From: Bryopsis sp. KO-2023
Taxonomy: Eukaryota; Chlorophyta; Ulvophyceae; Bryopsidales; Bryopsidaceae
Length of the DNA: 64,000 bases
Direction of reading: 5' to 3'
NCBI GenBank assembly: GCA_030272585.1
Contig: BSYQ01000009.1
Coordinates: 186,001-250,000 of the forward strand
Below, piece by piece: positions 1-64,000 of this stretch (positions are counted from its first letter, which is position 1; every line of letters starts with the position of its first letter). A program made the translations under genes and the position numbers. The notes under the pieces were generated by a model. It was not told the origin of the DNA. It saw nothing but the letters and a program-made list of their open reading frames with translations, and did not search any database.

Positions 1-641
1 TTCAAAGGGTTGTTTCTAAACTTGAGGGGTGAAAACTGAAGCGGACAAGTTCCAGGGATTCGATTCTCACCGCAAGGAAACCTTATGATTTACATTGATC
101 AGATGCTCATAACAAAGAAAACCCAATGTCCCAATAACATCCAGCAGACAAAAACTGGCAAGCTTTTATTCAAACATTCCTTGCCCTCTTACCAGCTTTT
201 TATAACATCTGCAACCAATCACATTCTTTTTCCCAAACTGCCTTAAAAACATATATTTCCACGAGTGAAACCCTTGTCCCAGGAAGGAGTTATGTACAGT
301 TAACATTATTAGTCAAGAGAACTGTCAGGCAACCAAAACCTCCCCAAATCATTGAACGAAAAAGAAACAAATGCAGACGGTTTGGCACATCAGGTGAAAC
401 CAAACAACATAATCAAACCCCACAATACCCCCTTCCCAACCAAGCACCGACTCACAGGCAGGCCTTGCTCATTGCTGGGAAACAACAGTGCATTTCGATC
501 CTATTATGTAAATGCAATTACCAAGTCACAAAATCGCCACTGAAATGGAACAATGTCCTTTCGGCTCCCGTAAACAGTAAAATAACAACGTTTAATCGAG
601 TTGAACAAAAACTGCAAATCTTGGCCTTTCCATAATTTTGC
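1..641. other. Gene-free left edge
   Basis: This stretch lies downstream of the minus-strand gene that ends at 642. It is AT-rich and shows no convincing exon on either strand. It probably contains the 3' UTR of that gene. No repeat or RNA gene was recognised. Confidence 0.5.
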
Positions 642-2685
642 TCACGGGAATGCCCCATTCAAGAACTTGTCACAGGATTGTTTGACGCTGGCCTTGAAAA
701 CACTTCTGGCCTGTTCGGCATCGGAACAGCCATCTTGCTCTTCGCCTGGATTTGGACCGTTTCCCATCAAAATGGAGCATAAGCCATCGGCATTGTCAAA
801 AGCAGCTGCTTGGCACTCCGAGGAAAACAGTTCCCGACATTCTTCACGCTCCACAGCCTCTTGTGTCAAACGGCCTGAGGAAAAATTGGCCCAACAGATG
901 AATTGCACAAGACACCACACATTACAGTGTTACCCCTCAGTGCACAGCAACAAGCAGGGCTGATTCATGCAGGATATCAATGTGTGGACCTCCACCTGTC
1001 TTCGTATTTCCAAAAATGAGAAAAGCACCCTTTCATGATCAACTTACGTCCAGCAGAACCGTTGATTGAATCTTGTTGAGACTTGAGTGCTGCTTCATTG
1101 GTGGCACACGTATCAACAACAACACTGCACCCCACTCGAGCCGCTGCTATGGCAGACTGAGCCCCTCTGGTCTGACAAGATACAGCATCATCTGTACAGA
1201 ATGCACAAAATTTTACTTGGCATCCCCTCCAATGATATTGGCAACATTCTTGCATGGAAATCCCTCATGAAATCAAACCCACATTAGTCATACACCCCCT
1301 GTGCTAGTATTTTTAGCTCTAACGATAAAAATCTTCAGGCAAGTGACAGCGCTGGACAGAGGGTAAGTACATACCTTGACCACCGGATCCAGGGCTTTGG
1401 CCCCCAGGATCGGATGCCTGAGCTTGAGCATTCTCTTGCTTGTTTTCATTTTTCTTTTTCACAGATTTAGACTCGTTGGCCCCTTCTTCTCCTGGCAGCT
1501 TGACATTGCCCAAATCAGGATGTTCTATTTCAATTGATCCATCCTCCAGAATGTTAGCACCGTTAAGGGGGTCCCCATCACTTGGGGAATCCTCTGATGT
1601 CTCCTCAGTGGTAGATGAGGAAGCTGCAGGGAATTCAGTAGTAGTTTACTTCATTTTCCTTTCCTTTTTTTTTGGGGGGGGGGGGGGGGGGGCCTTCAAG
1701 AATTGCCATAATTGACGAGGGGGTCAATTAATTAGAGAAGAAAACAGCATGATTCTGTGCCAGGTGCTTTCAAAGTCATGCGGATGATTCCAGAAGAAGT
1801 ATAAATTAATTTTCTTCATATATTCTTATTTTACATGACATCAAGACAAGGCCAAATTTACTACCTTCTGAGTTTGGTGCTTCGTTTTCTCCAGAATTTT
1901 CTGAGGGTGGCGCTTGAGTTCCTTCCTGTTTTCCTTCCTGGTTTTTTTTATTTTCTTTTAAAGGCTCTTGACCCGCATCTTGCTGAGATTCCTCCTCCTT
2001 CTGTGTTTCGGACCCCTGTTCAACCCAACAGAAAAACAGAATGGAACCTATGGAGGATACTAACAATTTCTAAATGCAAAAAAGCAACCCCCCGAAAAAT
2101 GGTTATCGGATCTCGGCATCCTTACAATACATCAATTAAGAGACAGAGGGCTGGGTGGCTGGAAAAAAATCAGGAACAGCAAACACTAAACGTTTCAATT
2201 TCTACCTCCGCTTCGCCAGAACCATCTTCGCTTGGAACTGTTTGAAGAGCAATGGGATCTGCAGGTTGTTCTGCAGAATCAAACGTAGTTTCTACCGGTG
2301 CCGTTTCGGCGGGGGTGGTTTCGGCAGGGGTGGTTTCGGCAGGGGTGGTTTCAACAGGGGTAGTTTCGACAGGGGTGGTTTCGCCAAGGGTGGTTTCGGC
2401 AGGGATGGTTTGTTCTGGCAACAACTCTGGTGTCGTTTCAGGAATCACGTCTGTAACATCCGTTGTATCTTCCTGAACATTGTCCTCCACAACTGCTGGC
2501 TCTCCTTTGGCTTTGTCTTTTCTGCCCCCTCTTTTCTTTTTTTCGTTGCTTGGACCAGTACCCAGTATTGTGCCCAGCAAAGTGGGCTCAGATCCACCTG
2601 AGAAAGCAAGATTTGCCACAATTACACACAGACACACCACTTGATACCGAAACTTGGTGGTTCCATTTGTAAAAAAAGCGGCCAA
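642..2685 (-). CDS. Secreted Thr/Pro-repeat and Cys-rich protein, 5 exons
   Basis: Exons (minus strand) are 2685-2206, 2015-1865, 1623-1375, 1248-1048 and 874-642. They total 1314 nt (437 aa) with matching phases and GT-AG introns. The protein begins with a hydrophobic signal-like segment at residues 14-29. A charged region follows, then about seven tandem ETTP(V/A) units near residues 100-140, typical of an O-glycosylated or stalk-like linker. Residues 160-293 are rich in Glu, Lys, Gln and Ser. The last two exons (residues about 294-437) encode a Cys-rich globular part with at least 12 cysteines, including a CC pair and several C-x(5-12)-C spacings. I do not recognise the Cys-rich domain. 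The protein is probably exported or cell-wall associated. It lies in tandem with two other secreted Cys-rich genes on the same strand. The export inference rests on the N-terminus only. Confidence 0.7.
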
Positions 2686-2778
2686 AACAGTGAAAGAATA
2701 GACAAAAAATCAGGTGTGTTCAAATGCAGACAAAAAGTTCGACAGGAAAAACATTATTGACAGAAATGCTGAAAAGTG

Positions 2779-3759
2779 TCAACCTGCACAGCTGATGATT
2801 CTGAAGCCTCGGCAATCGTCCACACAGCTTTCTCCACTCTCCACTGCAACAGTGGAGCCACAAGTGATACCAGCCAGTTGCCACACCACATAGCTGTCAG
2901 AGAAGCCATACCCATTCCTTCGGCAAAAGGCATCTGCAGCCATTTTCCCACAGCCATTCCCAGGACTGCACAAGAAAAGCAAACATCCTGAAATAAAACG
3001 GTGCTTGCATACCAAGCAGAATATGTCTTGTGGGTTGCACCACATGATTCAAACTTAGAGTCTGAGAAAACATGTCTAACAGCCAAGCGTTGCCTGGAAA
3101 AAAAACAAAAGCTTATCACTGGTACCTTAGGCAATAGTCCACCTTTACTCCATCGATTTCAGGATGCATGTAGATTGCCCCAATTGCTGGCCCAATATCT
3201 CGGCTTCTCTGAGGAAGACAGAATTGGGTCAATCCTCTTCCATGGCTCCATCTGCCTGCTTCTGTGAAAAGAAAAGGAAAAAGATTAAATTTCTTTTTCA
3301 CAATGAGGAGATTTAGAACAGGGAGTCAACCAACTAGAAAAATATGATGTTTCAAATGTGGAGCTCCACAAATGACCTATCACTTATGGAAGACTTGATT
3401 TAGGCTTAAAGATTACTGTAGGAAGAGACATGCTATGCTGATTTCTGGGACCAATTAGGAATGCGTCCAGGGGCAGCGCCAGAACTGCTCAAGCCTCCAC
3501 CTCTGGTTCCATCCATGACAAAATCGCCACCCGCGATCGATACTGAGAACAAGCTTGTTTACATCTTTAAAGGAGGTGACATTAATCAAGAATCGAGGAC
3601 GGACTGCATTGTTGAGTTCTCGAATCCAGATCAATATCAAAACAACTGCGTCCGTGCTTGCGATTCGCGCTTCAGATTTCGAATCCCCTCACCGACTCCA
3701 CACGACGCCTCGAAGAACAGAGCGACGGCAATGAAAACCACCGCAACACTGAAGCGCAT
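2779..3759 (-). CDS. Small secreted Cys-rich protein resembling an uncharacterised plant family
   Basis: Exons are 3759-3693, 3542-3501, 3261-3126, 3093-3013 and 2965-2779: 513 nt, 170 aa, all phases consistent. Residues 1-21 form a clear signal peptide (MRFS followed by a hydrophobic core and an A-S-C-G end). The mature part has the order DYC, then NGCGKMAADAFCRRNGYG, then ITC, then SCVDDC, and a terminal C. The block C-G-x-x-A-A-x-x-F-C-R-x-x-G-Y/F followed by a D-x-C-x-G-F-R-x-I-x-C tail is, from memory, typical of uncharacterised secreted proteins of mosses and other land plants. Biochemical function is unknown. The start codon was chosen because it alone gives a signal peptide in phase with the next exon. 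Only 93 bp separate it from the next minus-strand gene, so each gene presumably has its own very compact promoter. Confidence 0.75.
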
Positions 3760-4384
3760 TATCGCGTGGATTGACGAAAAAAATCGATATCAGGATATCA
3801 GGCGCCACCGCCAGCCGCCGCCCAGAAAGAAGGATGGTAATCCCGAAAGACACCGCGAATTGTGAGTGGCCGGGGTGCGGAAACTTTTTTTTTGTTCGCA
3901 AAGGTTATTGATGGGACACAGGAAGGATGCTTGCCATCAAGCGCGTTCATCTTTCGTGGAGGCATCTTTTCAGTTTTCGTGATACCATTCCTCTTTCCCT
4001 TGCTGTTTACAACAACAACAAAAACCTCCACTAGATGATTTTGGGTGTGCAGCTTTCTGTTGTGTGTGGCCTTGTTTTCCGCTTACAATCCCTTCGTACT
4101 CGTAGTTATAAGATCTTTTTTCATTGCAAATGAAAGAAGCCGATAGAGCCTGTCTAAAAAATGAAAGTTATATTCACGGGAAGAATCGTTTTTGGAAATC
4201 ATGAACTGTGGAGGATTGGGCGTTCGAGAATTTTTTGATTCCAACTCTGTGGAATGGCTCATCAACCATATTTACAGTTCTTTCGCACATCGCTTCTATC
4301 TGAACTGTTTCGTCTTATCTACGCAAGTAATTTCTGGTGAGTGAAAGCTTTGCCACCACGAAAAACAATGCAAACGACAATGGC
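3760..4384. promoter_or_regulatory. Intergenic, upstream of the small Cys-rich gene
   Basis: This 625-bp gap separates two minus-strand secreted-protein genes. It must hold the promoter of the gene starting at 3759 and the 3' UTR of the gene ending at 4385. No specific motif was identified, and no coding exon fits on either strand. Confidence 0.4.
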
Positions 4385-5849
4385 CTAATCATCGTCTGAC
4401 TCTTCGCATTCGTCTTGGAATTCCCCTCGGCAGCACTCTTCCTTGCCCGAATATGTCCCCCAGCCTGGAACACCATTGCAAAGGTTGTAAACAAACATGC
4501 AAACATACATTTCTCACTGGAGGGAACTTTACATCGGGAGCTTCTCGCTGTTTGGTCGTTCAAAAACAGCCAAGGGAAATTTCCACTACCTCTGCTGCAT
4601 TTAGACGCATCCTCAACGAGAACGCAGTCCTTCTCTGGAAAGAAATCGGAGGCCATATAGCATGAAGAAGATTCGACATTGGTGCATCCTGCGGGGAAAG
4701 CTGCCCCAGGTGCACAGCATTTCTCCTTCGTCTTCCAGGCAAACAGTCCTTGCAATTCGACAAGCAACACTTCTCAGCAGGAGCCCACTTACTCGTAATT
4801 CATTTTTGCTGCTTATCGTGCAACTTAGACAGCGAATCTTCCAAACTTCCCAACACGTCTTTGCTTTCTGCTTACCAAGTCCTCTGCTGCACTCTGTAGT
4901 CTCTCGGCAAAGCTTGGAAGGATAAAAAGTGTCCACAATCCAGCAGGGATCTCCCTCCTTGTAGTCAGTGCATCCTGTGTCAAGAAAAACTCGTAACGAA
5001 CCAGGAGAAGAAACAGACAAACGGCACTAACGAAGAGAAGCGTCGACATGGACTGAACATACCATTCGAAAAAGCTTCCCCAGGCGCGCAGCATTCCTCC
5101 ATCGTGGGCCAGACTCCCCAACCTAGAGGAGAAGCGTACACAATGGTATTTAACTTGTCCAGCGACCAGACGCTTCAAACTCCGGATTATGTGTCCACCC
5201 ACCTCTGGAGCATTTCTCATTGTCAATCTTGCATGTTTTCTTCAGGTACGAATCCACAACGTAGCAATCGCTGGACTCCCTGCATCCGTCAGCGAAAGCG
5301 CCACCAGGAGCGCAGCAATCTTCCTTCGTCGCGTAAACGTTGGATTCTGCAAGAATCAGCGCACCCAACTCACAAGAGAAACAAACACCATTTGCCGCAC
5401 CGTTCTGGTGTGGTTTTCAAAGAAAAAAGACAGCGACCCTCGAAAATGCGCGAGCGAGATTCACGGTCGTCTTGACTTCATGAGTGAGGCCATGCTACGC
5501 GCTGAAAACCACCACACATGAGCGCGAGATTTCTTCCACTTACCCCGCTCACAAGTGCCAGGAGCGCAATTCTTTCTGCAATTGAAGAACGGCCAAAAAT
5601 CTTGAGGCTCGTAGCAGCAATCCAAATCACTCTGCCGTGGGCGCAACAAGACAAGAATGGCAGAAAAAATCAAGAGCATGGCCACGACACAATCCCATCG
5701 CTACCCACTCCAAGGCGACGACTGCTTACCACCGGTATAGCGGCCGAAGGTGTTGCGCTACCATCCCCATACTGCCCATGGACTCCTAAGAACCCCCCAA
5801 ATATGCCCACCAGGAGCATGACGCCCATGACACTTCGAGCTTTCTGCAT
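4385..5849 (-). CDS. Secreted protein with repeated CCAPG Cys-rich modules, 7 exons
   Basis: Exons are 5849-5730, 5631-5544, 5346-5203, 5122-5063, 4974-4876, 4748-4590 and 4464-4385: 750 nt, 249 aa. Exon 1 encodes a signal peptide (residues 1-25) and a short linker. The rest is a chain of related Cys-rich modules. A full module reads C-C-A-P-G-x-A-F-x(2)-G-C, then S-x-C-Y, then a C after an acidic/basic stretch, and ends C-S-R-G. Full modules lie at residues about 70-117, 118-170 and 171-223, with divergent partial modules at 41-69 and 224-249. The module exons, or the exon pair for the middle one, are bounded by phase-1 introns on both sides, the arrangement expected if modules were duplicated by exon duplication. 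The last exon ends in an acidic tail with few cysteines. No enzyme motif was seen. An extracellular structural or binding role is an inference. Confidence 0.75.
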
Positions 5850-6605
5850 GCTAGCTAGTCTATTGACTTGGCGTGTCCAACTTGGGGGTCCTCAGAATCC
5901 ACTCGTAGATTGCTCCTTTCGATTCAGGGACGGTGTTTTGTTTTTCTGCCTTGTACGATCCCCTGAACTTCCGAACGAAGAATCCGTGCAGAATATAAAC
6001 CGATTAATCCATCTATCTGCGTTATGTGCATGAGTTCGGCGAGCTAGATGAAGACAAATTTGTCTACACGGTGTTCCTCCTTGATGTAGAACAGCAAGCG
6101 GTGTTTGGCCATTGTTTTGCTTCAGGGACTCGGAGGGGGTGTTTCTGATTTTTGCGACTCTGCAAAATATCTTTCGCATTAACCGGAGAACAGTCACGAA
6201 ACCCTTTATTCCCTGAGAGTATGAAGCTCTTAAAAGAAAGATCAAGGACACTGGCGCATGATAAGCGGAGGGCAGGGGTGCTGCGGTATTTGAACTCAGA
6301 TGCTTGAACAGGGATCCTGATTTTTTGTTCTTCTTTTCCCTTGGAGAGGGATATATGAGATATGCATATCTCAGTGCCGTTTGCATTGCGCGGCCCGTGC
6401 CCGTGGCAACTCACATGGGGCACATGGTGCACATGGGTCGCATGCCCCAGCAAATGGCCAAAATTTGCTTGGTGCGTCCGGGTTCTTGAGGCAGGCATAC
6501 CTCTCTGACTGCCCCAGAGGGACTCTGCCAACTTGAAGTGGCGGTGTTCCCTTGGTGCGGGAGAACTTCGAAAGTTCAAGCCGGCCAACCAGGAATCCAA
6601 CATTA
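5850..6605. promoter_or_regulatory. Divergent intergenic region between CCAPG gene and AP2 gene
   Basis: The 756 bp separate divergent start codons at 5849 (minus) and 6606 (plus). A TATA-like TTTATATTC lies on the minus strand near 5994-6002, about 145 bp upstream of the minus-strand ATG, and is a plausible core promoter. A stretch near 6410-6445 repeats CACATGG-type units. The region presumably serves both genes; this is inferred from layout only. Confidence 0.4.
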
Positions 6606-8313
6606 ATGGCGGACCATTCGAACTCGGAGTCCGTGCCCCCACTGCGCCGCCTCGATCCGTTCCAACCGGCTACCACATTTCCGCCCGATGCACACCTGCC
6701 ACCCAGCGGGGCTCTTTTTGGAAGCGAACCCCAGATATTCAATCCACTCGCTGCCGCGACGGTAAGCTCACACCACCGTGGAAGTGGCCCCCTCACGGAT
6801 GCTTGGGCCCAACGGCACTCAGTCCCACAAAGAGACACCTTCCTACCTGAACTGGATGCCCCAAATTCATTGCTTCAACTTGATCTTTTTACTCCCCCCA
6901 CACGACCAATTAATTGGCCTTCTGGTGATGGAGGCACTGGTATCAGTGCATCCATGACAATCGGGCAAGGCCCTTCCCCAACAGTGCCGATCGTGCCCTC
7001 CACGATATCAGGGGAAGGCCCTGGAACAGTCAGAGTAGCACAACCTGTGAGGGGATTCATGCTTCCAACTGGGTTTTCTGAAGGGCCCTCCATGGCCATG
7101 GTTTCCAGGCCCAAATCTTTTGTTGGAATAACCAAGAGGTCAAAGACGAGAAGGTGAAATGCTGATCATACCAGTGGCCCAGATTTCCATTCAAAACACC
7201 CCAGTCTTTCTGTGTACTTCAGAAATGAGTGTTAGAATTGATTGTGTGATCTGCCTTAGGTGGGAAGCCCACATATGGGTACCAGATAAGAAGCAGCAAA
7301 TTTATCTGGGCAATTTCTCCACAGATGAGAGGGCAGCCACTGCTTACGACATTGCAGCTCTGAAAGTCAGAAGGGAGGGTGGCAGAACCAATTTTCCGGT
7401 GGCTCGGTAATTCCCCAATTCTTGTTACAACAGAAACAATTGTCCATGCATGCAGGCCTACCAAACCTAATTTTTCAACAGGAGCAAAGATTTGCAAAGA
7501 TTTGACTGTTCCAGGTACACCAACATGATGGGCATTATCGAACGATTCCATTTGGATGATGTCGTGAGATTGGTTCGACGGCAGAGCCAGGGATTTGGAA
7601 GAGGGAAATGCTGCTACAGGGGGGTTACCAAACACTCAAATGGTATTGCATTAGTCACCAGAAACAGCAACATGTCCATTAGCCTCACTCAGGATATCTG
7701 TTTCAATTTGCCTTCAAAAGGTGTCTGTGGAAAAGTGTGTGTACGGTGGCAGGGACTTGGGAGGCCAGGATTGGGGTTCCAAAGAAACATCGCAATATCT
7801 ATATTGGGCTGTTTGATGATACGGAGAGTGCTGCCAAGGCATATGATGAAGCCATGATCAGAATGAAGGGGGCCAAAATGTCGGCAAATTTTCTGCAGAA
7901 TGACTACACAAAGGAAATTGAAGAGCACAGCATATTGACCAATGTGCGAGCAAAGAAAAAAATAATAATGAAGAATAAAGTAAATAAATAGAGCATTGCT
8001 GTTGCACTGACTGCTGAATGATGGTCCGATTTTTCCACAGTTTCGTCGCCCTTGTTGACATCTTTTTCAATGCATACATTTTTTCTTTTAAGAATATGCA
8101 TTGGATTCAGAAAATGAGCTTTCTACTGTTTGTTGCAAAATTTTACAGGCACTGGGAACGATGGGCTCTGTACATAACCTCTATTTCACGGAGCAGCGGG
8201 CGACTTTCATTAAGTGGATTCAGAAAGGGGGGCCCCCTTGGATTGACACCTTGAAAAAGTTCTGTGAAAACAACAGAAATGAAATCCTGTTTTCGCCAAC
8301 CAACCTCACTTGA
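6606..8313 (+). CDS. AP2/ERF-superfamily factor with two AP2 repeats (AP2/AIL-like)
   Basis: Exons are 6606-7153, 7260-7406, 7515-7642, 7753 to 7943 or 7979, and 8149-8313, giving 392 or 404 aa. Both alternative donors of exon 4 are in phase. Residues 1-172 are Pro/Ser/Gly-rich, like an activation region. The first AP2 repeat starts FVGITKRSKTRRWEAHIW and continues through IYLGNFSTDERAATAYDIAA to TNFPV. The linker has the signature of plant AP2/AINTEGUMENTA proteins: a Tyr, an Arg-rich helix with LVRRQSQGFGRG, then C-Y-R-G-V-T-K-H. The second repeat has WEARIGVPKKHRNIYIGLF and AAKAYDEAMI. Each repeat keeps the WEA beta strand and the YLG/YIG motif that packs DNA-contacting strands. A nuclear transcription regulator is therefore expected. 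The last exon is the least certain; translation could instead stop at 7991 if exon 4 is terminal. Confidence 0.82.
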
Positions 8314-9767
8314 ATCAGCATTCCCCTTTGAATAAGAATCATAAGATGACCACGGGTGTTATTATTTTTTATAACATCTCAAAAAAATAGACTGGTATGC
8401 AAAAGATTTTGATGAAGTAAGTGTCAACTGAAATAAATTGGGTTTTTTTCCTGTGAGATTGTTTTCTGTTTTTTTTTTTTTTCTTCAAGAGATATCTTGA
8501 CATTGCTGAATTACTTCTTTTTGCTTCTTTTGCTTCCAAACCTCTGTATGAGATATTTACAACAGCGATGAGGGATTTCTTACAGATGCTTTTCAGATGG
8601 TCTTCTGAGGGGATGTCAAGCTGATATTGGCAGAAAAAGAAAGAAAAAAAATGAAAAAAATGAAAAATTGAAAATTATTGAGGATGGAAGAAGCGTTTTT
8701 ATCGATGAGGATTGAAAGAACGCAGAAATTGCGCTGCATGATGAACAAAAAAAAGAAAAAAAAAAAGAGAAAAGAAGAATGAAGGAAAGATCGAAATGGT
8801 TTCCGAGCAACAGTCTTATTGACAGTAGTTTATCGCCAGTTGGTTGATTGCTACTCTGTACTGTTTTGGGAATTGAACGATTGACTATGAAATGAAATGA
8901 AATGTTAGGATAAATCAGAATAAAGAGAGGAATTTGTGCTAGATTGTTTTTTCCGGGGGGTAGAGAAAGATATTTTATTTTTTAATGAGACCAGAATTTT
9001 ATTTTTTATGTTTTGAAAAGAAAAGGGGGGGGGGATTTGATGTGACAGAAGAGTTCTGGAATTCTTGTGAGGTCTTCCTGACTCTCTACTTTGATTGTGA
9101 CAAAAAACAATGTCAGTTTTTGAAAGATCTTGTAAGCTCGTTGCCAGATTCAAAATTGATTTCGTCTCCCTGAATTCTGAACTTTGCCCAACCTTGTTGT
9201 TCACTGTTTGTAAATCCCCTCCCTTTTCTAAGACAATATATATAAATGTTTAATTTACATAAGGCAAACTCGCCTAACGAAGGCCGTTTAGCCCAAAACA
9301 ATATATATGGAAGTATATTAATACGAGGAGACAACCCCACCACTTCCATCTGGTTTTTTGGTTGGTTGGACATTTTTTACCACTTCCAACTATGGGGTGA
9401 GAAGGGGTACTGAGATGGCTCTACAAGGAATGGGTGAAAGAGATGCAGATAACTGTTTCAGGTGCCAAAGTTTGATATTCACCATGCTTCCAACATGTCA
9501 CAGGCCTCGAAATGAATGTTCCATGCTAATTCCCTTCATGTAGGGCTCATGGACACCAATGGCAATGGTGAACAAATTGCATAGCCTACCCCCCCCCAAA
9601 AAAAATAGCAGTTATGAGATCCAATGCACAAACACCCAATATGACAGACCATAACTGCAACCACACATGCCAAAACGGAGAAATTCCCATGGTCTCCTCA
9701 TTACAATTTATTGCTCCAAACAAGGGTGATACGCCGTACAGAAAGCTTGGGTTAAAAGCAGACAGCC
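8314..9767. other. Gene-free AT-rich interval
   Basis: About 1.45 kb between the AP2 gene and the ABC1-kinase gene. It holds long A and T runs (for example near 8470, 8640-8780 and 9010) and no exon with supporting splice signals. It probably contains the AP2 3' UTR and the kinase promoter. No repeat family or RNA gene was recognised. Confidence 0.45.
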
Positions 9768-12702
9768 ATGATCCCTCAATCGTTCACCATGCGTCTGCGA
9801 AGTTGGTATTGTCTGGCGGGCGCCACGATTTCTTTAGGATGGCTCATCTCTGCGTCGGATGAACATAGAGCGAATGCCCGAGAATTTGCTGGCAGTTTAC
9901 CGCGTGGATGGCGGGCCTTTGTGTGGGCGCTTAATGCTGGAAGGGATTATTACAGTTTGCAGGATTTCCCCCAGAATGTGAATGCATCGCTCGTCCATGG
10001 TGTGCATGAGACATGGGCCGATCGACTCTTGGATTTGTGCCTGGAAAACAAGGGAGTGTATGTCAAGGTGAAAGAAAATTGAAATCACAATTCACAGAAG
10101 AATCGATGCATGATGCTTTCTTCATTTTAAATTGCTCTGAGGTAATTTGGTAGGATGATATCTACCCTCAAACAACCTCAATTGTTTCTTTAATGTGTGG
10201 ATTTTTTACTAGGCCGGACAGCTTCTATCAACGATAGGGGCGGTGCCTTACGAGTACAGAGAGAGATTGTCGAAGCTGCATGACCAGTGCAATCCAAAAC
10301 CTTTCTCGATTGTGTCGAAAGTGATCGAACAAGAATTGGGGATGCCTTGGACGTCTGTGTTTGACCAGTTGGAGTCACAACCGACTGCAGCAGCATCAGT
10401 TGCCCAGGTGACAAATATTGAAAAAGAAGAGGAGGAGAACAGCAACTTTTCACCTGTTTATTTTTTTTGAGCAATTTCTGTTGGTCCTTGATTCCCAGTG
10501 GAAGCTCCGTTTTAGTGCAAAGAGTCGAAGCAATCAGATTTCTGGAACACTAGAATCTGGTATAGAATTAAAGAAACAATGACAAACCCAAGTGGTGTTA
10601 TCAAGTATGCTACAAATATGGAGCAACATCCTTCCAAGTACCTCAATTTGCTTCTGCACTCTTTTCCAGTTATTTGTGTGGGCGGGGTTCGTTACATAGG
10701 TTCATCAGGGCTATTTGAAGACTGGGGAAAAAGTGGCTGTGAAAGTCCAGTACCCAGGACTGGAGTCAGCCATGGCCGCAGATCTTTCCTTCCTGAGTTT
10801 CTTCTCAAGGCTAGCAGCGTGGTTTTTCCCCTCTTATGAATTGGGCTGGGTGTTCGATGAACTCAAAGTCAGACTAGGAAAAGAGATGGATTTCACTTTG
10901 GAGGCTGTAAATGCTGAAGCCCTGGCCGTTAAACTAAAACACAGAACCGATGTGAGGTAAGCCAAATACAGTTTTTTTGGCCATGTCCCTCATTTTGTCA
11001 GTGAAAGTGAACCCTTGATAAAGACCATTCAAAACAAGACGGGGAGGAATTTCGACCATTCTTTTGAATTGACAAAAGAGAAGACTTGTTGTGCAATCTA
11101 ATTGTGTGAATGCATAGGTGTTGTTTTTCTCAGGGTTCCTCGAATGCACAACAAACACTGTACCTCGAAAATGCTGATAATGGAGTGGATAGACGGATGC
11201 AAGTTACTGGACAAAAATTGTATTGTGCAGGAGGGCATGAATCCTAGGAGTGTCGCTTTGAAGCTGCTGGATGTTTTCTCTGAAATGACACTGGTCCATG
11301 GATTCATCCATGGGGATCCACATCCAGGCAACGTTTTGGTGGTTCCCATCAAACTATGGTGAGGAATGCTTTTTTTTTGGCTGACTTCAATAAATTCCTT
11401 TCAAAGGATCCAATTAGTACTAGGGATGGTGGCAATTCTACCTCGGGCGAAAGTTTGAGAACTTATCATTGCCCCTTGCTGGCTCAATACTCCGTCAAGG
11501 AGGATTGTTTGGAAACCCGTGTGAGAGTCTCAATTACCAGGAATTTGAAAAGTGTGAGAATTCTTTTGGGGGGCAGGGACGGGCCATTCTTTTCTTCCTT
11601 AGTGAAGAATATCTGGAGGATATTCAGTCTGAAATGGTGGCAGCCCTTTGAAATTGTTCTGTTGGATCATGGTCGATATTTGGAAGTGGAAACCGAAACC
11701 CGCATCCAGTATTGCACCCTGTGGGCACACTTGATCAGAGGTGACACTGACTCAGCTGTGGAAACTGCAAGGAAGCTGTGCCACACCAGTGTCGGTGGGG
11801 AGCTCTTGCCAAGAATACTGCAAAGAAGAATGACAAGGTATGTAATGTGTGTGGGTCTAAGCCAAAATGCAGGGGGGGGATTGTTTTCGTTTTTTTATTT
11901 TCTAGATTTGCATTCTTTGTAATTGTACTGTGGACAAAAGGCTCTGATTCTCTTTCCCGGAATATGAATCTATTGTGACATGCAATGCCAGGTTTTGAAA
12001 CGGCCTCGACCAATCGAAAGCATTGTTTTTTTTTTTTTTGATGCACCATTCTGAGGTCGGAACAAAACAGTATGATGGCAGAGGAAATGATTTCTTTATC
12101 TGATTCTCCTTGTGCTTTGTGTGGTGGTGTTTTTGATCCCGACAGAGAAGAGAGAAAGAGCTTGCACAGCGATGCAGGGTTGGATGGGTTTTCGGGTATC
12201 ATCAGTCTATTGCATGGCACCCCACAGCCATTGGTAGACTCTCTGAGGATCACCGGCGTGGTTAGGCATGTTGCATCAAGACTCGCCGACATTCACATGG
12301 ACAGGTATGCTTTCTGAGGCATAATGAAACTCCCCCCTTTCAGTTAATCTTAACAATATACGCAACCAAACATGTGTAAATCGATGAGGTCCAGCTTCTG
12401 TGGTTTTTTAGTAAAGAAATTGAATTAATGAAAAGAAACTCAAAATTTCGTTTCGTCTTGTTTCTAGGGTTTGCATTGAGGGATCCAATGCCTGCGTCGG
12501 ATTGAAACAATCCAGGATTTCAGAAGAATCATTTGTTGGATGGGGCACAGGGTTGCGCATTTTTGTGTTGAAAGCGGGGCTATGGATGAGATCAATAATG
12601 TTCAGTCTTGAGTTATACCGCAACATCAATCGGTGCCTTTATTCTAGAGAATTCGTTACAAAGTCTGTAGATTGCCAGGAAACTTTTAATACCAGTCCAT
12701 GA
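9768..12702 (+). CDS. ABC1/UbiB atypical kinase, ADCK1-like
   Basis: Exons are 9768-10067, 10213-10407, 10700-10956, 11134-11358, 11628-11837, 12146-12304 and 12468-12702: 1581 nt, 526 aa, close to the length of human ADCK1. The ABC1-family signatures are all present. They are the KAGQLLSTIG motif (K-x-G-Q, residues 100-103), the Ala-rich loop AAAS (159-162), the VAVK lysine (K180), the catalytic HGDPHPGN (310-317), and LLDHG with D339 in place of the usual DFG aspartate. Family members act at mitochondrial or plastid membranes in quinone/lipid homeostasis. ADCK1-type proteins are mitochondrial, and the N-terminus here has an Arg-containing hydrophobic segment (residues 9-26) compatible with organelle import. 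A second in-frame ATG at 9789 could be the true start. The intron between 11359 and 11627 was placed by phase. Confidence 0.85.
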
Positions 12703-12976
12703 CATGTGCTTGGACAGCAGGGCTTAGGGGAAAGGTTAACTTGGGTCTACAGGAGGTGGATGCATACCGAATCAGATCAATATTGAGGAATATTGAGATG
12801 CGCGGGCATTCGCTTTGTGAAACTACCCAATTGGTGTGGCTCTCAGTGTCCTGAAATAGGCTAGGAAAAAAAAGTGGGATAGAAAATGTGGGAGGAAGTT
12901 GTTGCACAATACAAAGGGAAGACAGTCTTATCTCAAGAAGAGAGGGAGAAGAAAAAAAAACAATATTTGAAAACGA

Positions 12977-14517
12977 CTATTTTGTGTAGTCTTCTGGAAG
13001 AGAGAAACCAGTAAACGTCTTGGACTCTGTGTACAGTCGGCCTGCAAAACAAACACAGTCATCCTAAATCTCAACATCCTCTTGCACCCATTAACCTTAC
13101 TTTCCAGTATGCTTTTTTTTTACTTCCTCCCCCCCTCCCCAAAAAAAAAAGGGGGAAAAAGAGTTTCCTTGGGCACACCTAGTCCCACTCCCAGAAGTCT
13201 TTTTAACTTTCAGAAAACACCCAAAATTAGCAATTGAAGAAGCATATTCTACTCTAAGGAAAAACTGTATTGGGTGCTTACCAACTCTTGGCATGACGTT
13301 CCACACCAACGTTAGATTGAATTCTTTCCCCCTCAAATTTCTGCCTTGGTCATCGAATGCATATTCTTGTCGCACTCGCTTTGTGATTTTGGCATCCTCC
13401 TGTTGATAGACACCAGTCCAATCAATTAGTCATTTTGTTGGTGAGACTCCATCTGTTTCAATCGATGCTTGCACTCATCAACAAATTATATTTTCGATTT
13501 TCTCGCAATTTTATGGTTGATAATTCTAAGGAACAACTCAAGCTTCCCTTTTCTTTACCGCATTCCACAATGACAAGGAAAAATATCAACACAGAAAAGT
13601 TAGAGCACCTTTTTCAGTATTATCTGGTCCCAGAGTGCGACTTGATTGAGGTGATTCTCTGGAGTTTCGTATTCCGCTTGCAAAAATACAAACAGTTGTT
13701 TCGTGTTCCAAGTGAAGGCATTTCCCAAGTCAACATCCAAGGCCACCCCCAATCGAGCCTGCAACAAAGAAAGAAAATGAAATGTCCCATCAAAAATCTT
13801 CCGCTATGCTCCTTAAGCAGTAAACCTTGACTTTTTTTTCCAAAAACCATAACATCACAGCATCACATCGCACAGGTCTTTTTCAAAAAAGTTTTCTGGC
13901 CGCTTGGAGCAAAAGGATTGACCAGCTGCAAAGTAGTAAAGTGTTTAAAAGTTGATGTCTTTCTTAAAAGGATGTAGAATATTTCTGAAAAAGGCAGGCA
14001 ATGAACATCTAGAGTTCCTGGCGGCAAATTTCAGCTCTATTTAAACCAAGAATTTCTTTTCAGATGGACCCACAGAATTTTTCAATAGCCAGCAATGAAA
14101 ACAGTCCAGACTAACCTCGTCGTTCCCTTTGACGTTTTTTTTCAGGAAGTCCATTTTGGAGATCTCGACCTTGGCTTGGACGTCAGCGACATGAAAAAGA
14201 TCTGCGACACGAAACACCTGATCGCTACAGCTTCGCACCAAACTTTCGTAATTCTATCACAGATATCACAGCTTCCTTCAATGACTTTTTGTTTCTGAAA
14301 CCAATCCAACCGCCAGGCGGATTCTAGACGTCAGTGGCAATCTGATCAGCGTCCAAAAAACCGACTTGGTACTTCACACAATGGAGGAAAAAACGGATAG
14401 GGAAGCGCCTACTCGTTTGATCTGCATACCTGTAACCGAAGCGGCGATGCAAATACAAGCCAGAACGGTTCCCGCAAACGTCGCCAGAGCATTCGTTCGA
14501 TACCAAAAAGAGTGCAT
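12977..14517 (-). CDS. SPCS3: Signal peptidase complex subunit 3 (SPC22/23)
   Basis: Exons are 14517-14430, 14201-14116, 13758-13609, 13399-13282 and 13041-12977: 507 nt, 168 aa (human SPCS3 has 180). The N-terminus MHSFWYRTNALATFAGT leads into one transmembrane segment (residues about 9-27), as in the family. The lumenal part has the conserved blocks FTWNTKQLFVFLQAEYET, NQVALWD, and NLTLVWNVMP near the C-terminus. The subunit belongs to the ER signal peptidase complex, a single-pass membrane protein with a lumenal domain that supports the catalytic subunit. The gene ends tail-to-tail with the ABC1 kinase gene (274 bp apart) and starts head-to-head with a BTB gene. No defect was seen. Confidence 0.92.
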
Positions 14518-14710
14518 TGGAAAACTGCACTATGAAGGTGGCGCGTCCCCTTTCCTTTTTCGCAGAACAAATATTCCAAAGCAAAAACCGGCCGAGAAAA
14601 AAACAACACCAAACCTTCGCGGAAACGGACGGGCAGGCAAAAAAAGGAGAGCGACGTTGACGTCACACTTACTCATCAAGTACTATTACTAAACATTGGG
14701 CTGTTCTAAA
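14518..14710. promoter_or_regulatory. Short bidirectional promoter (SPCS3 / BTB gene)
   Basis: Only 193 bp separate the divergent start codons at 14517 (minus) and 14711 (plus). A TGACGTCA palindrome (CRE/bZIP-type core) is present at about 14659-14666. The layout and the motif support a shared compact promoter; binding is inferred. Confidence 0.5.
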
Positions 14711-16459
14711 ATGGAACGAAAGAGAGGGGATCCCAGCGACGACTTTCTCCCTGTGCAGAAACATACAAATCAAGCGGGGACACCATACTTCACGCGAGGC
14801 CTCGTGAAACCTTGCTCGGTCTCCGCTGCCAGAAAAGGAATGCGAAACCGCCGTTCGATTCAAAAAATGAAATATTTTTATGAAACTCCCCATGCCGTCC
14901 AAACCAGCGACGTGGCGCTCGAAGCCGGTGGAACGCGGTTCCCTGTCCACTCTCAGATTCTCACGTTTCAATCTCGGGTGCTGGGCTCGATGCTGTCGGA
15001 ACTGGGTGAGGGCGCTGCCGACGGCGATCGAGTCCTGCACTTGAGCGAAAGCGCTGAAGAGGTCGAACTGATGCTTATGCAGATTTATGGGGTCACGCTG
15101 CAAAAGAAAAACGAAGTTCGAAGGGTAAGCTGTTGGCGGCGAGTATGAATAAGACGTCAAGATCAAAGTCGTCAGAGAAAATCCTGCAGTTCGTTTGCAT
15201 ATTTTGGTCAGCTTTTTCCCTGGAGCTCTTGAGTGGTTGAAATTCTGAATTAAAACTACACAGGTCAATTACATAGAAATTTAAGGTCGAAAATATCCTG
15301 TGGATATCCTGTGGGTTTTAAGTGGATATCATCCAGAAATACCTTATACTTTATTACTGCGATTGAAAAAAGAAAAACGGCTTACTGAGTTTTGTCGCTC
15401 TCTCAGAGAGGAGTTACTTCATCGAATGATTTTGCAGTCGAGAAAATGCAGACTCCTGCTCGAGATGGTTATGTTGAGAAGCTATGTTACCTACAGGGAT
15501 TGTTTTTTTGTTTTGTGTTTCCAGATTGATATTGCTTTTGTCTTGATATTGTTGGCGGATAAATATGAAATCCCAGCCCTGTTCAAGAACTGCAATAAAG
15601 TTTTGGTGGCGGAGGCAGGGAATATGCACTTGGGGGGCATCCATGCACCAGGGGCCGATGTTAAAGTAGTATCTAAGCCTATAGAGGTGGGTTGTTTTCC
15701 AAAGTCCTTCATCTAAATGACTGACTTGCAATTGTTTTGTTTTTACTTGAGTTTGGCCCCTCTTGAAACACCTGGGATTTGGAGAAAAAAACTGTAGTGT
15801 ACGTTGGGAAAATGATTCCACATCAGGTTGTTCGATCGGAAAAGGCATTTGTACTAGTCATTGAGTGCAGGGAGCCATTCTAAAATCTAGAGTGTTTCCA
15901 TAAGCTCCAATCATCGCTAATTGAAACTCATTGTAGTTTCATAGACAGTTGAAAATTTTTTTTATGACCATTGATGAGGTCTGTTTGTGGAATTTGATTT
16001 ATATTCAAGTGTTTTCTGCACCGAAATTTTTCGAGGCTGGCTTCATGGAATCGAGATGCAGTGGTTTGGCGTCCTGTTGAAGAGCCTTAGTCACACATTA
16101 GTATATATTCAAGTTGTTGGAAAAAAAACTAGGAGAGGTGTGTTTGTTTGTACGTACAGGAGAAGATGATGTGGGATATCGCGAAGTGGCTGGTTGCAAC
16201 AAAGCGTGTAGATATGCAAGTTTTGAACAAAAAATTAAAGAATGTTTTGATGAAAATTCTGCTGAAGGCCAGCGAACATAAGCAAGACGGCAAGTTCCCT
16301 GAGTTGGACAAATGTCGGGAATGCTTAGTTGCGCAGGGAGGATTAACTGTTGACTCGTTAATCGATGTTTTTTTTGCCTTTATTAAATGGCCTCAGTGTC
16401 AAGGGGTGATGCAAGACTACGGTACCTTCGAAAAAATTCTTAATGGGGATTCGGGATGA
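14711..16459 (+). CDS. BTB/POZ domain protein
   Basis: Exons are 14711-15124, 15525-15686 and 16160-16459: 876 nt, 291 aa, all joined in phase 0. Residues about 55-190 carry a BTB/POZ fold. They include the typical start TSDVALEAGGTRFPVHSQIL, a hydrophobic helix with FQSRVLGSMLSE, LMLMQIYG, and the later helix FVLILLADKYEIPALFKNC. The C-terminal exon is helical and Lys-rich, with no recognised second domain. BTB proteins dimerise and often act as substrate adaptors of CUL3 ubiquitin ligases; that role here is inferred from the family. ATG 14873 is an alternative start that would remove 54 residues of basic N-terminus. Confidence 0.75.
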
Positions 16460-16905
16460 GAAACGTATTCATTTAGAAGGAGGAAAAGAAGAATCAACCA
16501 CACAGCATCGAATCAGGCAGGGAGTGGCAGTGGTGCATAGTCAGCATTGAATTTATAGAATCAAACGTTTATTAGGGTTAAAAATCAGAACTATCTTTGG
16601 CTCTTGTCAGAAAATGTCTTATTTCACCACAGTTCATTGATGTATCGCAAAGCACAGAAAAAGAATGGAATTGATGAAGACACCCCTCAACCCCCCAGAA
16701 AACACACTTGAGTGGAGAACAAGACAACATCCAAACCACCAGTGTGTCGGAAGTCAGCCATGCCTGCCTCCACAGAAACATCGGCTCCTTGGTGGGATCT
16801 GTACAGCGGTGCCATCAGAGAAGCGCGCGTGTCACAAGGTTCCTGGGGGAGGGGGGTCTTATACGGACGAGTAGTCTTGGCAGGTTTCCGCCCAGGGAAT
16901 CGATC
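16460..16905. promoter_or_regulatory. Intergenic, upstream of NAR2-like gene
   Basis: The 446 bp hold the 3' end of the BTB transcript and the promoter of the next plus-strand gene. No coding exon or repeat was recognised. Confidence 0.35.
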
Positions 16906-18479
16906 ATGGTCTCACTCCATTCTGTGGTTTGCCTGACTGTTGCGACTGTCTTGGTCCACCAGGCATCACTCGTAGCTGGCTACGCCAATAGTAAGTATTC
17001 CACATGTGCTGCAGCGCTTGAAAAAGGTTTTAGCCCTAGGCCCCATTCTTCAAACAAAATCGGAATACAGGCGGCGCCGCCTTCGATCGCTTTTCGACGG
17101 ATTGAGTTTTGTTGGCCAATCCCAAGGAAGAGTCTCGGTCGTTGGAGGCGTCGGTAACTGTTCACTGATGCTTTTATTGGTTGCTAGCCTACAGCGGGCT
17201 GGTGGCGGGCGGCCATGTTATTCCGTTAGATATCGAACTTTACTACACCAGCGACAACCGCCCGAATCGAACTCCATACAATCATGGCATGCAATGCCTG
17301 GTGGATAATCCCAGATGCCAGAAACCTGTGTTCATGCAAGAAACGGGGTCCGTTTTGATCGTGGGCTTCAAGCTGCCAACTGGAAATCTGACAAACGTTG
17401 TGAGGAAATATAAGGGTGTGGAACTGGGCAGCCCAACCACCATGACATTGAAAATGTGCTATTCTGCGGGATCCACGTCTGACAGGAAATGGAGGAAAGC
17501 CAATGATAAAATCAGTGTACGTCAGACATCCGAGATCTGCATAGGATTCAAACAGGGTGGTGCTGCACTGACCTCGAATACCATTATACAAACAAGGATT
17601 TTAAATTTTGTTACATCCATCGGTATTTCCATCCAAAGAGATGTAATGCAGTTTATTGAATAGATTAAATCATCAGCCAGAGCGATCACACAAACGGCAA
17701 AAAAATCACACTTTTTTTGTAACCGGATTTGGGATTGAAAATATTCATGTGTGTTTTATGTGGAAATACAGAAAGACAAAAGGTGCGGCATCGATATTGC
17801 TGAGGGCATTGATTTGGCAATGCACACTGGTTTCAGTCTCATCAACTACACATTGCCCTCCGACACCCCCAAGGCGAGATTCTTCATCACTGCGTTCTTG
17901 AAGGTGAGCTGAAACTGCCCCTCCTATTTGTCTCAATCGAAAGGGCTAAAATCCTGGATAAGCTGAACAACATCGAACACGTAAAAATCACACTGCTCAA
18001 TTAATCTTCAGGATGGCAGCAAGAAACTTCAACGATGTTCCGCTGCTGCTCAGAAATGGGCGACAGTTTTTGTTTCTGTTAAGGTTTTGGAACAAATGCC
18101 GATGTGGCCAGAATGTCTCTGTGCATTTATTCTCTGAGTTTGGGGGTTCCTACATTGTTTACGGTTGTTTTGTTCGGTTCAGTGCCCCGTTGGCGGTTAT
18201 TCCAATAGGACCCAAACATGTGGTCTGGACACGACCGGGGGTTTGGATGCTCTTGTCACTAAGGAGGCCGTCATGAATAAGATGGGAATATCTGGCACTG
18301 TGGAAGCAGTGGATGCCAAAATGAAGCTCAAAACCAGCAAAATTATCTATTTCAAAACAATGTCGTCCCATCATCAACCTGCCCTTTTGGTTGGTGGCGT
18401 GATTGGGTTTTCCATCTTCTCCGTGGCTTTGCTGGCTTTCTTTTTGGTCTATGAACATGTTTTGCGAAAAAAGAAATGA
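16906..18479 (+). CDS. NAR2/NRT3-like nitrate transporter partner protein
   Basis: Exons are 16906-16990, 17188-17516, 17772-17903 and 18183-18479: 843 nt, 280 aa. Residues 1-25 form a signal peptide. The extracytoplasmic part has the family's beta-sandwich signature LKMCYSAGSTSDRKWRKAND, comparable to LCYAP-x(5)-R-x-WRK in plant NAR2, followed by a conserved K-x-K-x-C block, here KDKRCG. Residues about 250-272 form one C-terminal transmembrane helix followed by a basic tail, again as in NAR2. In algae and plants NAR2 pairs with NRT2 high-affinity nitrate transporters at the plasma membrane and is needed for their activity. No NRT2 gene is in the window. The protein is longer than land-plant NAR2 (about 200 aa) because of an extra Cys-containing segment before the helix. 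Exon 2 ends at a GTACGT donor chosen by phase. Confidence 0.75.
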
Positions 18480-19549
18480 GCAGGGGGAAAGGGGGGGTTG
18501 ATAATTTTGAGAAATCTAGCAATAATAATGAAGGAAGTTCGTTTTTCAGTGAGGACACCAAAATGAAAAAAAAGGAATCGTCTCCAGATGGATTTTTACC
18601 TTCGATGTATTCTTGTTGTTTTCCTTGAAAGCCGATCGTTTCGCTTTGCTTGGCCGATAAAATTTTGTTTTCTCCCTTTTTATTGAGACAAGAGGGTTTT
18701 TTTAGCGTTGTTGATTGTGTGAACGTCATGTTTTGGAATGATCTTTGATCAATAGCTGTGCTGTTGTTTTTTTGTCTCTGTGTAAAACCACAGGGCATTG
18801 TGGTGAGCCTTTCACAATACGGTTTGCAAAGAAAAACTGTGTTTTCATGTGATGCTTGAAAAACAATGAGAAGAGAAAAGAAAAGGATGTTGAAGACTCG
18901 GGAAATATATATTTTGTTTAGAGAAGAAGGATCCCTCACTGCTACTCAAGAATTCAAATTGCTATCACTTTCTTTTCTTCATTACACTTTTCGAGTAGAA
19001 TGTGAAGGCAGTTTTCTATTGCCATTTTTCTTCCTGGGCGGTTGCTTGGAAAGCACAGATGCTTTTCTTCTGTCTTCAAAAAGATTTGTATTTGAGTCTT
19101 GGGAAAACTCTGCAATTGTGTGTTGATTCGTTTTGGGCTACTGTAATTCCCAATCCCGTGGACCTGATGCTCTTTCTTGACATCATTTGCTGATGTATGA
19201 ATAACTATTTGAGCAGCTGAAATCATAGAGATGTTGTTACCCAGTGGACTCTTTTTTTGGGGCTGCTAACTCCGCAGACATCAGACCAGAGGGATGTGCA
19301 AAAAAGATATTGTGTACCTGGTTCATGTATTCTCCTACTACTCCAAGTTCAGGGGCTGACAAGGTGTTGAACAACAAAATCCACCAAGGGCAACTGGCCA
19401 GGAAAACATGGACGCAACTGCATGCTGTTAAACAAATCATCACGCGTTCCAGGTCATTATTGACTGTTCAAAAAGAAAAAACACATTAAGAGCTGCTCAC
19501 GATAGCGTTCTTCCCATTGATCCGTTTCGCTCAGTTGGTCGTTTTCCCG
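18480..19549. other. Gene-free interval
   Basis: About 1.07 kb between the NAR2-like gene and the Tls1-like gene. It is AT-rich with several T runs. No exon with good splice signals was found; it presumably holds the 3' UTR and the next promoter. Confidence 0.4.
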
Positions 19550-21544
19550 ATGCCCAGAAATCGCAACCTCCGAAAACGCGTGCGAGTGGAGGATGCGAAC
19601 GAGAGCGACGAGGAGCCGGCAGCTGCCGTCAGGTTGGGAGACTGAGTTTGTTCTTTTTGTGGAATGTCGTTTCTTTTGCCACTGGAGAACTATTTTTTTT
19701 TTTTCCATCTCCACTCAAGCTCTGACATTCTTGATTCGCAATCCTTCATGCAGTGAACGGTTGAAAGACACTCGATTGCTGCAGAAAAAGAGGAAGCTCT
19801 ATTCGGTGAGCAGGGCAAAAAAATATGATTCTTATTCATCATACTGGATATTGACTTGCATCAGAGCCTTTCAAGAAACGCACAGTGGAACCCAAACCAC
19901 ATCTCTTGGTTAAATTCAACACTAAGTTGCTCGAAAAAATCTACATATATCAAAAGTGAGAGCAGGAGATAGAAATATGTGGACTCTGAATATACTCTGA
20001 TTAATTATACAACTGAACTATTTGACCAGTGTTGAAACATCCAGACTGAGTTTTGTTCCTCACTGTTGGCCAATAGAGGAGTGACTGTTGGATTCTTTGC
20101 TTGCGTCCACACCATTGAGCTTTCTAGTTTTAAAAACTCGTTCTTTGATAACAAGGGCTGGTCTTTCTGCTGATGATTCCTTGTCGTGTAGGGTGTGGAT
20201 GCTGCATTGCTTGGGAGTTTGGATAAACCAAGAGATCGAGGGCTGGTATGCATACCCATTATTGATATTGATATTCCAAGCACATCATTATCAAACATTA
20301 GCCCAATCAAAACGCGAATCCGAGATTTGGGCATTGGACGTAGTTTGAAGGTGGTGTTCAACTGCTTTTGATTATAAATCGGCTATCGTTGTTGAATAGG
20401 GAGGAGGAGGTAGCAGCGAAGAGGAGGATGAGGAGCCTGAGATTTTGGATTCATATGTAAAAGCCAAGTCCCTGCGTGCTACTGGGGAAAGTGAGCACAT
20501 GTAAGCTAGCATGCCATCAGCAAGCAACACTGATAAGTTTTGCTTTCAATCTCTGATTTTTTTTTCACAGCTTTACCAACCAGGGCAGATAATGGAACTG
20601 TGTCAAGCACCACATTTTGAACTGCATTTCGTTGGAGGAGATCGCAATCATTGACAACTGTTTTTCTTTCGACCTCTTTTCCCTCCTTCACACAGCGGAG
20701 GGAGTACATTAGGGCTCCATGTTCGATAGAATGTCTGGAAAATAGAATACTGCAGATTCAAGATTTCTCAGCGAGTCTGTGGCATGGTCTATTTCAGGAA
20801 TCGATATGTGGAGAACCAAATGATTGCTCATCTTGGAAAGAATGCAAGCGGAGTGGAGCAAGAGTTTGATTCTATTGCTGATGCCGAGCGGAGGGACGAT
20901 GAACTTTACCAGATTCCAGAAAGCCTCAAGGTGACCAGCACATATGTCTGACACACTGACCGATTTGATTTCTCACAGGTGTTGTGGGTTTATCAAGCGA
21001 TAGAATAATTGCTGACTGAAGTTGCTGTGATTCTGTGCGTAGTCGGGTGGCACTCCAAATGTAACAATTCCAGGATTGATGACTGGCATAACGGAGGTCC
21101 AGTTGCCGATGGATGTGAGACTGAAAAATATTGAGGATACGGAAGCTGCCAAGAAGCTGCTGCTCGATGCTGCTGGTGGAGAATGGTAAGTGGACAATCA
21201 CGGAAACTCAACTAATTTAAGCTCATTTCTTTTCCTTGCTTCTTTTATTTTGGAAGTATCCAAATGAGTGATAAGGTCTGGGCTCAAGGGAATTTATATT
21301 ATACTATCTCTCCAATAATGGTGGTTTTGTTTTTCGCAGCCCCCCTGTGATTGAGGAGCCTGAGGAGGAGCTTCCACGAAGTTTCAAGGATACGTTTGAG
21401 CCCAACCGATCCATGTTCGCCCCAGTCTTTGGAAGCCAATTCAAAAAGAAAACCACTTTCAACTGCCCCACGGACGATATCGTTGCCAAGAAATTCATCA
21501 AAGGCCAGAGAGACAGATGGAGGAATCGCAAGAGAAGGGGATGA
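19550..21544 (+). CDS. Tls1/C9orf78 family spliceosome-associated protein
   Basis: Exons are 19550-19632, 19754-19805, 20192-20245, 20400-20500, 20798-20930, 21043-21185 and 21340-21544: 771 nt, 256 aa. The protein starts with a basic stretch (RNLRKRVRVEDANESDEE), as in the family. It continues with ERLKDTRLLQKKRK and GVDAALLG, then an acidic Ser/Glu block, then HMNRYVENQM, matching the family's M-x-x-Y-I/V-E pattern. The most conserved block is GITEVQLPMDVRLKNIEDTE, the counterpart of GIPEVDLGIDAKIKNI in the human protein. The C-terminus is basic and ends RDRWRNRKRRG. Family members (fission yeast Tls1, human C9orf78) act in the nucleus with the Brr2 helicase in splicing. That role here rests on homology. 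Confidence 0.82.
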
Positions 21545-21923
21545 GAAAAAAACAAAGTGTGCCGTTGCTTTGTTGACTCTCTCTTTCTGGATATTCCTTT
21601 TTCCTCATGTTCGGCAGTTCGGCAGTATCGACGCTGGCTTTCTGAATGTTTGTAAAAGAAAATGGCAAATGAAAAAAAGAGGAGGAGGTCATCATTATTT
21701 GCATGTTAAACGAAAAGAGTAAGTAATTCTGTTTGATATTCAATACATTCATGAGAAATTGATTTCACATTTTTGCAGCGTTGATCAAGCCTAACCCAGC
21801 TAATATCCCTCATCACAATGCCAGACATAAACAGCTATATCGGAATGGAACTATCAAGAGGAATACTGCAGAAATTAGCCCCAAAAATCCCTCCCAACAA
21901 AAAACAATACAAGAGAACTTAGG
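21545..21923. other. Convergent 3' ends, no gene
   Basis: The 379 bp lie between tail-to-tail genes and probably hold both 3' UTRs. No RNA gene or repeat was recognised. Confidence 0.4.
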
Positions 21924-22394
21924 CTAAAGCTGCAACTCCATAGGAATGCACCGAATCCCAACTTTTTTGAACTCTGGGGCTGTCTGTACAAAACCCATCT
22001 TTCTGTATATTTCAAATGCAAAGAGAGATGAGTTCAAAGTGATCTTTTCCACGCTAGGGTCGTTTTCTTTGACAATTCTGATGAACTCATTGAACAGCCT
22101 CCTCCCAATTCCTTGGCCGTGAAACTCTTTATCAACAAAAAGCAAGGTCAAATGAGAATTGTCCCTCCCTTCAGCCACACCAACCAGAATCCCATCGGCT
22201 GTTCTGGCAGCCAGCTGGATGTTCCCTTTTGACCTCTCAGCCATGTTTTCCAGCGACATGAAATAATGAAATGAATCCAAACCTTCCTGAGAAATGTCTG
22301 GTCCAACAAACTCATCGAAAACCGAAATGACAAACGATTGAATGGCCTGCTCCTCCCCAGACACTGTGCGCTTGATTGAAATCTCGGCTGGCAT
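21924..22394 (-). CDS. GNAT-family N-acetyltransferase, single coding exon
   Basis: The ORF from ATG 22394 gives 156 aa, the usual size for a stand-alone GNAT domain. The acetyl-CoA-binding motif A is clear: HLTLLFVDKEFHGQGIGRRL at about residues 90-110, with the Q-x-x-G-x-G/A pyrophosphate loop as GQGIGR. Motif B follows with LNSSLFAFEIYRKMGF, where the Tyr is the usual general acid position. The architecture resembles bacterial-type GNATs that acetylate small amines or protein N-termini. The substrate cannot be assigned. An upstream in-frame extension to 22514 exists but is less likely, since a 5' UTR intron could end there. The gene is head-to-head with the pseudouridine synthase gene. Its single exon contrasts with its intron-rich neighbours, and a bacterial-like origin is possible but not shown. 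Confidence 0.85.
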   Translation of the reverse strand: MPAEISIKRTVSGEEQAIQSFVISVFDEFVGPDISQEGLDSFHYFMSLENMAERSKGNIQLAARTADGILVGVAEGRDNSHLTLLFVDKEFHGQGIGRRLFNEFIRIVKENDPSVEKITLNSSLFAFEIYRKMGFVQTAPEFKKVGIRCIPMELQL

Positions 22395-22839
22395 TTTGTA
22401 CTGGGTTTGCTTCTGGAAAGCCCTGAGCTGACAGAAAAACAATTCATTTAACAGAAAACATCCACAAAGAAAGCTTGTTCCCCATTTTTGGGGCATATAT
22501 ATGCTCACCCACACATACCACTGGTAATGGGTGATTCTTTCCGATTCGAATCAAGGGAGGCCACGCTGAAATCGTTGAAGTTTGAAATGAAAGGCTGCGT
22601 GCAGCCATCTGAGCGAGAAATCCTGGAGGACGTTGGCGCGAAGTTCTGGAGCTGACGTGATGTGGATTTGGTGTTTGAGTGATCAAGGTGAGGATTTGCA
22701 TTCTGGCTGCAAAATGATTTCCGCATCTGGACCGTCACACTCGCATTTCAGACGTCAATCTGCGACGAATTCCCCTTGGACGCCGAAATCAAGGGTGTTT
22801 GAGACGAAAAGGAGGGCTCGTGTGATTACTCGCAGGCAA
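22395..22839. promoter_or_regulatory. Bidirectional intergenic region (GNAT / pseudouridine synthase)
   Basis: 445 bp separate the divergent start codons at 22394 and 22840. The part near 22740-22840 is GC-richer. No specific element was identified. Confidence 0.35.
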
Positions 22840-25800
22840 ATGGCGGCGGCGGTGGCGGCGGGCGAGCCTGGGGACGATTGCTCCATTTCGAAGGAAGACT
22901 ACTATGTCGTTGATGGCATGCGGCTGGTATATGACAGGCATCAGTAAAAAGTCATCTCATTGTCAAAAAATAATGACTGTTTGGAAGAGATAGTAGACTG
23001 ATTTAATTGAAAACAGCATTGCCTGGGTCAGTATACCTGAAATGAATGGTGCTGTCTATGTTCCAGAACACTCAGTTTGTTGCATATGTTCATCGGAATT
23101 ATTGAACGTACATCGCCTGAAAAATCCTGTGTGAAAGAAGTTTTGATACAGACTCAATTTGATTCCGATACGATTAACAGCTCTTCTGAATTGATTTTTG
23201 CATGAAGGTCAAACCATATCATTTCAATTTTAAATGCCGAGTGAAAGAAAGATGGATGGGTCGAGACGTGTTGGATGTTTTTCTTGCGGTGAGTTCAAAT
23301 CAGTTTTTGTCTGTTTTTGCCAGTTTTATTACCTATTTGTTTTACTTTTTTTTACCACTTTGAGAAATTTCAATTTGACAGAACCAAGATCTGGAAAGTG
23401 AAAAAAATTACTTGATCCAAAGACCGTTTGTGAAAAAAATCAACTGATTTTATCGATTTGTGGTGTTGTGGATCAGGAATTTCCTTCTCATGATCGGGAA
23501 TACTACGAGCGCGCATTGAAGGAAGGGAGGTTGAAAGTGGAAGATACTAGAAAGAATAAATCTTGGAAGGGGGGGCCTCTAGAGGATGGCCAATGTATTA
23601 GACATTATATTCACAGGCACGAGCCTCCGGCTCTCCCCCAACTTCCAGAGGTTGGTTTGGTTTATTCAGAAAATATGAATATGAGTGAAAGGTACAACTT
23701 GAAAATTGTGTAAAATTTCAGATCCTCCAGTCGCACATTCTTATCCATGTTTTTGTGCTGCTTTGTTTTTTGATACCTAAGTGGGTTTTTGAAATATGGA
23801 TAGGTTCTTGATGTTACTGAAACCGTGGTGGCTGTGAATAAGCCTCCTACCCTTCCGGTTCATACATCTGGTCAATACAGGTGGGAAGCAATCACTTCAG
23901 TAATATGTAAAAAATAGAAACTCACAGTGCATGCTCCTGAATTTGTAGTAAAGGGACCTAAACTCTTCTTTTTCTTTTGAGCCATCCAAAGTATGAAAGT
24001 CATTTCATATAGAAAAGTATTTTGGATGTTCGATGAGAGCAATTCGGAGACATTTCCTTTGTGCATTTTTGTTTCTACTTTTTCTCAGTGCCATTCACCA
24101 GGTTAAACCTGACCCCCCCCCCCCCCCCCTTTAAGACTGGAGCCCCTCCCTGAGCGAATATCTGGCTAGCTAGCTGTACAGTGAATTGTTTTTCCTTTTT
24201 CTAATTTTTTTTCCAGGAAGAATACTGTCCAAGCCTTGGTTGAGCTCCACAATCCAGAGCTGGGGCCATTGTATTCCGTACACAGATTAGACAAGACTGT
24301 TTCTGGCGTATTGCTTTTTGCAAGAAGTCCGGCATCTGCCCGGGTCATTCAATCTCTCATCATTGTAAGTATTGGTGTTATTTTCAATTATTTCTTGGAG
24401 GGCTCTGAGTGCTTTACGTACAGTATTCAAAGCAGATTGGTTTTCATTTTCTCACCCCAATTCGTAGACATCAGACTTCACTTCTATTTCATTGATTTTC
24501 CCGTTTTCGCCAGAGTTCTTGTTGAAGGTATTACAAAATCGTTACCCAAGCCTAAAATGCCCAAGTGTATTTTTTTTTTATATAATATATTTTTTCAAAG
24601 CAGACTGGGAGTTTTGATGGATACTATACGCAAATGACTAAAGCAACCCAAGTTCTTTGTTCACTTTATTTTATTTTCCACAGGGTGGATCAGTGGAGAA
24701 AGTTTATGTTGCCCGAGTGATGGGCATTTTCCCAGATGAAGAAAGAACTGTTGAAGTTTATCTTGACTGGGACCCCAAAATGAACAAAGCTGTAGTGGTG
24801 GATAAACCTGGTAACGGCAATTGAAAAAATATAACAGCTTTCTTTTATCTTGGAGTGAATTCTGTGAAAGTTGCAGTCGATAGCATCCAGGACAATTGAG
24901 TTCAAAAGTTGGGGGGGAATCTTCTGAAATATTTCTGTGTGAAGATATGCGTCATTTAGGAAATTCTTAGTGGAATGCTGTGTTTTTCCTGCCAAACATT
25001 CAGCTTTTCATTTTTTTGTCCCTTTATGAAACGGTGGGTTCTTTCCTAATTGGGGTGCTTGACGTTTTTTGCTTTCCATATTCAGTTGATGCCAGTTATT
25101 CAATCAGAGAGAAAAAGGGTCCAAAATTTTCAGAGACGGAGGTTCGGCTATTGAAAGTTGCTGAAGATGGCCAAACGAGCATTGTGGAATGCAGGTCAGT
25201 CAAAAGTGTTGAACAAGACCTGTGCTGGCAGCCCCAAACGAACACCAGTCATTTTACTTCTCTTGTTGGCCTAGGTTGGAAAACTCCCTGAAAACCCAGT
25301 TATCTTGAGTTTCATAAAGTATTCTCTGGAGAAGCGTTGTTGACCAATTCAGTTTCCCAAAAAAAGATTTTGCTAAAATACACTGTTATTATGATCTGCT
25401 TTGCTGTTGTTGACCATTCCTTTCAGAGATGGATTTTTTTATTTTTTTTTTGGGGGGTAACTCCAGATTTTAGATGGAAAATGAAACTTGTCCAATATCG
25501 GCAATCGGAAATATGATGAATTTCATGCATTGGTGCGTTGGAACAGATAGATGGCCTAAGAAAAATCTTTAAAAACTAAACTTGCAGACCAAGAACAGGC
25601 CGGACCCATCAAATCCGAATACACTTGGAGCACTTGGGATTCCCTATTGCCAACGACTATCAATACGGCGGAACAATGGCCAAAAATAGACCCAATTATG
25701 ATGGATGGAGGTTTGCAGAGTGAGTCCCCTCAACACACTTGGATCACATCTCACCTTGGTCAGCAATTTTCTTATTGTCTTTAATTGTACTACATCTGTG

Positions 25801-26166
25801 CTGAAATTCAAACTGGAATAGGTTTTCTTGAGTGAAGATACTGAGCAAGAGTAAGAAAAGTATTTCATCGTTCTGAATTGAAATAAGCTACTGGCTGTTG
25901 TGTGGTTTTCTAGGGACACCAATGGCACCACATCCAGCCAGGATGAAGTCCAGAAAACAGAGATGGGCAAGGCGGAAAAACTGGAAAAACATTTGTCGAA
26001 GTATCCATTCAGAGTTGATGACGACTTGGTCGATCCACTGTGCCCTCATTGCCCCGCTGCTATTCCTGTGAATTATCCTGTAAATTTGGAGCCCATATGG
26101 TTACATGCCACCAGCTACTCTTGCGAGGATTGGAGCTTCCAGTCCCCCATGCCTGACTGGGCCTGA
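22840..26166 (+). CDS. RluA-family RNA pseudouridine synthase (PUS9/RPUSD2-like)
   Basis: Exons are 22840-22926, 23208-23288, 23477-23650, 23804-23880, 24217-24364, 24684-24810, 25086-25194, 25588-25719 and 25914-26166: 1188 nt, 395 aa. The N-terminal block [19 protein letters not shown] is typical of the eukaryotic PUS8/PUS9 group. The catalytic motif is HRLDKTVSG with Asp165 as the nucleophile. The later [13 protein letters not shown] motif is the family's conserved arginine-rich loop. The C-terminal CPHC pair and IWLHATSY block also match this group. The enzyme converts uridine to pseudouridine, in yeast PUS8/PUS9 at tRNA position 32. Location (cytosol or organelle) cannot be decided; no clear transit peptide is seen. 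No inactivating change was found. Confidence 0.9.
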
Positions 26167-26870
26167 TGGATGAGTTTTTTTGCCAATGTTTAGTCACATC
26201 TCTTCATTTCCCAGGAGCACAGTGCTCGATTTCAAACTTTTTGCTATGCCGCTTGCATCCATCTGATGCTGCCTATGCTGTTGTTTACTCAATGCGGTTG
26301 TTGTTGTTGTTGCATTGAATTGGGTCAAGGCCTCATTTTACCAATTCACTGAGCATAGGGTCCCAAGTGTTGTAACATGAAGACTATTACAGCAGTGACA
26401 CTTGAAAAAGGCTTAAAACAAACAGTGTTTACCCGCTATATCCTTGCCACTGTCCATACAATTATGATCTGGTTACTGCTCACTTAATGATGTTGTCGTA
26501 AGTCCATTTCTTCTTTTGGGGAACTAATCGCGTTCCAACAGCGGCTCTACAGCCGGAAAAACTCCTCCTCCCTTCAGCATTACACTCAGGGCTCTAGGGC
26601 TGGTAGACACCCATGATGACAAATCTTGAAATATTAAGCAAAGAAAAGAAGATCAACCCCTGAACGGGTTATATTCCGCTAGTCTGGCCACTGTTGCTTT
26701 GTTCACGAAAAACAAATCTGATCTGGACAACTCATGCACCCTGGAAATCCTCACGATTGGAAAACATCCAATACCCGCCCATTGGATGAAACCACATGAA
26801 TTCTTTGTCAGTATGGAATAAGTGATCCACTGATACTAATATCCTTCACAGGGCCACAGGTTGAGAATCT
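26167..26870. other. Convergent intergenic region with a GTT microsatellite
   Basis: The 704 bp lie between tail-to-tail genes. A short (GTT)n microsatellite sits at about 26297-26312. No exon or RNA gene was recognised; both 3' UTRs presumably lie here. Confidence 0.45.
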
Positions 26871-28347
26871 CTACAGCTCCTGCTTTTGCCATGGGGGTGG
26901 TTGTGCACCCTCAGTCGCATCGCCTGATTTTTTTATCTCAGCCATTTCAAAAATGGATGTTCCGCTGACTGGATTTGAGGCTCCGATGTTTCTTTCGGCG
27001 TCCAATATCATTGCTCTGGCGATGGAAGAGCATTGGACGTTGGTGACGACTTTTTGAAACAACTTTTCTATGCCTCTGGCTTCGGATCCCCTTGCCAACA
27101 GTCCAGGTCGAAAAATCGATGTCCTTTCAAAACCTTTGTCAATCACTGCTGCCTCTGCCTGGGGAAAAAAGTTAACCACCAGAAAAATAAAATTAATCTT
27201 AAATAGACTTTTTTCTTCAAATGGGAATACAACCTGTGGTTAAGGAAAAAAAAATCAATATTTTTTTGTACATTAATTAACGAGGAGCGCACCTGCATAA
27301 TCAAATATGAGAAAATAACAGAGAAAAATGTGCATTGAAATTAACCAATATACTTCTGGAAAAATGCCGGAAATAGGCAAAATCATTTTCGACACTTTTA
27401 TGTATTCTGTTTTTCTTTAGAAAGAAAGGTTCAGATCAGAATTTCAAGAAACACATTATTCGTCCCCACCTGTCCCTTGACCTTCGCGTAAAGCAACGCA
27501 TGGAAGAGTTTGAAATCAGATGCTGGAATCTTAGCATTGGCCCCTTGGGCAGAGACCAAGCTGAAATGCTTGCTTCCCTGGGATTTGGCCACATCGGCAG
27601 CAGCTTCCACATAGTCCAAATCCACTTTTCGAAAATTGTCTGCTGATCCAGCCACCTATTGTCACAACAACAACATTACAATTCCACAGCTGTCATATCT
27701 GGACAGTATTTCTAGGGGTGGGGAGAGGAAGCACCGATCCAATTTTCATATTTTTCTCGTACCGCTCTGGTGGTCCCAAGAGCGCAAAACACTGAATCTG
27801 CGCTTTCAAAAGCCCCCTTCGCTTCTTCCCTCATGTTATCCATGTTCACAACGGTTTGCTCCAATGTCCCCTTCCATTTTTCCTCAGGATAGGCGTCCGG
27901 CACTGTCAGCGCTCTCCGACCTTTTTTAGAAATAAAAAAGTACACAACACTTTTACTTTTAAAAGCGATGCTAGACATAATATTCTGAGTAGAGGCAGGT
28001 CCAATTAACTTCTGGGCTTCGATGTGGTGCGTTGAAAGGAAATCTCCACTCACCCACTGTAGTCACCTTCTCCCACTTGTCGCTGCACAAAAGCTGGCCC
28101 ACGATTTCCCGTCCTTAAAAAGCACACAGTAACATTTTACTGCAATTTCAGGCCCTGTGGACGCAATGGGGCCACATCAATTTTTTTTTTCTGCTTTGGT
28201 GTGGATAAATTTTAGCCCACTTGATGGCTGGGCCACAAATGTGTTGGGCTCAAGTACTGTTTCAGACCAGGACGAGAAAGTTTTTCAGAAAATTCAGGAT
28301 GTGGCCTCACCAACTGCACCAGTGGCACCCACCACCACTGCCTTCAT
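26871..28347 (-). CDS. HTATIP2/TIP30-like NAD(P)-binding protein
   Basis: Exons are 28347-28311, 28113-28054, 27920-27763, 27655-27470 and 27158-26871: 729 nt, 242 aa, the usual length of the family. Residues 1-13 form the first strand and the dinucleotide loop MKAVVVGATGAVG (G-x-x-G-x-x-G). The following blocks VTTVGRRALTVPD, CALGTTR, VDLDYVEAAADVAKSQGSKH and SIFRPGLL match the short-chain dehydrogenase-like HTATIP2 family in order. The serine of the FSLVSAQGA segment occupies the usual SDR active-site strand. Family members are described as oxidoreductase-like regulators, and in many organisms the substrate is unknown. The gene is divergent from the Kelch-BTB gene. Confidence 0.85.
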
Positions 28348-28626
28348 TGCTATGGCAGGCCTGAGAAAAACAGCAATCTGAACCAAGAAAAATACAGAAG
28401 TGCAGAGCTTTCCCAAACTCAAGCCTTTCGCCCTGGGGTTCATCAAGCAGAATTTCGCCCTGGGCTCGACAACCAACGAGGTTTATTGGAAAAGGACATC
28501 ACTGTCTGACGGACATGGAGGCGTTGATTTGATCAGGGCGAGCGAAATTTTGCGGTGAGATTGGCTTGGACGAGCGCCCATTCTGCATCCAGCGATTGCC
28601 ATGCAGTGTTTTGCGCCCATTGCGGA
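28348..28626. promoter_or_regulatory. Divergent region between HTATIP2-like and Kelch-BTB genes
   Basis: The 279 bp separate the minus-strand ATG at 28347 from the tentative plus-strand ATG at 28627. The plus-strand frame is open back to 28528, so part of this region could be coding if an upstream exon splices in. A compact shared promoter is likely. Confidence 0.35.
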
Positions 28627-31501
28627 ATGTTGGCGCAGGGAAAACGGCTCTGTAGCAGTCTGACCCATATAACCGATGCCAGCTTTCGCAATATCCTCAG
28701 ATTCGCTGGCTTGAATTGGAATGGCGGCGTCCCAGGTAGTTCTTTCGAACAAAACTTTTTTGCCCCTTTCCCTTCAATGAATGCGACACTGATGGAGTGA
28801 ACTTGCTCTTCTTAGGGGGTGAAGGTTTTGGCTGGCTGCGCGTCATCCAGCCAACATTTTCCCTGTCGAACTTCAGAGCATATGCGGAAGAAGCGACCGT
28901 GCGAATCGTGCCGGAGGGAGGCAAATTCACACGATTGCCAAGGTAGAGGCCCATCAGCATTCCAAAAGAATCAGTCATATCATACATCCACACCTGAAAT
29001 CTGATGGATTTAATTGCATGGCTTGGAGAGCTCCAGTATGAATTTTCTGAACCAATAGTAAATGGCTTGATATGATGTACTTGAGAACAGTGATTAGTAG
29101 TTGAAAAAGAAAAAAGAAACAGTGTCCTGACGAATTAGCTGAAATTGGTGTATGCCAGGCGTGGTGGTCGGCAGCTCGGGGATAGCAAACCTCGATTATC
29201 CACGGCGCACCGATACAAATTGGTGGAATCGTTTAGAAATGAAGTGCCCTGTGGAGAATGGGGGGTGTTTGACCTCAAGGAACGAGGGGAATTGCCATGG
29301 GATAAAGTTGGTCATGTGCATGCCTGCCACAAAGTGGAATCCAAGGTGAGCACACCAATCGATGTTGATTTTACAAGGCTGAGCAAAAATGCCTTTCAGC
29401 CAAGGTGGAAGGATCCATGAAAGAAGCGATGTATTATCCCAAAAGATTTCTCCAAGAAAACCTAAAAGATGCTTGGGGACAAAAGGTTTACAATATCATG
29501 GACATTTACTCCAAATTTACCAACATGTGTATGTCAGTTTGAAGCCATTTCTTCCACCATGTCTCACTCAAAACCAAGTCTTGAATTACTCAGAACATGG
29601 AATATGTGAAACAGAGTTGTTTCTGCCGTTTTTGAAATCTTTTTTTTGTGGCCATTTTGATCTCAAAATTGTGAACTGTAGGTGATCGTCATCTTTGCAC
29701 CGCGAGAAGAATTTGGATATCCTCTGTTCTGGGAATTCGACTTGGATTCCGGCGTATGGCGGGAGATAGAACAAAAAGGAACCCCCCCAGCTTGGGTTGA
29801 ATACCCTTGTACGTTCATGTATGCCAACCGACTGTGGTACCTGGATTACTTGAAGCTCAAACTCCCGTTTGTGCATTTATTCAACCTGAAAACTCAAGAA
29901 TGGGAGGAGAAAAAGGTCGAGGGGGACGCCCCTGGAGGAGGCCGGAATCGGGAATATGTGTGCGTCTGTTCTTGCTACTATAAGAACTCCATGTATTTTT
30001 ATGGTGGAAAACCGAGGGATCGGAGCGTCCACATTTTGGATTTGAGATCTCTCACATGGGAGAAAAGGAAATCGATCGCGGACCCCCCCAACCCAGTGAA
30101 CACCTTTTCGATGTGCGTTCACGAGAAAACCCTGACCGTCATTACACAGAGAAAAATGAAGGGCAAACGGGACGTCAGCTTGTTCAAAATGCATTTGGAC
30201 ACCGATGATTGGGTGATGGACAAAAGAATGGTCGAACTGGGGAAAGTGCTGCGAATGCCGGAGCCCGTTCTGATGGGCAACAAATGGTACTGGCTGGAAG
30301 GCCGGGAAGAGCTATCAGTTTACGAGTTTGATTTCGACACGTTGGAGCCACTGGAGATATTTCCATGCAATCGGCCACTCAGGGGGTCCAGATTCACTCG
30401 GGCTTGTGCCATCGATACTGGGATTCTGCTGCTGATCGGGTGGTCGGCATTGCGGCCTCCAGGGGGAAACCTGCACACACCAGCGGATTTCTTTCATCGA
30501 TCCCCAGTAGTGCAAGCTTTGGTGTTTGGGAAGGAACGCAGAACTCAAGAAGCCATAAAAGATGGCGTCTTCCACGACGTTTCGGCATTTTTCGATTGCC
30601 CTGACACTTCCGATGTGGTGCTGAAGATCAGAGACACCAGTGTGTTTGCCCATCGATCAATTCTGGCTTGTCGATCGCCAGTGTTTAAAGAAATGCTGTA
30701 CGAAAATCCAACCATCTCGAAGCCGTCATTCTCCCTAGAGAAACCTGCCACTGTCAAAAAGGATAATGAAAAGCAAAAGAAACGAAAGGGGAAAACCGGC
30801 AAGGTCGAGGGGGGAAAATTGGTGGTGGAATTGGACACTCACACGCACACCCCGAAGGCGGTGCTATCAGTGATAAAAGGGATATATGGACGGCTGGAAG
30901 AGGCCCCTACTGTGTGGAATGATCTTGTTGATTTGCTGGAGGCTGCTGGGCATTACGGTGTGACTGGGTTGGGGACGCTGTGCTCTCAAGCCATGGAAAG
31001 GAATTTGGATAAGGAGTCTTTGTGGGAGGCCATCAAATTCTCCCAAGATCTGGAATCCACATCTCTGTGGATTGCTTGTCGGGACTATGCTGAGCTGAAT
31101 TGGGAAGAGGTGGGTCTCCGATTAACACACTCACTGCTTTTAGATGTCCATAAAGTGTTGTATCGACAGGGGATGTTTTGCCTAATTCATCTTTGGAACA
31201 GAAAACCCAATGAAGCACCTTATGATCATCTGCTTTTGATTTTTGGAATTTGGGTCTCCAACTTAAACTCCAGCTTAACGGATGTTCAGCCCATTTTAGG
31301 ATGTATATGAGGTTGAGTTTTTGCCCCGTTTTGCAGATTAAGGATGCTAAAAATCGACGAAGACTTGCAGCCATTGACAAAGAGTTAGAAATGAAATTCT
31401 TGGAAGGGTTGGAATTGCCTGCAGATCCCAGAGAAGAAGAATTGGGTGCAATAGACTTGCCAGCGCATTCCTTGATCGACCGCCCTGTGCTTATACCTTA
31501 A
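28627..31501 (+). CDS. Kelch-repeat protein with C-terminal BTB domain
   Basis: Exons are 28627-28735, 28816-28942, 29159-29345, 29682-31109 and 31337-31501: 2016 nt, 671 aa, all phases consistent. Residues about 115-420 form a Kelch-like propeller, with repeated W-x(10)-P-x(2)-V-x-H/Y and hydrophobic beta-strand blocks such as HVHACHKVESKVIVIF and VHILDLRSLTWEK. Residues about 447-590 form a BTB domain beginning DTSDVVLKIRDTSVFAHRSI, interrupted by a Lys-rich insert (KQKKRKGKTGK). The Kelch-before-BTB order resembles plant and algal proteins rather than animal KLHL proteins, where BTB comes first. A substrate-adaptor role for CUL3 ligases is possible by analogy. The first two exons and the start codon are the weakest part; the frame is open about 100 nt upstream of 28627. 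Confidence 0.72.
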
Positions 31502-31789
31502 TTTTCCCGGAGTGAAAGTCACGTTTTGGAAACTAAAGCCAATAAGGAGTAGAATTTGAGATTGAGGGAGAGGGGGTCCTTTTTTCATTTATACTTTTTT
31601 TTCTTCATGAGTTGATGCTTGCCTTTTCTGGTTCATGAATGGGTGTCTCATTCATTATGCGATCCCCCATTTGTCGCTCAATTCGCTTAAAGCAAATAAA
31701 ACGCCACTATCACTTAGTTACATACAAACTACTGAAATGCCTGAAACTGCCAGCCTCCATAACCCAACAAAGGAAAAAAACCACAGGGA

Positions 31790-34700
31790 CTAGCTTTTGT
31801 CTTCTTCGATATGTTTAATCTCCATCTCTTCCATGACCTTATCGATATCCTGCAACGAAAATGCTTCGTTTGGTCAACCCAAGAAATATATAGGGGTTTG
31901 CTGAAGGGAATAGCATCAGATTTTATATTTCTTGCTGCTTTGTCTGGTCTAATTTCAAGACATAGTATTGTGAGTCCGAAGAAAAACCTGCATACCTCCA
32001 AAGAAGCGCTGGCAGATCCCCTTCTGGAGGGTTTCTGTTGCGAAGAATCTGGAGCCCACCCCGTCATATTCATCACCTGGAAAAACAACATGGAAGCTGC
32101 TAAGAACCACATGAATAGGGCATAGAATCACACACAGCACTTAAAGGAGAAGCATACTGGGGTGTTCACAACTCCCTACAGGAAAAAGTGCTAAAAGTGA
32201 ACAAAGAAGTCGAAAACGGAAAGAGAGATACCTGAAATGTGGCTGGGACATACCCATCCTCCTCACCGAACAAGCCTTGATAAGCAGCCCCCACCTATGC
32301 GTTTAAGAAAGCAACAGATTAAACCCTTCAAACAAACATGAATAATTAAAAAGATGAAACTGTAGAACATCGACGAGACCTTCAATGTGCAATCAAAAAG
32401 ATATCAATGTGGATTTGATGTAAGAGGACCATGTAAATGTAGTTTTCTGCAACTTGGTTCATTTTCAGAGTGGAAATACTCACAGCGATGGCCACGTCCC
32501 GGCTGAGTGTTTTCCTCCTTTGTAGCGAAGCCCCGCTCTCTCCAAGCATCTTTCAAACAAAGTTAAAGATAAAAGTCATGCATTCCATGTCACAGAACAT
32601 ATCGTTACTGCTTCATAATGAAACAAGAGTCTCAGAATTCCACGAGGTTTTCCACAAGTTTTCACACTTGCATGAAGACCGAGGAAGACATAGAAGCCAT
32701 GGATACATTCCGACACACGCACACACGCACAGGTCGACTCAAAAGCTCTGTTGCTGATTCAATCGTTTAGGAGGGTGGTAGATTGCTTCTGACTGTCATG
32801 AAAAGTACAAAAACAAAGTGATCGATTGAAAAAAAAAGTCCCTACCCTCAAATGTTGAATGAGCTCCCAAGCATTTTTGTATTTGATAGTGATGTCGTCC
32901 ACATCCACCCCGATCAAATTGAATCCCGCGCCAGAAAGCAAACTTCCAGTATCGTTCATCTTGTCAAGAACACCACAACCAGCATTCAAAATTCCATTTG
33001 ATTCACCCCCCAAAAAAAAATTATTTCATTTATTTTCTCATTGTGCAGCGACAATGGGAAAAAAAATGAAAATGAGATGATCCACCAGGATAATTTGGAA
33101 ATGCAAACTATTGTGGCCAAGCCTCAAGCAGTTCATTTCCTGGTTGGATAACCAGGAAAGACCATATGTATTTGCTTTTTATGAACTGCAATCGCACTCA
33201 CTTGGACCAGGGGTGAAATTCTTGGAGATACGCCACCTTCTCGCTCTTGTTCAGCTAAATTGAAGGCAATTCGCAACTCCTGCAGTAAAAAAAAAGCATG
33301 AATAACGGAAAAATATCATATTCTTCCTCGGCTAACATAACATCAGTCTTTACCAAGATGGAGTTGAAAATAGTCCCAGCTCTCCAAAAATAAATAAGAG
33401 ATGAAACAAAATATTACTTCCCCCACAGCCTAAACTCAAGAAGCTCCCTAAGGGGAAAAAATAATCTGGCATAAACATATACATATATATATATCTCCCT
33501 CCTCAACACCTGCATTTTTAGAAAGTAAAATGAAATGTAAGATCGATGGTACCTGTAGGGTGTTGCCTCCAAACATATTAGCTAAGAATAGGCCGTCCGG
33601 TTTGAGAGCAAGAAGACATTGCACCAAAGCTGCCTGTGACAAACCCGAAAAGAATTTGTTCAACATAAATCCTCTCTCCTCGCGGGAAAAAATAAAAATA
33701 AAAATGACAGGAAACAGAAATAGAGTATCTTGACAAATCAAGTGACTGTCAAATTTCTGGTTTGAATTCTCAAACATAGTCTTCTCTGCTCAATTCATGT
33801 TTGAATGTTTGCCCTCGTGTAGCCCATCTTCTGTATCTTAAGAAACAAGAGTTGTTCAAAGGCAAATTTGGAAATCAAAATTCATGTAGCTCCAGATATC
33901 AATCGACAAGCACAACGGTTCTTTTTTTACCGAACCCGTCCTTTTCACACAGGAGCATCAATGTGGAAAGAATATCTTCTCCGCATAGAGATAAGATTGA
34001 AAAGCACAACTTCCAAAGAAAATCAAAAAGAGCGAGGCTTCGCAGTTTTGTTTCTGGAATGCAACAATCAAATGAAATACTCACAGGCAAATCGTTAACC
34101 CAGTGCATTCCCAAGCAGCTCACAATTACTGGAAAAGAAACAAGAGGCAAAACATAGCTGAGAAAAAACAAATCAAAACAAAACATGCAACTACGTTCCA
34201 CTCTTATTCTGGACGTCAAACTAGCAAAACACCTGCAACAGACTGGAAAACACCTCTCCTTTCAATCATTATCATTGAACCTTCATTTTTTTTCCAGAGA
34301 ACGAGCGCATCTAAAACCACAGTTGCATACAAAAGCAATGTACAAATCCTGCGCTGATGAAGACTATTTTTCCTTCCAAAAGAAATAATTTGGAATAAAA
34401 ACACCGACACAAACGAACAAACAATCTAGTATCCTCAATGTCTAATTTCCAAACTGCAAACATGAATTGGACCGGCATATGTTTTCGTTTCTCATAACAA
34501 TGCATGCGACTCACAATTCGCGGTTTGCTTTCGAAGGGGGATGGTCTCTTCATCGCCCAAAATATAATCCGCTTTTGGAAAATATTTGCCTTCCTTCAAA
34601 TATTCTTCTTCTAACCTCTTGACAACAAGATCAAAACGCAACATAAAACCTTAGATCACCGAATTGCACAGCAAAGAAAAAAACAAACAAAAACTATCAA

Positions 34701-35577
34701 CATTATTCCCCACCCCCCATCCCAGAAAAATAATAATAATAATAACGAATGCACTTGCATATGGGTGAACCCATTTTCAAATTCCTTGTTCATGTTGAAA
34801 AAGTGTTGAAAAGCGATATCACCTTGATGGAATCAAGCATTCGTTGGGATCCATCAATGAACGTAACTTCCTCAATCCCAGCATCTATTTTTAGAATCTC
34901 TTGAGCTACATATCTGCCTGCACCCAGGATGGAACAGAAATGACCCATATCAAAAATTTGAACCTTATCCTCTGCTTTGCAAGTTGAACAGAATGAACTA
35001 TACAGACATGGTTTCAGGCAAAATCATTGCATAAGGATGTGCTAGCTGAATTTGCTCCATGGTTATGATTGAAAGGTAGATATTGCCTTGACAATGGTTC
35101 TACAATGAATGGCGAACCGATGCGAAATGGACTAACCTTGCCCCCCAAGAACAACAGCATGAGGGAATTTTCTTTTCGCATCCAACAACCTGTCCACCAG
35201 ACTGGAGCTCACAGCAGACAACAGAGAATCATCTGGTGACAATCCAAAAGCAGATCGATCACGGTGCTTAGTCTTAAGGTCCCTGACAGCAACAGAATGG
35301 TTTCTCATTTCATTTGGTCAGACAAAATAAGCCCCGCTAAAGAAATGCAGATAAGGGGGGAATAAGTTTTTTTACCAAACTGTTGATGCGTTTGTTGCTT
35401 TAAGAAGTTGGATGACGCCCACCTGTCAAAAATAGGGGGGGCCTTTGCTTGCCCTCTTATTCTCTCGAATAGCTCCCCAACGGTCTCGCCTTCTGCCTGA
35501 GTCGATACATCTCTGAGCCCGGCTCCCAAAACACTAACTTCCCGTCTGAAAACACCAACAAAGTTTCTTCGAAGCAT
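31790..35577 (-). CDS. NDUFAF5: Complex I assembly factor NDUFAF5-like methyltransferase-fold protein, 12 exons
   Basis: Exons are 35577-35423, 35282-35137, 34917-34823, 34617-34515, 34128-34085, 33633-33553, 33279-33202, 32959-32846, 32549-32484, 32294-32232, 32076-31996 and 31849-31790: 1086 nt, 361 aa (human protein 345). The N-terminus is basic and Arg-rich ([14 protein letters not shown]), as expected for a mitochondrial presequence. The order of family blocks is intact: PPIFDRDLK, a glycine motif VVLGGQG at about 95-101, [50 protein letters not shown] and VPATFQV. The human protein hydroxylates an arginine of NDUFS7 during early complex I assembly at the inner membrane. The SAM-motif position reads GGQG rather than the common GCGRG; whether this matters is unknown. 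An upstream hydrophobic frame on the same strand was not used. Confidence 0.9.
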
Positions 35578-35933
35578 GACGCCGAATCGAACCTTGGAGT
35601 GCGTGGTTATGGATTTTTTTTTCTTTTCTATTTGGGAACAATTCCCATTTTGTTGAATTGATTGATTAACAATCAAGGGGAAAAGAACGTGAAGTTGATC
35701 CTCGTGCAAAACGGGTGTTCTGTTTGCTGGGTGGAGCTGCACGACCAGCTGGGTTGCGGGCTCAGACAAAGAGAACGGGCTACAGGGAAACTTTACTAAG
35801 GAGGCTTTGGAAGGTACTGACGAGTGTTTGTTGTGCAAGTAAAACGACCGACAAGAATATTCGTACTGCGTCGACAAACATTTTTCTTCAGATCCGTGAG
35901 TAGGTTGGTTGTGTTCGAAGGGGTTGTAAGAAA
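35578..35933. promoter_or_regulatory. Bidirectional promoter region (NDUFAF5 / CTD-domain gene)
   Basis: 356 bp separate the divergent start codons at 35577 and 35934. No specific element was identified beyond an AT-rich stretch near 35620-35660. Confidence 0.35.
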
Positions 35934-38660
35934 ATGGAAGAAAGTTTGAAGACCAGCAATGGAGCAGATACGGATGTTCCTCAGTACCTTGGTGGTTTGG
36001 CGGAGGCCTGCGCAAAAGCCCCGAGGTTTGGAAGAAACGGGCGAGCGCTGGTACTGGAAACGGCCAGAAAACTTGCCGACGAGGATGACTTCGTTTTCCC
36101 CAAAATAGAGGGTGACCACTTTGGATCTGTTGCAAAACTGCTGTTTGTTTTGAATACAGTTTTGTTCGACTCACCAGTAAAAGTTTGGACAGGCAGAAGT
36201 GTGAAGTTTTTGTTGGGTTGAATAAATGCCACTTCCTGGGTGGCCTTCCATTCACAATTGATGTGGTTTTCTCCTTTGCTTTCCCCTGAAATCAACTACA
36301 TTTGGCATTTCTCGAAGCCGGTATCTCTCAGTGTAAAGTTGATCGTCTCCTGTGATACTCTTGCAAGAAAACAAAATGAGATGGACTGTTCTCACAGGGA
36401 GAAACCTGGAGCCCTCACCCAGTGCCACAGCCAAGTCAGCCTCTCTGGCAAATAAGCATCAACCTTTGGAGGCCAAAGTGGAGAAGATCAGAAACTGTGA
36501 GCAGGGACAGTAATCTGCCGAAACTATGTGGAAGAATAGCAGGAAAATCTATGAAAACTTCCATGTTGCCAGTTGGCATGCCAGAAACTGATGCAGCAGA
36601 TTATGTGCTGAAGAAATAATAGAAGGAAATGGAGTAACACATGTTGTTGCTTGAGGTTTTCTTTGCCTCTTTTTTTTTACTATGTATTACACACATAAAA
36701 ATGGTCCTTTACGACATAGATCTTTCAGTGACATGAATGAAGGATTGTGCTACACTTTGATATGTGAACTGGGGAATTTGATCCTGTCCTGAATTCTGGA
36801 AAGTGTGCCTTGTTATTCACTGAACAGTTGATGATCTCTTCGAGGCGATCCCTGTACGTGAAAGGCCGATGATTGAGTACAATCCCAGGATGACTAAAGT
36901 CCCAAGAATCATCAGACAGGAGGCTATGCAAACCCTCAGTGGAAAATTCCTTGCTGTTATTCTTGAATCACTCGGAGTGGCCCCCTCCAATGCTGTTGAG
37001 GTAATTCTTGCGCCAGTCATGTAGATATCAGTTCCATATCCTCTTGAATGTCCTTTGCTGATGAATTTCTGTTGCTGTTCGAAGATGCATCTGCCATTTG
37101 ATTAGGGGAAAAGATATGTTGAATGTGTTTCTTTCATAGCATGCGTTGTTTTCTCAGAATCCCAGATGCAGTTGCTGATATTCACTGTGGCAATTATCAG
37201 GCCGTCAGCAAGGAAGGGGAGCTGAGAAAGGTTGCCATGGCTGTTGCGTTGGTGCAAGAACAGAAGATATATTCGAAGTCAGCTTCCAAACTGGTATTTT
37301 CAAAAATCCTATTTTCCTGACAACTATTTCCCCTGAGTGTGAGCCCCAACCACACCACTCATCAAGATTCATCTACTTTTGCCTACGACTTTATTGCAGC
37401 AGTCACGTCACCCACTCATTTCAACTATTATCCTTTCTCACTCGTCACATTTGATTCTCCAATCTTTTTCTATTCAGAGCTACTCTGCTGAGGCTGCCAG
37501 ATTTGAGGCGATGGAATCACATGTTCCCAGTGATTGCATGAAAGAGCTCCTGGTCAGTTTGAAAACGATTCCTGGGGTGAAGGTTGGGAAGAAAAGGAAA
37601 TCAGGTAGTTATGGGCATAATCAGGCACAATCAGCTATAAGCTGAATCATCTTCATTTTTTGACAGAGCATCACGTGAGGAGTGAATGTTCTGGAGGCAA
37701 TATTTGCAAATCAGCTCTCTGTTCCTTCATTATTTTGAACCAGCTCGTTCAATTGTATAACTTGTGTGTTTCGTTTTTCTTCAAAGAGGAAACGGCGATG
37801 GGAGATGGCACTGAAGCTTTGAGGAAGAAAAGGGTGGGCAATCGGAGCTCAGATTTGGATGATGCTGATGGGATTCCAATGAGAGCTTGCTTTGGAACAT
37901 CGTCTGATGAGTCTGAGTCAGACAATGAGCAAATCCAACACCAAGAGGGAAGTGCTGAGGGGTCGCAGTTGGAAGAGGATAAGTCCGATATTGAACAAGG
38001 TAGGATAAATCTCCAAAAACTACTATTTGTTGAGACAACCCCCTCTAAATGCCTTGTCTATTTCGGTCATCATCTGAAATCTTGGGAAAATCAAAGATTA
38101 ATTGGAAAAAGATATGTGATTGTGCTTTTCCAGTGTGTCCGAGCACCAACATTGGGTTGCCTTGGGAGAACTGTGAAAGATGGCTGAGCGAAGCTGAAAA
38201 ACAACTGGAAGATCACACTGAACGAGCTGAACCATGGAATCGATACAAGAGACCAGCGAAAAAGCAATCAAATGCTGTCCAAAAATCACGCCAAAAGCAG
38301 CTACCACATGCACCTGAGCCTAAATTAAATAAAAATGGTGATGAAGCCGGTGGGGTTTTTTCTATATCTGGGAAAGATTGGAGCAAATCTCAGTGCAAGG
38401 ATGAGGATACGAGCGCTTCTGGCCAAAAGGAAATGGTGCAAAGCCAGCTGGATATTTTCATCCGAGCTGAATTGGATCCACTCTTAAGGGCCCATGTGCT
38501 TACCAAGGAAGTGCATGACATGGTGCTGAAGAAAACCTTGGACAAGGTAATGTCATGCCACGAAGATGAAACAAATGCAGATTTTCTGATAAAAGAGGGA
38601 ACCAAAATCAGGAAGCTCATTCAGCAATATATTGGATATTTTAGATTGAAGGCGGTCTAG
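35934..38660 (+). CDS. Protein with PHRF1/SCAF11-like C-terminal helical domain
   Basis: Exons are 35934-36111, 36398-36496, 36828-37000, 37201-37293, 37478-37604, 37787-37999 and 38134-38660: 1410 nt, 469 aa. Residues 1-170 are helical and moderately conserved-looking, with no named domain. The middle (about 260-370) is acidic and Ser-rich (SSDESESDNEQ) and includes basic patches such as KVGKKRK, a possible nuclear signal. The last 70 residues read like the C-terminal domain of PHRF1, SCAF11 and plant PHD proteins: an F-I-x(3)-L-x-P-L start, a T-K-E-V turn, V-L-K-K-T-L-D-K-V and a final Q-Q-Y-I helix. That domain is thought to contact the RNA polymerase II tail. The assignment is from motif resemblance only. 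The start of exon 4 (37201) was chosen by phase and is uncertain. Confidence 0.62.
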
Positions 38661-39446
38661 AAGGGGCGTAGATGGGATCATAGTGGTGGTGTAAAGATGG
38701 ATTACAATCAGCAAGGATTTGGTTGTCTTTAATGAACAAGTATATTGAAGCAATACTATTCATGAAATAAGGTGTATTTGCGACGTATGTCGGGGATATA
38801 ATTCATCCTTCCAAATACAAGATGTTACACGGAACAATGGGTAGGCTTATCTTTGTCCTCGACATGATTGACCAAGTTAATATCCAACCATTAAGAAAAG
38901 GCTCGAATTCTTTATTGAGCAAGAAAAGTTAAATCTATGGTGGAAAGGTTATGTGGAAATTAACTCGAAACACTTGTACCGTGATTATCTGATCCCTTTT
39001 AAGTTTTTACCTCAGGGTGACCTTGCTTTGAAGTTTTTGAGACTCCCACCCTCCACGAATTGGTTGCAAATTCATGGAATTGTTGAGTTTTCAATGTTAC
39101 AAACTAATCCAAAGTTGAAATGTAGTTCAATCGAGGAAACCTACATCAAATTATAATCGGAAGTGCACGTGGAAGACATCGGGGTAGATATTTTTTCGGT
39201 GGTAAGACGTTGGCATTAGATGATAAGAACCTCGGAGACTTCGGTATAATTAAATAGACAGCAACGTCTAGGAACTTCGGATCACAATCGTTGTTATTAC
39301 AAACGAACTGGGTACAATTCCCTCTCGGCTGGGCTGATTAAGTATGGCCCAGGCCCACAACCTTGCATGATCCTATGGTCCTTATTCCCCCAGCCTGGTG
39401 GTTCTCAGGTCTGTGAAATCCTGGTTTACCGGCTGTGTTCACAAGC
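38661..39446. other. Boundary interval between host genes and mobile DNA
   Basis: About 790 bp of unassigned sequence follow the last host gene. Apart from the ORF at 38881-39156, nothing was recognised. The segment 39300-39446, together with 43093-43388, forms the flanks of a large foldback insertion, so these two pieces were originally contiguous. Confidence 0.45.
38881..39156 (+). CDS. Orphan ORF or exon fragment, 91 codons
   Basis: An open frame without a preceding ATG at its 5' end runs to a stop at 39154-39156. An internal ATG lies at 38953. The encoded peptide is rich in Lys, Leu, Phe and Trp (LNLWWKGYVE, then YLIPFKFLPQGDLALKFL) and looks protein-like rather than random. I do not recognise the family. 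It may be a degraded mobile-element or organelle-derived fragment, or an exon of an unseen gene. Confidence 0.25.
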   Translation, partial: YPTIKKRLEFFIEQEKLNLWWKGYVEINSKHLYRDYLIPFKFLPQGDLALKFLRLPPSTNWLQIHGIVEFSMLQTNPKLKCSSIEETYIKL

Positions 39447-39470
39447 GTGATCATCAGACCTGGGCTGGAC

Positions 39471-39936
39471 CAGAGATAGGACTTGGGCCAAAATTCTGGT
39501 CCGGCTACGGTCCGGTCCGGTTACGGTCGAGTTACGGTTCCGTATTACGGCCGTAACTCCGTACCGTAACCGGAGTAATATGTTGTTTTTACGGTACGGA
39601 ACAGGTACGGTATAGCTACGGTAGCCCCTAAATCATCGTGAAGTAGTGTGGTTCAGTGCTAAAGCGTTAGGCTGTAGTCTGTAAGGTCGTGGGTTCGAAT
39701 CCCCCTGGGTTCCTTTGGGTTCTCGGGACCCTGCGGGGGTTACTATTTACGGTTTACGGTTGGTACGGTGGTTACGGTCGGTACGGTCCGGTACCGGAGC
39801 AGTACGGAGTGGTACGGTGGTCCGGTTCCGAGCACGAAAACCACTCCGGTCCGGACCGTAACTACCGTAACCGTAAGTGACCGGAGTGGGGTTACGGTAC
39901 GGTTTACGGTACCGTAACCGGAAAGTCCTATCTCTG
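39471..39936. mobile_element. Nested 466-bp hAT-like element with one tRNA-like module
   Basis: The terminal inverted repeat CAGAGATAGGACTT is perfect for 14 bp at both ends and is of the CAG-A/G type seen in many hAT elements. The element is flanked by the 8-bp duplication GGCTGGAC (39463-39470 and 39937-39944). It is inserted 16 bp inside the left end of the larger foldback element. Its body is made of ACGGTACGG/ACGGTCCGG repeats in both orientations around a tRNA-like core at about 39640-39712. It has no ORF of note and is non-autonomous. Confidence 0.82.
39643..39712 (+). repeat. tRNA-like module in the 466-bp element
   Basis: A perfect polymerase III B box (GGTTCGAATCC, 39692-39702) sits at the normal distance downstream of an A-box-like TGGTTCAGTGCT (39649-39660). 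The segment TAGTCTGTAAGGTC before the B box is shared with the module inside the gag insertion. A normal acceptor stem is not evident, so this is called tRNA-like, not a tRNA gene. Confidence 0.6.
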
Positions 39937-40532
39937 GGCTGGACCGGACCGGCAGCGAAAAACCGGTCCGGTCCGGTCCAACCTGTCTATGGACCGGCCG
40001 ACCTGTCCGGTCCTGTCCGGTCCAGCAAAAAAACGCCGGTCCTTTCAAAACTGGACAGGTCACGACCAGTCCTGTCCGATCCAGTCAACGTCGGAAATCT
40101 GCAGAAATCAGGATCGGTTTTCTGGCAGATTTTCCGGTTTTAGACAGGTCACACCCCACATTTCGCCTTTATTAGACAGGCGATGTGACCTGTCTAAAAC
40201 CGGAACGACCCTATCTTGACAGGGTGGTTCTCCTGTTTTAGACCGGCGCCAGGTCGGTTTGGACAGGAGTTGTGAGTATAATCTGTATGATCGGCACGAT
40301 TAGAGTCATTTCCGAAGGAAGTGGCGTTTCGTCTAACGACAGAAACTAGACCTGCGTTTTTCTGGCAAGTGGCGTTTCGCCTGAGTGGGCTGCCTGTCCA
40401 GACCAACTTGGCACCTGTCTAGAACAGGTCACACAATTAAGGACTAATTGTGTATCAATCGATCGGGAAGTGAGTTAATTAATTAAAGAATAAAGTAATA
40501 TTGTTTTTTTATATTTTTAGTGTATATTGACG

Positions 40533-40855
40533 TGAGCCAAGCTCACTAGCCACCGACTGGAGGTTGTCGGTCGACAATAGGAATCGAACTCGGGTTGGCT
40601 AAGCCTGAGTCGGAGGCACTACGAAGTAGCGGACCTCACCACAGGGACGCTCATATGGGGGCTGTTACCTTTAAGGACCTATTTTTAGCAATAGTAACAA
40701 ACGGGTCCTTAAAGGGAACGGCCCTCATTTGAGCGTCCCTGTGGTGGGGTCCGCCATTGGTTTGGTGCTCTCGACTCGGACTTACCTAACCCGAGTTCGA
40801 ATCCCCCTTGAGTCCACCAACTCCCTCTAGTCGGTGGCTGGTGAGCTTGGCTCAT
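40533..40855. repeat. Central inverted repeat carrying two tRNA-like modules
   Basis: Two arms of about 155 bp are inverted around about 40690. The left arm starts GAGCCAAGCTCACTAGCCAC and the right arm ends with its near-complement. Each arm has a B-box sequence pointing outwards: GGAATCGAACT (40580-40590, complement strand) and AGTTCGAATCC (40794-40804, plus strand). The innermost part pairs ACCTTTAAGGACC with GGTCCTTAAAGG. The spacer loop is about 20 bp. The arms are only about 85-90 percent alike, so the palindrome is old or has been maintained imperfectly. Confidence 0.75.
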
Positions 40856-40867
40856 GTTAATCATACT

Positions 40868-41077
40868 TGTTGAATACACTCGTTCGCAACAGCGATACCG
40901 AGTGGTGAAACGGCCGCCAAAGAACGCTTTACAAAAAGTAAGCCAATGAACGACACAATGACCAGTCCCTTCACTTCCTAAATAACCTCACTGAATTCAT
41001 CTTTCCTATACGTTCCCGTTATATCAAGATCGTTCCAATGTCCGACTATCGATTGTTGCGATACACTGAATTCCACA
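40868..41077. repeat. Left 210-bp LTR of TRIM-like element
   Basis: It begins TGTTGAATACACTCG and ends ATTCCACA. It is nearly identical to the right copy, with a few substitutions such as GTGGTGAAA versus GTGATGAAA. High similarity suggests a fairly recent insertion. Confidence 0.7.
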
Positions 41078-41224
41078 CGCTTTCCTGCGCCTCCGAAAGA
41101 ATAAAACTATCCAATCTTGACTCTAAAAATAGGTGCATGGTGGGCCCAACGTTCTTTTTTTCTAAGAAAAAAAACCGCAGCATCGACTCAAACTCACTAG
41201 GGTTGGTCAACCCTCTCGTCAGAC

Positions 41225-41427
41225 CTTCCCACGACGCTCCCAATCACCTCGGGCTCCGAATTTTACCAACACGAAGGTTCTTCCCACGACGCTCCCAGTC
41301 ACCTTGGGCTCCGAATTCTCCCAACTGAACGGTTCTTCCCACGACGCTCCCAGTCACCTCGGGCTCCGAATTTCCCCTACTGAACGGTTCTTCCCACGAC
41401 ACTCCCAGTCACCTTGGGCTCTACTCC
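41225..41427. repeat. 55-bp tandem repeat, about 3.7 copies
   Basis: Units starting CTTCCCACGACGCTCCCA begin at 41225, 41280, 41335 and 41390. Each contains CACCTCGGGCTCCGAATT or a one-base variant. The array lies inside the internal region of the TRIM-like element. Its role is unknown. Confidence 0.85.
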
Positions 41428-41939
41428 ATACGTTTCCGCCACATTCGTCTCGACCCAGGACTCTCCCACCTCGTCGCCACCACTCCTGGGTCGTTGCCTG
41501 ACTTGTTTTTCCTTCGTCGCTCGAGGCCACGACTACTTCGTCCACAACCCTTGTGTGGAACTGCTGGTTCTATTTTTCGCTCGACTCCTCTTCACGTTGT
41601 GGAGAACGCTCCCACAATACTCCTTGCGCCCCTTAAACTGTCGCGTCCGTGTCGACCAGGGTTAGGTTGGTTATACGTCCACATGCCCACTTCTCAAAGA
41701 TGCGACCCCTTCAACTCTCGTCGTTTGCGGCGACCAGGGCCTCACCTCGTCGCATGTGTCTCCGTCGTATGTGTCTCTGAGTCGATATCACCCCTTCAAC
41801 TGTCGCTCTTCGGCGACGACCAGGGCGTCCAACACAAACAACAATGCTTCCCACTGGCTTCACATCACGATACGAATACAGGCTCTTCTTTCTTGTCGTC
41901 CTCACGACGGGTCCTAAGGATCTGTCCGCTCCGAAACCA

Positions 41940-42668
41940 TGTTGAATACACTCGTTCGCAACAGCGATACCGAGTGATGAAACGGCCGCCAAAGAACGCT
42001 TTACAAAAAGTAAGCCAATGAACGACACAATGACCAGTCCCTTCACTTCCTGATACCAGCTGCTGACGTCCAGGGACGTCAGACGTCAAAGGCGTCATGC
42101 ATCTGACGTCTGTGAAGCGTCAGATGCATCCCCGGTGAATGACAGCATCCTCCCAAGGAGGTACTACTGAACTACAGCGAGGAAACCATCGCAAGAGCAC
42201 AGAGTCAAGACAGTGGTTCGCTCATCCAGATTAGGACTTGCGAGACTGAGGTCTTGGGTTCGAGTCTGAGTGGAAACGTGCTTTGGTCTGGGCCTGTGTG
42301 TGAGTGTGTGAGTGAGTCAGGAGTAGAACTGGCGGCTGTGAGTCAAGGGTAGTGGGAGTGTTACGGGTGGTTAGTCACCCTCGGGAAAGTCGAACTGGGA
42401 GTTAAAAGATGGGACGCTTGATGTAACCTTGCTTTTCAGTGATCTGTTGGTGTGACCCCGAGTCTGTGACCCGTGCGATTTTGTGTGACCGTTCCGCCGC
42501 CGCCTCACTCTTTCCCGAGATAGGAGACGTCGCTCGTGGACGTCAGTCCTCCCGAGCGGTAACACTTCCTAAATAACCTCACTGAATTCATCTTTCCTAT
42601 ACTTTCCAGTCATATCAAGATCGTTCCAATGTCCGACTATCGACTGTTGCGATACACTGAATTCCACA
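41940..42668. repeat. Right LTR of TRIM-like element, interrupted by a solo LTR
   Basis: The segments 41940-42050 and 42570-42668 together reproduce the left LTR. Total length minus the 514-bp insertion and its 5-bp duplication is again 210 bp. Confidence 0.75.
42051..42564. mobile_element. Solo LTR nested in the TRIM LTR
   Basis: The 514-bp segment begins TGATACCAGC and ends GCGGTAACA. It is flanked by a 5-bp duplication CTTCC (42046-42050 and 42565-42569), as expected for a Ty3/gypsy or Ty1/copia LTR. No second copy or coding region adjoins, so it is probably a solo LTR left by recombination. It contains GGTTCGAGTC near 42257, a weak B-box match. Confidence 0.7.
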
Positions 42669-43092
42669 TACTAAAAATATATATAATAATATGACTTTAT
42701 CCTTTAATTAATAAAAAATCAGCTCCCAAGTGATTAATTCTCAATTATGTGCTTAATTGTGTTACCTGTTCTAGACAGGCGCCAGGTCGGTCTAAAACAG
42801 GTCACACTAGGTGTCACACCGGTCTAAAACAGGGGCACACCGGTCTAAAACAGGTCACACCAGTATGTCCGGTACTAGACAGGCGACAACCTGTCTGGAC
42901 AGGTCAGACCGGTCTAGACAAGTCAAGTCCGTTCTAAGAAAGGTATTCCTTTTTTAGACCGGATTTGACCTTTCTTAGACCGGATTTGACCTTTCTAGAC
43001 CGGTCTGACCTGTCTAAGAAAGGTCAAATCCGGTCTAGTAAAGGTTTTCCGGTCCGGTCCGGTCCTTTAAAACTTGCCGGCGCCCAGGTCTG

Positions 43093-43388
43093 GTGATCAT
43101 CATGGGTCCATGGTCTTACCGTAGTGGTGGTTCTTTATTTGGACACCTAGGATCCTAGGATTCTTGTCAACTGTATTGGTGATGTGGCCCAACCACTGTA
43201 TCTCAGTGAGACGAGGTGATCCGTCATTAAGGAGTGGATCTTAATACTTTCGTATCATTAGAAGCTCCCCACCGCGTATATATTATCTTATTTTTGTGCT
43301 TGCATACCAAGTTCATCGCCTTATGACTTGTGATCGAGTCCTTGACTATTTAACTCTTTTTCTAAGAAAGTCGTTTGCTTTACATTCC
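43093..43388. other. Pre-insertion flank between foldback element and gypsy LTR
   Basis: These 296 bp begin with the right copy of the 8-bp duplication and continue the sequence that precedes 39447. They contain no ORF or repeat that I recognise. Confidence 0.4.
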
Positions 43389-44108
43389 TGTATAACAACC
43401 CCAGGGGGTGATAATGTCAAGAAAAGTTTTCTTCATTCAAATTGACAATGCAGGAGGTGTAGGATTACTGAAACGCTCTCACTTGCCCCCTTTTGCAATA
43501 GGGGGCAAGTGAGTGGAGAGTGGTTCACTCCTCCCCCCTTACAAGATCTAGACCCATAGAACCTTCCACTAGGAACGAGTTTGACCCAGTACGGTAAATA
43601 GGTAGAGGACTCCAACCATAACTCCAGCCTCTCCATCTCTACTTCTCGATAAACGTGATCACCTTAACCTCTAACAAAAGTATGCTGTTCCCAATATTCT
43701 TGTACCCGTTCGGGAGCGTTCGCCACATATCTCTTTGATTCCCAAGTGGCCTCATGGGCCGGATATCCTATCCATAAAATCAAGTATTCAAGTTTCCGCC
43801 CTTTATAACGGTGTCGTAAAATTCGTTCAACTTCAAATCGTTTGGAGACGCACGGAAAAGCTTCCCATCCGATCGGGAGAGTGTGTAGCGCATGTGTGGT
43901 ACAGACAGCTGCATGTCTGACTTGGTAGTACGGGATAGTACAGGGGTCACCTCAGAGTACGATTGTACTACAGAGGTTACAAGGAGGGCTCTGTGCTAGG
44001 TTCGAACGTTCATTATTCTGTAAGTTTTTTCCCTTCAAGTGTGCTCGTGTGTGTCTATCGCCCCACCCTCAGTTCGTTACACAGCTCATAACCCACGGAG
44101 CTGTAACA
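43389..44108 (+). repeat. Probable 5' LTR of plus-strand Ty3/gypsy element
   Basis: The right boundary is firm: CTGTAACA ends at 44108 just before the primer-binding site. The left boundary is tentative, placed at TGTATAACAACCCC because LTRs start TG and this start mirrors the TGTAACA end. This gives about 720 bp. No second copy lies in the window because the 3' part of the element is lost. Confidence 0.5.
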
Positions 44109-44712
44109 TTGGTTTCGGAGCCCGGCGAAGAGCCTAGGCGAAATAGAGAGCGAAGGTCGACCTGAGAGGCGAATTCGCGCGCACCCAATCCTAACACGGT
44201 CCAAGAACTACAACCTACAACGCCTGGAAGCTATACTACGAAGTGCTACTACGTTTGGAGGTCCTACTATCCCAAGGCGGACTCCAGGGGCCGACTGCTG
44301 TGGAAATAGTCGTCCAGAGCGTGATTAAGTACTACTTCCAGGGCCTACAAAGTTTAGTCGGACTTAAGGCCGACTAAAGTAGGTGGACGGCCGACTAAAG
44401 TAGTTGGAAGGCCGACAAAAGTAGTGGGAAGGCCGACAAAAGTTGGTGGAAGGCCGACAAAGGATTGGGAAGTAGACAAAAGTGTTGGAGCAACACTGAA
44501 GAATCAGCAGTGTGCCAGCGGACTGTGAATAGGCGGACTATCACGTGACCACACATAGCGGAAAACTAACTATTCGTTGACAAGGCGGATTGGTCGACAC
44601 AAGTGTGGGAAGAACGGACTTCAACACTGTGTAGGAAATTGCTAGTCGCCAACTTCTGGTGTGAGAAAGGTTCGGCCTGTAAACATCCCTGCGAAGTTTT
44701 GGCGGACTAACA
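44109..44712 (+). other. 5' leader of gypsy element 1 with short tandem repeats
   Basis: The leader between the primer-binding site and the gag start has no ORF. At about 44375-44465 it holds four to five imperfect copies of a 20-23-bp unit, AAGGCCGACAAAAGT with a variable GT/GG spacer. These may serve as a packaging or translation signal, or may simply be slippage. Confidence 0.55.
44110..44127 (+). promoter_or_regulatory. Primer-binding site of gypsy element 1
   Basis: TGGTTTCGGAGCCCGG follows the LTR after one base. It resembles the TGGTATCAGAGCC site complementary to the initiator methionine tRNA 3' end that many plant LTR elements use, with a few mismatches. Confidence 0.6.
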
Positions 44713-46326
44713 ATGTCACGGGAAAGCGTAGCACAATCGCCACATCGCCATGATGATGGTGGTGATGGTGAGCCGATGGAAGCCGACGTTGTCGGACAGG
44801 TGTCCGTCAGAGGAGGAACTACACCGCGAGTTGTATCTCCGGGAACAGTTCCCGCTAGCTCTAGCGGAGTTTATGCCCGCTATGCCGACCACATGCGGTT
44901 GCATACGCGGCACCGAGAGCTACAGCGGGCTATTGATTCGCGGATAGCACATGTGGATCAACAGCTTGAAAATATCCACGGATTAATCGAGCAGACCCGC
45001 AATGACGGACAAGGCAATGTGCGACGTTTAACCGAGGCAACCCGGCGTTTGGATGGTTTGTATGCAGCACTCGACCGACAAGTTCAAGAGGTTCGTGAAA
45101 CTCTCACTCCACTTCGAGCGGAAGTGGCGACATACGCAAATGAACTGCGGACGTTACGAGAGAGCAACAATCAGGCTAACCAGCGCATTGATCAATTGAC
45201 TGCCCAAGTGGGAGAACTCCGACAAGCATTGCAGCATGCAGCGGAGAGTCGACGAAGGGATCGCACCGCAAATCAGCAATTCCGCGAGACCGCAAACGGA
45301 CAAATGCAACAGCTATTGCGCCGTTTGGCGGCGGTGGAGCAGCGGGTGGAACAAATTCCTACAGACGCACCACCAGCGGTAAACCCAGCTGAACTTGCAC
45401 GTATGGGAAATGCGGTCCGAGAAATTGGAGAACGTGTAACCCAAGTAACAAACACCTTGGCGGACACGCAACGAACGCAGAGAAATGCGTTCGACGCGCG
45501 ACTGGATGATCTGAGAAGGTCCGCGCGCGGAAGAACGGATGTAGTGGAACAGCAGTTAAATGCACGAGTGGATGAGGTGGTGGCAAAATTGGAGGAACTC
45601 GGCGGCGATGAAGTGGAAGAAGAAGTGGAAGGCAGACAAGCCATTCCGAACTTCTTTGACCCTGACCAACAAGGTCAGCCGCAAGTTGTTCCCCAACAAC
45701 CACCTCAGGTGGTGGCACCAGTGGTAGCGGCAGCGGCACGGCCGTTTGCGGTCGCCCCACTAAGGTTGCCCGCACCAGAACGGTTCTATCCAGAAAATAA
45801 GAACCGGGAGTTACCCTCGGAATGGATAGAGGGACTCACCACTCACTTTGATGCATTGAACGTCCACGATCCGGAGCGTGTCCCAATAGCATTGACCCTA
45901 CTCGGAGGCGCAGCGGCGGCTTGGGTAACTTCAACGCCCATGCAAAGAAGATATTTATCGGCGCTGTCGTGGGACGAATTTGTGGAACAATTCGTTTCGC
46001 GTTTTGAGCCTATTAACCGGGAGCGGCACAATCGGGACGAGCTCGGACGTCTAAAGCTTGCTGGCAGCATGAACATTGTGGACTACTGTCAGAAATTCCG
46101 ACTATACCGTTCGCGGTGTCGGGAGTTGAGCGACCAGGAGGCCTACAGAATATTTGAAGCCTCGTTGCCAACTCAATTGCAGTATGATCTTCGATTGCGG
46201 GCAGAGCTAGACGGAGATTACGAGGGCGCCCTCCAAATGATTCAGAACATTGGGGGAACGCTGTCCCAGATGACGGGCCGTTATAACCATACTATGGATC
46301 TGATCGATCTTCCAAAACTAAGGTAA
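44713..46326 (+). CDS. gag: Gag of Ty3/gypsy element 1, interrupted 5' part
   Basis: The frame opens at ATG 44713. Residues about 60-310 are predicted coiled coil (Arg/Gln/Leu-rich heptads). Residues about 345-525 match the retrotransposon Gag/capsid domain: an LPAPERF start, LTLLGGAAAAWV, FVEQFVSRFEP, YCQKFRLYRSRC and a final helix. True gag ends at 46287 (codon 525). The last 13 codons and stop at 46324-46326 come from the inserted foldback element. The zinc-knuckle part resumes after 47320 in the frame that results if the insertion and one duplication copy are disregarded (1033 bp, shifting the frame by one). Gag forms the particle that packages element RNA. Confidence 0.88.
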   Translation: MSRESVAQSPHRHDDGGDGEPMEADVVGQVSVRGGTTPRVVSPGTVPASSSGVYARYADHMRLHTRHRELQRAIDSRIAHVDQQLENIHGLIEQTRNDGQGNVRRLTEATRRLDGLYAALDRQVQEVRETLTPLRAEVATYANELRTLRESNNQANQRIDQLTAQVGELRQALQHAAESRRRDRTANQQFRETANGQMQQLLRRLAAVEQRVEQIPTDAPPAVNPAELARMGNAVREIGERVTQVTNTLADTQRTQRNAFDARLDDLRRSARGRTDVVEQQLNARVDEVVAKLEELGGDEVEEEVEGRQAIPNFFDPDQQGQPQVVPQQPPQVVAPVVAAAARPFAVAPLRLPAPERFYPENKNRELPSEWIEGLTTHFDALNVHDPERVPIALTLLGGAAAAWVTSTPMQRRYLSALSWDEFVEQFVSRFEPINRERHNRDELGRLKLAGSMNIVDYCQKFRLYRSRCRELSDQEAYRIFEASLPTQLQYDLRLRAELDGDYEGALQMIQNIGGTLSQMTGRYNHTMDLIDLPKLR

Positions 46327-47312
46327 TATTAGGTCACAGCAGTAATCCGACATCATAACTGCGTCCTAGAACCGATTTTAGCAATGATCGGTTTTTTTTT
46401 TTTTTTTTTTCATTTTTGGCTGATCGGTGATCGTGATCGTGATCGGCCGATCAAATGTTGATCGTGCTCTTGATCGTCCGATCACATGTTGATCGTGATC
46501 GTGATCGGTTCGCCGATCACCGATCTGATCGGTTGTTCCGATCACGATCCCGATCACGATCAAGCGCCGCGACCTGTCGGCACTTCATCGGCTGACCTTG
46601 ATCGGTGTGATCGTGATCGGCCGATCGTGATCGGACCTGCATCCGATCATGATCGGTACTGATCATTTGATCGACGAATTGATCGGTCTCGCGAAAATGC
46701 CGACAAGTCACCACCCGCAGGTGTTTCTGAGGTGGAAGGATTCGAACCGGGTACCTAACGGATTAGAAGCATACTCACTAACGCTTGGACCACTCGGAGC
46801 CACGGTTTGTAGGTCATCCGTGTCATTATATACGTGATCTGTCAGTCCGACAAACTGAGGTATATAATGACACGGATGACCTAGTGACCGTGGCTCCGAG
46901 TGGTCCAAGCGTTAATGCGTCTGTCTCTAGTCTGTTAGGTCCCAGGTTCGAATCCCTGCACCCCAGAAACACCTGCGGGTGGTGATTTCTCGGCATTTGT
47001 GATGGACCGATCAATTGACCGATCATGATCCGATCTAATCGGCATCTCCGATCACGATCACGATCACGATCAAGCGCCTCGCCCTGTCGGCGCTTGATCG
47101 GCCGATGTTGGACGGTGTGATCGTGATCGGCCGATCAAAGTTGGCCGATTAAATCGGTCAGCCGATCAGATTGGTGATCGGCCGATCTCCATCGATGATC
47201 GGCCAAACCGATTTGATCGGCGATCGATCGGATCGGAAAAACCCGATCACGATTTAATCGGTCGGACCGATCAATCCACGACCGATTAGATCGTGATCGG
47301 ATCCACAGTATG
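46288..47312. mobile_element. 1025-bp palindromic element inserted in gag, 8-bp TSD, paired tRNA-like core
   Basis: The ends are inverted: CATACTATGGATCTGATCG at the left and the near-complement of that at the right, ending CACAGTATG at 47312. An 8-bp duplication GTTATAAC flanks it (46280-46287 and 47313-47320) and fits the hAT pattern nTnnnnAn. The gag frame is continuous if the insertion is ignored, which fixes the boundaries independently. Arms at 46380-46705 and 46995-47300 are dense GATCGTGATCGG/CCGATCAC repeats. The centre (46709-46983) is a better-conserved palindrome with two tRNA-like modules. There is no transposase ORF. Confidence 0.85.
46709..46983. repeat. Inverted pair of tRNA-like modules
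   Basis: The outer stem is CCACCCGCAGGTGTTTCTG paired with its exact complement near 46963-46982. Inside, each arm has a perfect B box: GGATTCGAACC (46738-46748, minus-strand orientation) and GGTTCGAATCC (46945-46955, plus). Each also has an A-box-like TGGCTCCGAGTGG (46891-46903 and its complement at 46791-46803). The A-box variant and the following GGTCCAAGCG recall leucine/serine tRNAs. The loop end pairs GGTCATCCGTGTCATTATATA with its complement. Neither module has a convincing acceptor stem. Confidence 0.75.
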
Positions 47313-47320
47313 GTTATAAC

Positions 47321-47644
47321 CCGTTCCAGCAACAAACCCAAAGGGGCGGACGACGAGGCGGACAAAGAGGAGGTCGTTCCGGAAGAGGTGGCAGACAAAC
47401 ACAATCCGCGCCGCAAGGGTCAACAACCGGCGGCGGAAGCGGATATGGATACACCTCATTTGCTGGAGGTACTGGCGCTGGATCACAAGCAAGTGTTCAG
47501 GGCGGAAGAGGTCAGTCAAGAGGGAACCGAAGAGGAGGTGGCCGACAAAGCCAACAGGGAACACAAATGTCCCTTGGCACCTGTACCGTTTGCAATAAGA
47601 CTGGTCATACAGCGGCCAATTGCAGACAGAAACAGGGAAACTAG
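47321..47644 (+). CDS. gag: Gag of gypsy element 1, 3' part with zinc knuckle
   Basis: This segment continues gag after the insertion. It is rich in Gly, Arg and Gln (RGG-type stretches) and ends with one CCHC zinc knuckle, CTVCNKTGHTAANC, followed by a TAG at 47642-47644. The frame agrees with the upstream gag when the insertion and one duplication copy are disregarded. The knuckle binds element RNA. Confidence 0.85.
   Translation, partial: PFQQQTQRGGRRGGQRGGRSGRGGRQTQSAPQGSTTGGGSGYGYTSFAGGTGAGSQASVQGGRGQSRGNRRGGGRQSQQGTQMSLGTCTVCNKTGHTAANCRQKQGN
47635..47641 (+). promoter_or_regulatory. -1 ribosomal frameshift heptamer (gag-pol, element 1)
   Basis: GGGAAAC lies in the gag frame as G-GGA-AAC immediately before the gag stop TAG. 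It is a canonical X-XXY-YYZ slippery site. The pol frame is exactly -1 relative to gag and is open across this point. A downstream pairing structure was not evaluated. Confidence 0.7.
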
Positions 47645-48837
47645 CCTCCTCCGATCGGGCTGCCGGAGAGGTAAAACGACCTGGCAGGCGGAAAAATCGC
47701 CGACTGAAGCAAGCCCACAAGAGGGGATCGGCGGCGAGACTGAACCATGCAGTACCACAAGGGGATAAAAGGAAGAAGCGGGTTAGAAGGGGTGTCCGGG
47801 GTGGACAAGGAAGAAAACGTGCAAGTGTGATAAACAAGTTATTAGCGGCTATGGAAGGATTCTCTAGAGGACGTCAAGCGGATTGTTCCAACGTGCATGA
47901 TACCCCGGGGGTATCGCTCAGTAGGCACATTGGCAACCTGAACATGACCGACTCTGGATGTTTTGGCGGAAACCGGCAGGACCAAAGTCCGGTAAGGGGA
48001 GGTGGACAACATCCTACAGTTTGGCAAGAGTGGAGAGGGAAGACGCAAGCCCCCACGAGAGAGAGCGCGAACCCTCCGGCCAACAAAGCAAACCGCTCTG
48101 GAATTAAACCTTGGCGGCGGAGTTTGGCTATTGAGAGCCGAAGTTGTGACACAAAACAACCACTGCGGATGTCATCAAGTAGCACTGGCTGCCAGACACT
48201 TCCTCTGGAACAGTCGGCGCTCTCCGCAGTAGCCCGTCCTACAGGCCAAGTTCGTTCCACCAAACAAACTTCTAGTACTTCTGAACCTGGAAGGAGGACA
48301 TTGGTTACCTCTATTAGCGAAGCTGACGCTATTGGTACCTTGTTCCGGGTCGAAGTGAAAATCGCCAATCACCCGGTGACGGCGCTTATCGACAGTGGCG
48401 CATCGGGCGATTTCATTGCGGAAGATGTGGTCAAGTTGTTGGACCGCAAGTTGGAGAAGGTGGAATCCCCCACCGAAGTCTCACTAGCGGATGGAACAAA
48501 AGTGGAGGTTAAGCATCAAGTCCGAACAGTAGTGCGGATTGGCCCCACAACGTCCACCACAACTTTGTACGTGTTACCGAAGACAAGTCATTCAATCATC
48601 TTGGGGAAACCATGGCTAGCAAGAGTCAACCCACAGATAGATTGGAGGGAACACGAAATGCACATCTCTAGGCGGAACCAACCAGATGCTCTTGTAAAGG
48701 GTATCCCGCCAGGAGTGGTGCCGACTATATCTGAGGAGAAACCGTTAAAAGGAGAGTTCATGACCGCTAAAGCAGCAGCTAAAGCGCTCAGACAAAGGAG
48801 AAAGCGTTCGTGTCTTGTTCTCGTGAGACAAGCGTGA
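47641..48837 (+). CDS. pol: Pol of gypsy element 1, protease part, ends at an in-frame UGA
   Basis: This is the pol frame entered by the -1 shift. An Arg/Lys-rich linker leads to the aspartic protease, with ALIDSGASGDFI carrying the D-S-G active-site triad and later SHSIILGKPWL as the conserved flap/ILG block. Translation stops at TGA 48835-48837. The reverse transcriptase follows in the same frame, so a single nonsense codon separates the two. The element is therefore probably inactive, unless readthrough occurs. Confidence 0.82.
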   Translation, partial: LASSDRAAGEVKRPGRRKNRRLKQAHKRGSAARLNHAVPQGDKRKKRVRRGVRGGQGRKRASVINKLLAAMEGFSRGRQADCSNVHDTPGVSLSRHIGNLNMTDSGCFGGNRQDQSPVRGGGQHPTVWQEWRGKTQAPTRESANPPANKANRSGIKPWRRSLAIESRSCDTKQPLRMSSSSTGCQTLPLEQSALSAVARPTGQVRSTKQTSSTSEPGRRTLVTSISEADAIGTLFRVEVKIANHPVTALIDSGASGDFIAEDVVKLLDRKLEKVESPTEVSLADGTKVEVKHQVRTVVRIGPTTSTTTLYVLPKTSHSIILGKPWLARVNPQIDWREHEMHISRRNQPDALVKGIPPGVVPTISEEKPLKGEFMTAKAAAKALRQRRKRSCLVLVRQA

Positions 48838-50733
48838 AGGAATCCGACAGAAACAGATGGGAAGAGGAAGTTGGAGTTACTGTTAATACATCCTACAACG
48901 GGCAAAGTATCAGCATTTCCAGAGGCCGACAAACCTTTGGAGGAACCAACCGAACTACCGAAGGAAGTGGATCCACGGTTTGGGGACGCTCTCAAGAAGA
49001 TACCTGAGAAGGTTATCAGAGACGCGTTTAAGAGGAATGCTGACATGTTTCCGGCAGATTTACCTGGAATAGCGCCTTTGCGGCCCAAATACGATATGAG
49101 GATCGATTTGGAACCAGGGACAAAGCCTGCTTGGCGGCCGTTGTACAAGTACAGTCCCGCAGAGTTGGACGAGATGAAGACCCAAATCGATTTCCTACTC
49201 GAGAAGGGGTTTATCCGGCCATCGCATTCCCCATACGGAGCACCGATATTGTTCGTGCCCAAGAAGGAGGGAACAATGCGAATGTGCATTGATTACCGCG
49301 TTTTGAACCGCCACACGGTCAAAACCAGGTATCCTCTGCCGCGGACTGAGGAATTGTTCGACCGACTTGGGGGAAGTCGTTACTTCACCAAGATCGACTT
49401 GCGAACAGGATATTGGCAGCAGCGTCTAGACCCGGCGGACGTGCACAAGAGCGCATTCAGAAGCAGATACGGCCACTATGAGTTTTTAGTGGTACCGTTC
49501 GGGCTAACGGGAGCCCCAGGATACTTCATGTCGATGCTCAACGACATCCTGCGGGAGCACCTGGACGACTTCGTCGTTGTTTTCCTCGATGACATCTTGG
49601 TATTTTCGCGGACAGCTAAAGACCATGCCCGTCATGTGGAGGCGGTTCTGGCGAAACTTCGGGAGCAGAAGCTATACTGCAAACTGCCGAAGTGCGAGCT
49701 GGCGCGGACAGGAGTAGAATATCTCGGACATTGGATATCAGCGGCCGGCGTTATGCCTATGGACGACAAGGTGGCGAAGCTTAAGAAGTGGCCACGTCCT
49801 ACAAACATCACTGAAGTACGTTCCTTCTTAGGAATGGCGAGCTATTACCGCAAGTTTATCTTCCGGTTTAGTGAAATAGCCGCCCCACTTCATGAATTGA
49901 CCAAGGCAAACGTGGTATTCCGCTGGACTGAGGCGTGCCAGAAGGCATTCAAGACATTGCGGACATGTCTCAGTGAGAGTCCGGTCCTACTATTTCCTGA
50001 CTTACGGAAACCGTTCACGGTTTTCACGGATTCCAGCAACCATGCTGTAGGAGGTGTGTTATGCCAAGAGGGAGCTGGCGGACAACTGCAACCAATCGCA
50101 TATGAGAGTCACAAACTCATACCCGCTGAGCGGAACTACCCTGTACACGAACAGGAGTTGTTGGCGGTGGTGCATTGTCTCCGCACCTGGCGACACTACC
50201 TTGAGGGACGGAAATTTGAGCTCCGGACGGATAATGCGAGCCTTTTGTATCTCCGGACACAACCCACGTTAACACGGCGACAAGCACGTTGGGTGGAGCT
50301 ACTAAGTGCCTTTGATTTTGCCATTGTGCATATTAAAGGGACCGCCAACATTGTGGCGGACGCATTATCCCGACGACCTTTACGTGAGGACACGGAAGTG
50401 CCTTGCGGCGGCGGACAAAAACACCCCCCAGGACGACAAAAGCCTGGGGTGGGATCCCGCAAGACAGATGAAGACTTAAGCGGACAGGCCACTAGACCTG
50501 ACCGCCCGGGGAAAGGACAATTGGGGGACTGGGCATCGGACCAGTCGGAGGTAGCTTTTGATGAGCCCCCATTGAAATTTTGGGATCCGTCAGCTGAAGA
50601 AGTGGAAGCACTTGCTCGACGTGCCCCGGAGGCCAACACGGACGACAAAATTAGTAGGCTGGACGACAAAGTTAGTCGGACACAGGCCGACAAAGTTGAT
50701 CCGTTGAGGGAGGAGTCTGGCGATAGGGTGTAA
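48838..50733 (+). CDS. pol: Pol of gypsy element 1, reverse transcriptase and RNase H; integrase missing
   Basis: The frame continues from the protease after the UGA, with the first internal ATG at 48871. Numbering from that ATG, the reverse transcriptase spans residues about 110-290, with the catalytic box VFLDDILVF (D240, D241). The RNase H spans about 380-510 and includes FTVFTDSSNHA and ELLAVVHCLRTWRHYLEG, ending ADALSRR. A Lys/Asp-rich tail follows. The reading frame runs into an unrelated LTR at 50729 and stops at 50731-50733. No integrase or chromodomain remains in the window, so the copy is truncated by that insertion. Confidence 0.88.
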   Translation, partial: RNPTETDGKRKLELLLIHPTTGKVSAFPEADKPLEEPTELPKEVDPRFGDALKKIPEKVIRDAFKRNADMFPADLPGIAPLRPKYDMRIDLEPGTKPAWRPLYKYSPAELDEMKTQIDFLLEKGFIRPSHSPYGAPILFVPKKEGTMRMCIDYRVLNRHTVKTRYPLPRTEELFDRLGGSRYFTKIDLRTGYWQQRLDPADVHKSAFRSRYGHYEFLVVPFGLTGAPGYFMSMLNDILREHLDDFVVVFLDDILVFSRTAKDHARHVEAVLAKLREQKLYCKLPKCELARTGVEYLGHWISAAGVMPMDDKVAKLKKWPRPTNITEVRSFLGMASYYRKFIFRFSEIAAPLHELTKANVVFRWTEACQKAFKTLRTCLSESPVLLFPDLRKPFTVFTDSSNHAVGGVLCQEGAGGQLQPIAYESHKLIPAERNYPVHEQELLAVVHCLRTWRHYLEGRKFELRTDNASLLYLRTQPTLTRRQARWVELLSAFDFAIVHIKGTANIVADALSRRPLREDTEVPCGGGQKHPPGRQKPGVGSRKTDEDLSGQATRPDRPGKGQLGDWASDQSEVAFDEPPLKFWDPSAEEVEALARRAPEANTDDKISRLDDKVSRTQADKVDPLREESGDRV

Positions 50734-51244
50734 CGATTCTGCCCTGCAGATCGCTTTTTCCGCTTCAGTCTACCGAAGACTGCGACCCTGTCGGTCTGCC
50801 AGTCTGAACCGCCTGTTCTATTGAACGGCCATGAGAGAGACACTTGAACCCAGCAAGGTTCAAGGGCGAGATAAGTTCCAAACAAAGGTTAGGTTTAGTT
50901 ACAAGAACGTTCAAACCCCAAGAACTTATAGAATACCCTAGCAGCCTTGATCCCAACTGATCATAGGCTGTAACATCAGTCTGCATCAGTACTGCAAGCT
51001 ATCAGATCTTGCAGTCCTGTCAATCAGAGCCCAGCTCAGCCCCACGGCCATTCCTGTGGTGCTGAGCGACCTTCTAGAACATTCTAGCTGACAGCTCAGT
51101 AGTCCACGTACTACTTCACTGACAGCACACCCTGACTGACTGTACGCTGCCTCAGGGCAGCCAGACTCCTACTTAAAGTACTGCAGCACTGTCAGCAAGC
51201 CTGCTGACGTACTGCAGCGCTGGCAAAAACCCTGATTCGCTACA
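50729..51244 (-). repeat. LTR of a minus-strand retrotransposon inserted into gypsy element 1
   Basis: The segment begins TGTAACGA and ends TCGCTACA, giving a terminal inverted repeat with one mismatch. On the minus strand it is directly preceded by a polypurine tract (GATGGGGAGGAA, complement of 51245-51256), so it is the 3' LTR of an element reading leftwards. The five bases before it are TAGGG. The second LTR is not in the window. Confidence 0.65.
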
Positions 51245-51257
51245 TTCCTCCCCATCT
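51245..51257 (-). promoter_or_regulatory. Polypurine tract of the minus-strand element
   Basis: On the minus strand AGATGGGGAGGAA abuts the LTR start TGTAGCGA. Such tracts prime plus-strand DNA synthesis in LTR retrotransposons. A similar run (GATGGGGAGGGGG) occurs near 53050. Confidence 0.6.
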
Positions 51258-53990
51258 GAACTGCAGTAGCCCCTTACTGCACTTTGACTGAAATAAATCA
51301 ACCTTTTAGGGAAATTCCATAGCTCAATAAAGATCTGAAAACTCATCATCAAATCAAACCCTACTCCCTTGTAGGTCTATTAGAACATTAACAACCAAAG
51401 AACCCTGCTGCACACTTGAACTTATGTTGCTGCAGCTTCTCACTTCCTTGGCATATAAAACACAACTAAGAAATAGTGTTTCGCTCAAGGTCACAACCCT
51501 TGCAAATATAAAGCCTCAAAGTTTAGTTTGAAAAGTTGCTATCCCATCTTGTCAACTGCCAAACACCTTCTGGAAGGACTGACCAACTGAAAATATCCTT
51601 TCGAAAAATTGCAAAATAAAGTATATGCTTCTTTCTCAACATTCTGATGCATACCTGTGAATTGCCTAGAAAACTGCTTAGATAAATCCCAATAGCACAA
51701 ATAAGAGAACCAAACGAACTTCTCTTTCGGAATTGTAATGTGCTACTGAACAAAATTCAATTCCTTTCTGCAGCCTGTGAACTCAATATATATATTTTTT
51801 TATCTTGACTATTAGAGAATCCAACAGAAAAATAGCAAAAATCTGCTGCAGCTTTTAGGATCTCAGCAATTCACCTTTCTGCCTTCTTTAAGACCTGAAT
51901 GTTGCTATTCAGAAATCATTTGCCAATGATGAAAGAAAGCCACCAAATATTTTGCAACTACCAAAACTTCTGAAACTTCATGTTGTCCGATAATTTCCAA
52001 CCCAACATTTGCATATTGAAAACCTGCAAACTGCCACTACCACAGTCTGCAAATTCTCTCCGCAACTACTGCCACAGTCTGCAACCCTGCAAACTGGTGC
52101 TGCCAAAATTTGCAACTTAGCAAAATATCACTCTCTCAATATGCAAGCTGTTTTGGAAATTTCTTTATGGTAGAAAGAACTTCCGTCAATCAACCTTTTC
52201 CTTTTAAACAAAGGGATAAGATTCCAACCTTTCGAAAACCAAGAGGTCAGCAATCACTCCAGCAGCTCCTCAGAGTTGAAGCTCCTTGCTGCCTAGTGAT
52301 CTGCAGCATGTCTCCAGCAATCACTCTAGCAGCTCCTCAGAGTTGAAGCTCCTTGCTGCTTTCTCTCTCCTGAGTCATGAATGTTCAGAGTACCTACAGA
52401 TTGATTGCATTAATTGTTCCCGAGTTCTTCTATGTCTTCTCCGGTTTTCCCATATATGAATGTATACAGATCAGAAAATATGAAAACCCAGAAATTCCAC
52501 TTGGCCTATCTCGCCTTAATGAAATCAACCCTTTCTTTCAACCAACAAGACTTCACTCAGAGCTATTCCCTTTTTCTTTTTATCCAATAACTGAGTGCTG
52601 AAAGAATTCATACCAATGTACTCTCTGAAATTCAATAACCTCAAGTAAGCACCAATCTAACTGATTCAATCAATGGTCATGCAAACTTCTGTAAATTCCA
52701 AACCAACTAAATCCACAGCAAAATATGTGCCATGTACCAAAATATTTCAGTCCACCAGAAACTCCCTTGCTAAGACTGCAAATGTTTAATTCTGCATCGT
52801 CCTAAAGTAGTGAACTATGCTTAGTTCCTCGATCCACTCTGCAAGAATAGTATAACTGAAAACACATATTTACTGACCACCAAGATATTGCAAACACTAT
52901 CCATGAATTCCCATCAGCTCTGAAAGAGTACAACTAACAACCTCTTTCTTTCCTTTGAAACCTTGATAAAGATGTGTGTATCTTTGCAACACCTACTGAA
53001 ACAAATGCAATGTTGGAAAAACAAAAATAAAACGCATCGGTTGAACCGAGGCCCCCTCCCCATCTGAAATGGAGCTTGTCCTCAAGCAACCATGCAACCA
53101 TGCAAAACCATATCAATGTACCAGCTACAGAAAGTTGAGCTGTTCGGAGCAGCCAAAATAACCCCAAACAACTGAACAAACTACTTCAGAAAACAAGCCT
53201 GAAAAACTGAAGGCCTGAATTTGCTCTGCAAAAGTCAGAATAATCTGCTGCCCCAGATTGTAACCAAATGTTCAGTTTTCAACCTTTCTGATATATTTTG
53301 TTCACACAAATATACACCAACTATGCCACCAAAGATCAAGGCTATTTCTGCTTCATTTACCAGAAAAGAAATAGAGAATAAAGAAAACACAGAAAATTTT
53401 GCAGCCCTGTAAAGTGCCTCTGCAACTAACAGGTTCTGCACCTGCAATGTGCCAACTGCTCATAACACTTTTGCAGATCTGCCTGCAAAATTTCACAATC
53501 CCTTGAAAGATTTTCTTTTCTTCATCTAACGGAGTCCTCTGATCTCCACAGAAAATCCAAACCATAATCTCCGTAAAATCTTTGTCTCCTTGAAAGTCTG
53601 TCAACTGAATCCAATATATTGAATCAGAAACAGAATCAGCATTCCATACTTCAGTCACTACCCTTGCAGCTGCAACAATAGTGAACTCTGCCACTGAAAA
53701 ATGCTATTTCTGATCCTCTTTGACAAAAGATTCTGAAGCCTTATGAGTTTGTCAAACTCTCCTTCATAATTGTATCTAAATGTGTTCTCTTTTTTTTTTT
53801 TTTAAATATACCAACCAAATCTGAGTATCGTCATGTTGGTACACTGACTTGTAATAAAGAAGTCAGACTTTCTGCACAACTGCAACCATTTGCAGTTCAA
53901 GAATAAAATCTAACTTTCTGACTTTTAAGTTCTTCAAAAACAAACAATCTGCCACAAAACATGTGGTCTGCATCAACTTAGAGTCCCTCC

Positions 53991-54479
53991 CTAGACTCTT
54001 CTCAACTCCCAAAACTGGGGTACACTTGAACAAACATTCTTAAGGGAATCTGCACTTAGTTTCCCCTGTTCAAGCTCCTTTCTTACCGAAAAACCTGATG
54101 TGTCTGCCCTCAGATCAACATCAGTACCTTTACTCTCAGAAATACTGTGCAGCTCAGGTTCAGGTGGGGCCCCACCTAATCCTGCACTGCCTGACATCAC
54201 CTGCAGGCTGGGTGTGGCTTCACTTGGCTCATCACCTCCTGCCTCAGAGACCAGAGCGGTTGTGGCTTCACACAGCCCACAGCCCTCCTTCGTTGTCTCT
54301 ATATCCTTCACCAAACATTCTGCAAATGTGGCTACACACGGCTCTCCACCTGCAAAATTCAACACTGAAACTGCAGGATCCCCTTCAGATATGGCTACAC
54401 ATGGCTCTGTATCTGCAAGGTTCTCCATCATCTTCTTCTTTGTCGCCTCCCCATCAGGTGTGAACCCCTGGCTCATCAC
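53991..54479 (-). CDS. Degenerate-repeat ORF in LTR remnant, function unknown
   Basis: A 162-aa frame on the minus strand is acidic and contains variants of a short E-P-C-V-A-x-x-E unit. It resembles no family I know. It lies in the same orientation as the minus-strand LTR element and may be the remains of an element-specific protein, or a by-product of the tandem repeat. It shows no splice or promoter support. Confidence 0.25.
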   Translation of the reverse strand: MMSQGFTPDGEATKKKMMENLADTEPCVAISEGDPAVSVLNFAGGEPCVATFAECLVKDIETTKEGCGLCEATTALVSEAGGDEPSEATPSLQVMSGSAGLGGAPPEPELHSISESKGTDVDLRADTSGFSVRKELEQGKLSADSLKNVCSSVPQFWELRRV

Positions 54480-55440
54480 CCTCAGGGTTTCCTTACTCTC
54501 CTACGTCCTCCCTGGACTTCCGTTCCCGCGAAAACTTGGGGCTGAGCAACTTTCTTGAGGGATGCTGATCTTAGCTTCCCCGCTCAGTTGTCCTACATGG
54601 GTGTATGCTTCACATGGCACTCCACTCATGCACCATCTCCTCAGATGTGGCTACACATGGCTCTGCATCTGCAGAAAATATCTACTGCAAGTTTTGTTTA
54701 CCCTTGTGAGGTGTGGCTACTCCACCCTCAGGCCTTCCTCTTCTTCATTTCAAAACCCTTGGACCAATTCCTTCCACAAAACATCAATTGCACGCCGCAC
54801 ACAATCTGCCTGGCATGTATTCTCATTTCAGCCGCACGCCGCACACGGCCTGCCTGGCATGTACACTTCACTCCCAATAAACAACTAACTACCATGTGGC
54901 TGTAAAGGTATAAATCTGCCACATACTTCCAATCTTTTTTTTTTTAATCTACTGCAATCAACCTAAAAATAAGTTGAGTACACCTCTGTCTCACAACCTG
55001 GATCCTCAGCACTCTCACAATACTACTGAGTAAGAAATCAGCCCGTACGAAAGTCTGCCACTTCTCCTTTCCAGACTTTTAATGTACAGTCATCTCAAAC
55101 ACACTGTAGCATCCTACTGACCACAGGTTAGAAACCTCTACCAATATTACTGCACCAGAAATCAGCAACTTCTCAGCCAAATAAAAATGAAAAGGACAAA
55201 ATCAAACCAAACTACCATAGAAATTCTTCTTTTGTTCAGCCATTTGTCCCCTGAACTGATGTACTTTTTCTATGCCTCAAGAGCACCACTAGTGATCAAT
55301 TACTCTCCAGAAATTTCTGATAAACTGAACAAACTTCCAGAATGGGCTATAACCTGAAAAACTCATCTCTCAGTCACCATAAAGATAAGAAACCAAGAGT
55401 GTTTTAGAGAAATCCCCATTTCTGTAAAAACCAAGATTCC

Positions 55441-55858
55441 TGATAGTGAAGCTTGTGGGTGACGCAATAGTGGTCGGCTGTGTTGGTTGGATTCGTGATA
55501 ACTTGCTGGCTAACGCAAGTATACTTGTGGGGTTTGTTGGTTTAGACAACTCTCTAGCTAGCGCGGTTGTGAACGCTACTAGAGCACTTGGGTTGGGAAG
55601 TGATTGCGTCAGGCAAACACTTAACACACACACACAAACACACACACAAGCGGGAACACACCAATCCCACGAATCCCGAGTTCTTACAAAATAAAGTGAA
55701 CGTCAAAACAACGAGTGGGCCTCTTAAGTACCCCTAAGTGTAGTACGCTGACGCATGCCCCAAACTCTGGGTCTAATCTGTCTTACTCGTGAACCCACAT
55801 GCGTCAGCCACCCTCGGCTCTATCCCAAACTACCTCGTATAGCGCTAAAAGACTAACA
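55441..55858 (-). repeat. 3' LTR of minus-strand chromovirus (element 2)
   Basis: In element orientation it starts TGTTAGTC at 55858 and ends CACTATCA at 55441, giving a mismatched terminal inverted repeat of about 8 bp and a length of 418 bp. A G-rich tract (GCGGGGGGGGCG) lies directly upstream in element orientation (55861-55872). The 5' LTR is beyond the window. Flank bases at 55436-55440 are ATTCC; the matching duplication cannot be checked here. Confidence 0.7.
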
Positions 55859-56053
55859 TACGCCCCCCCCGCAAAAAGTGGGCGCCCACGCACACCAAAA
55901 CACAAAGAAAAACAAAAACACAAAAACACAAACACAAAACTCACCCACTCCCATACCCACACCCAACTGTCTTGGACCTGTCTCTTGCTCTGACGTCTCT
56001 GACAGCTGCTGCACGCACACACTTGGTCGACGATAACTCCTTTTCCCTCCTCC

Positions 56054-57868
56054 TTAACGCTGTTCCTGCGCTTGCGCTTGCTGGATAGCATGCTGCTCCT
56101 GCGCATGCGCTTGCTGCACTGCACGATACCGGACACAGGGATCAAATGCGGCAGCCACCCTCTTGGACTTTAGGAATGGCAGATCCCTTGTGATGCCGGA
56201 CACCTTGAGCTGCCGCTTCACACACATGTTGCAGTGTGGCAACTTCTCGTGCTCAGCCGGGAACGGAGGGACTTCTTCGAACGTCGAGCGTGTCAGCTTC
56301 AACATATGGGCAGGTAGAGAGAATGGGGAGACGGTGGCGATGGACTTGTTGTCCACTTCCGCGACTTTTTGGACCGCCGTGACGATGCGCCCCAGCATCG
56401 AGTATGCCAACCAATGAGCATCACACACGAGGTGATACCCACAAGGAAGGACGGAATACTTCTTCTGCGTCAGCCGCTGAGCACTTGCTTGCATTGGGCT
56501 TCTCCCGCACCAAATGCACATGGGCAACTCGTGAAAGTGCCGGTTGCCGCGGTAATTTTGCAAGGCTCGGTCCCTGGGGTTAGTATATTGGACCTTCGGC
56601 CATTTCTCTGACGCAGTGATGGGGTTGCAAGCCTCCTCGATATCCTCCCGTGACAGGTTCACTTCGCTGGGTGCAGCATCCACTTTGTCCTGAGCAGCCG
56701 CCCTTAGTCTTCTGAGCTTAACCTTTTCTCGGAAAGCCCGAAGTGCTGCTTCTGTTGGAGCTAACTCCAACGGTGGATGAACCGCACGCTGAACCTCTGT
56801 CACCTGGCTTGGCCCTTCATCATTCCTTATTTCCCCGTCCTCCAGTTCAGAACTAGGACCTTCGAGCCTAGGAGGTGGACTGCCGAAGTCAATTTCTTCG
56901 TTAAACTCCAAGTCCAAAAGCTCCTCCTCTCTCATGTCGAATAAGTCCTCCCCCGGTGCTATTGCGGTAGCCTCATCTCCGGGAGTCTGAACTGTTGGCG
57001 CTGGTTGTGAGGGTGCTGGAGTCTTTAATGCGGCAGCCTTTAACTTGAGTAACAAGTTGGCTCTTGCTGCATCTCCAGGCATACGATCCCTCGGTGGCTC
57101 ACCACCTTCATCGTCACCGTCCTCTCGCCTTCTCTTTCCGTGTGGATCTTCATCCCTACACGGCGAGCTTGGGCGTTTGTTTTTCCCTTTTCCTTTGCCC
57201 TTGCTTGAGCCTCCCGCATCATCGTCCTTGGACGGTTCCAGATCAAGTGTTGCGTTTGACAACAGAACTTGGACTTGGCGATCCAGTTCTTCGCGTACCC
57301 GTGGTGCTGGTACCGCCGGGTTCAAACGCAGCATCTTGTCCGTTGTTTCGCTCTGCACTTGAAGTTTTTCAGAGCCGTCTCTGAGGGACTCTCCCAGCAA
57401 ATCGATCTGCAGCTCTTGTTCTGCCAATTCCTTCTTAAGGTTGTTGGCTGCTGCACTCCACGCGGTTGCTACAGCTCGCTGCAGCGTTTCCTCTACCGCG
57501 GTAAATCGATCCACCATTCCCCCGAGAGCTTGTTTACGGAGGTCATTCTCACGATGGTTAGCCATCATGTGAGATTGGAACCTTTGCTTTTTCAGCTTCA
57601 TGGCTTCCAATTTTTCTTCCAAGACCTTGGTCTTGTCCTCCGCTTCTTTCTTTTCCGCCTCCGCCTTTTCCTTGGCTTTCTCCGCTGCCTCCTTCGCAGC
57701 CTCAGCTGCTTTCGTCCGGTCACTCAACTCTGAGAGCTGCCGGGTTAAGGCCTCATTGTTCTGCAGCACTTCTTCTGCGGTCGACGTAAAGTGCTGCAGC
57801 TCTTCTTCTTTTTGAGCTACCTCCGCTTCCAAGCTCGCAATAATTGCGGCGGGTGTATCGGCAGCCAT
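56054..57868 (-). CDS. Extra ORF3 of chromovirus element 2, coiled coil plus Cys/His cluster
   Basis: This 604-aa frame lies between pol and the 3' LTR, in the same orientation, so it belongs to the element by position. Residues 8-110 are a strong coiled coil (Glu/Lys/Ala heptads). Residues 215-255 are basic and carry likely nuclear signals (KGKGKGKNKR, GKRRRED). Residues 300-350 are acidic. A conserved-looking C-terminal part has a Cys/His cluster: C451-x2-C454, C476, H479, C482, H485, then C546-x2-C549 and C578, compatible with zinc binding. The tail repeats QAQAQEQ. It has no similarity that I recognise to envelope, Gag or Pol proteins. Extra ORFs at this place are known in some plant gypsy groups (for example Tat/Ogre and Athila), but their sequences differ as far as I can tell. 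The role is unknown. Confidence 0.75.
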   Translation of the reverse strand: MAADTPAAIIASLEAEVAQKEEELQHFTSTAEEVLQNNEALTRQLSELSDRTKAAEAAKEAAEKAKEKAEAEKKEAEDKTKVLEEKLEAMKLKKQRFQSHMMANHRENDLRKQALGGMVDRFTAVEETLQRAVATAWSAAANNLKKELAEQELQIDLLGESLRDGSEKLQVQSETTDKMLRLNPAVPAPRVREELDRQVQVLLSNATLDLEPSKDDDAGGSSKGKGKGKNKRPSSPCRDEDPHGKRRREDGDDEGGEPPRDRMPGDAARANLLLKLKAAALKTPAPSQPAPTVQTPGDEATAIAPGEDLFDMREEELLDLEFNEEIDFGSPPPRLEGPSSELEDGEIRNDEGPSQVTEVQRAVHPPLELAPTEAALRAFREKVKLRRLRAAAQDKVDAAPSEVNLSREDIEEACNPITASEKWPKVQYTNPRDRALQNYRGNRHFHELPMCIWCGRSPMQASAQRLTQKKYSVLPCGYHLVCDAHWLAYSMLGRIVTAVQKVAEVDNKSIATVSPFSLPAHMLKLTRSTFEEVPPFPAEHEKLPHCNMCVKRQLKVSGITRDLPFLKSKRVAAAFDPCVRYRAVQQAHAQEQHAIQQAQAQEQR

Positions 57869-58316
57869 TATGTTTGTCGGAAAGAAAGAAATAACAACGG
57901 TTTGTGCGTCTTTAGACTTTTTTTACTCAGGAGCTCGCTCCGTTTACACAAACACTAGGGCAAAATGGTTCGAGGGCTGCGCTTATAAGGCTGGGTGACT
58001 CGTACACTTTCCTCGTTGGGTTATTGGGGTGAGACACCAACGTTTTGCTCGGTTGGAGTCTCGTCAAGACCACCTCAACACGTCACTTGATAGGGGTTTT
58101 CTCGGAACAACCACACTATCTCGAATGTGACATCGTTTGCCCGGTTTCTAAAGTACTACTGAAGCTACACTTACTGCGCCAGCCAAATAACTTAGGCACC
58201 TAACGCATTAAAGTTAAAGAGTTGGTTTGGAAGTCGACAGAGTTTTTCTAAGGTATCCTTTTTCGCGCCCCCTTGCGATAAGGAGTTCCACCTTAGCCAT
58301 CAAACACTCTGCTTCC
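57869..58316 (-). other. Spacer between pol and ORF3 of element 2
   Basis: The 448 bp contain no ORF. They may hold a promoter or splice acceptor for ORF3, since ORF3 has no evident way to be translated from the gag-pol frame. No motif was identified with confidence. Confidence 0.4.
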
Positions 58317-61300
58317 CTATTCTCTTCCTTTCTGCAACTCTTTTCTTTCTTTCTCTTTAAATGCGCGAAGTATATCTGGTGCGTTAACCAGATTAGCTTC
58401 AGGTTCCCAAGTAGCGTCAAGTAGATCGTATCCTTTCCACAGCACTAGGTATTCACGATTGCGTTTACCTCTAGCCCTTAGGATATTTTCGACCTCATAC
58501 TCTACTTCGCTACCAATCAACTCTCCTTCTGGAGGTTGTATCTGCCTGCTGTTATCACTCGAGGCGTGATAACGCTTGAACTTAGAAACATGAAACACTG
58601 GGTGAATGAGCCATGTTTCCGGAAGTTGAACTCTGTAAGCCACCTTTGATATTTTCTCCACAATTTCAAAGGGACCCACAAATCGACGGCGCAGTTTTGG
58701 ACTCACTTTGTTCAAAGCAGCCAACGGAATAAAACGGCTTTTTATCAGGACTTTATCCCCTTTCTCAAAAGCAATATCTTTCCTCTTCTTGTTTGCACTC
58801 ACACACATTCTGTGTTGCGCTCTAGAGTAATATGCTTTTGCGGTATCTAAGTCCTGTGCCATCCGTGCTACCATTGTCTTAACTGCTTCCACTTGAAATT
58901 GCGTTGCCGTCCCACCAATGTTTGGTGTTTCTGGATGGTATCCATACATCAAGTATGCAGGTGCGAACCCTGTACTCGCATTCACTGCATTGTTTGCTGC
59001 AAACTCTGCTGTAGGTAAATACTCAACCCACTTATGGGGATACCTCTCAGCATATGGCCTTAGAAAATTTTCCAGAGTACGTATGGTAACCTCACTCTGC
59101 CCATCCGTCTGAGGGTGGTAAGCTGTACTCATACGAATCTCTGTACCCAGAGCTTTAAAAAGCGTCTGCCAGAACTTGCTGGTAAAGCGAGGGTCTCTAT
59201 CAGACACAATCACTTTAGGTAGGCCATGGTTGCGGTAAACATGTTCGATAAAAAGTTGGGCGTATCCTGCAGCGGTAATCTCTTTAGTACATGGGGCGAA
59301 ATGCACAAACTTGGTAAGTCTATCGACAAAGACAGCTACAGCACTAAACCCATTGGATGCTGGTAGATCTGTCACCAAGTCAGTGGTAATCTGCTCCCAC
59401 TTCCGCTCAGGTATTGGCAGGGGTTGAAGTAAGCCCATAGGCTTCTGTGTGTCAGCCTTTATTTGTTGGCACACAGGGCATTCGCGCACAAATGCCTTCA
59501 ACTCATTCATCCACCCCTTCCACCAATATCGCCGCGCTAGGATTTCTCCTGTTCGCGCTGGTCCTGTATGGCCTGCTGAAGGTGCCTCATGGCACTCCTT
59601 CATAATCTTATTGCGCTGGCCTTTAGGAACCACCACTTTCTCGACTAATCCTCTCTTTGGGACCGTCCAGAGTATTCCCTCTCTGAGGAAATATCCCTCA
59701 ACTTCCTCGCCACTCTCAAGCTTCCGCAATATCTTCACCAAGGAGTTATCAGCTTGGAGGGCTTGTTTCCACTCGTCTTGGCTTGCTTGATGCACTTGCC
59801 AAGTGGAAATGTTCATCGCAGTTTCCACGGGCTTAGGAACACTGCGGGAGAGAGCATCTGCTAACACATTAGCCTTGCCTTTGATATAGGAGATCTTGGG
59901 GTTGATCGAAGTCAGGTACCCCGCCTCAAGCCATCTTGCTTGGGTTCTAGAAAGGTTCCTCTGCGACAGAATATGCGTCAGAGGTTGGTGGTCAGTGAAC
60001 ACTGTTACTCCACCCGCACAACCTTCTAGATAATGTCTCCACTGCACCATCGCATAACATATTGCACACAACTCTTTGTCGTATGGTGCATAGTTAAGCT
60101 CGGCAGGCTTGAAACTACGTGAGAGGTAAGCTATTGGCTGTAGTCCCTCTCCGTGATCCTGTGTTAACACGGCACCGATGGCCTCATTCGACGCATCAGT
60201 GATCACAGTGTAAGGCAGTGACGCATCTGGAAAAATAAGGACGGGAGCTTGACTTAAACGCTTTTTCAGTTCATTGAATGCGCCACGCTCAACCTGTCCC
60301 CATCTCCAGGGATGGTCTTTTTTCACTAAGTCATGGAGTGGTCCAGCAACATGTGCAAACTGGGGAATGAATTTCCTGTAGTATGAAACCATTCCAAGGA
60401 AGCTACGTACATCACTAACACTCTGTAGTTCCTTCCACTCCTTCACTGCCTTCACTTTTTGTTCCTGTGGTTTTAACCCACTTCCGCTAATGCGGTAGCC
60501 AAGATAGTCTACTGTTGCGACAGCCAGCTCACTTTTACTTGCCTTAGCAAAAAGCTGATATTCTGCTAGTCGCGACAGGACTTTCTCTAAGTGTTCGGCA
60601 TGCTGTTCCATGTTTTCAGAGAAGATGAGTATGTCATCGATAAAGACAACAACAAAATCATCTAAAAACTCTGCGAGTAGGTCTTGCACTAGAGTTTGGA
60701 ATTGCGCTGGGCAATTGGTTAGCCCAAAAGGCGCTACCAAAAACTCAAAGTGACCGTATCTCGTGCGGAACGCTGTTTTATCTGTATCAGATGGCCTTAC
60801 TGGAAATTGCCAATAGCCTGATCGCAGATCTAACTTTGAGAACACTTTGGCTTTGAACACTCTATCCATCAATTCTTCTGGCAGGGGTAAAGGATATCGG
60901 TTTTTCACCGTCACCTTATTGATCCACCTGTAATCCACACACATCCTTAAGCCTCCATCCTTTTTCGGTACAAACAGGATTGGCGCGCCCCAAGGGGACT
61001 CGGATGGTTTGATTTTCTTCTGTTCCAGAAGGTAGTCCACTTGTGCTTTCACTTCATCCAGCTCTGCTGGTGAAAGCTTGTATATTGGACGATGGATAGG
61101 TGTTGGATCCTCCAGGTCTATCTTAAACTCATGACCTTTTCTCTTCGGAGGGATCCCTGGGGGTAAATCCCGAGGGAACACACCACGGTGTGTTTCTACC
61201 ACCTTTTTAATTTCGGCAGGGGTGTCTGAACGAATAAGTTTGCCAATCTCATCCTCAGTGTTGAATGGCTGTGTTCGCTCTATTGCGTCAGGCAATTCAT

Positions 61301-62327
61301 GTTGGCCTAAAGCTTTCTCTTCAGATTCTTGCACTACAACCATGAATGCTGTCTCTGTTTTGAGATGACGCATCATTCGTTTAGCTGAACACTCAGTCAC
61401 TGGCACTTCTTGCAGTATCGATTGTACTTTTCGTTCAGGTTCAATACTCTCTTGGGTTGGATGACGCAACGGGAGATGAAACACTTGGCTGTTTTTGCAA
61501 ACTGAAATCTCATTTTGCTGAAAGTCTATGCGGGGGTTTTCTTTCTGCAACCAAGGCATGCCCAATATTAGGTCATAACCAAGGTCTGGGAACAAATCCG
61601 CTTTCATTTTGCACTTTAGCCCTCCTATCTTTACTCGGAGGTTGTTACAGCTGCCAGCCAGTTCTTTAATATCTCCGTTTGCCAACATTGCTCTCTTTGA
61701 GCTTGGTGTAATCGACAACCCGAGATCACGCGCTACCTTATCATTGATATAGTTTGCGGTACTTCCACAATCAATGAATGCATAAAGGTCCGTGGTCTTG
61801 ATCCGTGCTTTTACTTCGTACCCTCTCACAGGCACTTCTTGAATTTTTAACAGAGGGCATGTGTCACCCTTGGTTGACGAAGTTGATCGAACTTCTGACA
61901 CATTAACTCGCTCTGTGGTAGACCGCTGGGTTGTTTCTGACCCACTATCGTCTACGTCTGCAGGCAGGGACTCCTGTAGACTACTCTGCGACTCCAATGA
62001 GCCCACAGATTCACTAACAGAGGGAAGAGATGCAGATGACGCATGAGGCGCGTCCATCTCATCCGGTGTGCTTTCCTTCTGTTCATTTTTCCAATCGCAG
62101 TTGTCATGTGCCGATTGGGTAGATGTGGAGAGTGTCTCTGTTCTCTCTTCACGCGGTGTACTAGTCCGCTCCTCAGGTTTTCCGCTGTGAGTACTTTTAA
62201 CCTTTTTCGAGGCACCTACTTTTGATCTATGCTTCCTACGCCGCCTACGAACTCTGTTTCGCTTACGACGTTTGCGTCGGCCAGGCTCAGACGAAGCAGT
62301 TTCCTGCCTGGCGGTCAGTTTAACATT
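58317..62327 (-). CDS. pol: Pol of chromovirus element 2: protease, RT, RNase H, integrase, chromodomain
   Basis: The frame is open from the -1 frameshift site to the stop at 58317 (1336 codons); residue numbers below count from the internal ATG at 62057. The protease has FIDCGSTANYI (D96-C-G, where D-S/T-G is usual). The reverse transcriptase has VFIDDILIF (D474, D475). RNase H includes VITDASNEAIGAV (D621) and FTDHQPL (D689). Integrase has an HHCC zinc site (H823, H830, C860, C863) and the DDE triad D893, D953, E989 with the D-35-E spacing. The C-terminus (about 1185-1225) is a chromodomain with EYEVENILRARGKRNREYLV and LWKGYDLLDATWEPE, which targets integration to heterochromatin marks in chromoviruses. 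A very basic linker precedes the protease. All domains are intact, so the copy could be recent. Confidence 0.95.
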   Translation of the reverse strand, partial: NVKLTARQETASSEPGRRKRRKRNRVRRRRRKHRSKVGASKKVKSTHSGKPEERTSTPREERTETLSTSTQSAHDNCDWKNEQKESTPDEMDAPHASSASLPSVSESVGSLESQSSLQESLPADVDDSGSETTQRSTTERVNVSEVRSTSSTKGDTCPLLKIQEVPVRGYEVKARIKTTDLYAFIDCGSTANYINDKVARDLGLSITPSSKRAMLANGDIKELAGSCNNLRVKIGGLKCKMKADLFPDLGYDLILGMPWLQKENPRIDFQQNEISVCKNSQVFHLPLRHPTQESIEPERKVQSILQEVPVTECSAKRMMRHLKTETAFMVVVQESEEKALGQHELPDAIERTQPFNTEDEIGKLIRSDTPAEIKKVVETHRGVFPRDLPPGIPPKRKGHEFKIDLEDPTPIHRPIYKLSPAELDEVKAQVDYLLEQKKIKPSESPWGAPILFVPKKDGGLRMCVDYRWINKVTVKNRYPLPLPEELMDRVFKAKVFSKLDLRSGYWQFPVRPSDTDKTAFRTRYGHFEFLVAPFGLTNCPAQFQTLVQDLLAEFLDDFVVVFIDDILIFSENMEQHAEHLEKVLSRLAEYQLFAKASKSELAVATVDYLGYRISGSGLKPQEQKVKAVKEWKELQSVSDVRSFLGMVSYYRKFIPQFAHVAGPLHDLVKKDHPWRWGQVERGAFNELKKRLSQAPVLIFPDASLPYTVITDASNEAIGAVLTQDHGEGLQPIAYLSRSFKPAELNYAPYDKELCAICYAMVQWRHYLEGCAGGVTVFTDHQPLTHILSQRNLSRTQARWLEAGYLTSINPKISYIKGKANVLADALSRSVPKPVETAMNISTWQVHQASQDEWKQALQADNSLVKILRKLESGEEVEGYFLREGILWTVPKRGLVEKVVVPKGQRNKIMKECHEAPSAGHTGPARTGEILARRYWWKGWMNELKAFVRECPVCQQIKADTQKPMGLLQPLPIPERKWEQITTDLVTDLPASNGFSAVAVFVDRLTKFVHFAPCTKEITAAGYAQLFIEHVYRNHGLPKVIVSDRDPRFTSKFWQTLFKALGTEIRMSTAYHPQTDGQSEVTIRTLENFLRPYAERYPHKWVEYLPTAEFAANNAVNASTGFAPAYLMYGYHPETPNIGGTATQFQVEAVKTMVARMAQDLDTAKAYYSRAQHRMCVSANKKRKDIAFEKGDKVLIKSRFIPLAALNKVSPKLRRRFVGPFEIVEKISKVAYRVQLPETWLIHPVFHVSKFKRYHASSDNSRQIQPPEGELIGSEVEYEVENILRARGKRNREYLVLWKGYDLLDATWEPEANLVNAPDILRAFKEKERKELQKGRE

Positions 62328-64000
62328 TTTTTTACATCGGGGAGGTTTTTCACCTCCTCCAATCTAGGACATTGCCTCACAGGGTGACCCTTCTTTCCAC
62401 AAAGATAACAATTATATCCCCCTCCCCCCTGGGGGTTCTGTCTTCCCTGATTGGCTTGTCCTCTTCCACGGTTACCACCACCGCGTCCACGTCCACCACC
62501 ACCACCACGTCCTCCTCCTCGTCCTTGTTGCTGTTGCTGCTGCTGTTGCACTCCTGCGGCAGCTTGTGGTGGTGCTTGGGCTGGTGGTGTAGGGTTCTGC
62601 TGCTGCTGACCCTGATTCTGGCCTTTCTTCTTTCTTCCACCACGCCAGACTCCTTTCTTTTTCTGATTGGTTTGCCCTCCTTGGCCTTGTGTTCCAACTC
62701 CAAGGGCTTCCAATCGTTCGGCGGATATGATGGCGGCCTCGACATCGCGAGGTACCGTTGCTGCGACTAACTTCTGAACTTCACTTTTAAGTCCATCCAC
62801 GAAGAGCAAATACTGGTGATCCTCTTCGAGGTCTGGAATCCTCAAGACTAACCGCTGAAACTCTTTAACGAACTGTTTCACGGTTCCAGTCTGCTTGAGT
62901 TTGTGGAGGTCACGCCACGCTTCATCTCGATCACTAGAGAATTCGAAAGCTGTAGCTAAGCCATCCATGAAGTCCATCCAGTCACGGAAGGGTGGTCTTT
63001 CACCTCGGTGAATTTTCAACTCTTGCATCGTTAACCAATCCGAGGCAGCCCCATAAAGGTTAGTGGCCATAATCGATTGCCACTGTGCTTCATGCACTCC
63101 GCAGGTTCTCAAGTACCGCGTCATGAGCACTTGCCATTTACGGGCTTTTGGTTCTCCACTTCCGTTAAATGCGCGAGGCATTTGCAACTTGACGGTGCTA
63201 GGCAACCACTGTCCTTGCCTAGGAGGTCCTGGCCCTGCTGGTCCAGCGCCACCTCCACCTCCACCTCCACCAGGAGGTCCACCGGGAGGTCCACCGCCTC
63301 CACCATCTCCACCGCCGCCACCACCTCCGCCATCAGGCGCACCTGGAATGCGGGAAGGTGGGCGGTTTCGTCTGTCGCGGTAATCATCACCGCCATCATC
63401 ATCTGGGTCGTCATCACCAGGGTCTCCAAAGTTATCTCGCATGCGAGGAACTCGACTGGGTCCACCAGTAGACTCATATGAACCAAGTGCAGCAAAGGGA
63501 TTATTTTCTACCCTTGCTCCCAAAGCACTTAACCCAAGTCCCAATCTTCCAGTACGTGTGGGGATCTGCATGGGTTCTTTTCCTTTCTCTTCTCTGACCT
63601 GTGCCTTAGCACGCTCAAGGTCAATTTGATATAACACTTCTGCTGAGGAGAGAACTCTTGGGTTAGTTCGTGTGGGTCTACGTGATCCATCGGCAGAGTC
63701 GGGTTCTGAGATGCGTACTCCAGGCTGAGCTCTTGTACTTGGAGGTATCAATTGAGGGAATGTGAAATCAGCGTCTGGTGCGCTGTCCACTGCAGTGCAT
63801 GGTGGTGCTTCTGCAGCAACAATTTCACCCTCCTCGACCTGTACTGCTGGAGGAGCCGGTATTGTTGAGGTTCCTGCCCCAACCATTCCTACCGCGAAGC
63901 TCTGGTCCAGTGGCGGCCATGATGCAGCCAACTGCTTTACTGATTTCTTCGGCAGCGGCATCCCAAAGGCTGAGTCCTCAGGCTCAGGAGAAGTTGATTC
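62315..64000 (-). CDS. gag: Gag of chromovirus element 2 (5' end outside window)
   Basis: The frame ends at TGA 62317-62315. An ATG lies at 63961, but the frame stays open to the window edge, so the true start may be further upstream. Numbering from 63961, residues 1-260 are Pro/Gly-rich and acidic with a long poly-Gly/Pro stretch near 215-250. Residues about 255-440 are the Gag/capsid domain (LQMPRAFNGSGEPKARKW, then ATNLYGAASDWL, then LHKLKQTGTVKQFVKEFQRL). A Gln/Gly/Arg-rich linker follows. A CCHC zinc knuckle CYLCGKKGHPVRQC is near the C-terminus. The order capsid then knuckle is normal for Ty3/gypsy Gag. Confidence 0.9.
   Translation of the reverse strand, partial: ESTSPEPEDSAFGMPLPKKSVKQLAASWPPLDQSFAVGMVGAGTSTIPAPPAVQVEEGEIVAAEAPPCTAVDSAPDADFTFPQLIPPSTRAQPGVRISEPDSADGSRRPTRTNPRVLSSAEVLYQIDLERAKAQVREEKGKEPMQIPTRTGRLGLGLSALGARVENNPFAALGSYESTGGPSRVPRMRDNFGDPGDDDPDDDGGDDYRDRRNRPPSRIPGAPDGGGGGGGGDGGGGGPPGGPPGGGGGGGGAGPAGPGPPRQGQWLPSTVKLQMPRAFNGSGEPKARKWQVLMTRYLRTCGVHEAQWQSIMATNLYGAASDWLTMQELKIHRGERPPFRDWMDFMDGLATAFEFSSDRDEAWRDLHKLKQTGTVKQFVKEFQRLVLRIPDLEEDHQYLLFVDGLKSEVQKLVAATVPRDVEAAIISAERLEALGVGTQGQGGQTNQKKKGVWRGGRKKKGQNQGQQQQNPTPPAQAPPQAAAGVQQQQQQQQGRGGGRGGGGGRGRGGGNRGRGQANQGRQNPQGGGGYNCYLCGKKGHPVRQCPRLEEVKNLPDVKKMLN
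62326..62333 (-). promoter_or_regulatory. -1 frameshift site, A8 run (gag-pol, element 2)
   Basis: On the minus strand eight consecutive A residues read A-AAA-AAA in the gag frame, nine bases before the gag stop TGA (62317-62315). Pol is in the -1 frame and open from this point. This is the expected place for programmed -1 frameshifting, though a run of A can also be a sequencing slip. Confidence 0.65.

Follow-up and report, generated by a model that had tools for sequence, protein, structure and literature searches.

Insertion of a 1025-bp element into a Ty3/gypsy gag gene

The window considered here is a 64-kb stretch of DNA from Bryopsis sp. KO-2023, a siphonous, giant-celled green alga; one of its proteins matches BSKO_09856 of this alga with 100% identity across 85% of the query. 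Within it, the gag gene of a Ty3/gypsy retrotransposon is interrupted by a 1025-bp element, referred to below as family 1. The locus is composed as follows:

44713..46287, + strand: part of the Ty3/gypsy gag 5' of the insertion (frame 44713-46326 matches PF03732 Retrotrans_gag at 1.9e-12)
46280..46287, no strand: left TSD copy, 8 bp, GTTATAAC (window sequence, copies, empty gypsy sites)
46288..47312, + strand: family-1 element, 1025 bp, non-autonomous hAT (repeat finder and comparison of genome copies)
46288..46300, + strand: left TIR, CATACTATGGATC (window sequence, copies)
46288..46664, + strand: left subterminal region, GATCGTGATCGG-rich, common to a 7286-bp hAT relative (87%)
47048..47312, + strand: right subterminal region common to the same relative (96%)
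47300..47312, - strand: right TIR, GATCCACAGTATG, reading GATCCATAGTATG in most displayed copies
47313..47320, no strand: right TSD copy, 8 bp, GTTATAAC (window sequence, copies)
47321..47644, + strand: gag continuation 3' of the insertion, with a zinc knuckle, its frame shifted by 1033

The repeat finder detects inverted ends at 46280-46305 and 47295-47320 (26 nt, 92% complementary), a pairing that takes in the TSD. Since GTTATAAC is palindromic, the border between TSD and TIR cannot be drawn from the window alone and is resolved by the genome copies, whose alignment sets the ends at CATACTATGGATC...GATCCAYAGTATG, with a TIR of 13 bp and GTTATAAC as the TSD. The coordinates given in the original prediction are thereby exact to the base, as is its 8-bp duplication at the inverted ends, which is found on both sides here and has its counterpart in copies with 8-bp TSDs of their own. 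Inside the element there are zero frames of at least 150 aa, a lack of coding capacity characteristic of MITEs.

The two halves of gag share one frame only after 1033 bases, the element plus one TSD copy, are subtracted; the frames aligned in this way stay open through 46105-46287 and through 47321-47641, and a zinc knuckle, CTVCNKTGHTAANC, was recognised by eye in the downstream part. An empty-site query of 137 bases, made of both flanks joined with one TSD copy, has 19 matches in the genome, 15 of them spanning all 137 bases (13 at 100%, two at 98-99%). The other four are halves of the window's own copy (two) and of a gypsy copy on C3 (two), which an independently inserted family-1 MITE (L082) interrupts 26 bases farther upstream. 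The insertion into gag, proposed earlier, is thus borne out by frame agreement together with empty sites, the uninterrupted gypsy copies that were to be sought being present 15 times over. The position of the 1025-bp segment within gag could also suggest that it belongs natively to the gypsy retrotransposon, a reading with practically no chance of being correct: the 15 gypsy copies continuous across the site rule it out, and elsewhere the segment recurs at unrelated places, each time with its own TSD.

Genome copies and a longer hAT relative

The search covered 91.09 Mb in 28 contigs and gave at least 40 full-length family-1 matches at 97-100%, the window copy included (40 scored of 316 candidates). 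The first 22 bases of the element occur at 134 places with at most three mismatches, and their reversed-pattern control at none; the first 100 of the 134 were listed. Examination of 89 loci (L009-L098 without L078) yielded, at 70 of them, 72 records complete at both ends and flanked by an 8-bp TSD, the filter being at most two mismatches per 13-base end, a length of 400-2500 bp and at most one TSD mismatch. All 72 records have TSDs with zero mismatches, and 71 different TSD sequences are represented, so that the expected copies at other 8-bp duplications do exist. The remaining 19 of the 89 loci are without a record, some of them being long-type or truncated. Neither of the two outcomes that the original prediction had named as speaking against it occurred, ends and core being found together at different TSDs and gypsy copies being uninterrupted at the insertion site.

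hAT elements prefer targets of the form nTnnnnAn. The family-1 TSDs follow this pattern in a softened form, position 2 being T in 37 and C in 27 of the 72 (64/72) and position 7 being A in 33 and G in 32 (65/72). Among 69 aligned copies, the window's included, 67 reach 96% identity or more with the window copy and two stand at 87%; many homogeneous copies with TIRs are what is found in a MITE family.

Several left ends of the family-1 type form part of far longer elements, which have roughly the first 377 bp in common with it. The sole relative traced to both ends (C1:10996-18281) is 7286 bp long, has the TSD CTCGCAGC on both sides and matches MITE positions 1-377 at 87% and 761-1025 at 96%. 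A protein piece with PF05699 Dimer_Tnp_hAT (5.2e-16) is encoded by this relative on the strand that runs against the MITE orientation; a 402-aa N-terminal transposase piece, in which a DDE/RNase H core and a BED finger were looked for, has no significant Pfam match and shows a CxxC...H...H pattern by eye. A protein search with the transposase returned three proteins, of which the clearly named one is partial and labelled Devosia indica, and is taken for contamination or mislabelling.

The usual hAT terminus is CAGNG. That of family 1 is CATAC (CATACTATGG) rather than CAGNG, and that of a second family in the window is CAGAG; a CAGNG start is taken here as a frequent hAT trait and not a defining one. 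Because a relative with the same ends encodes a hAT domain, membership is supported independently of TSD length. TSDs, copy structure and relative together support family 1 as a non-autonomous MITE of the hAT superfamily, and the earlier hAT-type call now stands on the 8-bp TSDs of 72 records and on the same-ended relative with PF05699.

Positions 378-760 of the MITE, which hold a palindrome, match the 7286-bp relative only through arm-type repeats and one 44-base match (77%, E 1.9e-4). The core is missing from, and foreign to, the one relative traced. The long relatives L048, L050, L054 and L066 have a solitary GGTTCGATCCC motif that is their own.

The core palindrome and its tRNA-derived modules

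The core consists of two arms, each with a module directed outwards:

46668..46833, - strand: left arm of the core palindrome, carrying the leftward tRNA-derived module
46694..46697, - strand: TTTT some 40 nt beyond the left B box in the 3' direction, a possible terminator for Pol III
46706..46728, - strand: left-module 3' block around CACCTGCGGGTGGTG (six-arm comparison)
46738..46748, - strand: left-module B box GGTTCGAATCC, perfect
46783..46803, - strand: left-module A-box-like block GTGGCTCCGAGTGGTCCAAGC
46811..46833, - strand: left-module upstream TATA-containing block GTATATAATGACACGGATGACCT (six-arm comparison)
46860..47025, + strand: right arm of the core palindrome, carrying the rightward tRNA-derived module
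46860..46882, + strand: right-module upstream TATA-containing block (23/23 columns invariant in six arms)
46890..46910, + strand: right-module A-box-like block GTGGCTCCGAGTGGTCCAAGC
46945..46955, + strand: right-module B box GGTTCGAATCC, perfect
46965..46987, + strand: right-module 3' block AGAAACACCTGCGGGTGGTGATT (six-arm comparison)

The arms, of 166 nt each, are 85% complementary and enclose a loop of 26 nt according to the repeat finder. Read outwards, each arm presents the TATA block GTATATAATGACACGGATGACCT, then GTGGCTCCGAGTGGTCCAAGC, a stretch of varying sequence, GGTTCGAATCC as the B box and lastly AGAAACACCTGCGGGTGGTGA, and the two modules are divergent, pointing away from each other. 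The central palindrome with B boxes in opposite orientation was therefore described correctly at the outset. The B box starts 55 nt from the A-like block in both modules, which places the blocks in their usual order and spacing. The whole window holds three GGTTCGANNCC sites against 0.42 expected, a number attained by one of 100 shuffles. The A block deviates from the A-box consensus; GTGGCTCCGAGTGGTCCAAGC resembles the A box of class-II tRNAs, and it matches the start of the single host tRNA-type gene retrieved. Within 60 nt of the left B box, TTTT occurs in 69/69 left modules tested, and between the right B box and the element end in 2/68 records.

ARAGORN at default settings calls zero tRNA genes in the element, and RF00005 gives no match there even at E<=10; tRNA genes at standard settings are thereby rejected as an identity for the modules. 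With lowered thresholds ARAGORN draws a poor cloverleaf at 80% in a family-2 module and at 70% in the right family-1 module, and none in the left one. Judged by their sequence, the modules are tRNA-derived and are not tRNA genes. Of the "tRNA-like pair" announced in the original prediction, the paired, divergent, tRNA-derived architecture holds, and the tRNA reading itself receives no call from ARAGORN at default settings or from RF00005. The modules could plausibly serve as Pol III promoters.

As RNA, the segment 46660-47035 has a predicted folding energy of -271 kcal/mol, the mean for shuffled versions being -115 (z -25.6; 0/100 shuffles as stable). So stable a fold raises the thought that the palindrome is a source of miRNA- or siRNA-like hairpins and not a tRNA-like unit, and there are matches to miRNA families, such as mir-489 (E 0.00099). 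These matches lie below the curated cut-offs (29.5 bits against a gathering threshold of 61 for mir-489) and are to be expected of any long hairpin, whereas the window's family-2 element has a single module and no pair; a hairpin function is accordingly improbable, and a miRNA-family identity was rejected on the cut-offs.

Exact matches to a single module number 197 genome-wide, which at two per element would amount to about 100 family-1 copies. Among the first 100 of the 197 listed, 98 have a listed left end no more than 2 kb away, the two exceptions being at C2:4802699 and C5:2305727. Conversely, 17 of the 69 listed left ends on C1-C6, long relatives counted, lack an exact module at a distance of up to 2 kb. 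A stand-alone module family was considered and, as far as the matches covered reach, rejected, as the 40 scored full-length core matches (of 160 candidates) all lie, by comparison by eye, at known elements or remnants, one of them (L077) without a left end. Individual copies vary: L068 has both B boxes altered at the CpG, and L064, a 515-bp copy with no exact B boxes and no core, has a perfect TSD. Since this core-less copy has transposed, the modules are not essential.

A second family of hAT-type elements in the same window carries a module of the same kind:

39471..39936, + strand: family-2 hAT-type MITE, 466 bp, ends CAGAGATAGGACTT/AAGTCCTATCTCTG, TSD GGCTGGAC, one module
39692..39702: family-2 B box

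The left end of family 2 occurs 429 times in the genome at no more than one mismatch, and its control not at all. In the retrieved DNA there are 12 pairings of family-2 ends, 11 with an 8-bp TSD of zero mismatches and one (six mismatches) joining unrelated ends. Eight of the 11 elements have one B box, a 330-bp one has none, and two (L011, L042) have three because a family-1 element is nested inside them.

The terminal ends differ between the two families, and their modules are alike, for the right family-1 module well beyond the B box. Local alignment of the right family-1 module with the family-2 module scores 59 over 57 bases (shuffles: mean 19.3, max 34; 0/1000), and the left one scores 41 (shuffle max 35; 0/1000); against the host tRNA-type gene the modules of both families score 38-40 with 0/1000 shuffles each (family-1 right 40, shuffle max 38; family-1 left 38, shuffle max 32), it being understood for all these figures that the family-2 module and the host tRNA were selected via the B box, the tRNA also via the A box, and that the shuffle tests ignore this selection. 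The host-tRNA pattern matched a single gene, called tRNA-SeC by ARAGORN. The presence of the module in both families may reflect shared descent or separate capture, as far as these alignments go. A homologous module in a second family makes it a recurring trait of the mobile DNA of this alga and not a one-off.

Origin and possible role of the modules

The explanation that we consider very probable is that family 1 is a hAT MITE with a captured tRNA-derived, Pol III promoter-like module, now present as an inverted pair, and that it is mobilised by its long relative. The transposase of the ~7.3-kb relative would recognise the common ends and the subterminal GATC-rich repeats in trans, as the shared ends suggest, and cut-and-paste movement would leave 8-bp TSDs, one copy having landed in the gypsy gag. 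The interior of a long element would have been replaced, through aborted gap repair, by the captured module. The probable route to its inverted doubling is fold-back copying or a template switch while the gap left behind by an excised parent was under repair. The assembled element would subsequently have been amplified to roughly 100 copies. Weighing against this picture are the scarcity of TTTT behind the right module, the core-less L064, the altered B boxes of L068, the left ends lacking a nearby exact module, the GGTTCGATCCC motifs of the long relatives and the N-terminal transposase piece with no Pfam domain.

Conservation of the core bears on what the modules may do for the element. Across six arms, taken in pairs from the window copy and from two older ones, L056 and L062, 117 of 166 columns are invariant, and these are clustered (P 0.0001; longest run P 0.0054; 10,000 column shuffles). 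By block, the invariant columns number 23/23 upstream, 19/20 in A, 18/21 in B and 20/23 in the 3' block, compared with 12/26 for the anticodon region and 18/38 for the distal part, in a comparison of three copies only and with blocks drawn after the alignment was seen. Conversion between the palindrome arms could be an alternative source of this clustered identity. Among the 67 young copies, pi is 0.020 and 0.019 in the core arms, 0.0055 in the left arm of the element and 0.033 in the right arm. Such diversity in the young-copy core, above that of the left arm though below that of the right, does not demonstrate recent selection. Identity to L056 and L062 is about equal in the core (0.85-0.89) and in the arms (0.84-0.87).

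The tRNA-like motifs may accordingly be a neutral passenger, a captured tRNA pseudogene or SINE fragment amplified only through good ends, to which we give roughly even chances. The transposition of the core-less L064, a young-copy core diversity above that of the left arm, the rarity of TTTT after the right module and the zero tRNA calls at standard settings are all in keeping with this, while the clustering of invariant columns over promoter-like blocks (drawn post hoc), the homologous module in a second hAT-type family with other ends and the constant TTTT after the left B box are at odds with it. A passenger module of this kind is a narrower version of the best explanation given above.

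In the other version of that explanation the modules would be selected Pol III promoters, transcription or TFIIIC binding opening or placing the element in a way that favours transposition, which would make family 1 a DNA-transposon counterpart of TRIMs. The modules in two families and their clustered conservation, as well as the upstream TATA block and the left TTTT, would fit such a role, and TRIMs with promoters derived from small RNAs offer a precedent (PMC10886601). A DNA transposon, however, has no need of an RNA intermediate, and the young-copy core is no less variable than the left arm; selection on the promoters is possible and, on balance, unlikely. Still somewhat more doubtful is the general form of this idea, in which Bryopsis hAT MITEs would be a class that picks up a tRNA-derived module with a Pol III promoter and keeps it through selection, and in which transcription or TFIIIC binding from the module, directed outwards from a palindrome in family 1, would aid mobilisation or escape from silencing.

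Returning to the captured-module explanation, family 1 combines traits of several known systems. With hAT MITEs it shares 8-bp TSDs, short TIRs, many near-identical copies and a longer relative with a hAT dimerisation domain, and it differs from them in its terminal CATACTATGG in place of the familiar CAGNG and in a palindromic core with two tRNA-derived modules. Foldback elements of the FB/Galileo-like kind have repeat-rich arms and a large inverted repeat. Family 1 has both, but its TIR is only 13 bp and its palindrome is internal and absent from the long relative. tRNA-derived SINEs possess an A/B-box module with a degenerate anticodon region, no TIR and TSDs of variable length. Family 1 resembles them in the tRNA-derived A/B-box module and the degenerate anticodon region; its TIRs, fixed 8-bp TSDs and paired divergent modules are not those of a SINE.

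Helenus and Cassandra TRIMs (TRIMp3) are reported to have promoter motifs that are conserved and to lack a functional tRNA fold, and are LTR retrotransposons with 4-5-bp TSDs that need an RNA template (PMC10886601). A promoter-like module derived from a small-RNA gene within a non-autonomous element is common to these TRIMs and to family 1, which in contrast is a DNA transposon with TIRs and 8-bp TSDs and does not show the combination of LTRs and 4-5-bp duplications (PMC10886601). No description of a DNA transposon with tRNA-like modules was found in the open-access literature, as represented by listings and the opening parts of abstracts; the printed literature may differ.

Promoters derived from tRNAs are generally regarded as an advantage for mobile elements with an RNA intermediate. 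A homologous module in two hAT-type families of one alga, whose tRNA fold is gone and whose promoter blocks seem to have been preserved, raises the question of what a cut-and-paste element gains from it. At a practical level, counts of tRNA-like sequences in such a genome partly reflect MITEs. If the class with selected modules should prove real, it would be the equivalent, among DNA transposons, of SINEs and of TRIMs of the Pol III type, with no RNA copy required.

A second MITE family and other repeats

The window holds a further hAT-type MITE, here called family 2, in addition to the 1025-bp family-1 element.

39463–39944: family-2 hAT-type MITE, 466 bp (39471–39936, plus strand), ends CAGAGATAGGACTT, duplication GGCTGGAC

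This element carries a single tRNA-like module, homologous to the two modules of family 1, and has arms that are rich in TACGGT; 429 family-2 left ends were counted in the genome. A second retrotransposon, recognised by eye from its translation, lies on the minus strand at window positions 58317–63961, with long pol-like and gag-like frames. Elsewhere in the genome, dozens of tRNA matches of equal score occur at G000:C5:2779182-3768604, many of them about 3 kb apart, a spacing such as is seen in tandem arrays.

Insertion sites and B boxes of family-1 elements and long hAT relatives

Another gypsy copy (locus L082, G000:C3:2202684-2203853) contains an independent family-1 insertion, located 26 bases upstream of the insertion point used in the window. 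The copy L013 (G000:C7:8241-10265) sits in CCCTAAA telomere-type repeats and has the duplication CCCTAAAC. Copies L015 and L031, found on different contigs, have in common their left flank and the duplication GTCTCAGC, and their surroundings, GTCCTGTCC-rich by eye, look like another repeat; in L031 the family-1 element is also nested in itself. In the 1468-bp copy L068 both B boxes are altered at the CpG (GGTTTGAATCC), a change of the kind expected when methylated CpG decays. Four of the long hAT relatives (L048, L050, L054 and L066) contain an isolated B-box-like GGTTCGATCCC, with the same sequence around it in all four.

Adjoining elements of the two families

At L022:19-1533, a family-1 element adjoins a family-2 element, and the identical 8-bp sequence GCTGGTAT stands ahead of, between and behind the two, as though the later arrival had taken the earlier element's duplication as its precise target site.
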